From Gammaproteobacteria bacterium (GTDB lineage: Bacteria > Pseudomonadota > Gammaproteobacteria > Xanthomonadales > SZUA-36): DNA of 64,000 nucleotides. The stretch covers positions 1-64,000 of the forward strand of contig JAUHYP010000003.1 of assembly GCA_030426265.1 (NCBI GenBank). Reading direction: 5' to 3'. Under the pieces are notes generated by a model, which was not told the DNA's origin, did not search any database, and was given only the letters and a program-made list of their open reading frames with translations. Positions within the stretch are counted from its first letter, which is position 1; every line of letters begins with the position of its first letter. Below, in pieces: positions 1 to 64,000 of the stretch. A program made the translations under genes and the position numbers.

Positions 1-2
1 GC

Positions 3-302
3 ACGGCGGCGGAGTTGCACTGGGCGTCGGCGGAGTTTCTCGAACAGCAAGGCGTCAGCCCCTGGTCCGACATGCCGGTCTGGATTCCGCGGCAGGGTGA
101 CGGCGCCGGCTTCGCCACGCGCTCCAACGCCCGGGCCGTGGCCGCCGGACTGAGCTTCCGTCCCTTTGCGGACACCGTGCTCGCGACGCTGGACTGGTTT
201 CGGGAGCAGCCCGAGGATCGTCAGGCCGAGGTGCGCTCCGGCATCAGCGCGGAGCGCGAGGCGGAATTGCTGGCGGCCTTGACGGCGAGCAATGCCCTTT
301 AA
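3..302 (+). CDS. NAD-dependent epimerase/dehydratase family protein, C-terminal fragment
   Basis: The gene enters from the left edge, so only about 99 C-terminal residues are visible. The reading frame is open from base 3, and the TTG at 15 in the ORF track is only the first possible start inside the window. The text resembles the end of bacterial NAD-dependent epimerase/dehydratase (extended SDR) proteins: a SPWSDMPVW-type strand, N-R-A-x-A-A-G-L-x-F-R-P, then a C-terminal helix ending in S-x-E-R-E-A-E-L-L. In that family this region lies after the Rossmann domain and helps form the substrate pocket. The nucleotide-binding glycine motif and the catalytic YxxxK are outside the window, so the substrate cannot be named. 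Confidence 0.7.
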   Translation, partial: TAAELHWASAEFLEQQGVSPWSDMPVWIPRQGDGAGFATRSNARAVAAGLSFRPFADTVLATLDWFREQPEDRQAEVRSGISAEREAELLAALTASNAL

Positions 303-339
303 GCGAAACGCATTCAGGCATCACGGATCACGTGTCGCC

Positions 340-831
340 TCACTCCACCCGCTCGAGTGTGCTGCGTCCGAACACCCGCCACGCCCCGTCGGGCAGCAGC
401 ACTTCGTCCACGACTTCGAGGGTGTCACCGTCGATGCGGTAAGTCGTGCGGCCGCGCTCGGTGGCTTCCGAGCCCCATTGGATGTCCAGGCGGGCTTCGC
501 CCGCAGTGCCGGCCAGGGGCAGGGTCACACCGCGTGAATCCAGCCAGGTGCCGGTGATGGCGCCGTCCTCGCCTGCGCGGTAATAGGCGTGGGCCTTGAA
601 GTGGTACTCGGCGCCGTCCGCGGCGCGCATCGTGTTGTCGAATTCCAGTCGGGTGAAGCCGCCATCCAGCGCCGGGCCCCAGTGCATCCTCTGCTCCGAG
701 GGCATGCCGCGCACTTCGCCGCCGCCGTGCCACTGCCCGGTGAGCTGTTCGAGCGCGTCCGCACCGGCCGGTGCAGAAGCCAGTGCCGTCAGTGCAGCCA
801 GCGCGGCCGCCAGCGATGCCCGCGGCCTCAC
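340..831 (-). CDS. Secreted lipocalin-like protein of unknown function
   Basis: This is a 163-residue protein with a signal peptide (MRPRASLAAALAALTALAS, cleavage probably after SAPAGA). The mature part begins LEQLTGQWHGGG and continues as alternating polar and hydrophobic strands (LDGGFTRLEF, YHFKAHAYYR, RTTYRIDGDTLEV). This looks like a small beta-barrel of lipocalin, DUF1579 or nitrobindin type. I cannot assign a ligand, and no heme histidine motif is obvious. The GTG start overlaps the stop of the upstream VOC gene by four bases (GTGA), so the two are co-transcribed and probably translationally coupled. The exported location is inferred only from the N-terminus. Confidence 0.6.
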   Translation of the reverse strand: MRPRASLAAALAALTALASAPAGADALEQLTGQWHGGGEVRGMPSEQRMHWGPALDGGFTRLEFDNTMRAADGAEYHFKAHAYYRAGEDGAITGTWLDSRGVTLPLAGTAGEARLDIQWGSEATERGRTTYRIDGDTLEVVDEVLLPDGAWRVFGRSTLERVE

Positions 832-1199
832 TGTTGCGTTCCCCCGGCCTGGTAGACGCTCAGCACGTGCCCGTCCGGGTCGAGAAAATCCGCCGACAGC
901 CCGCCGTCCGGGGTGTGGCTGACCGGCATCACGATTTCGACGCCCTTGGCGGCCAGGGCTTCGACCACCTCGTAGATACCCGACTCCAGGCCGAACACCA
1001 CCACCGGGCTGCGCCCGGCCGGCTCTTCGCGGGGAATCAACACGATCTGGGTGGATCCGGCGGCGCCCATGGCGAACGGGCCGTCGTGCCCGTCCAGGGT
1101 GGACATGTCCAGGCCGAGCGTGTCGCGGTACCAGGCGGCCGAGCGCTGCAGGTCACGGACGAAGAAGACGATGGCGCCGATGGAAGCGTGTTCGAACAT
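828..1199 (-). CDS. VOC family (glyoxalase/bleomycin-resistance fold) protein
   Basis: This 123-residue protein has the two beta-alpha-beta-beta-beta halves of the vicinal oxygen chelate fold. The first half holds VFFVRDLQRSAAWYRDTLGL and the second ends with the family signature DFLDPDGHVLSVYQ. VOC proteins are small cytosolic metalloenzymes or binding proteins acting on glyoxal adducts, ring-cleavage substrates or drugs; the substrate here is unknown. An AGGAAT ribosome site lies just before the ATG. The gene sits about 50 bases downstream of a sigma-factor-like gene on the same strand and overlaps the next gene by four bases, so the three probably form one short operon. Confidence 0.8.
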   Translation of the reverse strand: MFEHASIGAIVFFVRDLQRSAAWYRDTLGLDMSTLDGHDGPFAMGAAGSTQIVLIPREEPAGRSPVVVFGLESGIYEVVEALAAKGVEIVMPVSHTPDGGLSADFLDPDGHVLSVYQAGGTQQ

Positions 1200-1249
1200 G
1201 GGGGGATTCCTTTTGGGTTGATCTCACTACTTAGGTTGCCGTCACCCGC

Positions 1250-1924
1250 CTATTTGTGAGCTTTGCGCGTCTGAATGCCGATCAGGTGGCCGTCCGGGTC
1301 GTGGGTGCCCAGCTCATCCCCCGACTCGGCATGCCCGCGCACATGGTGCAGCAGCGCGCGCCGGATCAGCCCGAAATCGAGCCGCGCCTCGCCCGTGCGC
1401 CGCGGCTGCGCATAGGCCAGCGCCAGCGCCTCCGCGCGCAGCGGCTCGGGAAGGCGGCCCAGAGACCGGCGCAGCGCCGTGAGGCGCTGCCGGAACGCTG
1501 CCGGTTTGAGCTGCAGCACGTAGCAGATCTCGTCGGGGTTCATGCCGTACAGCGCCAGCACCGCGACGCGGCGGGTGCCTTCGCTGAGTCTCGCCAGCAC
1601 GGCGGCGCGGTCCGGGTCGGCCAGGGTATTGAGTGCTGTTTCGGATTCAGCTTCGGATTGGGTTTGGGCGGGACGCAGCACCTCCGCATCCGTGGCCCAG
1701 CGGGACTCTCGCTGTCGCCTGCGTCCGCCCGCCCGCGCCCGGGCCAAAGCCAGGTTGCGGATCACGCCCGCCAGCCAGGCTCGCTCCGCTTCCGGTCCAA
1801 AGTCGGCGCGGCCAGAACGCACACCCACCTCCAGCGCTTCGTGAAGGAGGTCTGCGGCCTCGGCTTCGTGGTATGCATGGCGCCTGGCGATGGCCAGGCA
1901 GGCGGTGTAATCAGCCAGGTTCAT
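1250..1924 (-). CDS. Sigma-70 family (ECF-like) RNA polymerase sigma factor with C-terminal extension
   Basis: This is a 224-residue protein. Residues about 1-75 look like sigma region 2 (helices with EAADLLHEALEVG, then an R-N-L-A-L-A-R-A-R stretch). Residues about 110-160 look like region 4 with a helix-turn-helix (GMNPDEICYVLQLKPAAFRQRLTALRRSLG). Such proteins direct RNA polymerase to a small regulon. The last ~60 residues go beyond a normal ECF factor and end in THDPDGHLIGIQ, a phrase typical of VOC proteins such as the one encoded next door. No anti-sigma gene follows. The region 2 match is weaker than in the other two sigma genes of this window, so promoter recognition needs testing. 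Confidence 0.6.
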   Translation of the reverse strand: MNLADYTACLAIARRHAYHEAEAADLLHEALEVGVRSGRADFGPEAERAWLAGVIRNLALARARAGGRRRQRESRWATDAEVLRPAQTQSEAESETALNTLADPDRAAVLARLSEGTRRVAVLALYGMNPDEICYVLQLKPAAFRQRLTALRRSLGRLPEPLRAEALALAYAQPRRTGEARLDFGLIRRALLHHVRGHAESGDELGTHDPDGHLIGIQTRKAHK

Positions 1925-1998
1925 GGGCTGTCGATGAGGGCGCGTCCATCACAGGCAGTCTATCGCAAGGCGTCGGAGTGACAGGTGCGCCGCCAACA

Positions 1999-2025
1999 AA
2001 AACCCCGCCACAAGGGCGGGGTTTT
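1999..2025 (-). terminator. Rho-independent terminator after groEL
   Basis: An 11-base inverted repeat (AAAACCCCGCC / GGCGGGGTTTT) with a 5-base loop lies 44 bases past the groEL stop. Read on the minus strand it ends in a T-run, the classic intrinsic terminator layout. The A/T arms make it potentially active on both strands. Confidence 0.85.
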
Positions 2026-2068
2026 CAATCTTGCTCGATGAACGAGCGGATGTCGTAAGGGGACTCCC

Positions 2069-4046
<1,978 letters not shown>

Positions 4047-4163
4047 GTGAAAAACTCCCTCAAAGATTCAAATCGTTAGCTGAATGATTCGGCCCGGCAT
4101 CCGGGTCCGTTACCTTGTTCGCGCCCAGGGGCGGCGAGCCATGCCACTGGGGCCTGCCCCACC

Positions 4164-4191
4164 ACATAAGGCTGCAAAAATGGTTTTCAAG
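4164..4191 (-). promoter_or_regulatory. Probable heat-shock (sigma-32) promoter of groES-groEL
   Basis: On the minus strand the sequence reads CCCTTGAAA, then a 13-base gap, then CCTTATGT. The first element matches the sigma-32 -35 consensus (CTTGAAA) exactly. The second is an imperfect match to CCCCAT-type -10 elements, and the spacer is within the normal range. It lies about 120 bases before the groES start. No CIRCE inverted repeat (the HrcA operator) was seen, which fits a gammaproteobacterial RpoH-controlled operon. Confidence 0.65.
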
Positions 4192-4291
4192 GGCTCAGCC
4201 CCCTCGAAAACGTTTGTGCGCCGGGGCCAGGAGCCATTCGAATGCAACGAATCTGTAACCATTTTCCGCCCGGTGCGTACTATCCAGTGAG

Positions 4292-4777
4292 ATGAGCAGG
4301 GACTACCAACAGTGGGTGAGGGCCTACCAGGACCAGGCATGGTCGCTGGCGCGGTACCTGCTCAAGGACGCGAGCGAGGCGGAGGACGCCACGCAGGAGG
4401 CGTTCATCAAGCTCTGGCAGCACCGGGAGGACATCGACCCGGAGCGGATCAAGCCCTGGCTGATGAAGGTCACGCGCAATACCTGCCTGGACCGCCTGCG
4501 CCGGCGCAAGCCGGAAACCGAACTGACCGAGGTCCACCTGACCGAGGAACATGGCCCCCAGGCAGGGGCCGAACAGGGGGAGCTGGGACGGTGGCTGCAG
4601 ACGGCCATCGCGGGGCTGAAGGAGCCCTACCGCTCCCTGGTGGTGCTGCGGGACATCCAGCAGCACAGCTATGACGAAGTGGCCGGCGCAACGGAGCTGA
4701 GCCTCGCCCAGGTAAAGGTGTACCTGCACCGGGCGCGCAAACAGCTCCGGGAACGACTGGCGGAGGTACGACCATGA
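4292..4777 (+). CDS. ECF RNA polymerase sigma factor
   Basis: This is a 161-residue two-domain sigma factor, the normal ECF size. Region 2 is at about residues 8-75 (DASEAEDATQEAFIKLWQHR, then RNTCLDRLRRRK). Region 4 is at about 100-155 (LVVLRDIQQHSYDEVA and the helix-turn-helix ELSLAQVKVYLHRARKQL). It should direct transcription of an envelope-related regulon. Its stop overlaps the start of the anti-sigma gene (ATGA), and two DUF4252 genes follow, so all four form one operon. The upstream text GTAACC followed about 17 bases later by TACTAT could be an autoregulated ECF promoter, but this is weak. Confidence 0.9.
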   Translation: MSRDYQQWVRAYQDQAWSLARYLLKDASEAEDATQEAFIKLWQHREDIDPERIKPWLMKVTRNTCLDRLRRRKPETELTEVHLTEEHGPQAGAEQGELGRWLQTAIAGLKEPYRSLVVLRDIQQHSYDEVAGATELSLAQVKVYLHRARKQLRERLAEVRP

Positions 4778-5337
4778 ACGACGACCAAAGGCCGGACATG
4801 ACGGAGTGGGAAGCGCAGGTGAACGCGCTGCTCGATGGTGAACTGGACGACGACCAGGCCGGGGCCCTCAAGGCCGCGGCGGAATCGGACCACGCCCTCG
4901 CCAGCGCCATCATCGAGGCTTACCAGCTGCAGCGCATGCTGGCGGCCCTCCCGCTGGAACGGGCGCCCGACAGCCTGCGCGAGAAACTGCGGCGCATCCC
5001 GGCCGAGCAGGAGTCCCTGCAGCGGACGCGGGTCGCCCGGCATCAAGAAACCCGCCGCCGCTGGTTCGAGCCACGTTGGGCCATGGCCCTGGCGGCGCTG
5101 CCCCTGGTGGTGGCCCTGGGCGTCCAGCTCTCGGGCCCGCGGGCGCCTTCGGATGCGGAGCTCGCCCAGGCGCGGCAGGACCTCGCGATGGCCTTTGGCT
5201 ACCTGCAGAAGGCCAGCCGCGTGACGGAGAGGGAAATCGAACAATCCATCGGTGCGGGCATGCGCGACCCGGTGACGGAGCAGACCGTCCGCACCCTGTC
5301 TGAACAATTTGACCTCGATGAGGAGAAGGAAACATGA
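4774..5337 (+). CDS. Putative membrane anti-sigma factor
   Basis: This 187-residue protein has an acidic cytoplasmic N-terminus (VNALLDGELDDDQAGALKAA, the usual opening of RsiE/RseA-type anti-sigmas). One transmembrane segment lies at about residues 101-119 (RWAMALAALPLVVALGVQL), followed by a ~65-residue periplasmic part rich in charged helices. I see no HxxxCxxC zinc motif. It most likely holds the sigma factor encoded just upstream at the inner membrane and releases it on an envelope signal. It overlaps both neighbours by four bases (ATGA), indicating tight co-expression. The role is inferred from position and topology. Confidence 0.8.
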   Translation: MNDDQRPDMTEWEAQVNALLDGELDDDQAGALKAAAESDHALASAIIEAYQLQRMLAALPLERAPDSLREKLRRIPAEQESLQRTRVARHQETRRRWFEPRWAMALAALPLVVALGVQLSGPRAPSDAELAQARQDLAMAFGYLQKASRVTEREIEQSIGAGMRDPVTEQTVRTLSEQFDLDEEKET

Positions 5338-5864
5338 AATCCTGGATGAAGAAGATCGGCATCGGCGGCCTGTCCGCCCTGATGGCCCTGCCTGCCCTGG
5401 CGCAGGAGGACGAACTGAAGGCCCTGCCGGGCTACGTGGACTTCGGCACCCTCGAGGCCGTCTACGGCGAGCCCAAGGTGATGGTCAACATCGGCGGCTT
5501 CCTGCTGGGGTTCATGTCCCAGGCCGCCAAGGAAGATCCGGAAATGGCCGGCATCATGGAAGGCCTGAAGGGCGTGCGTATCAACGTCTACTCGACCGAA
5601 GGCCAGGTGGCCCCGGCCATGGAGCAGCTCAACAATGTCAAGTCCATGCTGACGGGCCAGAACTGGGAGCCCATCGTGCAGGTCAACGACGAGGGCGAGA
5701 ATGTACAGATCTTCATGAAGGCCGACGGCCAGGGCATGCAGGGCCTGACGGTCATGGCCGTGAACGGGCAGGAAGCGGTGTTCCTGAACATCCTGGGCTC
5801 CGTCGACCCCGACCAGATCGGCAAGGTCATGGACAAGTTCGACGTGAACGTGGACACGGACTGA
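5334..5864 (+). CDS. Secreted DUF4252 protein
   Basis: This 176-residue protein has a signal peptide ending ALMALPALAQ (cleavage near residue 23). The mature part matches the DUF4252 pattern: a start such as YVDFGTLEAVYG, then VMVNIGGFLLGF, a central GLKGVRINVYSTEG, and a C-terminal half with VQIFMKADGQGMQGLTVMAV. DUF4252 proteins are exported and of unknown function. They often sit beside ECF sigma/anti-sigma pairs, as here. The gene overlaps the anti-sigma by four bases and the second DUF4252 gene by one base, so it may report to, or be the output of, the sigma system. Confidence 0.8.
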   Translation: MKSWMKKIGIGGLSALMALPALAQEDELKALPGYVDFGTLEAVYGEPKVMVNIGGFLLGFMSQAAKEDPEMAGIMEGLKGVRINVYSTEGQVAPAMEQLNNVKSMLTGQNWEPIVQVNDEGENVQIFMKADGQGMQGLTVMAVNGQEAVFLNILGSVDPDQIGKVMDKFDVNVDTD

Positions 5865-6433
5865 TGGCGCGCCGACACCAGGCCGAGGGGCGGACCCTGT
5901 CCCGACTGGGAACCACCGTGGCCGCAACGGGAATCCTGTTGCTGACCGGCTGCGGCCTCACCGCCCCGCGATCCAGCGATGGCTGGGCGGACCTGGACAG
6001 CCTCGGCGTGTTCGACGTCGACAACACGATGACCCTGTCCATCGGCCCCTCGCTGCTGCACTTCGCGGCCCGGCACATGGACGAGGATCCGGAAACCCGG
6101 GCGCTGCTGGAAGGCCTGGACGGGGTACGGATCCGCATCTACGAAGTGGACGGCAGTGTGGTCCGCGTCGCCGGCCGACTGGACCGGATGAGCGCACGCC
6201 TGCAGGACGACGGCTGGTCGCCGGTGGCCGTGGTGCGTGAACCGGGCGAGACCGTGCACATGCTCGTGAAATCCGAGCGCGGGCGCATGACAGGCCTCAC
6301 CGTGCTGGTGCTCGAGGACGATGAAGCGGTGGTGGTCAATCTCATGGGCGAGCTCGCCCCGGAAAACTTCACCGACACCATGGCCGCCCTGGACGTGGAT
6401 GTCGCACCTCGCGTGCAGGTCGCCGCGAACTGA
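5864..6433 (+). CDS. DUF4252 lipoprotein, second copy
   Basis: This 189-residue paralogue of the preceding protein differs in being a predicted lipoprotein: the signal segment ends GILLLTGC, with the lipidated cysteine at about residue 30. The body repeats the DUF4252 layout (LDSLGVFDVDNTMTLSIG, LEGLDGVRIRIYEVDG, VHMLVKSERGRMTGLTVLVL). The ATG overlaps the previous stop (TGATG), so translation is coupled. The ORF track extends this frame back to 5309, but that part only shadows the first copy. A soluble periplasmic copy and a lipid-anchored copy in one operon suggest they work as a pair. Confidence 0.8.
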   Translation: MARRHQAEGRTLSRLGTTVAATGILLLTGCGLTAPRSSDGWADLDSLGVFDVDNTMTLSIGPSLLHFAARHMDEDPETRALLEGLDGVRIRIYEVDGSVVRVAGRLDRMSARLQDDGWSPVAVVREPGETVHMLVKSERGRMTGLTVLVLEDDEAVVVNLMGELAPENFTDTMAALDVDVAPRVQVAAN

Positions 6434-6536
6434 ACCCCGAGGGGCGGTGACACCGCCCTGTTTCCCCCGAACCGGTCAGTGACGGCGGGCGTGAATGTCC
6501 GCCCGGGCCTCCGCGCCCGCTGGTATGATGCCGGCC

Positions 6537-6980
6537 ATGATGATTCGCCGGTTTCTCATTGCCTTCCTGCTTTCTGGCGTGTTCGCCTTCGCCACCGGCT
6601 GCGCCGCGGGCGAACCGCGGGTCGAGCTGAAAGGGCGCGAATTCGCGGTCGACCTCGCCCGCACCCCGCAGGAGCAGGCCCGGGGGCTGATGTTCGTCGA
6701 GGAGATGCCCGCCGACCGGGGCATGCTGTTCATCTTCCCCAGTGAAGCGCCCCGCGCCTTCTGGATGAAGAACACCCGCATCGCGCTGGACATTCTCTAC
6801 TTCGACGCCGAGCTGAGCCTCGTCGCCATGGCGCTCAACGCCCGGCCTTGTGCGGCCGATCCCTGTCCCAACTATCCCAGCCGCGCCCCGGCGCGCTACG
6901 TGCTCGAACTCAACGCCGGCACCGCCGAGGGCATGGGGCTGGAGCACGGCGACCGGCTCACCCTGCTGTTCGAACCCTGA
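6537..6980 (+). CDS. DUF192 family lipoprotein
   Basis: This 147-residue protein has the DUF192 pattern: R-T-P-Q-E-Q-A-R-G-L-M-F (residues about 45-55), a central MLFIFPSEAPRAFWMKNT, then IALDILYFDAE and a C-terminal YVLELNAGTAEGMGLEHGD. DUF192 is a small beta-rich domain without a firmly known activity. The start at 6537 gives a clean lipoprotein signal (RRFLIAFLLSGVFAFATGC, cysteine at about residue 22). The ORF-track start at 6495 would add residues before the signal peptide and is less likely. It is probably a separate transcription unit, as a TATGAT element lies just upstream. Confidence 0.85.
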   Translation: MMIRRFLIAFLLSGVFAFATGCAAGEPRVELKGREFAVDLARTPQEQARGLMFVEEMPADRGMLFIFPSEAPRAFWMKNTRIALDILYFDAELSLVAMALNARPCAADPCPNYPSRAPARYVLELNAGTAEGMGLEHGDRLTLLFEP

Positions 6981-7055
6981 CGTCCCGGACCGAGCCTCGG
7001 AGCCGTCGGGGAGTTATCATGAATGTTGCGTACGGCAATTGGCTGTCGCAAATCT

Positions 7056-7079
7056 GACATTCTGGTGTCACAGAATGTC
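7056..7079. repeat. Inverted repeat upstream of the YegP-type gene (possible operator)
   Basis: GACATTCTG and CAGAATGTC form a perfect 9-base inverted repeat around a 6-base centre, about 80 bases before the ATG at 7158. A nested TGACA/TGTCA pair overlaps the left arm. The form suits a dimeric regulator site or an RNA hairpin. No regulator can be named. Confidence 0.5.
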
Positions 7080-7157
7080 CTGCAAGGCTCTGTCAGGTCC
7101 CGGAGAGCGGGTCGTGGCGGGGGGAAGTACTAAACCCACGACGAGGAGACAGAAAAC

Positions 7158-7487
7158 ATGGCTGGCAAATTCGTATGTTCCAAGCGCAAGGACGGTCAGG
7201 ACACTTTCGTGCTCAAGGCGAGCAACGGGCAGGTGATCCTTTCCGGCGAGGGCTACAAGACCCGCAAGTCCTGCGCCAACGGCATCGAGTCCGTGCGCAA
7301 GAATTCACAGATCGAAAGCCGTTTCGAAGTAAAGACGGCGAAGGACGGGCGCAGCTACTTCGTGCTCAAGGGCGGCAACGGACAGCCGGTCGGCAAGAGC
7401 CAGATGTACAAATCGACCAGCGGCTGCGCCAATGGCATCAAGTCCGTGGCGGCCAACGCACCGGGCGCACCGGTGGTCGAAGCCTGA
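7158..7487 (+). CDS. YegP/DUF1508 family protein
   Basis: This is a 109-residue protein made of two tandem DUF1508 repeats. Each has a strand pair, an N-G-Q turn, then K-S-x-x-G or K-S-C-A-N-G-I and a short helix (SCANGIESVRKNS and GCANGIKSVAANA). The first repeat holds DTFVLKASNGQVI and the second SYFVLKGGNGQPV. YegP-like proteins are small, abundant, cytosolic and of unknown function. A strong ribosome site (GAGGAGA) precedes the ATG, and the 177-base upstream gap carries a perfect inverted repeat. Single gene with its own promoter region, so possibly well expressed and regulated. Confidence 0.9.
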   Translation: MAGKFVCSKRKDGQDTFVLKASNGQVILSGEGYKTRKSCANGIESVRKNSQIESRFEVKTAKDGRSYFVLKGGNGQPVGKSQMYKSTSGCANGIKSVAANAPGAPVVEA

Positions 7488-7547
7488 TCCCGTTCGCGCC
7501 GGCGGGTTTCACCCCCGGCGCTCGATCCTGTACCAACCGCTTGCGAT

Positions 7548-7571
7548 CCGCGTCGCCCCGGGGCGACGCGG
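7548..7571. repeat. 24-base perfect palindrome between yegP-type gene and phosphoesterase
   Basis: CCGCGTCGCCCC followed directly by GGGGCGACGCGG is a perfect palindrome. The outer bases GCGA/TCGC can extend the stem past one bulge. It lies 60 bases after the YegP-type stop and 37 bases before the next ATG. There is no T-run, so it may be a processing or stabilising hairpin, or a protein-binding site. Confidence 0.6.
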
Positions 7572-7608
7572 TCGCTTGCCTTTCTGATTTCCGATCCGCC
7601 GTCACCGC

Positions 7609-8346
7609 ATGCTGAAGCTCGTCCAGGTCTCCGACTGCCACGTTTCCGCGGAAACGGGCGCGACGTACCGGGGTGTGGACCCGCGCGCCACGCTGGCGGC
7701 GGTGGTCGATGCCGTCATCGACTGGGGCCCGGACCTGGTGCTGGTCACGGGCGACCTGAGCGAGGACGGCAGCGAGTCCTCCTACGCCTGGCTCGCCGAC
7801 GAACTCGCGCGCATCCCGGCGCCCCGTGTGGCCACCCCCGGCAATCACGATGAGCCGGAACCCATGCTCCGCCACTTCCCCGCCAGCGCCGTGGACACGC
7901 CGCTGGCCTTCGAGGACGACTGGCAGCTCATCGCCGTGGGCAGCGCCAAGCCCGGCGAGATTCCGGGGCGCTTCACTCCGGATCAGCTCGCGGCGCTCGA
8001 TTCGCTGCTGGCGTCGGACGGGCGTCCCGCCCTGGTGGCCCTGCACCACCAGCCCTGGCCGGTGGGCAGCCCCTGGATCGACCGCTACCCGCTGCTCGAG
8101 CCGGAGGGGTTTCACGAGTTGCTGGCGCGGCATTCGCGCGTGAAGCTGGTGCTCTGGGGCCACGTGCACCAGGACGTGGTGCTGCGGCAGGGCGGCCTCA
8201 CCGGCCTGGGGTGTCCGTCCACGGTCAGCAACAGCCTGCCCGGACAGGAACGGTTCACGCCGGACCCGGCGGGCCCGGCCTGTCGCTGGCTGGAACTGGA
8301 ACGGAGTGGGGAGTTTCGCACCGGCCTGTTGCGGCCGGCGGACTGA
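7609..8346 (+). CDS. Calcineurin-like phosphoesterase (CpdA-type, probable 3',5'-cyclic AMP phosphodiesterase)
   Basis: This 245-residue protein carries every metal-binding motif of the class III cyclic nucleotide phosphodiesterases in order: VSDCH (residues 8-11), TGDLSEDGS, PGNHDE, ALHHQP and WGHVH. These bind the two metal ions that hydrolyse a phosphodiester. The spacing and N-terminal KLVQVSDCHV match CpdA, which lowers cAMP, although substrate choice in this family is broad. No signal peptide is present, so it is cytosolic. It stands alone, on the opposite strand to the convergent rubredoxin gene that ends 20 bases away. I leave the symbol blank because cAMP has not been shown to be the substrate. 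Confidence 0.85.
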   Translation: MLKLVQVSDCHVSAETGATYRGVDPRATLAAVVDAVIDWGPDLVLVTGDLSEDGSESSYAWLADELARIPAPRVATPGNHDEPEPMLRHFPASAVDTPLAFEDDWQLIAVGSAKPGEIPGRFTPDQLAALDSLLASDGRPALVALHHQPWPVGSPWIDRYPLLEPEGFHELLARHSRVKLVLWGHVHQDVVLRQGGLTGLGCPSTVSNSLPGQERFTPDPAGPACRWLELERSGEFRTGLLRPAD

Positions 8347-8365
8347 AGATCGCCTTCGGCCGGCG

Positions 8366-8545
8366 TCAGACCTCGATCATCTCGAAGTCGTCTTTCGGCG
8401 CGCCGCAGTCCGGGCAGGCCCAGTCGTCGGGCACGTCTTCCCAGCGGGTGCCGGGCGCAATGCCTTCCTCGGGCGCGCCCTTGGATTCGTCGTACATCCA
8501 GCCGCAGATGATGCACATCCAGACTTTGTATTCTTCCTCGGCCAT
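8366..8545 (-). CDS. Rubredoxin
   Basis: This is a 59-residue iron protein with the two CxxCG knuckles of rubredoxin: CIICG at residues 11-15 and CPDCG at 44-48. The four cysteines bind one iron for single-electron transfer. The conserved [12 protein letters not shown] and [11 protein letters not shown] confirm the family. The start at 8545 follows an AGGAAG ribosome site and gives the normal length; the ORF-track start at 8695 adds an unrelated 50 residues. It lies divergently from hemL across a 227-base gap. Its redox partner is not in the window. Confidence 0.95.
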
Positions 8546-8772
8546 GCGCTTCCTGGTGATGGTCGTCAATGGGTCTCCGGGGCGGCCGGAGCGCGTCACT
8601 GTCCCGGGTGTGGGCCCGGGCAGGCGAAACCGAAATTGTACCACCGGGGTGCAGAGTCGTTCGTGATCGATGGGGGTGGGCGGCCTCCGGGCCACGGCGT
8701 TTTCACTCCGACGCCAAATGTCCGAAAATGACCGGCCCGATCACCGCTTATCCAACCGAACTGGAACACGCC

Positions 8773-10056
8773 ATGCTCAGTAACGCCGACCTGTTTCAAC
8801 GCGCCCGCGCCCGCATTCCCGGCGGCGTCAACTCGCCGGTGCGCGCCTTCAACGGCGTGGGTGGAGAGCCCCTGTTCTTCGAGCGCGCCGAGGGTGCGCG
8901 GCTCTTTGGGGTCAATGGCCGTTCCTACATCGACTACGTCGGCTCCTGGGGCCCGATGATCGCCGGCCATGCACACCCGGACGTGGTGCGCGCCGTGCAG
9001 CAGGCGGCCGCCCGCGGCCTGAGCTATGGCGCCCCGGCGCCGGGCGAGGTGACCATGGCCGAGCGGCTGTGCGAACTGGTGCCGTCCCTGGACCTGGTGC
9101 GCATGGTCAATTCCGGCACCGAGGCCACCATGAGCGCCATCCGCCTGGCGCGGGCGGCGACGGGCCGCGACCGCATCATCAAGTTCGAAGGCTGCTACCA
9201 CGGCCACGCGGATTCCTTCCTGGTGAAGGCGGGCAGCGGGGCCCTGACCCTGGGCGTACCCAATTCGCCGGGGGTGCCGGCAGCCCTGGCCGACCTCACC
9301 ATGACCCTGCCCTTCAATGACCTGGAGGCCGTGCGCCAGGCCCTGGAAGTGTCCGGGGGCGAGGTGGCCGCCATCATCGTCGAGCCGGTGGCGGGCAACA
9401 TGAACTGCATCCTGCCGGCGGAGGGCTTCCTGGAGGGCCTGCGTCGCCTGTGCGACCAGCATGGCGTGGTCCTGATCTTCGACGAGGTGATGACCGGCTT
9501 CCGCGTGGCCCTGGGTGGCGCCCAGGCGCTGTTCGGCGTGACGCCGGACCTCTCCACCTTCGGCAAGGTCATCGGCGCCGGCATGCCCGTCGGGGCCTTC
9601 GGCGGCAAGCGCGAGCTGATGGAGCAGGTGGCCCCCCTGGGACCCGTCTACCAGGCCGGCACCCTGTCCGGGAACCCGGTCGCCATGGCGGCGGGCCTGG
9701 CCAACCTGGACCTGATCTGCGCCCCGGGCTTCTACGCCGAGCTGGAGCGCAAGACGACCCTGTTGGTGGACGGCCTGCGCGATGCGGCCCGCGAGGCGGG
9801 CGTCCCCATGGCTTTTGCCCGGGCGGGCGGCATGTTCGGGTTCTTCTTCACGGATGCGACCGAGGTTTCGAGCTTCGCCCAGGCCACGGCCTGCGACCTC
9901 GAGGCCTTCAAGCGCTTCTTCCACGGCATGCTGGAAGCAGGTGTGTACCTCGCGCCTTCGGCCTTCGAAGCCGGCTTCGTGTCACAGGCGCACGAGGAGG
10001 CGGACATCCGCGAAACCGTCGGTGCGGCGGGAGAGGTGCTGCGGCGATTGGGATAG
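8773..10056 (+). CDS. hemL: Glutamate-1-semialdehyde 2,1-aminomutase
   Basis: This 427-residue PLP enzyme converts glutamate-1-semialdehyde to 5-aminolevulinate in the C5 route of tetrapyrrole synthesis. It shows the N-terminal [13 protein letters not shown], the substrate/PLP region [17 protein letters not shown], the [15 protein letters not shown] loop, [10 protein letters not shown], and the PLP lysine in [14 protein letters not shown]. The start at 8773 gives the family length; the ORF-track start at 8569 is too long, and an ATG at 8728 is a weaker alternative. The stop codon forms the base of a hairpin shared with the convergent gene downstream. Confidence 0.97.
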
Positions 10057-10075
10057 GGCCTGACAACAGGCCCTA
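10054..10075. terminator. Hairpin spanning both stop codons of a convergent gene pair
   Basis: TAGGGCCTG-ACAA-CAGGCCCTA is a perfect 9-base stem with a 4-base loop. The left TAG is the hemL stop and the right CTA is the stop of the minus-strand gene. The 16-base intergenic gap lies entirely inside it. It has no T-run, so it would act as a shared 3' end stabiliser or a weak bidirectional terminator. Confidence 0.65.
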
Positions 10076-12991
10076 GCGCCGTTCGATCTCCTGCCAGGTG
10101 CAGCGGTCGCAGCCGTCGGCGGGCACCAGGAGCTCGCTGCCCCAGGACGTGGTGAACAGGCCGCCCCAGTGGATCACGAACAGGCGGTCGTTGTGGATCA
10201 CGCCGCGCGTGGTTCGGTCCATGCTGTAGCTGTCGTAGTACACCGCATTTTCCCGGGGGACGGAGGTCCAGTCGGCCAGGTCGGCCCGGCCGAGGCGATC
10301 CAGTCGCACCGCGCCCCGTTCACCCACGATTTCGTACATCAGCGCGCCCGTGGCCAGCCACGGATAGGACCAGGACGGGTCGGGGCTGTAGACGCCGTCC
10401 CGGGGCCCGTGCACGTCCACCGGCAGGCTGAACCGGTGCGGGCGTCCGATGGTGGCGTCGCCCGGCAGCCAGGTGAAATTGTGATGGGACTGGAGCACCG
10501 GCGTGGAGCTGCCACTGTCGCCGATCGTGTCCTCGTCCAGCAGGACCGGCGCGCCCGGGTCGGACACGTCGAACAGGCCGACCAGCACGCCCTGCTCGAC
10601 CGTGAATTCCTGGGGTGTCCCTTCGTTGACGTTGATCGCGTCCATGCCCACGCCCAGCAACAGGTCCGCGCCCACCGGGTGGAGGTACTCGGAATAGCCG
10701 GGAATCTCCAGGGCGCCGAGCACGAAGGGATCGTTCGGGTTCGACAGGTCGAGCGCGTACAGCGGGTCGATACGGCGGAAGGTCACCACGTAGCCCCGGT
10801 CGCCGAAAAAGCGCACGGCGTGCACGCTCTCTTCCGGCTTGCCGATGCGCTCCGGACGCTGGTCGTTGGGGAGGACGGCGCGCACGGGCAACAGGAAGTC
10901 GCCGCCCGCCTCGGTGCCGAGAACGGTCAACCGGTTGCTGCCCGCATCGCCCCAGCGCTCCTGCCACCAGCCCGAATCGCTGAGCACCCTGAGGGCGCCT
11001 TCGTGTTCGCTGAGGCGGAACGCCAACCGCCGGGGATCATGGCCGATGCCGCCCTCGATGGTTCCGGAGCCGGCGTATTCCACGCCCTTGTCGCTGATGG
11101 AGAAACGGTGCAGGTCCGTGTCCACGTAGGGCCCGAGCGTCACGCGGCCTTCGGGGGTGATCTCGACATGCTGTCGAGCGCCGGCCACCCAGACGCCTTC
11201 GGGCGTCGCATACAGCCCGTCGGCGCGGCCCAGGATGGCGGCGCTGACCGGGGGCGCCCCCAGGTCGTTGACGTCGAACACGCTGAGCACGTTCAGTTCC
11301 GCCGACAGGCGGTGGCCGGGCAGGGGCGGGATCATCACGCGGTCGGCGGTGACCAGTGTGTGCTCGGAACCGTCTCCCAGGCGGACCCGGGGCAGCAGCA
11401 TTTCGCCGTCCAGGGCCGCGAGGATGGCGCGGAATTCCTCCTGCGTGTAGGCCTCCTTCTGTTCTTCGGAGGGCAGGAACCGGGCCGCGATCGCGTGGAA
11501 ATCGGGTTGGTAACTGGTCAGCAGGAACAGCCGGTCCCCGATGAGCCGGCTGGAGGTGATCCGGCCGTCGATGACCAGTGAGACGTCGACCGTTTCGTCC
11601 GTTCCCTCACCATACTCCCAGGCCTGGACGATGGACCGGGACAGTCCGGTGCCCCAGCAGCTCGATTCCACCTGGCTGCCGAGGTAGAGCATGCGGTTCG
11701 TGTCCTCGGCGCCGGCGTGCAGGAACAGCCCTTCACCCTCGAGGGTGTGCTGGGGACGCTGGACCTCGGGGTAGGTGACCTCGTAGCGCGCTTCGAAGGA
11801 CGGGTTGCCGGCGCCCGGACTCACCTGCCAGCGGGTGATCGATTGCAGGTAATGGCCCTCGTCTCCCTCGCCGTCTTCCGCGGACTCGAAACGCGTTCCG
11901 AAATCCGCCGCGTCGATGCTGAACAGCAGGTCGGTTGTGGCCTTGACCAGGTCCGCCTCGTCCACGCCCGCTTCCTGCACGTTCGTGCCGGAAACCAGCT
12001 CGCCATTGCCGGCATCCGTCGGCGGCGCCGGGCTGAGGATGGGCGCCGGGGCGCAGATGATCGGCATGTCGTAGGTGGGCGAGGCCCGGTAGGCGCGGTC
12101 GAAGAAGTATTTCAGCGCGTCCGCCGAGGCCAGTTTGGCCATCGCGGCGGGGTGGGGGCGGCCCGATGGCGGATCCGAGAGCATCAGCTGCCCCGCATCG
12201 GGGCGGTCCCAGCTGCCGTCGCTGGTCTGCAAGGCGATGCGCATGCGGGTTTCGGTCTCGAACTGCAGGGACAGCTCGCCCGCGGGCTGGTGGTCCGAGC
12301 CGACCTGGGCGCAGGAGGGGCAGCTGCCCGTGGTGCGGGTCAGGTCGAAGCTCCGTTCGCCTTCGCGCCCTGCGCCGGAACGCCAGGTGGGCTCGCCGGC
12401 GGCGTCGTAGTGGTAGATCACCGCATAGACGTGTTCACCCTGGGTTTGCACCGACACGCCGTAACCGGTTTCGGCCGGGTCGTGGTAGATGCCGCTGTGG
12501 TCGTCCAGCGTGGGGGTGGAGGCGAACCGGAACGGCTGCAGGACACGCGAGCCTTCCGCCTCGCCCAGTTCCCACTGGACCTCGGCGATCTGTGGGTGCG
12601 GAAACGCGATGTCCAGCGACCCGACCACCTCGAAGCCTTCGACGGCGCCGGCGGCGTGGTCCCAGCGGTGGCGCATCAGGTCGCCCTGGAAGCGGTTGCC
12701 GTCCATGTCGGCGCCGGCCGTGTACCACACCGGGCTGCCGTCCTCGGCGTAGGTGTACCAGACCACGAACAGGAAATCGCCGATGCGGTTGAGGTCCCAG
12801 CCGCTGCCACCGTGGTCGGGGCTCCACCACAGGCCCTGGCGGAGCACGACGTCGGTCGGGCCCGCGATGCCGTTGCTGGCGCCGGGGTCGTCTGCCTGCA
12901 GGGGTGCGGCAAAAGACAGCGCCACTGCGAGTGCGGCGCCGATGCGTGTCGTGAACCCGCCGGGGCGGCGGGCCGTGTGCGTGAGCGGCAA
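10073..12991 (-). CDS. Secreted beta-propeller protein with two N-terminal W/Y-P-G-x-G modules
   Basis: This is a large exported protein, 972 residues from the TTG at 12991. I prefer that start because AGGAGG sits six bases before it and the product opens directly with a signal peptide (TTRIGAALAVALSFAAPLQA); the ORF-track start at 13054 adds 21 residues. Residues about 50-165 and 163-274 are two copies of a module with the pattern G-x-W/Y-x-x-P-x-x-x-G-x-G (GLWWSPDHGGSGWDL and GIYHDPAETGYGVSV). The remaining ~650 residues match the secreted beta-propeller family (Beta_propel-type), with LVKATTDLLFSIDA and repeated blade text such as VHAVRFFGDRGYVVTF and LYALDLSNPNDPFVLG. The function is unknown, perhaps extracellular binding. 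The gene converges on hemL. Confidence 0.8.
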   Translation of the reverse strand: MPLTHTARRPGGFTTRIGAALAVALSFAAPLQADDPGASNGIAGPTDVVLRQGLWWSPDHGGSGWDLNRIGDFLFVVWYTYAEDGSPVWYTAGADMDGNRFQGDLMRHRWDHAAGAVEGFEVVGSLDIAFPHPQIAEVQWELGEAEGSRVLQPFRFASTPTLDDHSGIYHDPAETGYGVSVQTQGEHVYAVIYHYDAAGEPTWRSGAGREGERSFDLTRTTGSCPSCAQVGSDHQPAGELSLQFETETRMRIALQTSDGSWDRPDAGQLMLSDPPSGRPHPAAMAKLASADALKYFFDRAYRASPTYDMPIICAPAPILSPAPPTDAGNGELVSGTNVQEAGVDEADLVKATTDLLFSIDAADFGTRFESAEDGEGDEGHYLQSITRWQVSPGAGNPSFEARYEVTYPEVQRPQHTLEGEGLFLHAGAEDTNRMLYLGSQVESSCWGTGLSRSIVQAWEYGEGTDETVDVSLVIDGRITSSRLIGDRLFLLTSYQPDFHAIAARFLPSEEQKEAYTQEEFRAILAALDGEMLLPRVRLGDGSEHTLVTADRVMIPPLPGHRLSAELNVLSVFDVNDLGAPPVSAAILGRADGLYATPEGVWVAGARQHVEITPEGRVTLGPYVDTDLHRFSISDKGVEYAGSGTIEGGIGHDPRRLAFRLSEHEGALRVLSDSGWWQERWGDAGSNRLTVLGTEAGGDFLLPVRAVLPNDQRPERIGKPEESVHAVRFFGDRGYVVTFRRIDPLYALDLSNPNDPFVLGALEIPGYSEYLHPVGADLLLGVGMDAINVNEGTPQEFTVEQGVLVGLFDVSDPGAPVLLDEDTIGDSGSSTPVLQSHHNFTWLPGDATIGRPHRFSLPVDVHGPRDGVYSPDPSWSYPWLATGALMYEIVGERGAVRLDRLGRADLADWTSVPRENAVYYDSYSMDRTTRGVIHNDRLFVIHWGGLFTTSWGSELLVPADGCDRCTWQEIERR

Positions 12992-13020
12992 GGAGGACCT
13001 CCTGTCCTTGGACGGGTTGA

Positions 13021-13033
13021 CCTGTCCCCCCAA
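13021..13033. repeat. 13-base repeat CCTGTCCCCCCAA, copy 1
   Basis: The same 13 bases recur at 40460-40472. On the minus strand both read TTGGGGGGACAGG just upstream of, or at, a minus-strand gene start. It resembles the GGGGACAG cores of short dispersed repeats in some gammaproteobacteria, but two copies cannot establish a family. Confidence 0.4.
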
Positions 13034-13090
13034 TGTTAGCATCCGCCGGGGCATTCGGCAGGCGCCGCGGGACGGCTGGACCGGCGCTGC

Positions 13091-13912
13091 TCAGTCCAGA
13101 AACAGGTCCTTCATCAGCGGTGCGCCGGGCTTCACCGCGTACCGGTCGAAGTCCTTCACGCCCTCCTGGACCAGCACGTTTTCGTCGATGAAGAATCGGC
13201 CCGTGGTGGTCTTCGCTTCCCGCGAAAGGATGGCGAGGGCCGCGTCGGCCATGACGTCCTCGGTGCGGCAGTTTTCCGGCTTGACCTTGCCGTCGAGCAT
13301 GTTGATGGCGGCGGTGGCGATCACCGTGCGCGGCCACAGCGCGTTCACGCCGATGCCGAACTCGCGAAACTCCTCCGCCATGCCCAGCACGCACATGCTC
13401 ATGCCGTACTTGCTCATGGTGTAGGCCGTGTGGTGCCGGAACCAGGCCGGGTTCATGTTCAGCGGCGGGGAGAGGTTCAGGATGTGCGGGTTCGTACCCT
13501 TGCGCAGGTAGGGCAGGGCCGCGCGCGAGCAGGTGTAGGTCCCGCGGACATTGACCTGGAACATCAGGTCGTAGCGCCGCATGGGCAGGTCCTGCGTATT
13601 GCGCAGCGTGATGGCGCTGGCATTGTTGACCAGCACGTCGATGCCGCCGAAGTGTTCGGCAGCCTGCGCCATCGCTGCGTCCACCGCGTCGTCGTCGCGA
13701 ACGTCCAGGCGGATGGCGAGCGCCTGGCCACCGGCATCCTCGATTTCCTTCACGGCATCGTGGATGGTGCCCGGCAGCTTGGGATGGGGGGTGTCGGTCT
13801 TGGCCGCGACCACCACGCGGGCGCCTTCACGGGCGACGCGTAGGGCGATCGCCTTGCCGATCCCGCGGGAACCCCCGGTGATGAATACGGTCCTGTGCTT
13901 GAGGCTGGCCAT
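13091..13912 (-). CDS. SDR family oxidoreductase (HSDL2-like)
   Basis: This 273-residue classical short-chain dehydrogenase has the NAD(P)-binding TGGSRGIGKAIAL (residues 12-24), the structural NNAS (about 92), a catalytic-site LNLSPP, and the catalytic YTMSKYG (YxxxK, about 168). The motif VVAAKTDTPHPKLPGTIHDA and the C-terminal FFIDENVLVQEGVKDFDRY match the hydroxysteroid-dehydrogenase-like 2 group, found in bacteria and peroxisomes, whose natural substrate is uncertain. It would oxidise or reduce a hydroxy/keto group, perhaps on lipids. It is divergent from the DedA fusion gene, with a 117-base gap between them. Confidence 0.88.
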   Translation of the reverse strand: MASLKHRTVFITGGSRGIGKAIALRVAREGARVVVAAKTDTPHPKLPGTIHDAVKEIEDAGGQALAIRLDVRDDDAVDAAMAQAAEHFGGIDVLVNNASAITLRNTQDLPMRRYDLMFQVNVRGTYTCSRAALPYLRKGTNPHILNLSPPLNMNPAWFRHHTAYTMSKYGMSMCVLGMAEEFREFGIGVNALWPRTVIATAAINMLDGKVKPENCRTEDVMADAALAILSREAKTTTGRFFIDENVLVQEGVKDFDRYAVKPGAPLMKDLFLD

Positions 13913-14029
13913 CGCTGTGATTTCTCCCTTGTTTTCATCGGGCTGTCACGGCGCCCGGTCATGGCTGTCGTATCATAACCGAGTCGGCCCGCCCGCCTGC
14001 TCAATCCACTCCCCTGCGTTCCGGAAAAC

Positions 14030-16120
14030 ATGGACAACGGCTACCTGCAGGAACTGCTCAACTGGATCTCGGAAAACCCCGGGTGGTCCGGCGCGGTGCT
14101 GTTCCTCATCGCCTTCATCGAATCGCTGGTGGTGGTGGGCATCTTTCTGCCGGGCATCCTCATCCTGTTCGGCATCGGCGCCCTGCTGGGGCTGGGGGAC
14201 GCTTCCCTGGCCCCGATCTGGATCGGGGGGTCGCTGGGCGCCTTCTGCGGCGACCTGTTCAGTTTCTGGATCGGGCACCGCTACCAGAACCAGCTGCGGC
14301 GCGTGTGGCCGTTCTCGCGCTACCCCGGCATGCTGTTGCGCGGCGCGGAATTCTTCCGCCGGTTCGGCCTGTGGAGCATCCTCGCGGGCCGGTTCATCGG
14401 CCCCCTGCGCCCCATCATCCCGACCACGGCGGGCATGCTCGGGATGCCGTTGGGCCGGTTCCTGGCCGTGTGCATCCCGGGCTGCATCCTGTGGACGCCC
14501 GCCTACCTGCTTCCGGGCATGCTGTTCGGCGACGCCCTGGAAGTGGCGGCCGAATACGCCGGGCGCCTGGCCCTGGTGATCGGCCTGGCGGTCGGCATCA
14601 CCTGGTTCTGCCTGTGGTTGATCCGCTTGCTCTACGAACTGGGCGTGGTCTGGTCGGCGCGCTGGCTGCGCCGCGCCATCCGCTGGTCACGGCGCCACCC
14701 CGTTCTGGGGCGCGTTTCCGGGCCGATCATCGACCCGTCGCAACCGGAAGTGTTGTCGGTGAGCACCCTGGGCCTGCTGCTGGTGGCGGCCCTGTGCGGG
14801 CTCGTACTGCTGCTGTTCCTCGGCCCCTTCGGTTCCGAACCGGGGCGCAGCGACCTGGCCGTGCTGGCCTGGACCCAGACCCTGCGCAACGACATCACCG
14901 ATCCATTGATGGTGGCCATCAGCCAGCTCTCGCGCACCTGGGTCCTGCTGCCGACCGTGGTGGCCACCGCCCTGTGGCTGCTGGGCGCCAACCGCATCAA
15001 CGCCGCCGCGCACTGGGGCGTGGCCATGGCCGGGGGGCTGGCCCTGCAGTTGCTGATGGATTGGACCCTGCGCTCCATGCCGTTGACCGAAGTCGCGGGC
15101 CAGTCCATGACCTTCCTGCCCAGCGCGCCGATGACCTTCGCCACCGTGGTGCTGGGGTTCTTTTCCGTGATGGTGGCCAAGGAACTGCGCCGCCGGCACC
15201 GTCGCTGGCCCTACCTGGCCTCCACCCTGCTGCTGACCCTGCTGGCCATGGCCCGTGTGTACCTGGGCCTGGACTGGCTCAGTGGCGCGCTGGTGGGCTT
15301 CATCCTGGGCATGGCATGGACGGCGATCGTCGGCATGGCCTACCGGGCGCGCGCCATGCGGGCCTTCTCCGGCACCATGGTCTGCGCCATTTTCTACGGC
15401 ACCCTGGCGCTGACCTTTACCTGGCAGGTGGGCGTCCATCTCGAAAAGGACCTGGTCGCCGTGCGCATTCCGGTCCCGGAATCGCACCTGACGGAGCAGG
15501 CGTGGTGGGAACAGGAATGGCGCACGCTGCCGGAGCAGCGCACGCGCTCCGCATCCGTGGCCGTCCAGGCGTTCAACCTGCAGGTCGCCCTGCCGGTGGG
15601 CACGGTCGTAGAGGACCTCACCGACAAGGACTGGGAGCACGTCGAACCGGCGACCTGGCGGTGGTTCCTCAAGTCGCTCAACCCGGAAGCGAACCAGCGA
15701 ACCCTGCCACTGACCGGGCGAAATTTCCTGGGGCAGGGCGAGGTGCTGGTGCTGCGCCGCGCTACCGACGACCCGCAACGGCAATGGGTGTTGCGGCTTT
15801 GGGATTCCGGGGTTCGCCTGGGGGAGGCCGCCACACCGGTCTATCTCGGCCAGTACACCGTCGAGCAGCTGGAGCAGCGCCTGTGGGTGTTCAGCCACTG
15901 GCGGCCGCAGCCCTCTGCTGAAGGAGATCTCAGGTCGTTCGGGGCCGGTTGGCCGGGAGTGATGGTGCGTGAGGCCCGGGAGGGCCTGCTGCTCATTCGT
16001 CCGGGGAGTCCGTCTGGAACCGCGGCAGCACTTCCAGCAGGGCCTGCAGCCGATCCAGCGGTGCTTCCAGTTCCAGCAGGGCCTGTTTCTCCGCCACATC
16101 CAGCGGCAGCAGCTCGGTAA
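14030..16120 (+). CDS. DedA / PAP2-like / LssY_C fusion membrane protein
   Basis: This 696-residue inner-membrane protein has three parts. Residues about 1-215 are a DedA/VTT domain (FIESLVVVGIFLPGIL, the re-entrant AGRFIGPLRPIIPTTAG), a family linked to lipid scrambling and membrane homeostasis. Residues about 240-450 are a PAP2-like six-helix domain. Residues about 470-640 match the LssY C-terminal domain (DWEHVEPATWRW, GQYTVEQLEQRLWVFSHW). The PAP2 active-site motifs are altered: PSAP replaces PSGH, and YLGLDWLSGAL replaces YLGxHxxSD. So phosphatase activity is doubtful. The last ~43 residues are Ala/Pro-rich and overlap the convergent LON-domain gene by 128 bases, so the true end may be earlier. 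Confidence 0.85.
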   Translation: MDNGYLQELLNWISENPGWSGAVLFLIAFIESLVVVGIFLPGILILFGIGALLGLGDASLAPIWIGGSLGAFCGDLFSFWIGHRYQNQLRRVWPFSRYPGMLLRGAEFFRRFGLWSILAGRFIGPLRPIIPTTAGMLGMPLGRFLAVCIPGCILWTPAYLLPGMLFGDALEVAAEYAGRLALVIGLAVGITWFCLWLIRLLYELGVVWSARWLRRAIRWSRRHPVLGRVSGPIIDPSQPEVLSVSTLGLLLVAALCGLVLLLFLGPFGSEPGRSDLAVLAWTQTLRNDITDPLMVAISQLSRTWVLLPTVVATALWLLGANRINAAAHWGVAMAGGLALQLLMDWTLRSMPLTEVAGQSMTFLPSAPMTFATVVLGFFSVMVAKELRRRHRRWPYLASTLLLTLLAMARVYLGLDWLSGALVGFILGMAWTAIVGMAYRARAMRAFSGTMVCAIFYGTLALTFTWQVGVHLEKDLVAVRIPVPESHLTEQAWWEQEWRTLPEQRTRSASVAVQAFNLQVALPVGTVVEDLTDKDWEHVEPATWRWFLKSLNPEANQRTLPLTGRNFLGQGEVLVLRRATDDPQRQWVLRLWDSGVRLGEAATPVYLGQYTVEQLEQRLWVFSHWRPQPSAEGDLRSFGAGWPGVMVREAREGLLLIRPGSPSGTAAALPAGPAADPAVLPVPAGPVSPPHPAAAAR

Positions 16121-16595
16121 GCCGGTAGCTCACCCAGGTGGCGTCGTCGGGACGGGGGTCCTCGAAGGCGGGATAGTCGGTACCGACCTTGTCCATGAAC
16201 CCGCGGATGATGTCCGCCAACAGGCCGAATTCCGGCGGCAGGGGCAGGTCGGGTTCGACCGGCAGGTATTCCACCGTGCCCAGCAGCAGGCCGTCGTCCC
16301 GCGCACGCGTGGAATGCACGACGAAACGCCGCCCGCCACGCGCGACGATGCCCAGCAGACCGTCTTCCAGTGTATGAAAGTCACGGATGTGGGCGTCCGT
16401 GCCGATGCGCACGTGCGTTGCCGGGGCGTCGTCGTCGGGGTGCAGCACCAGGACGACACCGAAGGGCCGGTCCTGGCCGGTGCACTCGCGCACCATGTCC
16501 AGGTAGCGGCGCTCGAAGATTCGCAGCGGGAGATGACCGCCGGGGACCAGGACGACGTTGAGGGGAAAGAGGGCGATGTCCGCCGTATCCGTCAC
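15993..16595 (-). CDS. LON substrate-binding domain protein
   Basis: This 200-residue protein matches the stand-alone N-terminal (substrate-binding) domain of Lon protease: IALFPLNVVLVPGGHLPLRIFERRYLDMV at the N-terminus, GLLGIVARGGRRFVV in the middle, and a C-terminal helical part (EKQALLELEAPLDRLQALLEVL). There is no ATPase or protease domain. Stand-alone LON proteins are cytosolic with poorly known roles. The GTG start overlaps the mpl stop by four bases (GTGA), so it is the last gene of that operon. The long ORF-track frame back to 17792 is a shadow of mpl. Its 3' end overlaps the end of the opposite-strand DedA fusion. Confidence 0.85.
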   Translation of the reverse strand: MTDTADIALFPLNVVLVPGGHLPLRIFERRYLDMVRECTGQDRPFGVVLVLHPDDDAPATHVRIGTDAHIRDFHTLEDGLLGIVARGGRRFVVHSTRARDDGLLLGTVEYLPVEPDLPLPPEFGLLADIIRGFMDKVGTDYPAFEDPRPDDATWVSYRLTELLPLDVAEKQALLELEAPLDRLQALLEVLPRFQTDSPDE

Positions 16596-17953
16596 CCCGA
16601 GAGTTCCTCCGTGAACCGGCGCGGCGCGGCGTCGAATCCGCCGTTGCTCATGAACACCACGTGGTCGCCCGGGCGGGCCTCCTCGAGCATCTGCTTGAGC
16701 AGGTCCCCGGTGCGCGTGACCACGCGCCCGCGCCCTTCCAGCGGCGCCAGTGCTTCCTGCGGATCCCAGTCGATGTCGTCGCCGGTCAGCAGCCAGACCC
16801 GGTCGGCGGCGATCAGCGACGGTCCCAGCCGGTCGGCGTGCACGCCGGCGCGCATGGTGTTGCTGCGCGGTTCCAGGCCCACCAGGATGCGCGCGTTGCC
16901 CACCCGGCGACGCAGGCCGGAGAGCGTCATGCGGATGGCCGTGGGATGGTGCGCGAAATCGTCGTACACCGTGATCTCGTCGAACACGCCCAGCGATTCC
17001 AGGCGCCGCTTCACGCCCCGGAACCCGGCCAGGGCGGCGACGGCCTCGCTGGGATCGACCCCGGCCGCCACGGCCGCGCCCACGGCGGAACAGGCGTTCA
17101 GCGCATTGTGTTCGCCGCAATGATCCCAGCTGACCTCGGCCACGGGCTCTCCGCCACGATAGAAGGCCAGGCGGGAACCGTCGGATTCCATCAGGCGCAC
17201 GCGCCAGTCGGCGTCCTCGGCGGTGGAAAAGCGCTCCAGCCGGCTCCAGCAGCCCTGCTTCAGCACGGTTTCGAGCTGGGGGTCGGCGCCGTTGCTCAGG
17301 ATGGTGCCCTCGCCCGGAATGGTGCGCACGAGGTGGTGGAACTGGGTGCGGATGGCGTCCACGTCCGGGTAGATGTCGGCGTGGTCGTACTCGAGGTTGT
17401 TGAGCACGACGATGCGCGGGCGGTAGTGCACGAACTTCGCGCGCTTGTCGAAGAAGGCCGTGTCGTATTCGTCCGCCTCGACCACGAACAGCTGCTCGCC
17501 GTCGCGGGCGGAGACGCCGAAATTGCGCGGCACGCCGCCGATCAGGAAGCCGGGCGCCCGGCCGGTGGCCTCCAGGATCCACGCCAGCATGCTGGACGTG
17601 GTGGTCTTGCCGTGGGTGCCCGTGACCGCCAGTACAGTCTTGCCGCGCAGCAGGTTCTCGCCGAGCCAGCGGGGTCCGGAAACATAGTTCAGGCCGCGGT
17701 TGAGCACGGCTTCCACCGCCGGGTTGCCGCGGCTGAGGGCGTTGCCGACCACCACGAGGTCCGGCGCCGGGTCGAGCTGCGCCGGGTCCCACCCCTCGGT
17801 GAGTTCGATGCCCTCGGCCTCGAGCTGCGTGCTCATGGGCGGGTAGGTATTGCGGTCGGATCCGGTGACCTTGAAGCCGGCGCGCCGCGCCAGCAGGGCC
17901 ACGCCGCCCATGAAGGTGCCGCAGATGCCGAGGATGTGGATGTGTTTGCTCAT
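16592..17953 (-). CDS. mpl: UDP-N-acetylmuramate:L-alanyl-gamma-D-glutamyl-meso-diaminopimelate ligase
   Basis: This is a 453-residue Mur-ligase family enzyme that reuses the cell-wall tripeptide by joining it to UDP-MurNAc with ATP, a recycling step. It has the N-terminal HILGICGTFMGGVALLAR, the ATP loop AVTGTHGKTTTSSML (about residue 110), the Mpl-type GGVPRNFGVSAR, EADEYDTAFFDKR with the metal-site acid, and the C-terminal YDDFAHHPTAIR. The GGVPxNF and KFVHYRP texts separate it from MurC. It overlaps the upstream membrane-protein gene (ATGA) and the downstream LON gene (GTGA) by four bases each, so the three are one operon. Confidence 0.96.
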   Translation of the reverse strand: MSKHIHILGICGTFMGGVALLARRAGFKVTGSDRNTYPPMSTQLEAEGIELTEGWDPAQLDPAPDLVVVGNALSRGNPAVEAVLNRGLNYVSGPRWLGENLLRGKTVLAVTGTHGKTTTSSMLAWILEATGRAPGFLIGGVPRNFGVSARDGEQLFVVEADEYDTAFFDKRAKFVHYRPRIVVLNNLEYDHADIYPDVDAIRTQFHHLVRTIPGEGTILSNGADPQLETVLKQGCWSRLERFSTAEDADWRVRLMESDGSRLAFYRGGEPVAEVSWDHCGEHNALNACSAVGAAVAAGVDPSEAVAALAGFRGVKRRLESLGVFDEITVYDDFAHHPTAIRMTLSGLRRRVGNARILVGLEPRSNTMRAGVHADRLGPSLIAADRVWLLTGDDIDWDPQEALAPLEGRGRVVTRTGDLLKQMLEEARPGDHVVFMSNGGFDAAPRRFTEELSG

Positions 17954-18468
17954 AACATGGCCAGGTGCAGCACGATGTAGGTCAGGGCCAGCAGCATCAC
18001 CGTGATCAGCATGGCCACGGGCATGGCGACATCCAGGGCGTGCCGGAAGATGTTCGCGTCCACCGCCAGCGACCAGCCGAACAGGGCGAACCAGACCAGC
18101 GCCAGGATCGGCTGGTTGCCGTCCGGGGACTGCTGCAGCAGCAGGAAGAACACCAGCAGGCGCACGATCGTGCCGGTGGCGGCGAAGGCCAGCAGCGTCT
18201 GCTGCAGGCGCTCGGGCCGCCTGCGCCAGGCCAGCAGCAGCGCCGCGGCGCCGAAATGGATCGCGATGCTGATCAGGTTGCGGGTGGATTCGTCGACCGG
18301 TTCCTTGCCGGGCTCCGTCAGAACCTGGGCCAGCCAGGCGGAGGTGACCATGACCACTGCGACGTACACGACGATGGACACCAGGGTGAACGCGCGGTGC
18401 GACGGCATGTCCTGCGGACCGGCCTTCAGGCGCAGCAGGTCGAGCACGGTGTGCCAGAAACTAGCCAT
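17950..18468 (-). CDS. Inner-membrane protein of unknown function (4 TM)
   Basis: This 172-residue protein has four clear transmembrane stretches: FTLVSIVVYVAVVMVTSAWL (about 27-48), ISIAIHFGAAALLLAW (about 66-82), LLAFAATGTIVRLLVFFLLL (about 92-111) and MPVAMLITVMLLALTYIVL (about 149-168). The loop after helix 3 carries QSPDGNQPILALVW, which may add a fifth weak segment. I do not recognise a named family; YIP1-like or tripartite-type small membrane proteins are possible. It lies between adk and mpl on the same strand and overlaps mpl by four bases. Close linkage to peptidoglycan recycling is positional evidence only. Confidence 0.65.
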   Translation of the reverse strand: MASFWHTVLDLLRLKAGPQDMPSHRAFTLVSIVVYVAVVMVTSAWLAQVLTEPGKEPVDESTRNLISIAIHFGAAALLLAWRRRPERLQQTLLAFAATGTIVRLLVFFLLLQQSPDGNQPILALVWFALFGWSLAVDANIFRHALDVAMPVAMLITVMLLALTYIVLHLAML

Positions 18469-18530
18469 GACGGGACTTCCGAAACGAATGCGGGCTGCGG
18501 GGGCTCACCAGGGACGCCCCGGACGCGGCC

Positions 18531-19106
18531 TCAGCCGTCGACGCCCTGTTGCAGGGCACCCTTGATCCGTTCGAGCACTTCCTCGATCGTGCCTTCGCCG
18601 AACACGCGGGTGAGCAGGCCCAGGTCGGCATAGTGGCCGGCCACCGGGGCGGTCTGCTCCTCGTAGACACGCATGCGCTTGCGCACCACTTCCTCGGTGT
18701 CGTCGCTGCGGCCTTCTTCCATCGCCCGCTTGGCGATGCGTTCGACCACCTGGTCCTCGTCCACCTCGATCAGCACGGCTTCCTGCACGGGCAGGCCGAC
18801 ATCGCCGAGCACGGCGTCCAGGGCTTCGGCCTGGGCGAGGTTGCGGGGGTAGCCGTCGAGGATATAGCCGGCGCGCACGTCCTCCTGGCCCAGGCGTTCG
18901 CGGATCAGGTCCAGCATCACGTCGTCGGGTACGAGCTCGCCGCGGTCCATGATCGCCTTGGCCTGTTTGCCCAGGGCGGTCTCGTTGGCCACGGCCTCGC
19001 GCAGGAGCACGCCGGTGGAGATGTGGGGAATGGAGTAATGGTCTTTCAGGAGCGCAGCCTGGGTTCCTTTTCCGGACCCGGGCGCACCCAGCAGAACGAT
19101 TCGCAT
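18531..19106 (-). CDS. adk: Adenylate kinase
   Basis: This is a 191-residue nucleoside monophosphate kinase that interconverts ATP + AMP and 2 ADP in the cytosol. It has the P-loop GAPGSGKGTQ (residues 7-16), the AMP-binding HISTGVLLREAV, the GYILDGYPRNLAQAEAL motif, and RMRVYEEQTAPVAGHY near the end. The LID is short (RAMEEGRSDDTEEVVRKR) without zinc cysteines, giving the compact form seen in some Xanthomonadales rather than the ~214-residue long-lid type. It is the first gene of a minus-strand run and diverges from the PPi-phosphofructokinase gene over a 116-base gap. Confidence 0.96.
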   Translation of the reverse strand: MRIVLLGAPGSGKGTQAALLKDHYSIPHISTGVLLREAVANETALGKQAKAIMDRGELVPDDVMLDLIRERLGQEDVRAGYILDGYPRNLAQAEALDAVLGDVGLPVQEAVLIEVDEDQVVERIAKRAMEEGRSDDTEEVVRKRMRVYEEQTAPVAGHYADLGLLTRVFGEGTIEEVLERIKGALQQGVDG

Positions 19107-19222
19107 GAGACGGATTCCGTCCTCTAGAATAGGGCGTGAAACAGGGTGGCTACGCTACCCGCAAGCCGCCCCCCAGTCAAACCGGAGCCGGGGCGGAAAT
19201 CCGGCTCAATCCAGGATGCCCC

Positions 19223-20485
19223 ATGACCCGTAAAAACGTGCTCTATGCCCAGTCCGGCGGGGTGACCCCCGTCATCAACGCCACCGCCTGCGGCGTGATC
19301 GAAACCGCCCGCGCCCACCGCGACGCCATCGGCAAGGTCTACGCGGGCAAGGACGGCATCATCGGCGTCCTGCGCGAAGAACTGATCGACACCGGCAAGG
19401 AGCGCAAGGCCGACATCGCTGCGCTGCGCCACACGCCCGGCGGCGCCTTCGGTTCCTGTCGCTACAAGCTCAAGGGCATCGAGGACAACCTGCGCGAGTA
19501 CGAACGATTGATCGAGGTCTTCAAGGCGCACGACATCGGCGTGTTCCTCTACAACGGTGGCGGCGATTCCTCCGACACCGCCTACAAGGTCTCGCAGATC
19601 GGCAAGAAGCTGGGCTTCCCGGTGCAGTGCCTGGGCGTGCCCAAGACCATCGACAACGACCTGCCCATCACCGACTGCTCGCCCGGCTTCGGCTCGGTGG
19701 CCAAGTACGTGGCCGTGAGCATCATGGAGGCCAGCCTGGACGTGGAGTCCATGGCCTCGAGTTCGACCAAGGTGTTCATCCTGGAAGTGATGGGGCGCCA
19801 CGCCGGCTGGATCGCCGCCGCCGGCGGCCTGGCCCAGCGCGAGGCGGGCGACCCGCCCCACGTGATCCTGTTCCCGGAAGTCACCTTCGACGAGAAGGCC
19901 TTCCTGGCCAAGGTGGACAAGGCCGTGAAGACGCACGGCTACTGCTCCATCGTGGTGTCGGAAGGGGTGAAAGGCCCCGACGGCAAGTTCCTGTCCGACG
20001 CCGGGGTGCGCGATGCCTTCGGGCATGCCCAGCTCGGTGGCGTGGCGCCGGTGATCGCCGGGCTGGTCAAGGACAGGCTCGGCTACAAATACCACTGGGC
20101 CGTGTCCGACTATCTGCAGCGCTCGGCCCGTCACGTGGCCTCGAAGACCGACGTGGACCAGGCCTACGCCATGGGCAAGGCGGCGATCGAGCTGGCCCTG
20201 GCCGGCAAGTCCGGCGTCATGCCCGTGATCGAGCGGCTCTCGGACAAGCCGTACAGATGGAAGGCAGGCGAGGCGCCGCTCAGCCGCATGGCCAACCGCG
20301 AAAAGAAGATGCCGAAGAAGTTCATCACGAAGGACGGCATGGGCATCACCGCGGCGGCGCGAACCTACCTCGGCCCGCTGATCCGCGGCGAGGACTATCC
20401 CCCCTACGACCGCGAGGGCCTGCCGAAGTACGTGCGCCTCAAGCGCGTGCTGGCCGGGAAGAAGCTGCCGGATTTCGAAGTTTGA
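19223..20485 (+). CDS. Pyrophosphate-dependent 6-phosphofructokinase
   Basis: This 420-residue glycolytic enzyme phosphorylates fructose-6-phosphate, probably using pyrophosphate, reversibly. Evidence is the N-terminal LYAQSGGVTPVINATACGV, the phosphoryl-donor loop NGGGDSSDTA, the catalytic PKTIDNDLP, VMGRHAGWIAAA, and the sugar-binding YLQRSARHVASKTD. The whole text is closest, from memory, to the Xanthomonas PPi-type enzyme (donor loop NGGNDSADTA there). Donor use rests on that resemblance. The start at 19223 is chosen because homology begins there; the ORF-track GTG at 19136 adds unrelated residues. The stop overlaps the next gene's TTG start. Confidence 0.92.
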   Translation: MTRKNVLYAQSGGVTPVINATACGVIETARAHRDAIGKVYAGKDGIIGVLREELIDTGKERKADIAALRHTPGGAFGSCRYKLKGIEDNLREYERLIEVFKAHDIGVFLYNGGGDSSDTAYKVSQIGKKLGFPVQCLGVPKTIDNDLPITDCSPGFGSVAKYVAVSIMEASLDVESMASSSTKVFILEVMGRHAGWIAAAGGLAQREAGDPPHVILFPEVTFDEKAFLAKVDKAVKTHGYCSIVVSEGVKGPDGKFLSDAGVRDAFGHAQLGGVAPVIAGLVKDRLGYKYHWAVSDYLQRSARHVASKTDVDQAYAMGKAAIELALAGKSGVMPVIERLSDKPYRWKAGEAPLSRMANREKKMPKKFITKDGMGITAAARTYLGPLIRGEDYPPYDREGLPKYVRLKRVLAGKKLPDFEV

Positions 20486-22131
20486 GCCTGGCGTCGCGCG
20501 CCGCCCTGGTCGGGGCGGCCCTACTGGCTTCCATCGCTGCGGTCGCCTCCGAAGCGGCTGCTGAAGCGCCCGGCGGCTTGTCCGGTGAACGCATTCGGGC
20601 GCACATCGAGTTTCTCGCCGACGACACCCTGGCGGGACGCCAGCCCGGAACCCCGGGTTACGACATCGCCGCCAACTACGTGGCCAGCCAGTTCCGTCAG
20701 CTGGGCCTGGCGCCCGCTGGTGGCGGCGACAGCTACCTGCAAGCGGTGCCCCTGCGCGAAGCGTTCCAGATCCCCGGCTCTGCGCGACTGAGTCATCACC
20801 GCGAGGGAGCGACCCGGGAGTTCGTGTTCGTTGAGGAGTTCTTCACCGGCGCCAGCCGCGCCTTCGAGGACAGCGGCGTGCGCGCCCCGCTGGTGTTCGT
20901 GGGTTACGGCATCAGCGCCCCGGCGTTGGACCACGACGACTATGCCGGCATCGACGTCGAGGGCAGGATCGTGGTCGCCTTCGCCGGGCAGCCCGCGTCC
21001 TTCCCCAGCGAGGAAGGCGCCCATTTCTCTTCCCGGACCCAGAAGCAGCGCGCGGCCGAGGCCGCCGGCGCGGTGGGCGCGATCCAGATTTACACGCCCC
21101 GTGCCGCACAGCGATTCGCCTGGGATCGGCTGGAATCCGTGGTCGGCGCGCCCGCCATGGGCTGGCTGGATGCGCAGGGCGAGGTTCATGGCGAGAGCGA
21201 GCAGATTCGGGGCGGCGCCCTGTTGCACCACGAGGCCGCGGATGTGCTGTTCGAGGGCGCGCCGCTGGCGCTCGCGGAACTGATCGCCCTGGACGAGGCC
21301 GCCGAGCCGCTGCCGGTCTTCGCGCTGGCGGGCGAGGCCGAGTTCGCCCAGCGCAGCACCCACGAGAACATCACCAGCCCCAACGTCGCGGCCCTGCTTC
21401 CCGGCGCCGATCCGTTGCTGGGCGATGAGGTGGTGGTCTACACGGCCCACCTCGATCACATTGGCGTCCTGCCCGGCGAAGGGCACGAGGACGCCATCAA
21501 CAATGGCGCCCTCGACAATGCCGCCGGCATCGCCGTGATGCTGGAAACGGCGCGCCGGTTCACCGAGGACGAGCCGCCGCGGCGCTCGGTGCTGTTCCTG
21601 GCCGTGACCGCCGAGGAAAAGGGCCTGGTGGGCTCGGAGTATTTCGCCCACAACCCGACGGTGCCGCGTGAAGACCTGGTCGCCGTGGTCAATCTCGACA
21701 TGCCCATGCTGCTGTACGACTTCGCTGACGTGATCGCCTTCGGCGCCTCTCACTCGAGCCTGGGCGAGGTGGTGGAGGTCGCCGCTGCCGCCGAAGACAC
21801 GGCGCTTACGCCCGACCCCTGGCCGGAGCAGAACATCTTCGTGCGCAGCGACCACTACCGTTTCGTGGAGCAGGGCATTCCCTCGATCTTCCTCGTGACC
21901 GGTGTGAACACGCGGGGCGGCGAGACCGTTGGCGAAGGCATGAGCATCGCCATGAAGTTCCGGGAGGATCACTACCACCGCCCCTCGGACGAGCCCACGC
22001 TGCCCATCGACTATGCCGCCGCCACCCGCTTCGTGCGTATCAACCACGGCATCGGCGAACGCATCGCCAACACTGCCGCACGCCCCACCTGGCACGAAGG
22101 CGATTTCTTCGGCGAAACCTTCAGCCCGTAG
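20482..22131 (+). CDS. Secreted M28 family metallopeptidase with PA domain
   Basis: This 549-residue exported zinc peptidase starts at a TTG overlapping the PFK stop by four bases (TTGA) and opens with a signal peptide (RAALVGAALLASIAAVASEA). A PA (protease-associated) insert is seen at about residues 130-240 (LVFVGYGISAPALDHDDYAG). The catalytic M28 domain follows with its metal ligands in order: YTAHLDHIG, NNGALDNAAG, TAEEKGLVGSE, NLDMPM and DHYHRPSD. It probably acts as an aminopeptidase in the periplasm or outside the cell. The ORF-track frame from 19627 runs in front as a shadow of PFK. There is no better ATG start nearby. Confidence 0.9.
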   Translation: MSLASRAALVGAALLASIAAVASEAAAEAPGGLSGERIRAHIEFLADDTLAGRQPGTPGYDIAANYVASQFRQLGLAPAGGGDSYLQAVPLREAFQIPGSARLSHHREGATREFVFVEEFFTGASRAFEDSGVRAPLVFVGYGISAPALDHDDYAGIDVEGRIVVAFAGQPASFPSEEGAHFSSRTQKQRAAEAAGAVGAIQIYTPRAAQRFAWDRLESVVGAPAMGWLDAQGEVHGESEQIRGGALLHHEAADVLFEGAPLALAELIALDEAAEPLPVFALAGEAEFAQRSTHENITSPNVAALLPGADPLLGDEVVVYTAHLDHIGVLPGEGHEDAINNGALDNAAGIAVMLETARRFTEDEPPRRSVLFLAVTAEEKGLVGSEYFAHNPTVPREDLVAVVNLDMPMLLYDFADVIAFGASHSSLGEVVEVAAAAEDTALTPDPWPEQNIFVRSDHYRFVEQGIPSIFLVTGVNTRGGETVGEGMSIAMKFREDHYHRPSDEPTLPIDYAAATRFVRINHGIGERIANTAARPTWHEGDFFGETFSP

Positions 22132-22201
22132 GGCCGGCCCGGCCCCCCCCGGGGCCCCCGTCTGCGACGCGTTCACGCCAGTTCCGATAGAATTCGCGGC
22201 C

Positions 22202-22522
22202 ATGAACGAGACCATCGCCATCCTGTGCACTTGCCCGGACGAGGCCACGGCGGAACGGTTGGCGCGGGGCATGCTGGACAACCGGCACGCCGCCTGCGTG
22301 AACATCCTGCCGTCCGTGCGGTCCCTGTATGTCTGGAACGGCGAGGTGAAGGACGAGCAGGAGGTGCTGATGATCATCAAGACCACCCATTCCCATTTTT
22401 TCGTCATCGAGCACTGGCTGCAGGAACATCATCCCTATGACGTTCCCGAGTTGCTGTCGCTCGATGCCGAGCACGTGTCCGAGCCCTACCTGAAGTGGCT
22501 GCGGACGACGGTATCGACGTGA
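22202..22522 (+). CDS. cutA: Divalent-cation tolerance protein CutA
   Basis: This is a 106-residue small trimeric cytosolic protein of the CutA1 family. It has the N-terminal CTCPDEATAERLARGML, the conserved AACVNILPSVRSLYVWNGEV, a metal/trimer-interface KTTHSHFFVIEHWLQEHHPYDVPE, and a terminal EPYLKWL. CutA has been linked to copper tolerance, but its exact role is unsettled. The start at 22202 matches the family; the ORF-track start at 22013 is a shadow. It lies 48 bases before dsbD on the same strand, the usual neighbour in gammaproteobacteria, so the two are probably co-transcribed. Confidence 0.96.
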   Translation: MNETIAILCTCPDEATAERLARGMLDNRHAACVNILPSVRSLYVWNGEVKDEQEVLMIIKTTHSHFFVIEHWLQEHHPYDVPELLSLDAEHVSEPYLKWLRTTVST

Positions 22523-22570
22523 GCGCGCCGCGGCGCTGACCTGGCGCGGCCCCGCGCGGCCCGGACTTCC

Positions 22571-25108
22571 ATGCCCATGACCTTCTTCCTCCGGCTCCTG
22601 GCCCTCTTCCTGATGCTCGCGGGCGGTGGCGCGCGCGCGATCGAACCGGGCGAGGTGCGCCAGTATGGCGATGTGTTCGCGATTTCCGCCCGGGCGCTCG
22701 CCGCGAACCGCGTGGAAGTGCGCTGGGACATCGCCGAGGACTATTTCCTCTACAACAACCGCTTCCTGGCCTTCTCGACCACCACGCCGGGCGTCGAGCT
22801 GGGTGCCCCGGATGTGCCGCCCGGCGAGTTGACCTACGACGAGCTGCTCGGCGAAGAAGTGGTGAAGTTCCGTGATCGCCTGGCGGTGGCGGTACCGCTG
22901 TCCGTGGTGCCGCCCGGCACCCGACAGGTCAGCCTCGACGTCCGCTCCCAGGGCTGCCTGGAAAAGGTCCTGTGTTACCCGCCCACGACCCAGACCGTGC
23001 TGGTGAGCCTGCCCGCCTCGGTGGACATCGCCACCATCCCCGCGCCGCGGGCCCAGACGGAAACCCTGGCGTCGGCGCCGGTTCGGCCGCGGGTCAATCC
23101 GACGGATCCGGCCGCCGCGTCGCCCCAGCCGCTCGCTTCCGATGCGGCATCGAATTCCCTGCGGCCTTCGGCGCAGTCCTCGGCGCTGGACGAACTGCTC
23201 GGCAACGTACCCGCCGGCCCCGGCGCCGGTGACGCAGCGTTGCCGCCGGAGCAGGCCTTCCGCTACGAGGCCATCGCGCTGGACGAGGGGACGGCCCTGG
23301 TGCGCTTCACGGCAGAACCCGGCTACTACCTCTACGTCGACCATTTCGCCTTCCGGGTGGTCGCGGAATCCGGAGCGGCAGCGAGTTCGTCGGCCGCCCC
23401 GCTTGCCGAGGCCATCACGGGCAGCCAGGTCGCCGGAGGCGTGTCGGTCGATGCCGTCGAGCTTCCGGAAGGCACCATCAAGGACGACCCGGAATTCGGG
23501 CCGGTGCCGGTGATTTTCGGCCAGGCGGAAATTCCCGTGCGCTTCGCACGCCCCGCCGGCCCTGCGGTCACGGTCACGCTGGAGGCGGACTGGCAAGGGT
23601 GTCGCGACGGCGACATCTGTTACCCGCCGCAGACCGGGCGCATCCTCGTGGAGTTGCCGGCGGCTGCCGTCGCCCTGCAGGGTTCGGGAGGAGTAGGGGG
23701 CGCGGGAACGGGCGCGGGCCTGCAGCGGTCAGGGTCCGCCGCCGAAGGCGCAGGCGCGTCCGGCGAGCCGGCTTCCGAACCCTTTGGGTCCTCCTCGACC
23801 GCACCGGTGTCCGAGCAGGGCCGCCTGGCCACCCTGTTGCTGGAGAATCCCGCCGGGGCGATGGTCGCCTTCTTCTTGGCCGGCCTGCTGCTGGCCTTCA
23901 CGCCCTGCGTGTTCCCGATGGTGCCCATCCTCTCCGGCATCATCGCCGGCGAAGGCGACCGCATCACCACGGCACGCGCCCTGACGCTGTCGCTGGTCTA
24001 TGTCCTGGCCATGGCGCTGGCCTACACCGTGGCCGGCGTGCTCGCGGGGCTGTTCGGGAAGAACCTGCAGGCCGTGTTCCAGCACCCCGCCATCATCACC
24101 GCGGTGGTGGTCGTGTTCGTGCTGCTGGCGCTGTCGATGTTCGGCTTCTACGAGTTGCGGCTGCCCAGCCGCTGGCAGACCCGCATCACCCAGGCCAGCA
24201 ACCGGATGAAGGGCGGTCGCCTGGGCGGCGTGGCCGTGATGGGGCTGTTGTCGGCGCTGATCGTTGGCCCCTGCGTGGCCCCGCCCCTGGCGGCGGCCCT
24301 GATCGTGATCGGCGAATCCGGCAGCCCGGTGCTCGGTGGCGCGGCCCTGTTCGCCCTGTCCCTGGGCATGGGGGCGCCGCTGGTCGCCTTCGGCGCCTCC
24401 GCCGGCCGGCTGCTGCCGAAGGCCGGCGCCTGGATGAACACCGTCCAGGCCGTGTTCGGCGTCGGCCTGCTGGCCCTGGCCATCTGGATGCTCGAGCGCA
24501 TCGTCCCCGGGGTGCTGGTCATGGTGCTCTGGGGTCTGCTGGCGGTCGGCTGCGGCGTGTATCTCGGCGCACTGGAGCGCATTCCCGAAGGCGCCGGCGG
24601 CTGGGCGCGGCTGTGGAAGGCCCTGGGCGTGTCGCTGCTGCTGTTCGGCGCCATCCAGTTCGTCGGCGCGGCCTCCGGCGGCGACTACTGGCTCAAGCCC
24701 CTGGGACATTTCTCGGGCGGCGGCCAGGCGCAGGAGCACGTCGCCTTTCGCCGCGTCAAGTCGGTCGAGGACCTGGACAACGCGGTGGCCCAGGCCAACG
24801 CGCAGGGCCGGCCGGCGGTGTTCGACTTCTACGCGGACTGGTGCGTTGAATGCATCCGCATGGAGCGCAACACTTTCCCCGAACCCGAGGTCCAGGCCCT
24901 GCTGACGGAGATGACGCCCCTGCAGGCGGACGTGACGGCGCATGACGACGTGGACCAGGCCCTGATGCGACGCCACGGCGTGATCGGCCCGCCGGCCATC
25001 CTGTTCTTCGACCGCTACGGCAACGAACTGGAAGACTACCGCCTGGTGGGATATTTCGAGCCGACCGAATTCGCGGCGCATCTGCGCCAGGTGCTGGCGG
25101 CCTGGTGA
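22571..25108 (+). CDS. dsbD: Thiol:disulfide interchange protein DsbD with duplicated N-terminal alpha domain
   Basis: This 845-residue protein carries electrons from cytosolic thioredoxin across the inner membrane to periplasmic disulfide partners. After a signal peptide come two DsbD-alpha domains instead of one, each with the redox pair QGCxxxxxCYPP (QGCLEKVLCYPP near residue 137 and QGCRDGDICYPP near 343). A Ser/Ala/Pro/Gly-rich linker follows. The eight-helix DsbD-beta part has its two cysteines in FTPCVFPMVP and VGPCVAPPLA. A C-terminal thioredoxin-like gamma domain has DWCVEC. Normal DsbD is about 570-600 residues, so the extra length is the second alpha domain plus linkers. cutA and a TlpA gene flank it. 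Confidence 0.95.
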   Translation: MPMTFFLRLLALFLMLAGGGARAIEPGEVRQYGDVFAISARALAANRVEVRWDIAEDYFLYNNRFLAFSTTTPGVELGAPDVPPGELTYDELLGEEVVKFRDRLAVAVPLSVVPPGTRQVSLDVRSQGCLEKVLCYPPTTQTVLVSLPASVDIATIPAPRAQTETLASAPVRPRVNPTDPAAASPQPLASDAASNSLRPSAQSSALDELLGNVPAGPGAGDAALPPEQAFRYEAIALDEGTALVRFTAEPGYYLYVDHFAFRVVAESGAAASSSAAPLAEAITGSQVAGGVSVDAVELPEGTIKDDPEFGPVPVIFGQAEIPVRFARPAGPAVTVTLEADWQGCRDGDICYPPQTGRILVELPAAAVALQGSGGVGGAGTGAGLQRSGSAAEGAGASGEPASEPFGSSSTAPVSEQGRLATLLLENPAGAMVAFFLAGLLLAFTPCVFPMVPILSGIIAGEGDRITTARALTLSLVYVLAMALAYTVAGVLAGLFGKNLQAVFQHPAIITAVVVVFVLLALSMFGFYELRLPSRWQTRITQASNRMKGGRLGGVAVMGLLSALIVGPCVAPPLAAALIVIGESGSPVLGGAALFALSLGMGAPLVAFGASAGRLLPKAGAWMNTVQAVFGVGLLALAIWMLERIVPGVLVMVLWGLLAVGCGVYLGALERIPEGAGGWARLWKALGVSLLLFGAIQFVGAASGGDYWLKPLGHFSGGGQAQEHVAFRRVKSVEDLDNAVAQANAQGRPAVFDFYADWCVECIRMERNTFPEPEVQALLTEMTPLQADVTAHDDVDQALMRRHGVIGPPAILFFDRYGNELEDYRLVGYFEPTEFAAHLRQVLAAW

Positions 25109-25211
25109 ATCCCGTACCGAATCACGGCGCCTGCCCGTCGGTTCCGGGTCACGGGACGCCGGGAGCATCCGCATTGCGGCGCTGTCCCGTTCCGGCAGGG
25201 GCGCCGAGCGC

Positions 25212-25766
25212 ATGAGCCGCACGACACTGCTCGGCCTGGTCGTCGCGCTGGTGGCCGGCCTCGCGGGCGTGCTCACGGGGCTTTGGCTGCAGGAAGATCC
25301 CAACGCGACCGGCGCCGGAGCACCCGGCGAAGGCCCTGCCGCCCTGCACGGACGGCCACGCCCGCCGTTCGAACTGGGCGCCAGCGATGGCCGCCGGGTG
25401 AGCGCCGATGACTTCGACGGCCAGGTGCTGCTGGTCAACTTCTGGGCCACCTGGTGCGCTCCCTGCCGGGCCGAGATGCCCATGCTGGACGAGATCCAGC
25501 AATCCCACGCCGGGCGGGGCCTGGCCGTGGTCGGCATTGCCCTGGACGACGTGGCGCGCGCCCGCGAGTTCGCCGAGCGGCTGGGCATCGGCTACACCAT
25601 CCTGGTCGGGGCCGGGGACGTGATGGCCACCAGCCTCGCCTTTGGCAACCGGGACGGCCTCCTGCCCTATACCGTGCTGGTGGACCGGGAAGGCACGGTG
25701 CGTTGGACGCACCTGGGCGAACTGGAACGCGACGAACTGATGGCGGAGCTCGAGCCTCTGCTCTGA
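25212..25766 (+). CDS. TlpA/ResA-type membrane-anchored thioredoxin-like protein
   Basis: This 184-residue protein has an N-terminal membrane anchor (LLGLVVALVAGLAGVLTGLWL, residues about 5-25) and a periplasmic thioredoxin fold. The active site is NFWATWCAPCRAEMP (WCAPC, about residue 80), followed by LVDREG and a C-terminal strand. Proteins of this type reduce specific periplasmic disulfides, often for cytochrome c maturation, and take electrons from DsbD, encoded 103 bases upstream. The position between dsbD and aroQ is the normal gammaproteobacterial order. A cis-proline is present in GLLPYTVLVD. Confidence 0.92.
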   Translation: MSRTTLLGLVVALVAGLAGVLTGLWLQEDPNATGAGAPGEGPAALHGRPRPPFELGASDGRRVSADDFDGQVLLVNFWATWCAPCRAEMPMLDEIQQSHAGRGLAVVGIALDDVARAREFAERLGIGYTILVGAGDVMATSLAFGNRDGLLPYTVLVDREGTVRWTHLGELERDELMAELEPLL

Positions 25767-25898
25767 ACCGCGTTTCGGCGCGCCGTGAGGACTTGCCGGG
25801 CTGGAAACGGTAGCGATCGTCCCCAATACGGCGGCGAATTGTTTACAATGTTCGCCCCGTGGTGCAGACTGCCGCCCCTTGCTGGCCTCCGAGTCGTC

Positions 25899-26339
25899 AT
25901 GACCCGCATTCTCGTCGTCAACGGACCGAACCTGAACCTGCTCGGCACGCGGGAGCCCGGCCAGTACGGCCAGCGAAGCCTGGAGCAGATCCTCGAGGAA
26001 ATGCGTTACGTGGCCGCGGCCACGGGGCTGGAACTCGACGCCGTGCAGAGCAACGCCGAGGGCGACCTCATCGACGCGGTGCAGCAGGCGGGCCGTGACG
26101 GGGTTGACTGGATCATCCTCAACCCGGCCGGCTACACCCACACCAGCGTCGCCCTTCGGGACGCGCTGCTGGCGGTCGCAATCCCATTCATCGAAGTGCA
26201 CCTGTCGGCCGTTTCGGCCCGCGAGCCATTCCGGCAGGTGTCGTATTTCGCGGACATCGCCGAGGGCGTGATCAGCGGCTTTCGCGGCGAGGGCTACCTG
26301 CTCGCGCTGCAGGCGATCCTCAACCGAATCGAACCCTGA
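25899..26339 (+). CDS. aroQ: Type II 3-dehydroquinate dehydratase
   Basis: This 146-residue dodecameric enzyme dehydrates 3-dehydroquinate to 3-dehydroshikimate in aromatic amino-acid synthesis. It has the N-terminal [17 protein letters not shown], the catalytic arginine/tyrosine loop [22 protein letters not shown], the substrate-binding [17 protein letters not shown], and the catalytic histidine in IEVHLSAV. The start at 25899 matches the family; the ORF-track start at 25785 is too early. It leads into accB after a 15-base gap, the conserved aroQ-accB-accC order, and its upstream region has an AT-rich TTGTTTACAATG stretch that may hold a promoter. Confidence 0.97.
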
Positions 26340-26354
26340 GCAGAGGGCAAGGGC

Positions 26355-26831
26355 ATGGACATACGTAAAATCAAGAAACTCATCGAACTGCTGGAGGAAT
26401 CCAGCCTCTCGGAGATCGAGATCGTCGAGGGCGAGGAATCCCTGCGCATCAGCCGCGCCGGCCCGTCGGCGCCGCCGATGGCCTACGCGCCGCAGTACGC
26501 CATGCCGCCTGCACCGGCAGCCGCGGCGCCCGCGCCGGCGTCTGCGCCCGCCGCGGAGGGCGGCGCCGCCCCGGCCGAAGGCGACGGCATTCCGGACGGC
26601 CAGGTGGTCCGCGCGCCGATGGTGGGCACCTTCTACGCCGCCTCCAGCCCGGAAGCCGAGAACTTCGTGAGCAAGGGCCAGACCGTCGCGGTGGGTGACA
26701 CGCTGTGCATCATCGAGGCCATGAAGATGTTCAACCAGATCGAGTCGGACCATTCCGGCACGGTGGTGGCCATCCTCGCCGAGAACGGCCAGCCGGTGGA
26801 GTACGACCAGCCACTGTTCGTGATCCGCTGA
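26355..26831 (+). CDS. accB: Biotin carboxyl carrier protein of acetyl-CoA carboxylase
   Basis: This 158-residue protein carries biotin for acetyl-CoA carboxylase, the first step of fatty-acid synthesis. The N-terminal part ([33 protein letters not shown]) is the usual dimer/interaction segment. An Ala/Pro-rich linker spans about residues 40-80. The C-terminal biotinyl domain has [20 protein letters not shown] and the biotin lysine in [11 protein letters not shown]. It is followed after 12 bases by accC, its enzyme partner, so both are made together. Confidence 0.98.
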
Positions 26832-26843
26832 CCGGCGACGACC

Positions 26844-28208
26844 ATGGCCATCATGGAAAAGATCGTCATCGCCAACCGCGGCGAAATCGCCCTGCGCATC
26901 CACCGCGCCTGCCACGCCCTGGGCATCAAGACCGTGGCGGTGCATTCCACCGTGGACCGCAATCTCAAGCATGTCGCCCTGGCGGATGAGTCCGTGTGCA
27001 TCGGGCCGGCGCCCGGTTCGGAGAGCTATCTCAACATCCCCGCCATCATCGCCGCCACGGAAGTGACGGACGCGGTGGCGGTGCACCCGGGTTACGGCTT
27101 CCTGGCCGAGAACGCCGACTTCGCCGAGCGCGTGGAGGAGAGCGGATTCATCTTCATCGGCCCGCGGCCCGAGACCATCCGCCTGATGGGCGACAAGGTC
27201 TCCGCCATCGAGGCCATGAAGTCCGCCGGCGTGCCCTGCGTGCCCGGCTCCGGTGGCCCCCTGGGCGATGATCCGGAGGAGATCGCCGCCATCGCGGCGA
27301 AGATCGGGTTCCCGGTGATCATCAAGGCCGCCGCCGGAGGCGGTGGGCGCGGGATGCGCGTGGTGCACGAGGAAAAGAACCTCGTCAGCTCCCTGAAGCT
27401 CACGCGCCAGGAAGCCGGCGCGGCGTTCGGCGACGACACGGTCTACATGGAGAAGTACCTGACCAACCCGCGCCACATCGAGATCCAGGTAATGGCCGAT
27501 GAGCACGGCAACGCCATCCATCTCGGCGAGCGTGATTGCTCCACCCAGCGCCGCCACCAGAAAGTCATCGAGGAAGCGCCGGCGCCCGGCATCACCGCCC
27601 AGCAGCGCGCCGAAATCGGCGCGGTCTGCGTCGAGGCCTGCAAGCGCATCGGCTACCGCGGCGCGGGGACCTTCGAGTTCCTGTACGACGACGGCAATTT
27701 CTACTTCATCGAGATGAACACGCGCATCCAGGTGGAGCACCCGGTCACCGAGCGCATCACCGGTGTGGACCTCATCCGCGAGCAGATCCTGGTCGCCGCC
27801 GGCGAGAAGCTGAGTTGGAAGCAGGAAGACATCCAGATTCGCGGCCACGCGATCGAATGCCGCGTCAACGCCGAGGACCCGGAGAGCTTCATGCCCTGTC
27901 CGGGCACGATCGACGGCTTCCACACGCCGGGCGGGCCGGGTATCCGGGTGGATTCCCACATCTACGACGGCTACCGCGTGCCGCCCAATTACGACTCCAT
28001 GATCGCCAAGGTCATCGCCCACGGCCACGACCGTGAGACCGCCATCGCCCGCATGCGCGTGGCGCTGGACGAGATGGTCCTCGGCGGCATCAAGTCCAAC
28101 ATCCCGCTGCACCAGTGGCTGCTGAAGGACCCCGGCTTTCTCGCGGGTGGTTTCAACATCCACTACCTGGAAAAGCGCCTCAAGGAACGGGCCGGCCCCG
28201 AGGAGTGA
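26844..28208 (+). CDS. accC: Biotin carboxylase subunit of acetyl-CoA carboxylase
   Basis: This is a 454-residue ATP-grasp enzyme that carboxylates the biotin on AccB with bicarbonate and ATP. It shows the N-terminal [14 protein letters not shown], the glycine-rich ATP loop [14 protein letters not shown], the [12 protein letters not shown] motif, and the catalytic [16 protein letters not shown]. The C-terminal ends [11 protein letters not shown]. The ATG at 26844 is used; a second ATG at 26853 ([10 protein letters not shown]) would give 451 residues, closer to the E. coli start, and cannot be excluded. Its stop overlaps the GTG of prmA by four bases. Confidence 0.98.
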
Positions 28209-29098
28209 GCGGAGAAGCCGCCAAGCCGGCTTTTCTCGAAGTGAGCCTGACCCTGGAACGGCGCCACGTCGAGGTGGCCGAGGAGCTGATGCTCGCCCAG
28301 GGCGCCCTTGCCGTCACCCTGACCGACCACGGGGACACGCCCCTGTGGGAACCGGGCGTCGGCGAAACACCGCTCTGGGAGGCCGTGCGCCTGACGGGTC
28401 TGTTCGACCCGGCGGTGGATCGCGAGCGCCTGCTCGCCGCCCTGGCCCTGTTGCCCCTCGAGAAGGAGCCCGAGACTTCCGGCCTCGACGACCAGCCCTG
28501 GGAACGGGCCTGGATGGACCGCTTCGAGCCCATGCGCTTCGGCCAGCGGTTGTGGATCGTTCCCACCGGCGCCACGCCGCCGGACCCCTCGGCCTGCCTG
28601 CTCCATCTCGATCCCGGCCTGGCCTTCGGCACGGGCACGCACCCGACCACGCGCTTGTGCCTGGAGTGGCTGGACGGCGCCGGCCTGGACGGCAACGGGG
28701 TGCTCGACTTCGGCTGCGGCTCCGGCGTCCTGGGCATCGCCGCGGCCCTGCTGGGTGCGGAATCGGTGCTGTGCATGGACTACGATCCGCAGGCCGTTTG
28801 GGCCACGGACCAGAATGCGGAACGTAACGGCGTCGCGGAGCGCGTCCGGGCCCGGGAAGGCGACCGGCCCGCAGCCGGCGCCTGGGACGTGGTCATCGCC
28901 AACATCCTGGCCGGTATTCTCGAACGCCTGGCGCCGGAGCTGGTGGCCGCTGTCAAACCGGGTGGCCGCCTGCTGTTGACCGGCATTCTCGAGGAGCAGG
29001 CCGATTCCGTTCAGGCCCGCTACCGTGAAGCCGGCCTGGACCTGCGCGTGTCCGGCGCGACGGAGGGCTGGGTGCGCATGGAGGGTGTGCGTTCGTGA
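28205..29098 (+). CDS. prmA: Ribosomal protein L11 methyltransferase
   Basis: This 297-residue SAM-dependent enzyme methylates ribosomal protein L11. The N-terminal substrate-binding part includes [19 protein letters not shown] and [17 protein letters not shown]. The catalytic domain has [16 protein letters not shown], the SAM-binding [19 protein letters not shown], and the NPPF-like catalytic segment [17 protein letters not shown]. The GTG start overlaps the accC stop by four bases, and its own stop overlaps the next gene's GTG. The order accB-accC-prmA is conserved in gammaproteobacteria. The ORF-track start at 28115 lies inside accC and is rejected. Confidence 0.96.
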
Positions 29099-30096
29099 GT
29101 GCGATGCCGCAGCAGGGGGCCGGACAGGAGGCGGGGAACGAAACCGGGCGCCCGTCGGGTTCCCGTCGTCCCGCCCACGTACCGCGGCTCCCCGGCCCGC
29201 GCGCCCATCCCCTGCGCTGGCTGTGGCAGCAGTTCGTGGACAGCTTCGCCTACTGGCTGTTTCCCTGCCTGTGTTTCCTGCTGCCCGCGCGGGCGGCCAA
29301 TACCGTGGCCCGTTTCCTCTCGGGGCAGGCCTGGCTGTACCGCTTTCACGCCGAGAACGGCCGGGACAACATGGCCGCGGTGTTGAAGGAGGGCGATCCC
29401 GAACAACGCCTGCGCACGCTGCGCCTGGTGCGCTTCCTCGACGCCGTGGACGCCTGGCACGGTCACTTCAGCTCCGACCGACGCATCGCGCGCCACCTGG
29501 TGTCCGGGCCGGAGCGCTGGCCCGAGGCCGACAGCCTGGTGTTGCTCGGCACCCACCTCGGCCCCAGCACCTTGTTCCTGCGCTGCCTCGCCGCCGCCGG
29601 CTACACGCCGCGCTTCGTGTTTCGGGACATTCCCCGCAACTGGCTGTTCCGTTCCCCGGTGTACTACGCGCACCTGCGCTTCCGCATGGCCTACCTGCGC
29701 CGGGTCTGCCGTGGCAAGGAAATCCGGGTACCGGGTGGACGCGACGCCGTGGCGCGCTCCCTGGGCGAACCGGGCGTCGGCCTGGTGCTGCTGCTGGATG
29801 CGCCGGCCGGGCATTCACGGGCGCGGGCCCTCTCACTGCTCGGCCACCGCCTGCCGGTCGACCCCCGGGGACTGGGCATGGCCGTGGAAAAGGGCGCCAC
29901 CGCGGCCCTGTTCGCCATGACCTGGGACGCGGCCAGCGGCAAGCGCGTCATCGAGGTCAGCGACGCCGGCTCCCTGTCCGACCGCGACGCCACCCTGGCC
30001 CGGATGGGCCGGTTCCTGGACGAACGCCTGGCCCGGGACCCGGCACAGTGGCAGCTGTGGACCACGGCGCAGGCCGTGCTGCAGCAAGCCGACTGA
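29095..30096 (+). CDS. LpxL/HtrB-like acyltransferase family protein
   Basis: This 333-residue protein has a membrane-proximal hydrophobic segment ([15 protein letters not shown], about residues 58-72). The overall layout is of the bacterial lipid A biosynthesis acyltransferase family: a helical N-domain with [24 protein letters not shown], then [14 protein letters not shown] where the catalytic HX4(D/E) normally lies, and [12 protein letters not shown]. Here the histidine is followed by LGPST, so the acidic partner is absent. It may be an inactive or differently specialised relative acting on membrane lipids. The GTG start overlaps prmA by four bases. Substrate unknown. Confidence 0.65.
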
Positions 30097-30175
30097 GCCG
30101 CCGGGGAGACCTCGCGGCTCGATTGAATCCCCCGCCGGCCTGTCCGAAGATGGGTCGCTGAACCAACGGAACGTC

Positions 30176-30832
30176 ATGGCAAAGCTCTACTTCTATTACT
30201 CGGCGATGAATGCCGGCAAGACCACGGTGCTGCTGCAGTCCGCCTGGAACTACCGGGAGCGCGGCATGACGCCGCTGCTGTTCACGCCGCGCATCGACGA
30301 CCGCTACCGGGTCGGCACCATCCGCTCACGCATCGGCCTGGAAGCCGAGGCGCTGACCTTCGATGCCGGCTCCGACCTGCTGGAACGCACGCGGGAGGAG
30401 CTGGAGCGGCACAGCGTCCACTGCGTGCTCGTGGACGAGGCCCAGTTTCTTTCGCGCGACCAGGTCTACCAGCTCTCCGAGGTCGTGGACCAGCTGGACA
30501 TCCCGGTGCTGTGCTTCGGCCTGCGCACGGATTTCCAGGGCGAGTTGTTCGAGGGCAGCCGCCACCTGCTGGCCTGGGCGGACGAACTGGAGGAGCTCAA
30601 GACCATCTGCCACACCGGCCGCAAAGCCACCATGGTCGTGCGGGTGGACGAGCACGGCTACGCCGTCCGCGAGGGCTCGCAGGTGGAGATCGGTGGCAAC
30701 GACCGCTACGTCTCGGTCAGCCGCAAGGAGTTCAAGGCCGTGTTTTCCGGCGGCAAGCGGGTGAAGTTCATCGAGCCTCCGGACGGATCGCAGGACGATT
30801 CGCCGGACCAGGCCGGGGGCGGGCTGCTCTGA
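30176..30832 (+). CDS. tdk: Thymidine kinase
   Basis: This 218-residue type II thymidine kinase phosphorylates thymidine with ATP in the salvage of DNA precursors. It has the P-loop [15 protein letters not shown] (residues 7-21), the catalytic glutamate in [31 protein letters not shown], the lasso region [13 protein letters not shown], and the K-x-x-C-H-x-G segment ([10 protein letters not shown]). Only the cysteine of that segment remains of the zinc-binding set; the usual CxxC pairs are missing, as in several proteobacterial forms. The C-terminal tail is acidic. A small membrane-protein gene follows after 43 bases. Confidence 0.96.
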
Positions 30833-30875
30833 GGAACACTTGCATCGACGACCCGGATCGCGCGATGCTGCGGCC

Positions 30876-31079
30876 ATGCGCTGGTTGCTGATCCTGATCA
30901 TCGTGCTGCTGCTGGGCTGGCAGTTGATGCCCGACCCGGAGCCCGTTCCCATCGAGAAGACCTTCATCGCCGAACCGGTGCAGCGCCTCGAGGACGCCAA
31001 GGCCCTGGAGCAGCAGTATCTTGAGGCGGACGAGGCGCGCAAACAGCGCCTGGAAGACGCGCTGGAAGGCGACGGTTGA
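30876..31079 (+). CDS. Small single-pass membrane protein of unknown function
   Basis: This 67-residue protein has one N-terminal membrane segment (WLLILIIVLLLGWQL, residues 3-17) followed by a charged, helix-forming tail (LEDAKALEQQYLEADEARKQRLEDAL) that could form a short coiled coil. The start at 30876 is preferred because it puts the anchor at the N-terminus; the ORF-track TTG at 30840 adds a basic leader. It lies 43 bases downstream of tdk, same strand, and converges on mutM, leaving three bases between stops. No family recognised. It is short, but the amphipathic composition looks like a real gene. Confidence 0.5.
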   Translation: MRWLLILIIVLLLGWQLMPDPEPVPIEKTFIAEPVQRLEDAKALEQQYLEADEARKQRLEDALEGDG

Positions 31080-31082
31080 GTC

Positions 31083-31895
31083 TCAGCGCTGGCAGCGCGG
31101 GCAGTAGAAGCTCGAACGCTGGCCGATGACCTTCTGGCGGATTTCCGCCCCGCACTGGAAACATCCCTCTCCCGCACGGCCGTAGACCAGCAGGTCCATC
31201 GCGAAGTAGCCGGGCGCGCCGTCACTGTTCACGTAGTCGCGAAGCGTGGTGCCCCCGCGCTCGATGGAGCGGGCGAGCACGTCGCGGATGGCTCCCGCCA
31301 GCCCCTCGTAGCGCGCCAGCGAGATCCGACCCGCCGGGCGCGTCGGGTGGATTCCGGCCATGTACAGGGCCTCGGAGGCGTAGATGTTGCCCACGCCCAC
31401 CACCACCCGGCCATCCATGATGAAGGTCTTCACCGCCGCGCGGCGGCCGCGGGCCAGACCGTGCAGCCATCGGCCGTCGAAGGTCCCGCCCAGGGGCTCG
31501 GGTCCCAGGTGACTGAGCAGGGGATGGTCCTCGGCGTCTCCCTCGACCCAGAGAAGGGCGCCAAAGCGTCGTGGATCGTTGAAGCGTACGACCGCTTCGG
31601 CCGTTTCCAGGTCGAAATGGTCGTGGGTCCGGGGCGCGGCGCCGTCGGTGACCACCCGCAGTGAACCGGACATGCCCAGGTGCACCAGCAGCGACCCGCC
31701 GGCGTCGGTGTCGATGAGCAGGTACTTGGCCCGGCGCCGCAGTCCGGTGACGGTGGCGCCCCGGGCCTTCTGCACCGCCTCCGGCACCGGCCATCGCAGC
31801 CTCCGTTCGCGCACGGTGATGCCCGCCAGGCGACGGCCCTCCAACCAGGGACGGACCCCGCGCAGGGTGGTTTCGACTTCGGGCAACTCGGGCAT
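31083..31895 (-). CDS. mutM: Formamidopyrimidine-DNA glycosylase
   Basis: This 270-residue base-excision repair enzyme removes 8-oxoguanine and formamidopyrimidines and cleaves the strand. It starts with the catalytic MPELPEVETTLRGV (Pro2 nucleophile, Glu3). The family texts LLVHLGMSGSLR, HFDLETAEAVVRFNDPRRFG and VVVGVGNIYASEALYMAGIHP follow. It ends with the zinc finger (CFQCG and FYCPRCQR) and has the lysine of the helix-two-turn-helix (KTFIMDGRVVVGVGN). The start at 31895 is fixed by the catalytic proline; the ORF-track start at 32000 is wrong. It diverges from hyuA. Confidence 0.98.
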   Translation of the reverse strand: MPELPEVETTLRGVRPWLEGRRLAGITVRERRLRWPVPEAVQKARGATVTGLRRRAKYLLIDTDAGGSLLVHLGMSGSLRVVTDGAAPRTHDHFDLETAEAVVRFNDPRRFGALLWVEGDAEDHPLLSHLGPEPLGGTFDGRWLHGLARGRRAAVKTFIMDGRVVVGVGNIYASEALYMAGIHPTRPAGRISLARYEGLAGAIRDVLARSIERGGTTLRDYVNSDGAPGYFAMDLLVYGRAGEGCFQCGAEIRQKVIGQRSSFYCPRCQR

Positions 31896-32002
31896 GGGCT
31901 GTATCCTCCGGCGGCGAACGCTACCATAGGCGCACCTTTCCGGCATGGGTCCCCGCCATGCGCTCCGCCATTCCATGACGCCCATTGCATGACATCGCAC
32001 TC

Positions 32003-34021
32003 ATGACATCTTCTCCCGACGCGGCCGACCTCGACACGGACGACCCGCCGGTGCTGGTGGGCGTGGACACCGGCGGCACCTTCACCGACCTGGTGGCCTG
32101 GAAGGCGGGCCGCCTGCTGCACGGCAAGGTGCTTTCGACGCCCGACGACCCCTCGCGGGCCATCATCGAGGGCCTGCGCCGCCTCGGCCTCGACGAGCGC
32201 GACGTGATCGTCATCCACGGCACCACCGTGGGCACCAATGCCGTGCTGGAGGGCAAGGGCGCCCGGGTGGCCTACGTCACCAGTGCCGGTTTCCGCGACG
32301 TGCTGAGCCTGGCGCGGCAGAACCGTCGCGAGGTCTATGCGCTGGAGCAGCCGGTCCAGCCCCCGCCCGTGCCCGAGGAACGCTGCCTGGAAGTCGCGAC
32401 CCGCTGCGACCACCAGGGTGCGCTGCTCGCCCGGGCCACCGACGAGGAGCTGGCGGCGCTGAAGGCGTCACTGGACGCCCTGGACGTGGACGCGCTGGCC
32501 GTGAACCTGCTCTACGCCTTTCTCTGCCCGGAAGAGGAACAGCGAATCGCCGCCATCGCGGGCGGTGAGCGCTTCGTCAGCCTGGCCAGCGAGGTGCTGC
32601 CCGAGATTCGTGAGTACGAACGCGGCATCGCCACCTGGCTGAATGCCTCGGTGGGCCCGGTGATCGCCCGCTACCTGGCCCGGCTGGCGGAGGGCCTGCC
32701 GCGGGCGCGGATTTCCGTGATGCAGAGTTCCGGGACGACGGTGGCGGCCGACCAGGCGGCGGCTGGCGCCGTGCGCCTGCTGCTGTCCGGCCCGGCCGGC
32801 GGAATCGCCGCCGCGCGGCTGATCGGCGCGGTGACCGGCCGCCGTCGCTTTCTCACCCTGGACATGGGGGGCACCTCAACGGACGTCGCCCTGCTCGACG
32901 GCGAGATTCCACTCACCCATTCCTCCCGCATCGCCGGCTGGCCGCTGACCGTACCCACCGTCGACATTCACACCATCGGCGCCGGTGGCGGGTCCATCGC
33001 CCGCGTGGACGAGGGCGGCATGCTGCTGGTGGGGCCGGAATCGGCCGGCGCCGAACCGGGTCCGGCCTGTTACGGCCAGGGCGGCGAAGCCGTCACGGTG
33101 ACCGACGCGAACCTCGTGCTGGGTCGAATTCCGGCGGATACGCTGCTCGGGGGCTACCTGCCCCTGGACGCCGAGGCCGCGGCCCGCGCCATGGACGCCC
33201 TGGCGACCGACCTGGGCTGTCGCCGGGTGGCGGCGGCCCGGGGCGTGCTGCGGCTGGCCAACGAGCACATGGCCCGCGCCCTGCGCGTGATCTCGGTGGA
33301 GCGCGGGCACGACCCGCGCGATTACGCCCTGCTGTGCTTCGGCGGCGCCGGCGGCCTGCATGCCTGCGAGTTGGCGGAACTGCTGGACCTCGATACCGTG
33401 GTCCTGCCCGCACTGGCCGGTGTGCTCTCGGCCCAGGGCATGCTGGCCTCCGAGCCGGGAAGGGAGTTGTCCCGGGCCGTGCTCGGGAGGCTGGAAGCGC
33501 AGCGTCGGGAGGACCTGGAGTCGGCCTTTGTGGCGCTGGAAGCCCGCGCCACCGAGGAACTGGCCGCAGAGGGCGTGGCGACCGATACGCTCGGCTTCCG
33601 CCGGCGGTTGGAATTGCGATACGAGGGCCAGAGCGCCACGCTGGTGCTCGACGACGCCCCGGGAACGGACCTCGCCGAGGCCTTCCACGCGGCCCACGAG
33701 GCCGGCAGCGGCCATCGCCTGGAGCGGCCGGTGGAACTGGTCAACCTGCGCCTCTCGGCCCGTGCGCCGGCCGCCATCGACAGCCTGGAGCGGCCGCGTC
33801 GGTCTCCGGCCGGATCTGGCCAGGGGCGGCGCGTGTTCATGACCGACCTGCAACAGGCCGTGCCGGTCCTGGACCGGGACAGCCTGCCGACCGGCGAAGC
33901 CGTCCCCGGCCCCGCCATCGTCACCGACCGCGCCGCCACCGCCTGGGTGGCTCCCGGCTGGCGCGCCGAACCCGACGAATGGGGCAACCTCGTGCTCCGC
34001 CGTCGCGGCTGGAAACGGTGA
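32003..34021 (+). CDS. Hydantoinase/oxoprolinase family protein (HyuA-type)
   Basis: This 672-residue protein of the ATP-dependent hydantoinase/5-oxoprolinase family has the N-terminal ATP-binding GVDTGGTFTDLVAW (about residue 20) and IVIHGTTVGTNAVLEGKGA. The central hydantoinase A domain has LTLDMGGTSTDVALLDGE and TIGAGGGSIARVDEGG, and the C-terminal part has LNLRLSARAP-type text. Enzymes of this family open lactam or imide rings with ATP, and most need a B subunit. No hyuB is present beside it or anywhere in the window, so the substrate is unknown. The ATG at 32003 is used; the ORF-track TTG at 31985 adds six residues. An intrinsic terminator follows. Confidence 0.88.
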   Translation: MTSSPDAADLDTDDPPVLVGVDTGGTFTDLVAWKAGRLLHGKVLSTPDDPSRAIIEGLRRLGLDERDVIVIHGTTVGTNAVLEGKGARVAYVTSAGFRDVLSLARQNRREVYALEQPVQPPPVPEERCLEVATRCDHQGALLARATDEELAALKASLDALDVDALAVNLLYAFLCPEEEQRIAAIAGGERFVSLASEVLPEIREYERGIATWLNASVGPVIARYLARLAEGLPRARISVMQSSGTTVAADQAAAGAVRLLLSGPAGGIAAARLIGAVTGRRRFLTLDMGGTSTDVALLDGEIPLTHSSRIAGWPLTVPTVDIHTIGAGGGSIARVDEGGMLLVGPESAGAEPGPACYGQGGEAVTVTDANLVLGRIPADTLLGGYLPLDAEAAARAMDALATDLGCRRVAAARGVLRLANEHMARALRVISVERGHDPRDYALLCFGGAGGLHACELAELLDLDTVVLPALAGVLSAQGMLASEPGRELSRAVLGRLEAQRREDLESAFVALEARATEELAAEGVATDTLGFRRRLELRYEGQSATLVLDDAPGTDLAEAFHAAHEAGSGHRLERPVELVNLRLSARAPAAIDSLERPRRSPAGSGQGRRVFMTDLQQAVPVLDRDSLPTGEAVPGPAIVTDRAATAWVAPGWRAEPDEWGNLVLRRRGWKR

Positions 34022-34029
34022 GCCACAAA

Positions 34030-34053
34030 AAAACCCGCCGGGTGGCGGGTTTT
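34030..34053. terminator. Bidirectional intrinsic terminator (hyuA / rpmG)
   Basis: AAAACCCGCC and GGCGGGTTTT form a 10-base stem with a GGGT loop between the convergent hyuA and rpmG ends. The plus strand ends in four T's. The minus strand ends in a run of seven, so termination of rpmB-rpmG should be the stronger function. Confidence 0.85.
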
Positions 34054-34078
34054 CGAGGCAAGCGCGGGTGGCTCCGGC

Positions 34079-34246
34079 TTACTTGATCTTTGCTTCCTTG
34101 TAGACCACGTGCTTGCGGACGACGGGATCATATTTCTTGATCTCCATCTTGCCCGGCATGTTCTTCTTGTTCTTGTCGGTGGTGTAGAAGTGGCCGGTGT
34201 CTGCAGTGGACACCAGGCGGATCTTTTCGCGGTTCGACTTGGCCAT
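34079..34246 (-). CDS. rpmG: 50S ribosomal protein L33
   Basis: This is a 55-residue large-subunit protein near the E site. It reads [26 protein letters not shown] and ends [14 protein letters not shown], matching L33. It contains no cysteine, so it is the zinc-independent C-minus form, as in most proteobacteria. The start at 34246 gives the family length. It follows rpmB after 13 bases in the conserved rpmB-rpmG pair and is closed by an intrinsic terminator. Confidence 0.98.
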
Positions 34247-34259
34247 GATGCGACTCCCG

Positions 34260-34496
34260 TCAGACGTTTTCGCCGCGGGTGCGCAGATCCGACAGAACGG
34301 CGTCGATGCCCTTCTTGTCGATGATACGCAGACCCTTGGTGGACACACGGAGCTTCACCCAACGGTTCTCGCTCTCCACCCAGAAACGATGGGTGTGGAG
34401 GTTGGGCAGGAAGCGGCGTTTGGTCTTCACATTGGAGTGAGACACGTTGTTACCGGTCATCGGTTTCTTGCCGGTGACCTGACAGATTCTGGACAT
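34260..34496 (-). CDS. rpmB: 50S ribosomal protein L28
   Basis: This 78-residue large-subunit protein starts [22 protein letters not shown]. The middle text [19 protein letters not shown] and the basic C-terminal RLRVSTK-like segment ([18 protein letters not shown]) are typical of L28. The start at 34496 is set by homology; the ORF-track start at 34523 adds nine residues. It lies upstream of rpmG on the same strand, and radC precedes it by about 97 bases, the usual radC-rpmB-rpmG order. Confidence 0.98.
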
Positions 34497-34593
34497 GGGA
34501 CTTTCCCGTACGTCAATGGGCAAAACAGCCGCACTTTATACCGAAAAAGCGGAATGGGTGCAAGGTTTTCATGCCCGAATCGCATCATCCGCG

Positions 34594-35250
34594 CTACAGC
34601 ATGCCACGGGCAGCCATGGAGACGGGCTCGCCGTCGCCGACCACGAAGTGATCCAGGAGGCGGATTTCCAGCAGCGCCAGGGCATCCCGAAGACGCCGGG
34701 TGATGGCCTGGTCCGCCAGGCTGGGCTCGGATACCCCGGAAGGATGATTGTGCGCCACGATCACGGCGGCCGCGCCCAGCAGCAGGGCCTTTTCCGCCAC
34801 CACCCGTGGATAGACGCAGGCGCCGTCGATGGAGCCCTTGAACAGCTCCTCGCAGGCGATGACCCGGTGGCGCGTGTCCAGGAACAGGCAGGAGAACACC
34901 TCGCGGCGCCGATCGCGCAGGGCCGCCTTGAGGTAGGCCAGCGTGTCGGCCGGGCTGGTCAGTGGCCGCCCCCGCCTCAGGCCTTCTTCGAGCTGGCGGC
35001 GCACCAGCTCACGGGCGGCCACCAGGGCCCGCGCGCAGGCGGGGTTCCAGCCGGGCAGGGCGGCCAGGGCCGGCTCCGCCAGGGCGCCCAGGCCACGCAC
35101 GCCACCGGCGGCCGAGAGGGCGGAAGCCGCCAGTGCGCGGGCCTGTTCCCGGCCGACGCCGGCGCCGAGCAGATCGGCCAGCAACTGCAGGTCCGCGGCC
35201 GGCGCGATGCGCGCTTCATCCCCCGTGGGTTCGGTTCGACAGGCTTCCAT
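34594..35250 (-). CDS. radC: RadC family JAB/MPN-domain protein
   Basis: This is a 218-residue protein. The N-terminal part holds helix-hairpin-helix-like text (LADLLGAGVGREQARALAASAL), and the C-terminal JAB1/MPN metalloprotease-like domain has the JAMM signature VIVAHNHPSGVSEPSLADQAIT and FLDTRHRVIACEELFKGSIDG. RadC proteins were once linked to DNA repair, but their biochemical role is not established. The order radC-rpmB-rpmG is normal. On the other side dut follows directly without coaBC, which often lies between them in gammaproteobacteria. Confidence 0.93.
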   Translation of the reverse strand: MEACRTEPTGDEARIAPAADLQLLADLLGAGVGREQARALAASALSAAGGVRGLGALAEPALAALPGWNPACARALVAARELVRRQLEEGLRRGRPLTSPADTLAYLKAALRDRRREVFSCLFLDTRHRVIACEELFKGSIDGACVYPRVVAEKALLLGAAAVIVAHNHPSGVSEPSLADQAITRRLRDALALLEIRLLDHFVVGDGEPVSMAARGML

Positions 35251-35332
35251 GGCCGCAGTGTGCGCCCCGCGCGCCGCCCCGCACAGCGCGGAACCGCCTG
35301 GCGCGGCGTGGGAAAATGCTTAAAAAAATCGG

Positions 35333-35359
35333 TGAACTCCGACGCCTCCTTGGTATAGT
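35333..35359 (+). promoter_or_regulatory. Possible sigma-70 promoter for dut-algC
   Basis: An extended -10 (TGGTATAGT, 35351-35359) lies about 100 bases before the dut ATG. TGAACT, 15 bases before the hexamer, may be a weak -35. The rest of the 211-base gap between radC and dut holds only an A-run (TTAAAAAAAT). Confidence 0.4.
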
Positions 35360-35461
35360 AGGCGCATAGGGAGAACGAAAAACCGGGACCGGCGTAGCCA
35401 CGACGCTGGGCACCAGGGACGGGATATCAGTTGCTGAGACACTCATCAACGCAGGGGAGCC

Positions 35462-35935
35462 ATGGCGGGGGATTCTGAGCGGACGCCGGTGCGTCTGCGC
35501 GTGCTCGATGCCCGATTGGGCAGCGAGTTTCCATTACCGGATTACGCCACCGACGGTTCCGCCGGCATGGACCTGCGCGCCATGGTGGATGCGCCCCTGG
35601 ACATCGCACCCGGAGACACCCGGTTGATTCCCACCGGGTTCGCCATGCACGTGGCCGATTCCGGGCTCGCCGCCATCATCCTTCCCCGCTCCGGACTGGG
35701 CCACAAGCACGGCCTGGTGCTGGGCAATCTCGTCGGACTCATCGACAGCGACTACCAGGGGCAGGTCTTCGTCTCCTGCTGGAACCGCTCCACCACGGCC
35801 TTCCGCGTCGAGCCCGGCGCACGCATCGCCCAACTGGTGTTCGTGCCGGTGGTCCAGGCTGCCTGGGAAGTCGTGGACGATTTCGAGGCCTCTGACCGTG
35901 GCGCCGGCGGGTTCGGCCACACCGGGGCGGGCTGA
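35462..35935 (+). CDS. dut: Deoxyuridine 5'-triphosphate nucleotidohydrolase (dUTPase)
   Basis: This 157-residue trimeric enzyme splits dUTP into dUMP and pyrophosphate, keeping uracil out of DNA. The five motifs are present: [10 protein letters not shown] (1), [21 protein letters not shown] (2 and 3, with the catalytic aspartate), [10 protein letters not shown] (4), and the C-terminal [12 protein letters not shown] (5), which closes over the site. A GGGGAG ribosome site precedes the ATG. It leads into algC after two bases, so both are on one transcript. Confidence 0.98.
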
Positions 35936-35937
35936 GC

Positions 35938-38634
35938 ATGGCGCGCCGTACACTCGCGGACATCGTCGGGACCCGTTCCCCGGCCAACAGCATGCTCGCC
36001 GCGCCCTGGCCCTATCTGCTGTCCGGTTCCATCATCGTGATCGTTGCGGCCCTGTTCATGATCATGGGCACCACCGATGAATCCCGATCGGACAAGGCGC
36101 GCAACGAGGCCCGCCAGTCCGTCGACCAGATGAGTCGCGTTGTCCAGGAAATCCAGGAACTGCTGCAGAACGGCACGGTCCAGGCCCTGGCGGAACGGGC
36201 CCTCGCGGGTGAACCGGTCAGTGCGACATTGCTGGCCGAGACCCGGAACCTGATCCCCGAGGTCACCGACGTGCACGTCTACAGGCCGGACGTGTTCATG
36301 ATGGATCTCGACCTGCTGGGCGACAACGGCTTCATTCTGCTGGACATCATGGCTGCGGCCGTTGAAGAGGAACGCTCCCCGGTCCAGATCATCGAGGACG
36401 ATGGCCTGAAATACCTCGCCGGTGGTTCGGCCATCGGCCGCGCCATCCAGGGCAAGGGCTTCCTGGTGGTCTACCTCGACCCGACCTACCTGCTGAACCT
36501 GTTCAACATCGCCGAGCCCGCCGCCGGTTACATCGGGCTCGAACACGCCACCGGCGCCAATGCCCCCGTCAAGCTCAAGGAAATCGGCGGCGGCATCCCC
36601 GCCGGGCACAGCATGCAGCGCGTCCCGGTGCCCGGATCCATGCTGCAGGTGGTGTACCCGGCCAGCCGCCAGGACAGCCTGGTCGGCGGCAGGGAACAGA
36701 CCGTGCTCCTGATCCTCGGCGCCCTGTTGCTGGGCTTTGGTCTGTACCGGCACCGGGTGTTGCACAAGAAGCTGCCTCCCGCGGAGACCATGCCCGAGCG
36801 TTTCGTCACCCTGCGCGAGCGCGATCGTGGAACGGCCGGGCGTCCGCCCACGCTGGCGGACCATCGCCGCGAGCCCGCCCTGGGCCCGCCCGAGCCGAAG
36901 CAGCCTCCGGCCAGGCCCGCGACCAAGCCGCTGACGCCCCAGACCCGGGAGGTCGACCTGGACCGCCCGACCCGCCCGACGGGCTTCGACCGCCCGGCCG
37001 ATTCGCCCTTTGTCGGACGGATTTCCCAGCCGGCGTCTTCAGATGCGGATGAACTCCCGCCCTCGTTGCGCCCTGCGGCGGAAGAAGCGCCGGCGGCAAC
37101 CGTCCAATCGACCCCGCCGGGCCAGCCGCCGGCAGGGGATGACGAACCGCCATCCCTGCGGCCACGCAAGGACGGCGACGCGACGAAGCCCGCCATTGCC
37201 GGCGGCGTGGCGGGCGCTTCCGTGCCCAATGACCCATCCCCGGAGCAGGGTGCCGCCGCCGTCACCCTGAAGAGCGAGATCTTCCGGGCCTACGACATTC
37301 GCGGCGTGGTCGGGAAGACCCTGGACCGCAGCGTCGCCTACCAGATCGGCCAGTCCATCGGCAGCCACGCGCGCGACGGCCTCGCCAACATCGTGGTGGT
37401 GGGCCGGGACGGGCGCCATTCCGGCCCGGAGCTCGCCGAAGGTCTGGTGGAGGGCCTGCGAGCGGCCGGCTGCAACGTCATCGACATCGGCGTGGTGCCC
37501 ACCGGGGTGCTGTACTGGGCCGCCTGGGAGCTGGCCAAGGGCACCGGTGTGATGGTCACCGGCAGCCACAATCCGCCGGACTACAACGGCTTCAAGATCA
37601 TGGTGGGCGGCCACACCCTCGCCGGCGATGACATTTTCCAGTTGTTCGAGCGGATCCGGTCCGGGAATTTGCGGACCGGGAAAGGCCTGGTGCACCGTGA
37701 AGACGTGCTCGAGGGTTACCTGGACCGCATCGCCAACGACATCCAGCTCGCCCGCCCCCTGAAGGTGGTGGCCGATTGCGGCAATGGCGTCGGCGGTGTC
37801 TGTGCGATCGAAGTGCTGCGGGCCATCGGCGCCGAGGTCATTCCGCTGTACGAGGACGTCGACGGCGACTTCCCGAACCACCACCCCGATCCCAGCGAAC
37901 CGGAAAACCTGCGTGACCTGATCGAATCGGTGCGAATGACCGGCGCCGACCTGGGCCTGGCCTTCGACGGGGACGCCGACCGCCTGGGCGTGGTCACGCC
38001 GGCCGGGCAGATCGTGTTCGCCGACCGCGTGATGATGCTGTATGCGCGGGAAGTGCTGTCCCGCAAACCCGGTTCCACGATCATCTACGACGTCAAGTGC
38101 ACCGGCCATCTCGACACCGTGATTCGCAAGGCCGGTGGCGAGCCCGAGATGTACAAGACGGGCCACTCGCTGATGAAGAACCGCATGAAGGAAATCGGCG
38201 CGCCGCTGGCGGGCGAGATGAGCGGCCACTTCTTCTTCGAGGACCGCTGGTACGGCTTCGACTGCGGCATCTATTCCGCCTGTCGCCTGCTGGAGATTCT
38301 CGCCACGAAGGAGGAGGCGCCGGAAGACGTGTTCGCCGCGCTGCCCGACTCGGTGAGCACGCCCGAGCTCAAGGTGCACCTGGCCGAGGGTGAAAATCAC
38401 CCGTTCATCGAGCGCTTCAAGGAAGCCGCCGAGTTTCCGGGCGCGCGCGTCAGCACCATCGACGGCCTTCGCGCCGACTTCCCCATCGGCTGGGGCCTGG
38501 TGCGGGCGTCCAACACCACGCCCATCCTGGTGCTGCGTTTCGACGCCGAGAGCGAAGGCGCGCTGAAGCGGGTGCAGGAAATCTTCCGTGAGCAGTTGCT
38601 GGCGGTGAAGCCGGACCTGGAGTTGCCGTTCTGA
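35938..38634 (+). CDS. algC: Phosphomannomutase/phosphoglucomutase with membrane-anchored N-terminal extension (AlgC-type)
   Basis: This is an 898-residue protein. Residues about 1-440 form an extension with two membrane helices (PYLLSGSIIVIVAALFMIM, about 25-45, and TVLLILGALLLGFGLY, about 258-274) around a periplasmic domain, then a Pro-rich linker (about 280-440). Residues about 443-898 are the enzyme that interconverts mannose or glucose 1- and 6-phosphates for surface polysaccharide precursors. Its parts include the phosphoserine loop GVMVTGSHNPPDYNG, the metal-binding DGDADRLG, the sugar loop GEMSGHFFFED and the phosphate-binding RASNTTP. A long AlgC form is also known in Pseudomonas. 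dut precedes it by two bases. Confidence 0.94.
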   Translation: MARRTLADIVGTRSPANSMLAAPWPYLLSGSIIVIVAALFMIMGTTDESRSDKARNEARQSVDQMSRVVQEIQELLQNGTVQALAERALAGEPVSATLLAETRNLIPEVTDVHVYRPDVFMMDLDLLGDNGFILLDIMAAAVEEERSPVQIIEDDGLKYLAGGSAIGRAIQGKGFLVVYLDPTYLLNLFNIAEPAAGYIGLEHATGANAPVKLKEIGGGIPAGHSMQRVPVPGSMLQVVYPASRQDSLVGGREQTVLLILGALLLGFGLYRHRVLHKKLPPAETMPERFVTLRERDRGTAGRPPTLADHRREPALGPPEPKQPPARPATKPLTPQTREVDLDRPTRPTGFDRPADSPFVGRISQPASSDADELPPSLRPAAEEAPAATVQSTPPGQPPAGDDEPPSLRPRKDGDATKPAIAGGVAGASVPNDPSPEQGAAAVTLKSEIFRAYDIRGVVGKTLDRSVAYQIGQSIGSHARDGLANIVVVGRDGRHSGPELAEGLVEGLRAAGCNVIDIGVVPTGVLYWAAWELAKGTGVMVTGSHNPPDYNGFKIMVGGHTLAGDDIFQLFERIRSGNLRTGKGLVHREDVLEGYLDRIANDIQLARPLKVVADCGNGVGGVCAIEVLRAIGAEVIPLYEDVDGDFPNHHPDPSEPENLRDLIESVRMTGADLGLAFDGDADRLGVVTPAGQIVFADRVMMLYAREVLSRKPGSTIIYDVKCTGHLDTVIRKAGGEPEMYKTGHSLMKNRMKEIGAPLAGEMSGHFFFEDRWYGFDCGIYSACRLLEILATKEEAPEDVFAALPDSVSTPELKVHLAEGENHPFIERFKEAAEFPGARVSTIDGLRADFPIGWGLVRASNTTPILVLRFDAESEGALKRVQEIFREQLLAVKPDLELPF

Positions 38635-38705
38635 ACGGCTTGGCGCTGATCGATCCGGGCCCCGGACCTCGTGCGGGTCCTCGACAGGCAGGACCTGCCC
38701 ACAGC

Positions 38706-39095
38706 GTGGCGAAGGGCTTCAAAGGGTCCTGCATGGTCGCCGCTTGGGCGCTGGTGCTGAGCGGCCCCGCCGTGGCCTGGGAGACGGAGAAGGCGCGCGT
38801 GATCACCCGCGACGCGAAGCCGATGGAGTGCATCTCGCGCGTGTCCGTTCGGCAGGTCGATGGCCGGGAAGCCTTCGTCAGCCCGCAGCAGTTCTACCTC
38901 GACCCGGGGCGCCACTCGTTGAGCGGCACCGTCGCGCTCGACACCCGCTACTGCCCGGTGGGACCGGGCAACGAGTACGCCGCCGTCGCGCCCCTGGAGG
39001 CGGACTTCGAGGCCGGCAAGACCTACTTCCTTGGCTTCGACCACAGCGCGCCCGACCGGGCGGAGTGGTCGCTGGTGGTCTGGAAGGTGGAGTGA
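38706..39095 (+). CDS. Secreted protein of unknown function
   Basis: This 129-residue protein has a signal peptide (GSCMVAAWALVLSGPAVAW) when started from the GTG at 38706; the ORF-track TTG at 38640 adds an unlikely leader, and an ATG at 38733 is an alternative. The mature part has a likely disulfide pair (MECISRV and TRYCPVG) and a strand pattern suggesting a small beta-sandwich (FYLDPGRHSLSGTVALD, KTYFLGFDHSAPDRAEW). The form resembles small domains that bind or stabilise envelope partners, but no family is recognised. The stop codon is one end of a palindrome shared with convergent gshA. Confidence 0.5.
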   Translation: MAKGFKGSCMVAAWALVLSGPAVAWETEKARVITRDAKPMECISRVSVRQVDGREAFVSPQQFYLDPGRHSLSGTVALDTRYCPVGPGNEYAAVAPLEADFEAGKTYFLGFDHSAPDRAEWSLVVWKVE

Positions 39096-39110
39096 GGGCG
39101 CCCGCCCTCA
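39093..39110. terminator. Palindrome spanning both stop codons of a convergent pair
   Basis: TGAGGGCG-CC-CGCCCTCA is a perfect 8-base inverted repeat. The left TGA is the stop of the secreted-protein gene and the right TCA is the gshA stop. The 12-base gap between the genes lies entirely inside it. Same design as at 10054-10075. Confidence 0.6.
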
Positions 39111-40472
39111 GTAGGCGAAATCCCTGAACACCGGGTCCACTGACCCGCCCCATTCGTTTTCGAACAATTCGAGCTTCCGGTCGGCCGGTGTGAGGCCGGT
39201 TTCGGCGGTTTCCTGCAGGGGCGAGAGAAAGCCCGTTTCGTTGTCCCCGGCCGCGTCCAGGCGGTTACGGGCCGCCAGGCCGTCATGGGCCAGGCGCAGC
39301 AGTTCCAGCGCGATTTCGCGCAGGTCTCGTCCGCGAATCACCGCCCGCAGCCCGAGACGGGCCGCGTCACGCCGCAGTTGCAAACGCTCGTCCAGGCTCC
39401 AGGTGGCGGCGAGGTCCCAGGCCGCATCCAGGCTGGGGCCGTGATACAGCAGGCCGGCCCAGAACGCGGGCAGGGCGCAGAGCCGCCGCCAGGGGCCGCC
39501 GTCGGCGCCGCGCATCTCCAGGAACCGCTTCAGCCGCACTTCGGGGAAGGCGGTGGTCAGGTGATCCTCCCAGTCCTTCAGCGTCGGCTTCTCACCCGGC
39601 AGGGCGGGCAGTTTCGCGTCCAGGAAATCACGGAAGGACTGGCCGGAGGCGTCGACATAGCGGTCGCCGCGCTTCACGAAGTACATGGGTACGTCCAGCA
39701 TGTAGTCCACGTAGCGTTCGAAGCCCATGTCCCCCTCGAACACCCAGGGCAGCATGCCGGTGCGGTCCGGATCGGTGTCCTCCCAGACGTGGGAGCGATA
39801 ACTGAGGTAACCGCAGGGCCGGCCTTCGACGAAAGGCGAATTGGCGAACAGGGCCGTGGCCACCGGCTGCAGCGCCAGGGAGGTGCGGAACTTGCGCACC
39901 ATGTCGGCCTCTGACTCGAAGTCGAGGTTGACCTGCACGGTGCAGGTGCGGCTCATCATGTCCAGGCCCATGGTTCCGACCTTCGGCATGTAGTTGCGCA
40001 TGATCCGGTAGCGGGACTTGGGCATCCACTGCATGTCCTCCCGGGCCCATTTCGGGTGGAAGCCCATGCCGAGAAAGGCGACGCCCAGGGGGTCGCAGAC
40101 GGCCTTGACCTGGGCCAGGTGTGTGTTGACCTCCCGGCAGGTCATGTGGAGGTCGTCCAGCAGAGCGCCGCTGAGTTCCAGCTGGCCGCCGGGCTCGAGG
40201 GTGATGGAGGCGCCCGTGTCGTCCAGCAGGGCGATGATGTTGCCGTCCTCCACCTGCGGCCGCCAGTCGAACTGGGTGGCCATGCCGCTGAGCACGGCGC
40301 TGATCCCCCGCGGGCCGTCGTAGGGCAGCGGGCGCAGGTCGTCGCGGGTGAATCCGAACTTCTCGTGCTCCGTGCCCAGGCGCCACGCATCGCGTGGTTT
40401 GCAGCCGGAAGCCAGGTACTCGACGAGCTCGCGGCGGTGCTCGATCACCGCGCTGGATGCCTGTCCCCCCAA
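39108..40472 (-). CDS. gshA: Glutamate-cysteine ligase (plant/alphaproteobacterial type)
   Basis: This 454-residue enzyme makes gamma-glutamylcysteine, the first step of glutathione synthesis. It belongs to the GCS2-related class with [22 protein letters not shown] near the N-terminus, [35 protein letters not shown], the long [21 protein letters not shown], and a C-terminal [23 protein letters not shown] place the start at the TTG at 40472 because AGGAG lies eight bases before it and homology begins just after; the ORF-track start at 40607 adds 45 unrelated residues. A GTG eight codons downstream is an alternative. No gshB in the window. Confidence 0.93.
40460..40472. repeat. 13-base repeat CCTGTCCCCCCAA, copy 2
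   Basis: Second copy of the element at 13021-13033. On the minus strand TTGGGGGGACAGG covers the proposed gshA start codon. Confidence 0.4.
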
Positions 40473-40701
40473 GGCCGGGTCTCCTGAATACGAAGGATGG
40501 ATTAGGATAAACCATATCGATGGCGAACCGCGCGGCCCCGCACGCATGATGGGACGCATGATGGACCCCGGGTACGGGGGTGCTTGGACAACCCGCGGGG
40601 CAGCCACCCGTCGCGCTACCTGGACCTTGGGGGACTAGGGCCTGTTCAGACCGACCCACAATCGCACGCTGACGCGCGCCCTCGCGGGCGGCCCGTCGGG
40701 C

Positions 40702-42519
40702 GTGCTCGCCTGCCTGATGGCGGGCGCCCTGTTGCTCAGCGCCTGCGGCGGGGACGGCGAGGCGCCGCGCGATCGTTCGCGCACTGTCCGCCCCGTGGAC
40801 CTGGTGCTCACCGACGCCGGCCGCCCCGATCCGTCGGTGCTCGCCGTCGAACAGGTGCTGCACCGGGACAACGGCGAGGAGCCGCAGACCCTGGACCCGC
40901 ACCTGGCCGAGGGGGTGCCCGCGGGCAACATCCTGCGCGACCTCTTCGAAGGCCTCACCGCGGAGGGCGCGGACGGACGCGTGGTGCCGGGGGCGGCGAT
41001 GCGCTGGAACATCAGCCGGGACGGGCTCACCTACACCTTCTACCTGCGCCGGGAGGCCACCTGGTCCAACGGCGATCCGCTGCGCGCACAGGACTTCGTC
41101 TGGTCCCTCAGGCGCAGTGCCGACCCGATCACCGCCTCGAACTCCGCCGGCATGCTGCTGCCGATCGAGAATGCCGGGTTGGTGCTCGCCGGCCAAAGGC
41201 CGCCCGAGGACCTGGGCGTGGAGGCGCTGGACGAGTTCACCCTGCAGATCCGCCTCGCGGATCCGACGCCGTACTTCCTGTCCCTGCTCAGCCACCCGTC
41301 CACCTATCCGCTGCACCGCGAGAGCCTGGAGCGCCACGGCGATCGCTTCTCCCGCCCCGGCAACCTCGTCTCCAACGGGGCCTTCGTGCTGGACCGCTGG
41401 CGGGTGCGCTCGCGCATCGAACTCGTGCGGAACGAGCGCTACTGGGATGCGGACAACACGTTGCTGGAGCGGGTGGTCTACTACCCCCTGGAGGACCTCT
41501 CCACCTCGCTCAAGCAGTTTCGTTCCGGCAAGCTGCACTGGACCTACGAGGTGCCCAACAACCAGTTCGACTGGCTGCGCCGGCACTACGCGGACGAGCT
41601 GGTCGTCAGTCCCTGGCTGGGCTCGTACTTCTTCGGCTTCAACCTCACCCGCGAACCCTTCATCGAAAGCCCGCAGTTGCGCCGTGCGCTGGTGCTGGCG
41701 ATCGACCGTGAACTGATCACGGAAAAAGTGACGCAGTTCGGCGAGGCGCCGTCCTTCACCCTGGTGCCGCCCGGTGTGGGGGACTACGTGTCGCCGGTGC
41801 CGGAGTACGCCACCTGGACGCAGGAAGAACGCGAAGCCGAGGCCCGTCGTCTCTATGCGGCGGCCGGGTACACCGAGTCCGACCCGCTGCGCATCGAGAT
41901 TCGCTACAACACCAGCGAAAACCACAAGAAAGTCGCCCTGGCGCTGGCCTCGCTCTGGAAACAGGTGCTCGGCGTCCAGGCCACGCTGGTGAACGAGGAA
42001 TGGAAGGTGTTTCTCCAGAACCGTTCGCAGCGCGTGCTGACCCAGGTGTTCCGCGCCGGATGGATCGGTGATTACGCCGACCCCTACAGCTTCCTGCAGC
42101 TGTTCCGCACCGGTGACGGGCAGAATGATTTCGGGTTCAGTGACTCGCTGTATGATTCCCTCCTGCAACAGATCGCCGCCGAACGCATCCCGGCGCGGCG
42201 TCGCCGGCTGATGCAGGAAGCCGAGCGCGTGCTGCTGGAGGACCTGCCGATCATTCCGGTGTACACCTACGTGACCAAGCGACTCGTGGACCCGCACCTG
42301 CGCGGCTGGGACCACAACGTCATGGACCACCACCCCAGCAAGCACATGTTCCTGCTCCGCTCCCGGCCGGCGGCGGACCCGGCGCCGGCGGTCGCGCCCG
42401 CGGAGGCGTCCGGCCCCGAGCCCACGCCCGGGCCCACGCCAGAGCCCACGCCCGAGCCCGATGCGCCGCCGCCGGAAATCGACGCTGCGACGGCCCTGGA
42501 TGCAGGCGACGGCGGATGA
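40702..42519 (+). CDS. oppA: Oligopeptide ABC transporter substrate-binding lipoprotein
   Basis: This 605-residue protein captures peptides for the Opp transporter. The signal segment ends GALLLSAC (lipidated cysteine about residue 15). The SBP_bac_5 body has the typical NGEEPQTLDPHLAEGVPAGN start, DGLTYTFYLRREATWSNGD, FTLQIRLADPTPYFLSLLS and GYTESDPLRIEIRYNT. The C-terminus carries an unusual Pro/Glu/Thr tail with PEPTPG-like repeats (about residues 570-590). The start is the GTG at 40702, since the frame is closed by TAG upstream and no ATG fits better. It is the first gene of the operon oppABCDF and overlaps oppB by four bases. Confidence 0.95.
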   Translation: MLACLMAGALLLSACGGDGEAPRDRSRTVRPVDLVLTDAGRPDPSVLAVEQVLHRDNGEEPQTLDPHLAEGVPAGNILRDLFEGLTAEGADGRVVPGAAMRWNISRDGLTYTFYLRREATWSNGDPLRAQDFVWSLRRSADPITASNSAGMLLPIENAGLVLAGQRPPEDLGVEALDEFTLQIRLADPTPYFLSLLSHPSTYPLHRESLERHGDRFSRPGNLVSNGAFVLDRWRVRSRIELVRNERYWDADNTLLERVVYYPLEDLSTSLKQFRSGKLHWTYEVPNNQFDWLRRHYADELVVSPWLGSYFFGFNLTREPFIESPQLRRALVLAIDRELITEKVTQFGEAPSFTLVPPGVGDYVSPVPEYATWTQEEREAEARRLYAAAGYTESDPLRIEIRYNTSENHKKVALALASLWKQVLGVQATLVNEEWKVFLQNRSQRVLTQVFRAGWIGDYADPYSFLQLFRTGDGQNDFGFSDSLYDSLLQQIAAERIPARRRRLMQEAERVLLEDLPIIPVYTYVTKRLVDPHLRGWDHNVMDHHPSKHMFLLRSRPAADPAPAVAPAEASGPEPTPGPTPEPTPEPDAPPPEIDAATALDAGDGG

Positions 42520-43460
42520 CCCTGGACCAGAGCTTCGTTCGCCACATCACCCGGCGCCTGCTCAGCGTGCTGCCGACGCTGCTCATGCTCATCACCGTGG
42601 TGTTCTTCCTGGTTCGCGTGGCGCCGGGCGGGCCCTTCGACAGCGAAAAGGCGCTGCCGCCGGAAATCCAGGCCAACCTCGAGGCCAAGTACCACCTCGA
42701 CGAGCCCCTGCTGCAGCAGTATTTCCGCTACCTGGGCCAGATCCTGGTGCTCGATTTCGGCCCGTCCTTCCAGTACAAGGACTGGACGGTCAACGAGCTC
42801 ATCGCCCAGGGCTTTCCCGTTTCCCTCACCATCGGCGCCCTGGCCATGCTGCTGGGCTTCGTGCTGGGCGTGAGCATCGGCGTGGGCGCCGCGCTGCGGC
42901 AGAACTCGGCGGCCGATTTTTCCACCATGGGTTTCGCCATGCTGGGGGTGTCCATACCCAACTTCGTGGTCGCGCCGTTGCTGATCCTGCTGTTCGCGGT
43001 GTACGGCGGCTGGTTGCCTGCCGGGGGCTGGGACTGGACCTGGCAGAGCGCCGTGCTGCCGGTGGTCACCCTGGCCCTGCCGGTGATCGCCTACATCGCC
43101 CGGCTGATGCGCGGCAGCATGATCGAGGTGCTGCACAGCAATTTCATCCGCACGGCGCGGGCCAAGGGGCTGCCGGAGCGGCAGGTCATCCTGCGCCATG
43201 CGCTGAAGCCGGCGCTTTTGCCGGTCATCTCCTACATGGGCCCGGCCACGGCCGCGCTGATCACGGGCTCGGTGGTGGTGGAGCGGATCTTCTCCATACC
43301 GGGGCTCGGCAGCTATTTCGTGCAGGGCGCGCTGAACCGCGACTACACCCTGGTCATGGGCGTGGTGCTGTTCTACGGCGTGCTGATCATCGCCCTGAAC
43401 TTCATCGTCGACCTGCTCTATTCCATCCTCAACCCGAAGATCGCCTATGAAGAGCTCTGA
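42516..43460 (+). CDS. oppB: Oligopeptide ABC transporter permease OppB
   Basis: This 314-residue inner-membrane permease has six transmembrane helices (for example SVLPTLLMLITVVFFLV near 15-31, LTIGALAMLLGFVLGVSI near 105-122, and VVLFYGVLIIALNFIVDLLY near the end). The DppB/OppB-type loop VNELIAQGFPVSLTIGALA is present, along with the coupling segment NFIRTARAKGLPERQVILRHALKPALLPV. It forms the translocation path with OppC. The start overlaps oppA by four bases (ATGA) and the end overlaps oppC by 14 bases. Confidence 0.96.
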   Translation: MTLDQSFVRHITRRLLSVLPTLLMLITVVFFLVRVAPGGPFDSEKALPPEIQANLEAKYHLDEPLLQQYFRYLGQILVLDFGPSFQYKDWTVNELIAQGFPVSLTIGALAMLLGFVLGVSIGVGAALRQNSAADFSTMGFAMLGVSIPNFVVAPLLILLFAVYGGWLPAGGWDWTWQSAVLPVVTLALPVIAYIARLMRGSMIEVLHSNFIRTARAKGLPERQVILRHALKPALLPVISYMGPATAALITGSVVVERIFSIPGLGSYFVQGALNRDYTLVMGVVLFYGVLIIALNFIVDLLYSILNPKIAYEEL

Positions 43461-44388
43461 GGCGACCACGGCCGGGGTGGGTGCGCCGGCGGCGGAGCTC
43501 GATCCCTTCGAGGCGGCGCTGCACCTGGGCGACGTCAAGGGCCGCTCGCCCTGGGAAGACGCCTGGCACCGGCTGCTGAAGAACCGCGCCGCGGTGACCG
43601 CGGCCATCATCATGGGAGTGATGATCCTGCTGGTGATCATCGGCCCCTGGGTGATTTCCTGGGACATGGACTACACCGACTGGGACCACACCCAATCGGC
43701 GCCCAGCTTCGCCAACGGCCACTGGTTCGGCACCGACGCCGTGGGCCGCGACATCCTGGTGCGGACCCTGGAGGGCGGACGCATCTCGCTGCTGGTGGGC
43801 CTGGTCTCGACCCTGGTCAGCCTGGTGATCGGCGTGAGCTACGGCGCCATTGCCGGCTATTACGGCGGTGTGACCGACCGCGTCATGATGCGGCTGGTGG
43901 ACATCATCTACGCCATGCCCTTCATGTTCTTCGTGATCCTGCTGATGGTGGTGTTCGGCCGCCACATCCTGCTGATCTTCGTCGCGATCGGGGCGGTGAA
44001 CTGGCTGGACATGGCCCGCATCGTGCGCGGCCAGACGCTCTCGCTCAAGCGCATGGAATACGTCGAGGCGGCGCGCGCCTGCGGCGTGGAGAACCGGGAC
44101 ATCATCCGGCGCCACATCGTGCCGAACCTGCTGGGCGTGGTCATGGTGTACGTGACCCTGACCATCCCGCAGGTGATCCTTGTGGAGTCCTTCCTCAGCT
44201 TCCTGGGGCTGGGGGTTCAGGAGCCCATGAGCTCCTGGGGCGCCCTGGTGAGTGACGGTGCGCAGGACATGGAGTCCGCGCCCTGGACCCTGGCCTTTCC
44301 CGCGGCCTTTCTCACCGTGACCCTGTACTGCTTCAACTACATCGGTGACGGCCTGCGCGACGCCCTCGACCCGAAGGACCGCAGCTGA
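43447..44388 (+). CDS. oppC: Oligopeptide ABC transporter permease OppC
   Basis: This 313-residue second permease has an N-terminal cytosolic arm, the OppC_N helix (AAVTAAIIMGVMILLVIIGPW), then the periplasmic HWFGTDAVGRDILVRTLEGGR. The five-helix core follows, with the coupling loop YVEAARACGVENRDIIRRHIVPNLLGV. It pairs with OppB. Its start lies 14 bases inside oppB, and its stop shares the A of TGATG with oppD, so translation of the operon is tightly coupled. Confidence 0.96.
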   Translation: MKSSEATTAGVGAPAAELDPFEAALHLGDVKGRSPWEDAWHRLLKNRAAVTAAIIMGVMILLVIIGPWVISWDMDYTDWDHTQSAPSFANGHWFGTDAVGRDILVRTLEGGRISLLVGLVSTLVSLVIGVSYGAIAGYYGGVTDRVMMRLVDIIYAMPFMFFVILLMVVFGRHILLIFVAIGAVNWLDMARIVRGQTLSLKRMEYVEAARACGVENRDIIRRHIVPNLLGVVMVYVTLTIPQVILVESFLSFLGLGVQEPMSSWGALVSDGAQDMESAPWTLAFPAAFLTVTLYCFNYIGDGLRDALDPKDRS

Positions 44389-45346
44389 TGCCCCTGCTGG
44401 AGGTCAAGGATTTGCACGTGCGCTTCGAGACGCCCGAGGGCGAAGTGCACGCGGTGCGCGGCCTGGATTTCACGCTCGAGCCCGGCGAGGGGCTGGCCAT
44501 CGTCGGTGAATCCGGCTCCGGCAAGACCCAGGCCATGCTGGCCATCCTGGGCCTGCTGGCGGAGAACGGCACGTCTGGCGGACAGGCGCTGTACCAGGGG
44601 GCGGACCTGATGGCCATGGAGCCGCACGAGCTGAACCGGCACCGCGGCCGCGACATCGCGATGATCTTCCAGGACCCGATGACCTCGCTGAACCCCTACC
44701 TCAGCATCGAACGGCAGATGGTGGAGGTGGCCATGCACCACCAGGGCCTGTCGCGCCGCGAGGCGCGGGTACACGCCGTGGAGATGTTGCGGGCCGTGCG
44801 CATCCCGGACCCGGAATCGCGCATCCGCCAGTACCCGCACCAGTTCTCCGGGGGCATGCGCCAGCGCATCCTCATCGCCATGGGCCTGCTGTGCGAGCCG
44901 GACATCCTCATCGCCGACGAGCCGACCACGGCGCTGGACGTGACCGTCCAGGCCCAGATCGCCGGGCTGGTGGAGGAGGTGGTGCAGCGTTCCGGCATGG
45001 CCGCCATCCTGATCACCCACGACCTCGGTGTGGTGGCCGGGGTCAGCGACCGCGTGCTGGTGATGTACGCCGGAGAAATGGTCGAGTACGGCACGGTGGA
45101 GCAGATCTACCGCTCGCCCAGGCACCCGTACACGCGCGGGCTGATCGATTCCGTTCCGCGGCTGGACCGCGCCGACGACGACGCCCTGCACGCCATTCCC
45201 GGAAACCCGCCGAACATGCTGTCGCTGCCCAGCGGCTGCTGCTTTCGCGACCGTTGCAGCCGCGCTTTTGAGGCCTGCGCCGAGGCGCCGGAACTGCGCG
45301 ACGCCGGTGACGGACACCTCAAGCGCTGCCACCTGGAGGAGGCGCC

Positions 45347-45350
<4 letters not shown>
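44388..45350 (+). CDS. oppD: Oligopeptide ABC transporter ATP-binding protein OppD
   Basis: This is a 320-residue ATPase. It has Walker A GESGSGKTQAML (about 40-50), the Q-loop IFQDPMTSLNPY, the signature FSGGMRQRILIAMGL, Walker B DILIADEPTTALDV, the switch histidine in LITHDLGVV, and the oligopeptide-transporter C-terminal segment with clustered cysteines (GCCFRDRCSRAFEACAEAP), which in this family can hold an Fe-S or metal site. It powers peptide import together with OppF. Starts one base inside oppC. Confidence 0.97.
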
Positions 45351-46384
<1,034 letters not shown>

Positions 46385-46424
46385 TGCGCCGAACAGTGCT
46401 CAATCGCCTTTCCGGAACGTTTTC

Positions 46425-47057
46425 ATGAACCGATTCACGCTCCCGCGCCTGGCCGCGGTCCTCTTCGCTACCCTGGCCGCAGTGCTGCTGGCCGCCTGTG
46501 GCACCACCAAGGTGGTCGACACCTGGCACTCCGACACCGCCACGGTGGAAACACCGGAAAAGCTCGCCGTGCTGGTGGCCTGGCCGGACGACCTGCAGCG
46601 CCTGGTGATCGAGCGCGACGTGGTCGCCTCCCTGCGCGATGCCGGCGCCAACGCCGTGGAAAGCTCGGAGCTGCCCGGAATGCGCGGTGAACTGACCCGT
46701 GAAAAGGTCGAGAAGGCGCTGCGCAACGCCAATGCCGACGCCGTGCTGATGGTGTTCATCATCGGCGGTGGCGCCAGCGCGGGCTACGAACGCGCCGACT
46801 ACTGGCTGGATCATGTCGGCACCGGTGTCGGCGGCTGGTACAGCCCCTACTTCTATGATGTCTACACCGTGCGCGAAGGCCCGGGCTGGGAAGACCAGAC
46901 CCTGGAGCTGATGCTCGAGACGGTCTACGTGGACGTGCGCCGCGTCGAGCGGGTCTGGAGCATGGTGACGCGCAGCAAGGACGTTGAGTACCAGGACGTG
47001 GCCGCGCGCCTGTCCGACCGCATCGTCTCGCAGATGAAGCGGGCCGACCAGATCTGA
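46425..47057 (+). CDS. Lipoprotein of unknown function (DUF4136-like)
   Basis: This 210-residue predicted lipoprotein has a signal segment ending FATLAAVLLAACG (cysteine at about residue 25). The mature part begins TTKVVDTWHSDTA and shows helix-strand alternation (LAVLVAWPDDLQRLVIERDVVASLRDAG, KVEKALRNANADAVLMVFIIGGG). This recalls the DUF4136 or TPM/GNA1162-like group of small envelope lipoproteins that share a Rossmann-like order. A Gly/Tyr-rich loop (GTGVGGWYSPYFYDVY) is distinctive. No function known. It sits between opp and rsmG on the same strand. Confidence 0.6.
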   Translation: MNRFTLPRLAAVLFATLAAVLLAACGTTKVVDTWHSDTATVETPEKLAVLVAWPDDLQRLVIERDVVASLRDAGANAVESSELPGMRGELTREKVEKALRNANADAVLMVFIIGGGASAGYERADYWLDHVGTGVGGWYSPYFYDVYTVREGPGWEDQTLELMLETVYVDVRRVERVWSMVTRSKDVEYQDVAARLSDRIVSQMKRADQI

Positions 47058-47100
47058 GGACTGGCCCGGTACGCCCGGCCGCGCGGCCTCACCCACGATC

Positions 47101-47748
47101 GTGACCGCTTCCAGGGAGCAGGAACACCAGGCCCTGGAGGCCGGCCTGCGCGGGCTGGGTCTCGACCCGGACACCCGGGCGATGGAGCGACTGCTCGCCT
47201 ACCTGGCCGAACTGCGCCGCTGGGGTCGGACCTACAACCTGGTCGCCCCTGGTGAACTCGACCACCTGCTGGCCCGCCACGTGCTCGACGCCTTGTCCAT
47301 CCATCCGCATGTCCTGACGGGCCCGCTGCTGGACGTGGGTACCGGCGCCGGCCTGCCGGGCCTGCCCCTGGCGATCCTGGACCCGGAACGCACCGTGGTG
47401 TTGATCGACAGCGCCGGCAAGAAGGTGCGCTTCCTGCGCCACGTGGTGCGCGAACTGGGCCTGGAGCGGGTCGAGGCGGTGCACGAACGGGTGGAGCGCT
47501 TCTCAGCGCCGGTCGAGTTCAGTACCATCACCTCGAGAGCGTTCAGTTCCCTGGCGAACTTCGCCACGGCGGTCCGCCACCTGGCGACCCCGGCCACGCG
47601 CCTGCTGGCCATGAAAGGCAAATCCCCCATCGAGGAGCTGGACGCGCTGCCGCCCTGGGTTCGGGTGCTGTCCGAGACGCCGCTCGCCGTGCCCGGACTC
47701 GAGGCCGAACGCCACCTGGTGACCCTCGCGGTCTCCCCCGGGGAATGA
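47101..47748 (+). CDS. rsmG: 16S rRNA (guanine(527)-N7)-methyltransferase RsmG
   Basis: This 215-residue SAM-dependent enzyme methylates G527 of 16S rRNA. It has YLAELRRWGRTYNLVAPGELD, the SAM motif LLDVGTGAGLPGLPLAI, VLIDSAGKKVRFLRHVVRELG, and the ITSRAFSSLANF segment. GTG start. rsmG-parA-parB is the common order; mnmG, which normally precedes it, is absent here and is replaced by the lipoprotein and opp genes. parA follows after 40 bases. Confidence 0.96.
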   Translation: MTASREQEHQALEAGLRGLGLDPDTRAMERLLAYLAELRRWGRTYNLVAPGELDHLLARHVLDALSIHPHVLTGPLLDVGTGAGLPGLPLAILDPERTVVLIDSAGKKVRFLRHVVRELGLERVEAVHERVERFSAPVEFSTITSRAFSSLANFATAVRHLATPATRLLAMKGKSPIEELDALPPWVRVLSETPLAVPGLEAERHLVTLAVSPGE

Positions 47749-47788
47749 TGGTCGAGGGATCGGCCTTGATAACGAAAGAAACAGGACC

Positions 47789-48568
47789 ATGGCCCGCATC
47801 ATCGCAGTAGCCAATCAGAAAGGCGGGGTGGGAAAGACCACCACCTGCGTCAACCTCGCCGCCGCCCTGGCCGACATGAACTACCGCGTGCTGCTGGTGG
47901 ACTTCGATCCCCAGGGCAACGCCTCGACGGGCTGCGGCGTGAACCCGCGCGATTTGGAGCGCACTGCCTACGAGGTGCTGGTCGGCGAGTGTGAACTCAC
48001 CGAGGCCCTTCTGAGTCCGGAGAAGCTCTCCTTCGACCTGCTGCCCTCCAACGGCGACCTCGGCGCGGCCGAGTTCCAGCTGATGAACGTGGAGGGTCGC
48101 GAATACCGCCTGCGCGAGGCGCTCGAGGACGTGGCGCCCCGCTACGGCTGGATCATCATCGACTGCCCGCCTTCGCTGAACCTGCTGACGCTGAACGCCC
48201 TGGCCGCGGCGCACAGCGTACTGATCCCCATCCAGTGCGAGTACTACGCCCTGGAAGGGCTCGCGGCCCTGCTGGAAACCATCGACCAGGTGCGCAGCAG
48301 CGTGAACCCCAAGCTGGAAATCGAGGGCCTGTTGCGCACGATGTACGATATGCGCAACAACCTCGCGACCGCCGTGTCGGACCAGTTGATGGAGAACTTC
48401 GGCGACACTGTTTACCGCACCCTGGTGCCGCGCAACGTGCGCGTCGCCGAGGCGCCCAGCCACGGCCTGCCCGTGCTCCACTACGATCCCGGCTCGCGCG
48501 GCGCCCTGGCCTATATCGGCCTGGCCGGCGAAGTCCTGCGCCGGCGCCGCAAACGCGAGGCCGGCTGA
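47789..48568 (+). CDS. parA: Chromosome-partitioning ATPase ParA (Soj)
   Basis: This 259-residue P-loop ATPase drives movement of replicated origins along the nucleoid, acting with ParB. It has the deviant Walker A ANQKGGVGKTTTCVNLA (residues 7-23), DFDPQGNASTGCG, WIIIDCPPSLNLLTLNALA (Walker B), and EYYALEGLAALLETI. The short N-terminus without a helix-turn-helix marks it as the chromosomal Soj class rather than a plasmid type Ia ParA. parB starts 29 bases later. Confidence 0.97.
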   Translation: MARIIAVANQKGGVGKTTTCVNLAAALADMNYRVLLVDFDPQGNASTGCGVNPRDLERTAYEVLVGECELTEALLSPEKLSFDLLPSNGDLGAAEFQLMNVEGREYRLREALEDVAPRYGWIIIDCPPSLNLLTLNALAAAHSVLIPIQCEYYALEGLAALLETIDQVRSSVNPKLEIEGLLRTMYDMRNNLATAVSDQLMENFGDTVYRTLVPRNVRVAEAPSHGLPVLHYDPGSRGALAYIGLAGEVLRRRRKREAG

Positions 48569-48597
48569 GCGCGGCAACCACCGAGGAATCCATTCCC

Positions 48598-49473
48598 ATG
48601 TCCACCCGCAAGAATCCCCTGGGGCGCAACCTCTCCTCCATGCTCAGCCAGAGCACCCTGCAGAAGGCGTCAGGCAATGACGATGACGGGCCCCGGCTGA
48701 AGGACCTGCCGGTGGAACGCCTGCGGCCGGGCAAGTACCAGCCGCGCTCGGTGTTCGATCCGGAACGGTTGGAGGAACTGGCCGAGTCCATTCGCCGCCA
48801 GGGCGTGATCCAGCCCGTGGTGGTGCGCGCCGTGGGCGGCGACTTCGAGCTGATCGCGGGCGAGCGCCGCTGGCGCGCGGCCCAGCTGGCGGGTGTGGAC
48901 ACCATTCCGGCCATCGTGCGCGAGGTCGCCGACGAGGTGGCGGTGGCGATGGCGCTGGTGGAAAACATCCAGCGCGAGGATCTCAACCCCCTTGAGGAGG
49001 CGACGGCGCTGCGGCGGCTGGTGGATGAGTTCCAGTTGACGCACCAGGAAGCGGCCGAGGCGGTGGGACGGTCCCGCTCCGCGGTGAGCAACCTCCTGCG
49101 CCTGCTCGAGCTGTCCGCCGAGGTGCGCGGCATGGTGGACGACCGGCACCTGGAGATGGGCCATGCGCGGGCCCTGCTGTCCCTGCCCGAGGCGCGCCAG
49201 GCCGAGGCCGCCCGCGAGGTGGTGCGACGGCAGCTGTCGGTGCGCGAGACCGAACTGCTGGTCAAACGCCTGCTGCAGCCGTCGAAACCGAAGACTCAAG
49301 GCGTGAACAGCACGCGCGATCCGGACATCCTGCGCCTGCAGGAGGACCTCACGGAAAAGCTCTGTGCGCAGGTGCGCATCCAGCACAATGCCAAGGGGAA
49401 GGGCAAGCTCGTGATCAGCTACAACTCCGCCGACGAACTCGAGGGCATCATCGGCCACCTCGCCGGGGACTGA
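48598..49473 (+). CDS. parB: Chromosome-partitioning protein ParB (Spo0J)
   Basis: This 291-residue DNA-binding CTPase-fold protein loads at parS and spreads. It has the N-terminal YQPRSVFDPERLEELAESIRRQG, the nucleotide-binding GERRWRAAQLAG and ENIQREDLNPLEEA, a helix-turn-helix (LTHQEAAEAVGRSRSAVSNLLRLL) at about residues 155-180, and a C-terminal dimer domain (KGKLVISYNSADELEGIIGHL). The start at 48598 is the first ATG after parA. I did not see a TGTTTCACGTGAAACA parS site in the window, but the search was by eye. Confidence 0.96.
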   Translation: MSTRKNPLGRNLSSMLSQSTLQKASGNDDDGPRLKDLPVERLRPGKYQPRSVFDPERLEELAESIRRQGVIQPVVVRAVGGDFELIAGERRWRAAQLAGVDTIPAIVREVADEVAVAMALVENIQREDLNPLEEATALRRLVDEFQLTHQEAAEAVGRSRSAVSNLLRLLELSAEVRGMVDDRHLEMGHARALLSLPEARQAEAAREVVRRQLSVRETELLVKRLLQPSKPKTQGVNSTRDPDILRLQEDLTEKLCAQVRIQHNAKGKGKLVISYNSADELEGIIGHLAGD

Positions 49474-49547
49474 TCGCGCTGCATTCGGCTTGAGAGGTTC
49501 CGGCCCTGCCCGCATCTGGAAGGCAAGGCCAATTCGAGGAATCGCTC

Positions 49548-49982
49548 ATGCACCCATTTCCCCATCGCTACCACACCGGCGCCACTGCAACGCCGGATTC
49601 CCAGGTCACGCTGAACGCTGAAGGCGCGCCGGACATCGAGAGCGCGCCGCCGCCCGAGTTTGGCGGGCCGGGCGGATACTGGTCTCCGGAATCGTTGCTC
49701 ACGGCCGCCGTGGCGGATTGCTTCATCCTGACCTTCAAGGCCATCTCGCGGGCGTCGAAGCTGGACTGGGTACACCTGGAATGCGATGTGCAGGGGACCC
49801 TGGACCGGGTCGACGGGGTGACGCGCTTCACGCGCTTCGATCTCACCGCCCGCCTGGCTGTGCCGGCCGGCACCGACCGCGAGAAGGCGGAACGCCTGCT
49901 TCAGAAATCCGAGGCTGCCTGCCTGGTCACCGCCTCCCTCAAGACGGAAAACCACCTGGCCGTCGAGATCATCGAGGGCTGA
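49548..49982 (+). CDS. OsmC family peroxiredoxin-like protein
   Basis: This 144-residue OsmC/Ohr superfamily protein reduces organic hydroperoxides using two cysteines. Both are present: AAVADCFILTFKA (about residue 63) and EAACLVTASLK (about 125), along with the N-terminal beta part (GGPGGYWSPESLLTAAVA). Closer to the OsmC-like than the Ohr subgroup by its short length, and the natural substrate is unclear. It is the first gene in a small insertion between parB and the ATP synthase operon. Its stop lies in a hairpin shared with the convergent minus-strand gene. Confidence 0.88.
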   Translation: MHPFPHRYHTGATATPDSQVTLNAEGAPDIESAPPPEFGGPGGYWSPESLLTAAVADCFILTFKAISRASKLDWVHLECDVQGTLDRVDGVTRFTRFDLTARLAVPAGTDREKAERLLQKSEAACLVTASLKTENHLAVEIIEG

Positions 49983-49995
49983 TCAAGGGTTGATC
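49981..49995. repeat. Short hairpin after the OsmC gene
   Basis: GATCAA-GGG-TTGATC is a 6-base stem with a 3-base loop overlapping the OsmC stop codon, between convergent genes. It may help define the 3' end but has no T-run. Confidence 0.4.
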
Positions 49996-50008
49996 GGGGC
50001 GGCGGGCG

Positions 50009-50347
50009 TCAGCCGCGTGTCACGCGCCGGTGAAGCGCCCGGACACCGAGCAGGACCACCGACAGCAATCCGGCCGGGCTGTTGATCGGCGCGACGACTT
50101 TCCCGGCCAGGCCCTGGATGTCCAGCAGTGGCGAGAGCAGTGCGCTGGACATCGGGAACAGGGCGTTCTGCAGCGAAAAGGCCGCCGCCACCAGCAATCC
50201 ACCCACGATCAGCCGGTTCGCCATCCGAAGCCGCCCCTGGCGCTTCATGCGCAGGCGCAGGCTGTCGATGAAAGCGGCGTCCTCGGGGAGGTCGGGGGCA
50301 GACCGGAACAGCGCCTGCAGTCCAGGATCGCGGGCTTCGTCCGTCAT
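50009..50347 (-). CDS. Small membrane protein downstream of ECF sigma (possible anti-sigma)
   Basis: This is a 112-residue protein. The N-terminal half is soluble and charged (EARDPGLQALFRSAPDLPEDAAFIDSLRLRMKR). Two hydrophobic stretches follow (LIVGGLLVAAAFSLQNAL, about 46-63, and AGLLSVVLLGVRAL, about 90-104). Its start overlaps the sigma factor stop by four bases (ATGA), so it is a strong candidate for that sigma's membrane partner, though it lacks a known anti-sigma motif. The start at 50347 is used because the ORF-track start at 50509 lies inside the sigma gene. Confidence 0.65.
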   Translation of the reverse strand: MTDEARDPGLQALFRSAPDLPEDAAFIDSLRLRMKRQGRLRMANRLIVGGLLVAAAFSLQNALFPMSSALLSPLLDIQGLAGKVVAPINSPAGLLSVVLLGVRALHRRVTRG

Positions 50348-50913
50348 TGCCTTTCCTCCGTTTCGATGCGCTCGTCGTAGTCGGCGAGCAGTCCTTGCAG
50401 GCGTTGGGTGCCGCGCCGGATGTGCGACTTGACCGTTCCCGCCGGAAGCCCCGTGGCCGTGGCGATTTCCGGGTGCGTCATGCCCTCGCTGTAGGACAAC
50501 ACGATGCACATCCGGGCGTCGGGCGACAGTTGCGCCAGGGCGCGGTCGAGGTCCATGGCCATGCCCGCCGGGGCGCGTGAGCTGTCTTCAGGTTCCCCGG
50601 TGTCGTCCGCGTTGCGCATGGGGTCGTTCCTGCGGGCATGCTGGCGCCAGGTGTTCACGGCCAGTTGCTTCAGCCAGGGCCCGAAACGCTCCGGGTGCTC
50701 CAGGCCGGGCAGCTTCCGCCAGGCCTGCAGGAAGGCCTTCTGGGCCAGGTCGTCCGCCAGCGCCGCCTCTCCGCAGAGCCGGCGCATCAGGCCGCGAATC
50801 CACGACTGGCGACGACGCACCAGTTCCGTGAACGCGGCCTCGTCGCCGGTCCGGGCCAGGCCGACGACCAACGCTTCGGCGCCGTCGGCATAGTGGGCGG
50901 GAAAGCCGGTCAA
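50344..50913 (-). CDS. ECF RNA polymerase sigma factor
   Basis: This is a 189-residue sigma factor. Region 2 is at about residues 20-90 (DEAAFTELVRRRQSWIRGLMRR and LADDLAQKAFLQAWRKLPGL). Region 4 is at about 120-180 (LSYSEGMTHPEIATATGLPAGTVKSHIRRGTQRLQ). The two are joined by an acidic Pro-rich linker (DDTGEPEDSSRAPAG). It is read after the DUF6249 protein (three-base gap) and overlaps the downstream small membrane protein by four bases, so three genes form one unit. The locus is inserted between parB and the ATP synthase operon. Confidence 0.93.
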   Translation of the reverse strand: MTGFPAHYADGAEALVVGLARTGDEAAFTELVRRRQSWIRGLMRRLCGEAALADDLAQKAFLQAWRKLPGLEHPERFGPWLKQLAVNTWRQHARRNDPMRNADDTGEPEDSSRAPAGMAMDLDRALAQLSPDARMCIVLSYSEGMTHPEIATATGLPAGTVKSHIRRGTQRLQGLLADYDERIETEERQ

Positions 50914-50916
50914 GGA

Positions 50917-51339
50917 TCAGGCCAGGCCGCTGGTGCCGGAAGCTTCCCGCTTCTTGGCGCGCTCCACGTACTTGCCTGCGATGAACAGCCCTCCGCCGAT
51001 CACCAGGAGCATCAGGCCGATGCCGTACATCGCGAGGCTCGCCTGGGTATCGAAGTTTCCGAGAAACCAGCCGAAACCCCCCAGCCCCAGGCCCACCGAT
51101 CCGGTGATCATCCCCCCGACCTTGAGGTCGCGGTCCTGGCGGTCCTGGCGTTCCGTCCCGAGGTCCAGGAGCTTGTCCATCAAGGCCGGGTCGACCTTCT
51201 GGCCGCTTTCCACCATGCGGCGCAGCGTTTCCTGCCTGGATTCGCGCTTCTTCGCGCCATCCCAGATGCCCGCGACGACGATGGCCGCGATAAAAAGCCA
51301 GAATCCGGCCGCGCCGATCCCAATGCCCAATCCATCCAT
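50917..51339 (-). CDS. DUF6249-type membrane protein
   Basis: This 140-residue protein has an N-terminal membrane helix (GFWLFIAAIVVAGIWDGAKKR, about 12-32), a charged cytoplasmic middle (RRMVESGQKVDPALMDKLLDLGTERQDRQDRDLK), and two C-terminal helices (GMITGSVGLGLGGFGWFLG and YGIGLMLLVIGGGLFIAG). This matches small DUF6249 proteins often found next to ECF sigma genes. The function is unknown. It leads the sigma operon (three bases to the next start) and is divergent from the ATP synthase promoter region. Confidence 0.75.
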   Translation of the reverse strand: MDGLGIGIGAAGFWLFIAAIVVAGIWDGAKKRESRQETLRRMVESGQKVDPALMDKLLDLGTERQDRQDRDLKVGGMITGSVGLGLGGFGWFLGNFDTQASLAMYGIGLMLLVIGGGLFIAGKYVERAKKREASGTSGLA

Positions 51340-51473
51340 TGCGTTCTCCTTTTCGGTTCAAGGTACACCCTGGGAGATGCAGATTGGAGCCGGATTGGAT
51401 GCACCCGGAATGAAAAAACATCGTTCCGGGCCCTGAAACCCTGCCCAAATCGGGTTTTCCGGCAGTGTTTCTG

Positions 51474-51503
51474 TTGCCCCATAGAAAACCGGGATGCTAA
51501 AAT
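51474..51503 (+). promoter_or_regulatory. Probable sigma-70 promoter of the ATP synthase operon
   Basis: TTGCCC (51474-51479), an 18-base spacer and TAAAAT (51498-51503) preceded by TG (extended -10) lie about 115 bases before atpI. The 278-base gap between the divergent DUF6249 and atpI genes contains no other obvious gene. Confidence 0.6.
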
Positions 51504-51617
51504 GGGCGGTCTTTGGCGGCGGCTAATGAACTCGGCTCGCCGACGCCATGAAAAGGCGGCGATGACGGCCCGTCGACGGGTGCGTCAAAGCCGCATTTTA
51601 GTGATGGGGCAGTACCG

Positions 51618-53100
<1,483 letters not shown>

Positions 53101-53154
53101 CAGGTCACAGGCCAGCATCGAAGAACGTTTTTTTTAATAGCTACAAACTCTTAG

Positions 53155-53439
<285 letters not shown>

Positions 53440-53508
53440 GAAAGCCCTGATGGCGCGCGGGACGGCACCGGCCGGCCCGCGCCACGGCACCAGAAGAGAG
53501 GAACCGGC

Positions 53509-53979
53509 ATGAATATCAATGCCACCCTGATACTGCAATCGATCGCCATGATGATCTTCGTGTGGTTCTGCATGAAGTTCATCTGGCCGCCGTTGCTCAA
53601 GGCCATGGATGAGCGCCGCGAGAAGATCGCGGACGGTCTGGCGGCCTCCGACCGCGCCGAGAAGGAACTGGCCGAAGCCAAGGATCGCGCTGACCAGCAA
53701 ATCAAGGTCGCGCGGGACAAGGCCGGCGAGATCATCGAGCAGGCCAACCAGCGCCACAGCCAGATCCTGGACCAGGCCAAGACCGACGCCACCACGGAGC
53801 GCAAGCGCCAGGTGTCCGCGGCCGAAGCCGAGATCAGCCAGGCGTCGAACCAGGCCCGCGAGGAGCTGCGCAACGCCGTGGCCGCGCTGGCCGTGGCCGG
53901 CGCCGCCAAGATCCTGGAGCGCGAAGTGGACGAGCAGAAGCACCGCGAGCTGCTCGACAAGCTGATCGCCGAACTATGA
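53509..53979 (+). CDS. atpF: ATP synthase subunit b
   Basis: This 156-residue stator-stalk protein has one N-terminal membrane helix ([20 protein letters not shown]) followed by a long charged coiled coil ([32 protein letters not shown] onwards), which forms a dimeric peripheral stalk linking Fo to F1. The family text [11 protein letters not shown] is present. Its stop overlaps atpH by four bases. Confidence 0.97.
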
Positions 53980-54509
53980 GCAACCTGACGACCCTCGCAA
54001 GGCCGTACGCCAAGGCCGCGTTCGAACTGGCCCGCGAGGCCGGCGACCTGGGCGGATGGGGCGATGCCCTGGCCGTGTCCGCCGCCGTGGTGTCGGAAGA
54101 GGCCATGGCCGACTGGCTGGGCAGCCCGCGCCAGGATACGGACACGTCCATCAGCGTCATCGAAGCCGCGGCCGGCCAGCCGCTGGACCCCGCGTTCAAG
54201 CGCTTCCTCGGTGCGATGGGCGACAACGACCGGCTGCCACTGCTGCCGCAGGTCTCCGAAATCTTCGCCGAATTGCGCGAGGAAGCGGAGAACCGGCTGA
54301 GTGTCCGGGTCGTCTCCGCCGTCGCCCTGGACGAAGGCCAGTCCAGCCGTCTGAGCGAGGCGCTGGCGAAGCGCTTCGAGCGCGAGATCGAGCTGCACAA
54401 CGAGGTGGACGCCTCGGTGATCGGCGGCGCGGTGATCTACGCCGGCGACGAAGTGATCGACGGTTCCCTGAAAGGGCGCCTCGGCCGCCTGGAACGCTCC
54501 CTGGGCTGA
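53976..54509 (+). CDS. atpH: ATP synthase subunit delta
   Basis: This 177-residue F1 subunit sits on top of the alpha/beta hexamer and holds subunit b. It has the N-terminal [22 protein letters not shown], a central [22 protein letters not shown], and the C-terminal [26 protein letters not shown], the family signature. It overlaps atpF by four bases and is followed by atpA after 55 bases. Confidence 0.97.
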
Positions 54510-54564
54510 AACGAATCGCAGTGAATCCGGCCGTGCCCAAAGGGACCGCGGCTGTCACAGGAAA

Positions 54565-56115
<1,551 letters not shown>

Positions 56116-56139
56116 GGCCCACCCCGACGGGGAACAGAC

Positions 56140-57006
56140 ATGGCAGGCAGCAAGGAAATCACGAGCAAGATCAAGAGTGTCGAGAACACCAAGAAGGTGA
56201 CCTCGGCGCTCGAGATGGTCTCGGCGAGCAAGATCCGTAAATCCCAGGACCTGATGAACGCCACGCGTCCCTATGCGGCGATGATGCGGCGCATCATCAG
56301 CCACCTGGGCAAGGCGAACCCGGAGTACCGGCACCCCTTCACCGTGTCACACGGCAGCGAAGTGAAGAAGGTGGCGTACATCGTCGTCTCGACCGACCGC
56401 GGGCTCTGCGGTGGCCTGAACACCAACCTGTTCAAGCGCCTGCTGGCGCACATGAGCGAGTGGAAGAAGCGCGGCGCCGAAATCACCGTCGTGACCCTGG
56501 GCAAGAAAGCCGGCTCGTATTTCCGCAATATCGACGTGGACATCGCGGCACGGGTCACCGGCATGGGCGAGAAGCCGCAGATCGAGGACCTCATCGGTTC
56601 CATCAAGGTGGTGCTCGACCAGTACCGGGATCAGTCCGTCGACGAAGTCTTCCTGGCCTACAACGACTTCATCAACACCATGGCGCAGAAGCCGGTGGTC
56701 GACCAGCTGTTGCCCCTGCCGGAAACCGACGACGAGGGCATCGGCGACATCTGGGACTACATCTACGAGCCGGACGCCGAAACCCTGCTGGACAGCGTGC
56801 TGATCCGCTACATCGAGTCCCTGGTCTACCAGGCCGTGCTGGAGAACCTGGCGTCCGAGCACGCGGCCCGCATGATCGCGATGAAGAACGCCACCGACAA
56901 TGCGGCGGACCTCATCGACGCCCTGAAACTGGATTACAACAAGGCCCGCCAGGCCGCGATCACGCAGGAAATTTCCGAGATCGTGAGCGGGGCTGCGGCC
57001 GTTTGA
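56140..57006 (+). CDS. atpG: ATP synthase subunit gamma
   Basis: This is the 288-residue central rotor shaft that couples the c-ring to F1. It has the N-terminal coiled helix ([32 protein letters not shown]), [22 protein letters not shown], and the C-terminal [43 protein letters not shown]. Length and motifs are normal. A 90-base gap follows before atpD. Confidence 0.98.
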
Positions 57007-58491
<1,485 letters not shown>

Positions 58492-58521
58492 GTCTGACCC
58501 CGGCACTCCCGGAGCGAAAGT

Positions 58522-58950
58522 ATGAGCAAAACCATCCAGTGCGACATCGTTTCGGCCCAGCAGGAGATCTGGTCCGGCCAGGCCGCCCAGGTGTTCGCCA
58601 GCGGGGTGTCCGGCGAACTGGGTGTCTATCCTCGCCACACGCCGCTGATCACCCAGCTCAAGCCGGGCCCGGTGCGCGTCGTTGACGCCAACGGCGAAGA
58701 GCAGTTCTTCTTCTGCGGCGGCGGCATCATCGAGGTGCAGCCGCACATCGTGACCGTGCTGGCCGACACCGCCATGCGCGGCGCCGACCTGGACGCCGCG
58801 GCGGCCCAGAAGGCCAAGGAAGAAGCGGAACGCGCCCTGGCCGATCGCGGTGACACCGTGGATGTCGACAAGGCACAGGCCAAGCTGGCCGAGGCCATCG
58901 CCCAGCTTCAGGCCCTGGAGCAGCTGCGCAAAAACGTCAGCCGCAAGTAG
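58522..58950 (+). CDS. atpC: ATP synthase subunit epsilon
   Basis: This 142-residue subunit belongs to the rotor and can inhibit ATP hydrolysis. The N-terminal beta-barrel has QCDIVSAQQEIWSGQAAQV and GVSGELGVYPRHTPLITQLKPG. The C-terminal two-helix part (AAAQKAKEEAERALADRG, KLAEAIAQLQALEQLRK) is present, so the inhibitory hairpin can form. It is the last gene of the operon and is closed by an intrinsic terminator. Confidence 0.97.
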   Translation: MSKTIQCDIVSAQQEIWSGQAAQVFASGVSGELGVYPRHTPLITQLKPGPVRVVDANGEEQFFFCGGGIIEVQPHIVTVLADTAMRGADLDAAAAQKAKEEAERALADRGDTVDVDKAQAKLAEAIAQLQALEQLRKNVSRK

Positions 58951-58977
58951 CGCCGAGGCGACGCAACGGGTTCGATG

Positions 58978-59005
58978 AAAACGCCGGCTTCCACGCCGGC
59001 GTTTT
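58978..59005 (+). terminator. Rho-independent terminator of the ATP synthase operon
   Basis: AAAACGCCGGC and GCCGGCGTTTT form an 11-base stem with a 6-base loop, ending in T's, 27 bases after the atpC stop and before the convergent purU gene. The arms allow it to work on both strands. Confidence 0.85.
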
Positions 59006-59052
59006 CGTGTCCGGGGGTCGCGCAGTAGGGACGGCGCCCCAAGAGATCGTCG

Positions 59053-59919
59053 TCAGTGCGGCAACACCACCGTCCGCCGGCCGTTCAGGAATACCCGGTG
59101 TTCGGCGTGCCAGCGCACCGCGCGATTGAGCACCGTGCACTCGATGTCCTGGCCCAGGCGGACCAGTTCCTCCGCGGCCATGGAGTGGTCCACGCGCCCC
59201 ACGTCCTGCTCGATGATCGGTCCCTCGTCGAGGTCCGTGGTCACGTAGTGGGCGGTCGCCCCGATGAGCTTGACGCCGCGATCGAAGGCCTGGTGGTAGG
59301 GCCGGGCCCCCTTGAAGCCGGGCAGGAAGGAGTGGTGAATGTTGATGGCCTTGCCGGCGAGCAACTCGCAGGCATGGGGTGAGAGGATCTGCATGTAGCG
59401 GGCGAGCACCAGCAGCTCCGCGCCCGTCGCCTCGAACCGATCGAGGATGCGCGCTTCCTGCGCCGCCCTGGCGCCCGATTCGATCGGCAGATGGTGGAAG
59501 GGCAGGCCGTGCCACTCGACCAGGGAACGCGCGTCCTCGTGATTGGAAACCACGCCGCGGATGTCGATGGGCAGGTGCCCCGAAGCCCATCGGTGGAGCA
59601 GGGCATTCAGGCAGTGGCTCTGTTTCGAGCAGGCCACCAGGGTGGGCATGGGCCGCTCCGCGGGATGCAGGGAGAAGCGCATGCCGAAGCGCCGCGCCAC
59701 GGCTTCCTTGAATCCCGACGCCAGCGCAACGGCGGCGGAATCCGTGTCGGCATCGTCCTCGAAACGGGTGCGAATGAACGATTTCTGGGCGTCTTCATCC
59801 ACGAAATGGGAAAGTTCGGTGAGTAGCGCGCCACGTGCTGCGAGAAAGCCCGACACGGCGGCCACGATACCGACGGTGTCTGTACAGCTGGCGGTGAGGA
59901 TGTAGGTGGGACGGCCCAT
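59053..59919 (-). CDS. purU: Formyltetrahydrofolate deformylase
   Basis: This 288-residue enzyme splits 10-formyltetrahydrofolate into tetrahydrofolate and formate, balancing one-carbon units. The N-terminal ACT domain (ILTASCTDTVGIVAAVSGFLAARGA, residues 7-31) senses small ligands such as methionine or glycine in the E. coli enzyme. The formyltransferase fold has VACSKQSHCLNALL, the folate-binding and catalytic INIHHSFLPGFKGARPYHQA, and GATAHYVTTDLDEGPII with the catalytic aspartate. It is monocistronic, convergent with atpC and divergent from the cyclophilin gene. Confidence 0.96.
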   Translation of the reverse strand: MGRPTYILTASCTDTVGIVAAVSGFLAARGALLTELSHFVDEDAQKSFIRTRFEDDADTDSAAVALASGFKEAVARRFGMRFSLHPAERPMPTLVACSKQSHCLNALLHRWASGHLPIDIRGVVSNHEDARSLVEWHGLPFHHLPIESGARAAQEARILDRFEATGAELLVLARYMQILSPHACELLAGKAINIHHSFLPGFKGARPYHQAFDRGVKLIGATAHYVTTDLDEGPIIEQDVGRVDHSMAAEELVRLGQDIECTVLNRAVRWHAEHRVFLNGRRTVVLPH

Positions 59920-60105
59920 GGCGGCTCCGGTTCAAGTGTCGAAATGCTGCTTGTCCGGAGTGATGGTAGCGGTGTGGCCGCCTTCTGCGAAGCGCCCTGC
60001 CGCATCGGCCTTTCCTTCAGCGCCGGAACACGCGAAAATACGCGACCTCGCACCGAATGCACGACCGCGGCGGCCCCCGGGCTGCCCGTCCCCAAAGGAA
60101 CCACC

Positions 60106-61173
60106 ATGCACCGAATTCATCGTCGCCGCGCCCCGCGCGCCGCTGCCCTCGTACTTCCCTTCCTGCTGCTCGCTCCCATGGCCCATGCCGGCGACGTGGT
60201 GCTGCGCACCGACCTGGGCGACATCGAGATCGACCTGTTCGAGGAAGAAGCGCCCTTGACCGTGGCCAACTTCCTGGCCTACCTGGAAGCCGGCGAGTAC
60301 GAGCAGTCCGTCATTCACCGCAGCGTGGGGGGCTTCGTGATCCAGGGGGGCGGTTACCGGGTCAGCTACGAGGACGAACCCGAAGGCGAGATCCTGGCCG
60401 TCGAGACCTTCGACCCGGTACCGAACGAGCCGGGTATCTCCAACACCCGTGGCACCATCGCCATGGCGAAGATTTCCGGCCAGCCCAACAGCGCCACGAG
60501 CCAGTGGTACATCAACGTCGGCGACAACACGAGCCTGGATACCGAGGAAGAAGGCTACACGGTGTTCGGTGAAGTGGTCGGGGACGGCATGGACGTCGTC
60601 GATGCGATCAATGCCCTGCCGCGGTACAACCTGGGCGGGGCCTTTTCCTCGACGCCACTGCGCAATTACACCTACCCCGAGTCGGCGACCCTGGACAACC
60701 TGGTGCTGCTGGACGTCGAATCGGTTTCGGACTTCACGATCAACCCGGGCCTGAACGACGCCTGGTACAACCCGGAAACCAACGGCCAGGGCATGTTCTT
60801 CACCGTCTACCCGGACGGCGGGACCTTCTTCCTGTCCTGGTTCACCTTCGATGTCCAGCGTCCGGCGGACGGGGTCACCGCGACGGTCGGCGAACCCGGC
60901 CACCGCTGGATCACGGCCCAGGGCACCTTCAAAGGCAACACGGCCACGCTCACGGCCTACCTGTCCAGTGGTGGCGTGTTCGATGCTGCCCAGCCGGCGC
61001 CGGGAACGGCCAGCTACGGGACGGTCACCGTCACCTTCGAGGGCTGCAACAGCGCCCGGGTGGTGTACGACTTTCCGGATGCCGGGGTGTCGGGCGAAGT
61101 CACCGTCCAGCGCGTCGTGACCGACAACGTGCCGCTGTGCGAGGCGTTGCTGGAAGCAGCCGTCACGCAGTAA
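60106..61173 (+). CDS. Secreted cyclophilin-type peptidyl-prolyl isomerase with C-terminal W/Y-P-G-x-G module
   Basis: This 355-residue exported protein has a signal peptide (AAALVLPFLLLAPMAHA). A cyclophilin domain follows at about residues 29-205 (VVLRTDLGDIEIDLFEEEAP, SVIHRSVGGFVIQGGGY with the catalytic arginine, GTIAMAK, NSATSQWYINVGDN). It would speed prolyl bond rotation in periplasmic or secreted proteins. Residues about 216-355 form a second domain with WYNPETNGQGMFFTVYPDGG, matching the module seen twice in the beta-propeller protein at 10073. The start at 60106 follows AAAGGAA; the ORF-track start at 59944 is upstream of the signal peptide. Confidence 0.9.
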   Translation: MHRIHRRRAPRAAALVLPFLLLAPMAHAGDVVLRTDLGDIEIDLFEEEAPLTVANFLAYLEAGEYEQSVIHRSVGGFVIQGGGYRVSYEDEPEGEILAVETFDPVPNEPGISNTRGTIAMAKISGQPNSATSQWYINVGDNTSLDTEEEGYTVFGEVVGDGMDVVDAINALPRYNLGGAFSSTPLRNYTYPESATLDNLVLLDVESVSDFTINPGLNDAWYNPETNGQGMFFTVYPDGGTFFLSWFTFDVQRPADGVTATVGEPGHRWITAQGTFKGNTATLTAYLSSGGVFDAAQPAPGTASYGTVTVTFEGCNSARVVYDFPDAGVSGEVTVQRVVTDNVPLCEALLEAAVTQ

Positions 61174-61240
61174 GCCGCGCGCTGAACCGCTGAAGCATTG
61201 CGCCGTGGGCGAATCCCGCGGCGCGGGGTACCATGCGCTC

Positions 61241-61831
61241 ATGGAACCCGAGAGCCAATCCGAACAGCCGATGAAGAAAAAGGGCGCCGGCACCGCCCGG
61301 GGCATCGAAACGATGTTCAAGAGCGTCTATCGCGTGCAGATGGACCTCACCAGCCTGGCCGACAACAAGGCCAACATGATGATCAGCATCAACGGGATCA
61401 TCATCTCCATCATCATCGCCGCGGTCGCGCCCAAGCTCGACAGCAACCCCTGGCTGCTGCTGCCCACCACGGTGCTGCTGCTGGGCACCATGGTGTCCCT
61501 GGTCTATTCCATCCTCGCCGCCAAGCCGCGGGTGAGCCCGCACGCCATCAGCCTGGACGACCTTCGCCACAGCGAAGGCAACCTGCTGTTCTTCGGTAAC
61601 TTCGCCCGCCTGGAAGAGCCCGAGTTCATCCGGGGGATGACCGAGTTGATGGAAGAGCGGGAGGAACTGTACGAGGCCATGATTCGCGACATCCATGGCC
61701 TCGGCAGCGTGCTCTCCCGGAAGTTCAGCCTGCTTCAGTCCGCCTACACCGTGTTCATGGTGGCACTGGTCGCCGGCGTGGTGTCCTTCATCGGCGTCTT
61801 CGCCTGGATCGTCCTCGCCGCCCCGCCCTGA
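61241..61831 (+). CDS. Pycsar-effector-like (PycTM/DUF5706-type) membrane protein, standalone
   Basis: This 196-residue protein has a short charged N-terminus, the motif DLTSLADNKANMMISINGIIIS (about residues 36-57), and three predicted membrane helices (MMISINGIIISIIIAAVAP, LLLPTTVLLLGTMVSLVYSIL, VFMVALVAGVVSFIGVFAWIV). A helical cytoplasmic segment (LEEPEFIRGMTELMEEREELYEAM) lies between helices 2 and 3. The L-A-D-N-K-A motif and layout match the transmembrane effector domain of Pycsar anti-phage systems, where a cyclic nucleotide opens the membrane. No nucleotide cyclase or HD domain is nearby. ATG at 61241 used; MKKKGAG at 61271 is an alternative. Confidence 0.78.
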   Translation: MEPESQSEQPMKKKGAGTARGIETMFKSVYRVQMDLTSLADNKANMMISINGIIISIIIAAVAPKLDSNPWLLLPTTVLLLGTMVSLVYSILAAKPRVSPHAISLDDLRHSEGNLLFFGNFARLEEPEFIRGMTELMEEREELYEAMIRDIHGLGSVLSRKFSLLQSAYTVFMVALVAGVVSFIGVFAWIVLAAPP

Positions 61832-61851
61832 TCCCGGCGGGCGGTGCATGA

Positions 61852-61867
61852 CCGGTCGCCGGACCGG
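61852..61867. repeat. Short hairpin between convergent genes
   Basis: CCGGTC-GCCG-GACCGG, a 6-base stem with a 4-base loop, lies in the 38-base gap between the PycTM-type gene and the S9 peptidase gene. Possible weak terminator; no T-run. Confidence 0.4.
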
Positions 61868-61869
61868 CC

Positions 61870-64000
61870 CTACTGTTCGATGCCGGCGAGGTCGATGATG
61901 AAGGCGAACTCCTGGGCCGTTTCCTCGTACTGGCGATAGCGCCCTGAGGCGCCGCCGTGGCCGGCCTCGAGGTTCACCCGCATCAGCAGCCGGTTGTCGT
62001 CCGTGCGGCGTTCCCTGAGGCGCGCCACCCACTTGGCCGGCTCGAAGTACTGCACCTGGGAGTCGTGCAGGCCGGTGGTGACCAGCAGGTTGGGGTAGTC
62101 CTGGGCACTGACGTTGTCGTAGGGCGAGTAGGACAGCATGTACTCGTAGGCGTCCTTCTCGTTGGGGTTGCCCCACTCGCGATACTCGCCCGTGGTGAGC
62201 GGAATGGAATCGTCCAGCATGGTCGTGACGATGTCCACGAAAGGCACCGCCGCGATCACGCCGTCGTAGAGTTCCGGTGACAGGTTGACCACCACCCCCA
62301 TCAGCAGGCCGCCGGCGCTGCCGCCCAGGGCGTAGGTGCGCTCGGGATCGATCACGCGTTCGGACTGCAGCGCCCTGGTCACGTCTATGAAGTCCGTGAA
62401 GGTGTTCATCTTGTGCATCAGCCGCCCCTGTTCGTACCACTGCCGGCCGAGTTCCTGGCCACCGCGGATGTGGGCGATGGCGTAGACGAAGCCGCGGTCC
62501 AGCAGGCTGATGACCGAGTTGCGGAACCAGGGGTCGGTGGAAGCCCCGTAGGAGCCATAGGCGTATTGCAGCGCCGGCGCCGAGCCGTCGAGTTTCGTGT
62601 CCTTGTGCCAGGCCAGCGAGACGGGCACGCTCACACCGTCGCGCGCGGTGACCATGCGGCGGCCGGTGCGGTAGTTGGCGCTGTCGAAGTCCCCCAGTAC
62701 GCGATCGGCCTTCATGAGCGTGGTCTGGCCGGTGGCGAGGTCGACGTCCCAGATCTGCCCCGGCGTGACCAGGCTGGAAAAGCCGTAGCGCAGGGTCTGC
62801 GTGTCGGTGCGGGGGTTGGTGGACAACCACATCACGTAGGCTTCCTCGTTGGCCTCGAGGTAGCGGTCGACGCTGCCGTCCAGGGCCAGGGCGCGCACCT
62901 TGCGCAGCCCGTCGGTGCGCTCCTCCAGCACCAGCCAGTCGTCGAAGGCCAGCAGGTCGCGAACCATCGCGTCCTCCCGGTGCGCCACGAGTTCCTTCCA
63001 CTTCGACGTGTCGGACGCGGTTTCGCGGGTGGCCTGCATCACGCGGAAATTCTCCGCCTCCCAGTTGGTACGGATGAAGAAGCGCCCACCCGCGTCGTCG
63101 ACCTCGTATTCGTGGCCGGTCTTGCGCGGCAGGAAGGGCTCGAAGGAACCCAGCGGATCGTCCGCGGCCAGCAACTGCACCTCGGTGGTGTCCGTGTTGC
63201 CGTGGCCCAGCATCAGCCAGTCTCCCGAACGGCTGCGCCAGACGGCGTTGTAGAAGGTGTTGTCCGCCTCCTCGTAGACCAGCACGTCCTCCGCCGGGTC
63301 CGTGCCCCGCTCATGGCGCATGAGGCGGTAGGCGAGCAGCGTTTCCGGGTGCTTGTCCAGGTAGAACAGGTACCGGCCGTCCGCGGACCAGGCCAGAGAA
63401 GCGGCCGCGTTGCCGATGACTTCGGGCAGGTACTCGCCGGTCTGCGTGTCCAGGATGCGGATGTCGTGGATGCGGCGGCTCAGGGTGTCCTCGGCAATGG
63501 CGACGTAGCGGTGGTCGTCGCTGACTTCGAGGTTGCCGAGGTCGTAGTAATCGTGGCCTTCGGCACGCTGGTTGGCGTCCACGAGGACGATCTCGTCCGC
63601 CTCCATGGTGCCCTTGCGGCGGGCGTAGACGGGATATTCCTTGCCGGGCTCGTAGCGGTAGTAGTACCACCAGCCGTCGTCCTCGTAGGGCACGGAGGAT
63701 TCGTCCGGGTCCAGGCGTCCCGTCATCTCGGAGTAGAGGGTGTCCTGGAGCGCCTTCGTGTGCGCCATTTCCTGCTCGAACCATGCGTTCTCGCGCTCGA
63801 GATGCGCCAGCACCTCGGGGTCCTCGCGATCGTCGTCGCGCAGCCAGAAGTAGTCGTCCACGCGCACGTGGTCGTGGATCTCGAGTTCCGTGGGTCGTCT
63901 GTCCGCCATTGGTTCTTCAATGCCCTGGAGTACGGGTTTCGTGTCGTCGCCGATCACCGGGGTGGCGGCGCAGGAAGCCGCCATGAGGCCGGCGGCGAGC
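61870..64000 (-). CDS. S9 family (protease II / prolyl oligopeptidase) lipoprotein, 5' end cut by window
   Basis: At least 709 residues are visible. Reading on past the ORF-track start at 63984 to the window edge gives LAAGLMAASC, a lipobox, so the true start lies outside the window and the protein is probably a lipoprotein. The N-terminal part is the seven-bladed beta-propeller of S9A peptidases (RPTELEIHDHVRVDDYFWLRDD, YYYRYEPGKEYPVYARRKG). The C-terminal alpha/beta-hydrolase domain has the serine motif GGSAGGLLMGVVVN, the aspartate in TTGLHDSQVQYFEPAKW, and the histidine in NLEAGHGGASGRY. This is the oligopeptidase B/PtrB type, cleaving short peptides after basic residues. The substrate preference is inferred only from the family. 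Confidence 0.92.
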   Translation of the reverse strand, partial: LAAGLMAASCAATPVIGDDTKPVLQGIEEPMADRRPTELEIHDHVRVDDYFWLRDDDREDPEVLAHLERENAWFEQEMAHTKALQDTLYSEMTGRLDPDESSVPYEDDGWWYYYRYEPGKEYPVYARRKGTMEADEIVLVDANQRAEGHDYYDLGNLEVSDDHRYVAIAEDTLSRRIHDIRILDTQTGEYLPEVIGNAAASLAWSADGRYLFYLDKHPETLLAYRLMRHERGTDPAEDVLVYEEADNTFYNAVWRSRSGDWLMLGHGNTDTTEVQLLAADDPLGSFEPFLPRKTGHEYEVDDAGGRFFIRTNWEAENFRVMQATRETASDTSKWKELVAHREDAMVRDLLAFDDWLVLEERTDGLRKVRALALDGSVDRYLEANEEAYVMWLSTNPRTDTQTLRYGFSSLVTPGQIWDVDLATGQTTLMKADRVLGDFDSANYRTGRRMVTARDGVSVPVSLAWHKDTKLDGSAPALQYAYGSYGASTDPWFRNSVISLLDRGFVYAIAHIRGGQELGRQWYEQGRLMHKMNTFTDFIDVTRALQSERVIDPERTYALGGSAGGLLMGVVVNLSPELYDGVIAAVPFVDIVTTMLDDSIPLTTGEYREWGNPNEKDAYEYMLSYSPYDNVSAQDYPNLLVTTGLHDSQVQYFEPAKWVARLRERRTDDNRLLMRVNLEAGHGGASGRYRQYEETAQEFAFIIDLAGIEQ

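Follow-up and report, generated by a model that had tools for sequence, protein, structure and literature searches.

Positions 14,030 to 16,120 of the window, by which we mean the whole 64,000-nucleotide stretch of DNA that was analysed, hold a single open frame in which DedA, PAP2-fold and LssY_C domains follow one another. The features considered here are given below.

14030..16120, + strand: DedA-PAP2-LssY_C three-domain membrane protein of 696 aa (open reading frame and Pfam)
14030..14734, + strand: DedA (VTT) domain, residues 1-235 (PF09335, 2e-15, 57.8 bits, cut-off 33.9)
14120..14122, + strand: E31, equivalent to YqjA E39, E or D in 177/177 homologues
14156..14158, + strand: I43, at the position of YqjA D51 (alignment to YqjA)
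14390..14410, + strand: GRFIGPLRP with R121 and R127, equivalent to YqjA R130/R136, the proposed phosphate-binding pair (alignment to YqjA)
14741..15352, + strand: PAP2-fold domain, residues 238-441, predicted to be catalytically dead (PF01569, AF2 model)
15059..15085, + strand: motif C1 position (KxxxxxxRP), reading DWTLRSMPL, K and R gone (alignment)
15119..15130, + strand: motif C2 position, reading PSAP and not PSGH (alignments, PgpB profile)
15251..15286, + strand: motif C3 position, reading ARVYLGLDWLSG for SRxYLGxHWxSD (alignments, PgpB profile)
15371..15460, + strand: helix 448-477, taken as a transmembrane helix toward the C-terminal domain (AF2 secondary structure)
15482..16009, + strand: LssY_C domain, residues ~485-660 (PF14067, 26.8 bits, cut-off 25)
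15993..16595, - strand: LON substrate-binding-domain protein, tail-to-tail with the fusion gene and overlapping it by 128 bp (PF02190, 2.2e-22)
16592..17953, - strand: mpl-like murein ligase with Mur ligase domains (domain match, conserved neighbour)

The Pfam match to the DedA (VTT) domain spans residues 41-164 and the PF14067 profile match, residues 497-612, makes the C-terminal part a member of the LssY_C family. For the PAP2 region, hmmscan on the reading frame placed PF01569 at residues 361-434 with 25.5 bits, slightly under the 27.2 cut-off, and the six-frame search of the genome gave 28.9 bits, above it. The AF2 model of the fusion has a mean pLDDT of 82.9 and a pTM of 0.74, with a disordered tail at residues 663-696, and its best match in the PDB is Bacillus subtilis PgpB/YodM (5jki; probability 1.00, TM-score 0.80 by target length, the whole-chain E-value being only 0.011). 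As modelled, the PAP2 fold has very probably been kept.

The LON-domain and mpl-like genes, both convergent with the fusion gene and downstream of it, are coupled through a GTGA overlap. A LON-type neighbour recurs in most of the Pseudomonas loci and of those in the window's family, and adjoins the intact two-domain DedA-PAP2 genes of Pseudomonas/Stutzerimonas; mpl adjoins fusions in the window's family, Larsenimonas and Halopseudomonas. This shared neighbourhood supports orthology with the type represented by PA4011 of P. aeruginosa, an already known DedA-PAP2 fusion (PMC12893004, PMC7916210), and suggests a link with the envelope or with peptidoglycan. The PA4011 type likewise has an N-terminal DedA domain with GRFIGPLRP, a C-terminal PAP2 domain and a convergent LON-domain neighbour. 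However the Pseudomonas forms, related sequences that stood in for PA4011's own in this comparison, are of ~438 aa, lack LssY_C and retain K..RP, PSGH and SRVYLGVHW..D, whereas the fusion has LssY_C and a PAP2 domain predicted to be dead. Within the gene overlap (15993-16120) the extra C-terminal 34 residues, disordered in the model, are common to the closest relative (75% identity). On the other side of the fusion a 993-aa protein with a PF09826 beta-propeller (10073-13054, - strand) is absent from the other named loci and present in that of the closest relative (L197).

The PAP2 half carries none of KxxxxxxRP, PSGH and SRxxxxxHxxxD in intact form. At C1, where the Lys and the Arg are each found in 95% of intact relatives and are lost in the window's family, D344 replaces the Lys and SMP stands where RP is expected. 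At C2 the sequence is LPSAPM (residues 363-368, nt 15116-15133), and at C3 it is ARVYLGLDWLSGAL (residues 408-421, nt 15251-15292), with D415 for the His and G419 for the Asp. The residues replaced are thus the nucleophile (C3 His), the relay (C3 Asp), the general acid (C2 His) and the phosphate clamp (C1 Lys/Arg), and of the motif residues R409, the Arg of motif 3, and the Pro-Ser of motif 2 alone are retained. The preliminary description of this locus had reported that both catalytic His and the final Asp were missing, and this is borne out, with motif 1 lost in addition. The real motifs do not lie elsewhere in the protein: MAFFT with full-length homologues sets LPSAPM and ARVYLGLDWLSGAL exactly on PSGH and SRxYLGxHWxSD, and a profile of 44 family sequences brings both stretches into register with PSGH and SRVYLGVHFVTD of 5jki (E 1.3e-26) and likewise with the motifs of Escherichia coli PgpB. 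With these two phosphatases the fusion shares the PAP2 transmembrane fold and the aligned motif positions, but it is without their two His, their Asp and their motif-1 K/R.

A frameshift or a wrong frame as the source of the loss is excluded by the single open frame and the full-length homologues. Upstream of C1 there is also an HW pair, H328-W329 (15011-15016), found without exception in the window's family and in 75-78% of intact fusions; we know of no PAP2 role for such a pair.

Homologues were sought in 274 genomes of the class (E<=1e-20) and 399 of the order, and matches, some of which span the DedA part only, were found in 112/274 and 233/399, respectively. An alignment of 183 sequences was made, window protein included, in which the window's GTDB family (f1) occupies 34 rows, two of these being pieces of one genome's locus. 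In all 34 the nucleophile His of C3 is replaced, by D in 23 and by E in 11, and so is the relay Asp, by G in 31, T in 2 and A in 1; 32/34 lack the C2 His and 33/34 retain the C3 Arg. This family-wide replacement at C3, which answers the question of conservation raised in the preliminary description, excludes sequencing error or chance as well as a loss peculiar to the source genome. A new C3 signature, YLG[LM][DE]WLSGAL, is present in nearly all of the family, with variants in one early branch. Named records, reached by a search with an alignment as query (a single sequence found no match among named genomes), put f1 among Lysobacterales MAGs; we infer the names of this family and of a second, Xanthomonadaceae-like one (f2, n=35, loci of which include L013, L063 and L092-L111).

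In f2 the C2 His is absent from 35/35 and the C3 His is present in 35/35 and the C3 Asp in 34/35. The C3 pair is lost in f178, in f179 (apparently Wenzhouxiangella), in f180 and in 2/3 of f175. Outside the order the motif-3 His/Asp pair is retained in 63/86 fusions, and the 23 losses are spread over 19 of 60 families. In a phylogeny built with FastTree from the DedA and LssY_C columns, with the PAP2 columns left out, the C3 state changes about 18 times, a count that is approximate given several long branches and in which parsimony does not separate loss from gain; 10 of the changes are forced by well-supported branches. Losses were scored on the C3 His/Asp pair, and loss of the C2 His was not in itself scored as dead because PgpB H163A keeps 27% of its activity on undecaprenyl pyrophosphate (C55-PP), while losing hydrolysis of PGP (PMC7413402). 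By analogy the f2 proteins, most of which are without equivalents of both H163 and K97, a residue dispensable in PgpB (PMC7413402), may still cut C55-PP but not PGP. One relative (G413) has, in addition to the fusion, another long DedA frame of 678 aa (C16:1116-1490), possibly a second fusion copy.

Mutagenesis of E. coli PgpB gives these replacements their weight. On C55-PP, H207A has no detectable activity, D211A has 0.07% and R104A has 2% (PMC7413402), and since the equivalents of H207, D211, R104 and H163 are all missing, the fusion should be dead. Judged from its sequence, it is highly likely to lack C55-PP/PGP phosphatase activity, and the view of the preliminary description that it is not a phosphatase is well supported by the conserved loss of nucleophile His, relay Asp and motif-1 Arg together with these mutants; the lipid-binding or scramblase-coupled scaffold that it proposed instead would be an interpretation of that loss. 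It is conceivable that the protein still acts as a phosphatase, its mechanism changed so that Asp/Glu415 serves as the nucleophile or the base, which the D or E at 415 in 34/34 family members and the retention of R409 and S365 might suggest. The C1 Arg, C2 His and C3 Asp that would have to assist are gone too, however, and the single changes D211A and H207A already suffice to leave PgpB almost or wholly inactive, so we regard this as very unlikely, although some weak or altered chemistry at the retained Arg and Ser is possible.

The dead PAP2 domain is under purifying selection. Its dN/dS (Nei-Gojobori, f1 pairs with unsaturated dS) is 0.03-0.22, with values up to 0.30 in the PAP2 core, which is near that of the DedA part, and LssY_C evolves faster in most pairs. 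Mean identities in f1 are 0.63 for DedA, 0.58 for PAP2 and 0.46 for LssY_C, conservation reaches 95% or more at 45 PAP2 positions, and neither PAP2 truncation nor relaxed selection was seen among the 34 aligned relatives. In some families outside the order the PAP2 motifs are indeed scattered and PAP2 identity is low (mean 0.24 over 26 'lost' sequences), as would be expected if the PAP2 half were a neutrally decaying remnant heading for deletion, but for the window's family the near-equal identities of the two halves, the conserved positions, the signature running across nearly all of the family and a dN/dS far under 1 make decay highly improbable. The fold and the purifying selection show that the PAP2 domain has been retained for some purpose, probably a non-enzymatic job. 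There is a functional precedent, though only that, in the eukaryotic PLPPR/PRG proteins, which are PAP2-type, have critical catalytic residues substituted and serve non-catalytic roles (PMC9520309) but belong to neurons and have no DedA fusion.

As to the DedA half, the functional set of COG0586 according to Todor et al. is E39, D51, R130 and R136 (PMC10127716). The fusion has the VTT domain and, on the second re-entrant helix, both Arg, but not the full E39 + D51 acid pair of the first re-entrant helix. R130 is conserved in 177/177 fusions and so is R136 apart from two gaps in the alignment, so that the flippase Arg pair is retained throughout, and the E39 position, D in f2 when aligned to E. 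coli YqjA, is always acidic; the D51 position is I, L, A, S, T, V or M in the 177, intact-PAP2 fusions included, and never acidic. The equivalents of E39, R130 and R136 are shared with the undecaprenyl-phosphate (C55-P) flippases of COG0586, E. coli YqjA/YghB and B. subtilis UptA, but these are without PAP2 and LssY_C and the fusion has Ile at D51. As the D51-equivalent acid is essential in characterised COG0586 proteins (PMC10127716), the DedA half of the fusions is an atypical member of the group because of this one position, in keeping with the inability of PA4011, the nearest relative to have been studied, to replace the C55-P flippase PA4029 (PMC12893004).

Elsewhere the source genome encodes BacA and one separate PAP2 protein with intact motifs (KLIKHLTHRPRP/PSGH/SRVILGLHYPTD). 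Its one other DedA is of the COG1238 type (ESSFFPIP) without the Arg pair, and DUF368 was looked for there and not found, so that no C55-P flippase candidate besides the fusion was found in this assembly, which is 97.7% complete and from which a second flippase could be absent. Twenty other DedA loci were fetched from the family, and those inspected, classed by eye, are COG0398- or COG1238-like with the exception of L285, a standalone DedA with the Arg pair in an incomplete genome without a fusion match. DUF368 is present in 6/39 family genomes, a small sample of incomplete genomes, including one without a fusion match (G442).

We suggest that the fusion is a COG0586-type DedA transporter with a PAP2 pseudophosphatase module in C55-P recycling, and put the probability of this full explanation at about 0.5; a part in C55-P recycling as such is plausible, at about even odds. 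A PA4011-like ancestor would have dephosphorylated C55-PP on the periplasmic face and handed C55-P to its own DedA half. In this lineage BacA and the genome's separate intact PAP2 could then have taken over dephosphorylation, leaving the fusion's own PAP2 half to serve the DedA half as a structural or regulatory module. Candidate roles of this module would be to make a dimer contact, to provide a lipid entry path, or to dock either the LssY_C domain or a partner phosphatase. Against this explanation stand the failure of PA4011 to replace PA4029 and the missing D51 acid, which may mean that the DedA half carries another lipid or is coupled differently. If the DedA half carried some other (phospho)lipid and PAP2 catalysis was lost as the substrate changed, the never-acidic position 51 and the behaviour of PA4011 would be accounted for. 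However, the Arg pair characteristic of C55-P-type DedAs persists throughout the fusions, no other flippase candidate was found in the source genome, and of two family genomes without a fusion match, both incomplete, one has the standalone Arg-pair DedA and the other DUF368; such a change of substrate seems rather unlikely.

Alternatively, in line with the lipid-binding reading of the preliminary description, the PAP2 half may serve as a trap for, or a sensor of, lipid phosphates: it would bind C55-P/C55-PP uncut and present it to the DedA half or gate that half. PgpB H207A turns into a tight phosphate binder, with a Tm raised by 17 C, and this is explained by R104, S161 and R201 (PMC7413402); in the window's family 94% of the sequences have the S161 equivalent and 97% the R201 equivalent, while in 88% a new Arg (R348) stands close to motif 1. 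The equivalent of R104 is lost, though, and an acid, not a neutral residue, stands in place of the nucleophile, which speaks mildly against a phosphate trap. In PgpB a nearby acid, in G162D, abolishes function, which its authors ascribe to steric block and/or electrostatic repulsion (PMC7413402). We therefore hold a trap or sensor, too, to be somewhat improbable compared with the pseudophosphatase module in C55-P recycling.

From DedA-PAP2 fusions it has been argued that the dephosphorylation of C55-PP and the flipping of C55-P are coupled (PMC10127716). The recurrent loss of PAP2 chemistry beside a conserved DedA Arg pair suggests that the coupling is often not catalytic, and a natural series of intact, C2-His-less and fully dead forms offers a handle on how the PAP2 half serves a lipid-carrier transporter. 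It might tentatively be proposed that fusions repeatedly became pseudophosphatases, at least ten of the roughly 18 C3 changes being forced, and that the fixed acid of f1 marks a new non-catalytic control of a lipid-carrier flippase. For annotation, many PAP2 matches in DedA fusions are unlikely to be phosphatases. While DedA-PAP2 fusions and catalytically substituted PAP2 proteins (PLPPRs) were already known, no account of recurrent inactivation of the fusions was found in the literature searched, and the search likewise returned nothing on LssY together with DedA or on PAP2 pseudophosphatases by that name.

The LssY_C domain, modelled alone (pLDDT 84.8), found no PDB match in a fold search. 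Two further LssY_C proteins of the genome (L275 and L276, frames of 493 and 496 aa) are lipoprotein-like, with the lipobox-like sequences LVALGGC and LLLLCAGC, which points to an extracytoplasmic location of the domain. In the fusion, helix 448-477 would lead there, and the LssY_C domain is probably periplasmic.
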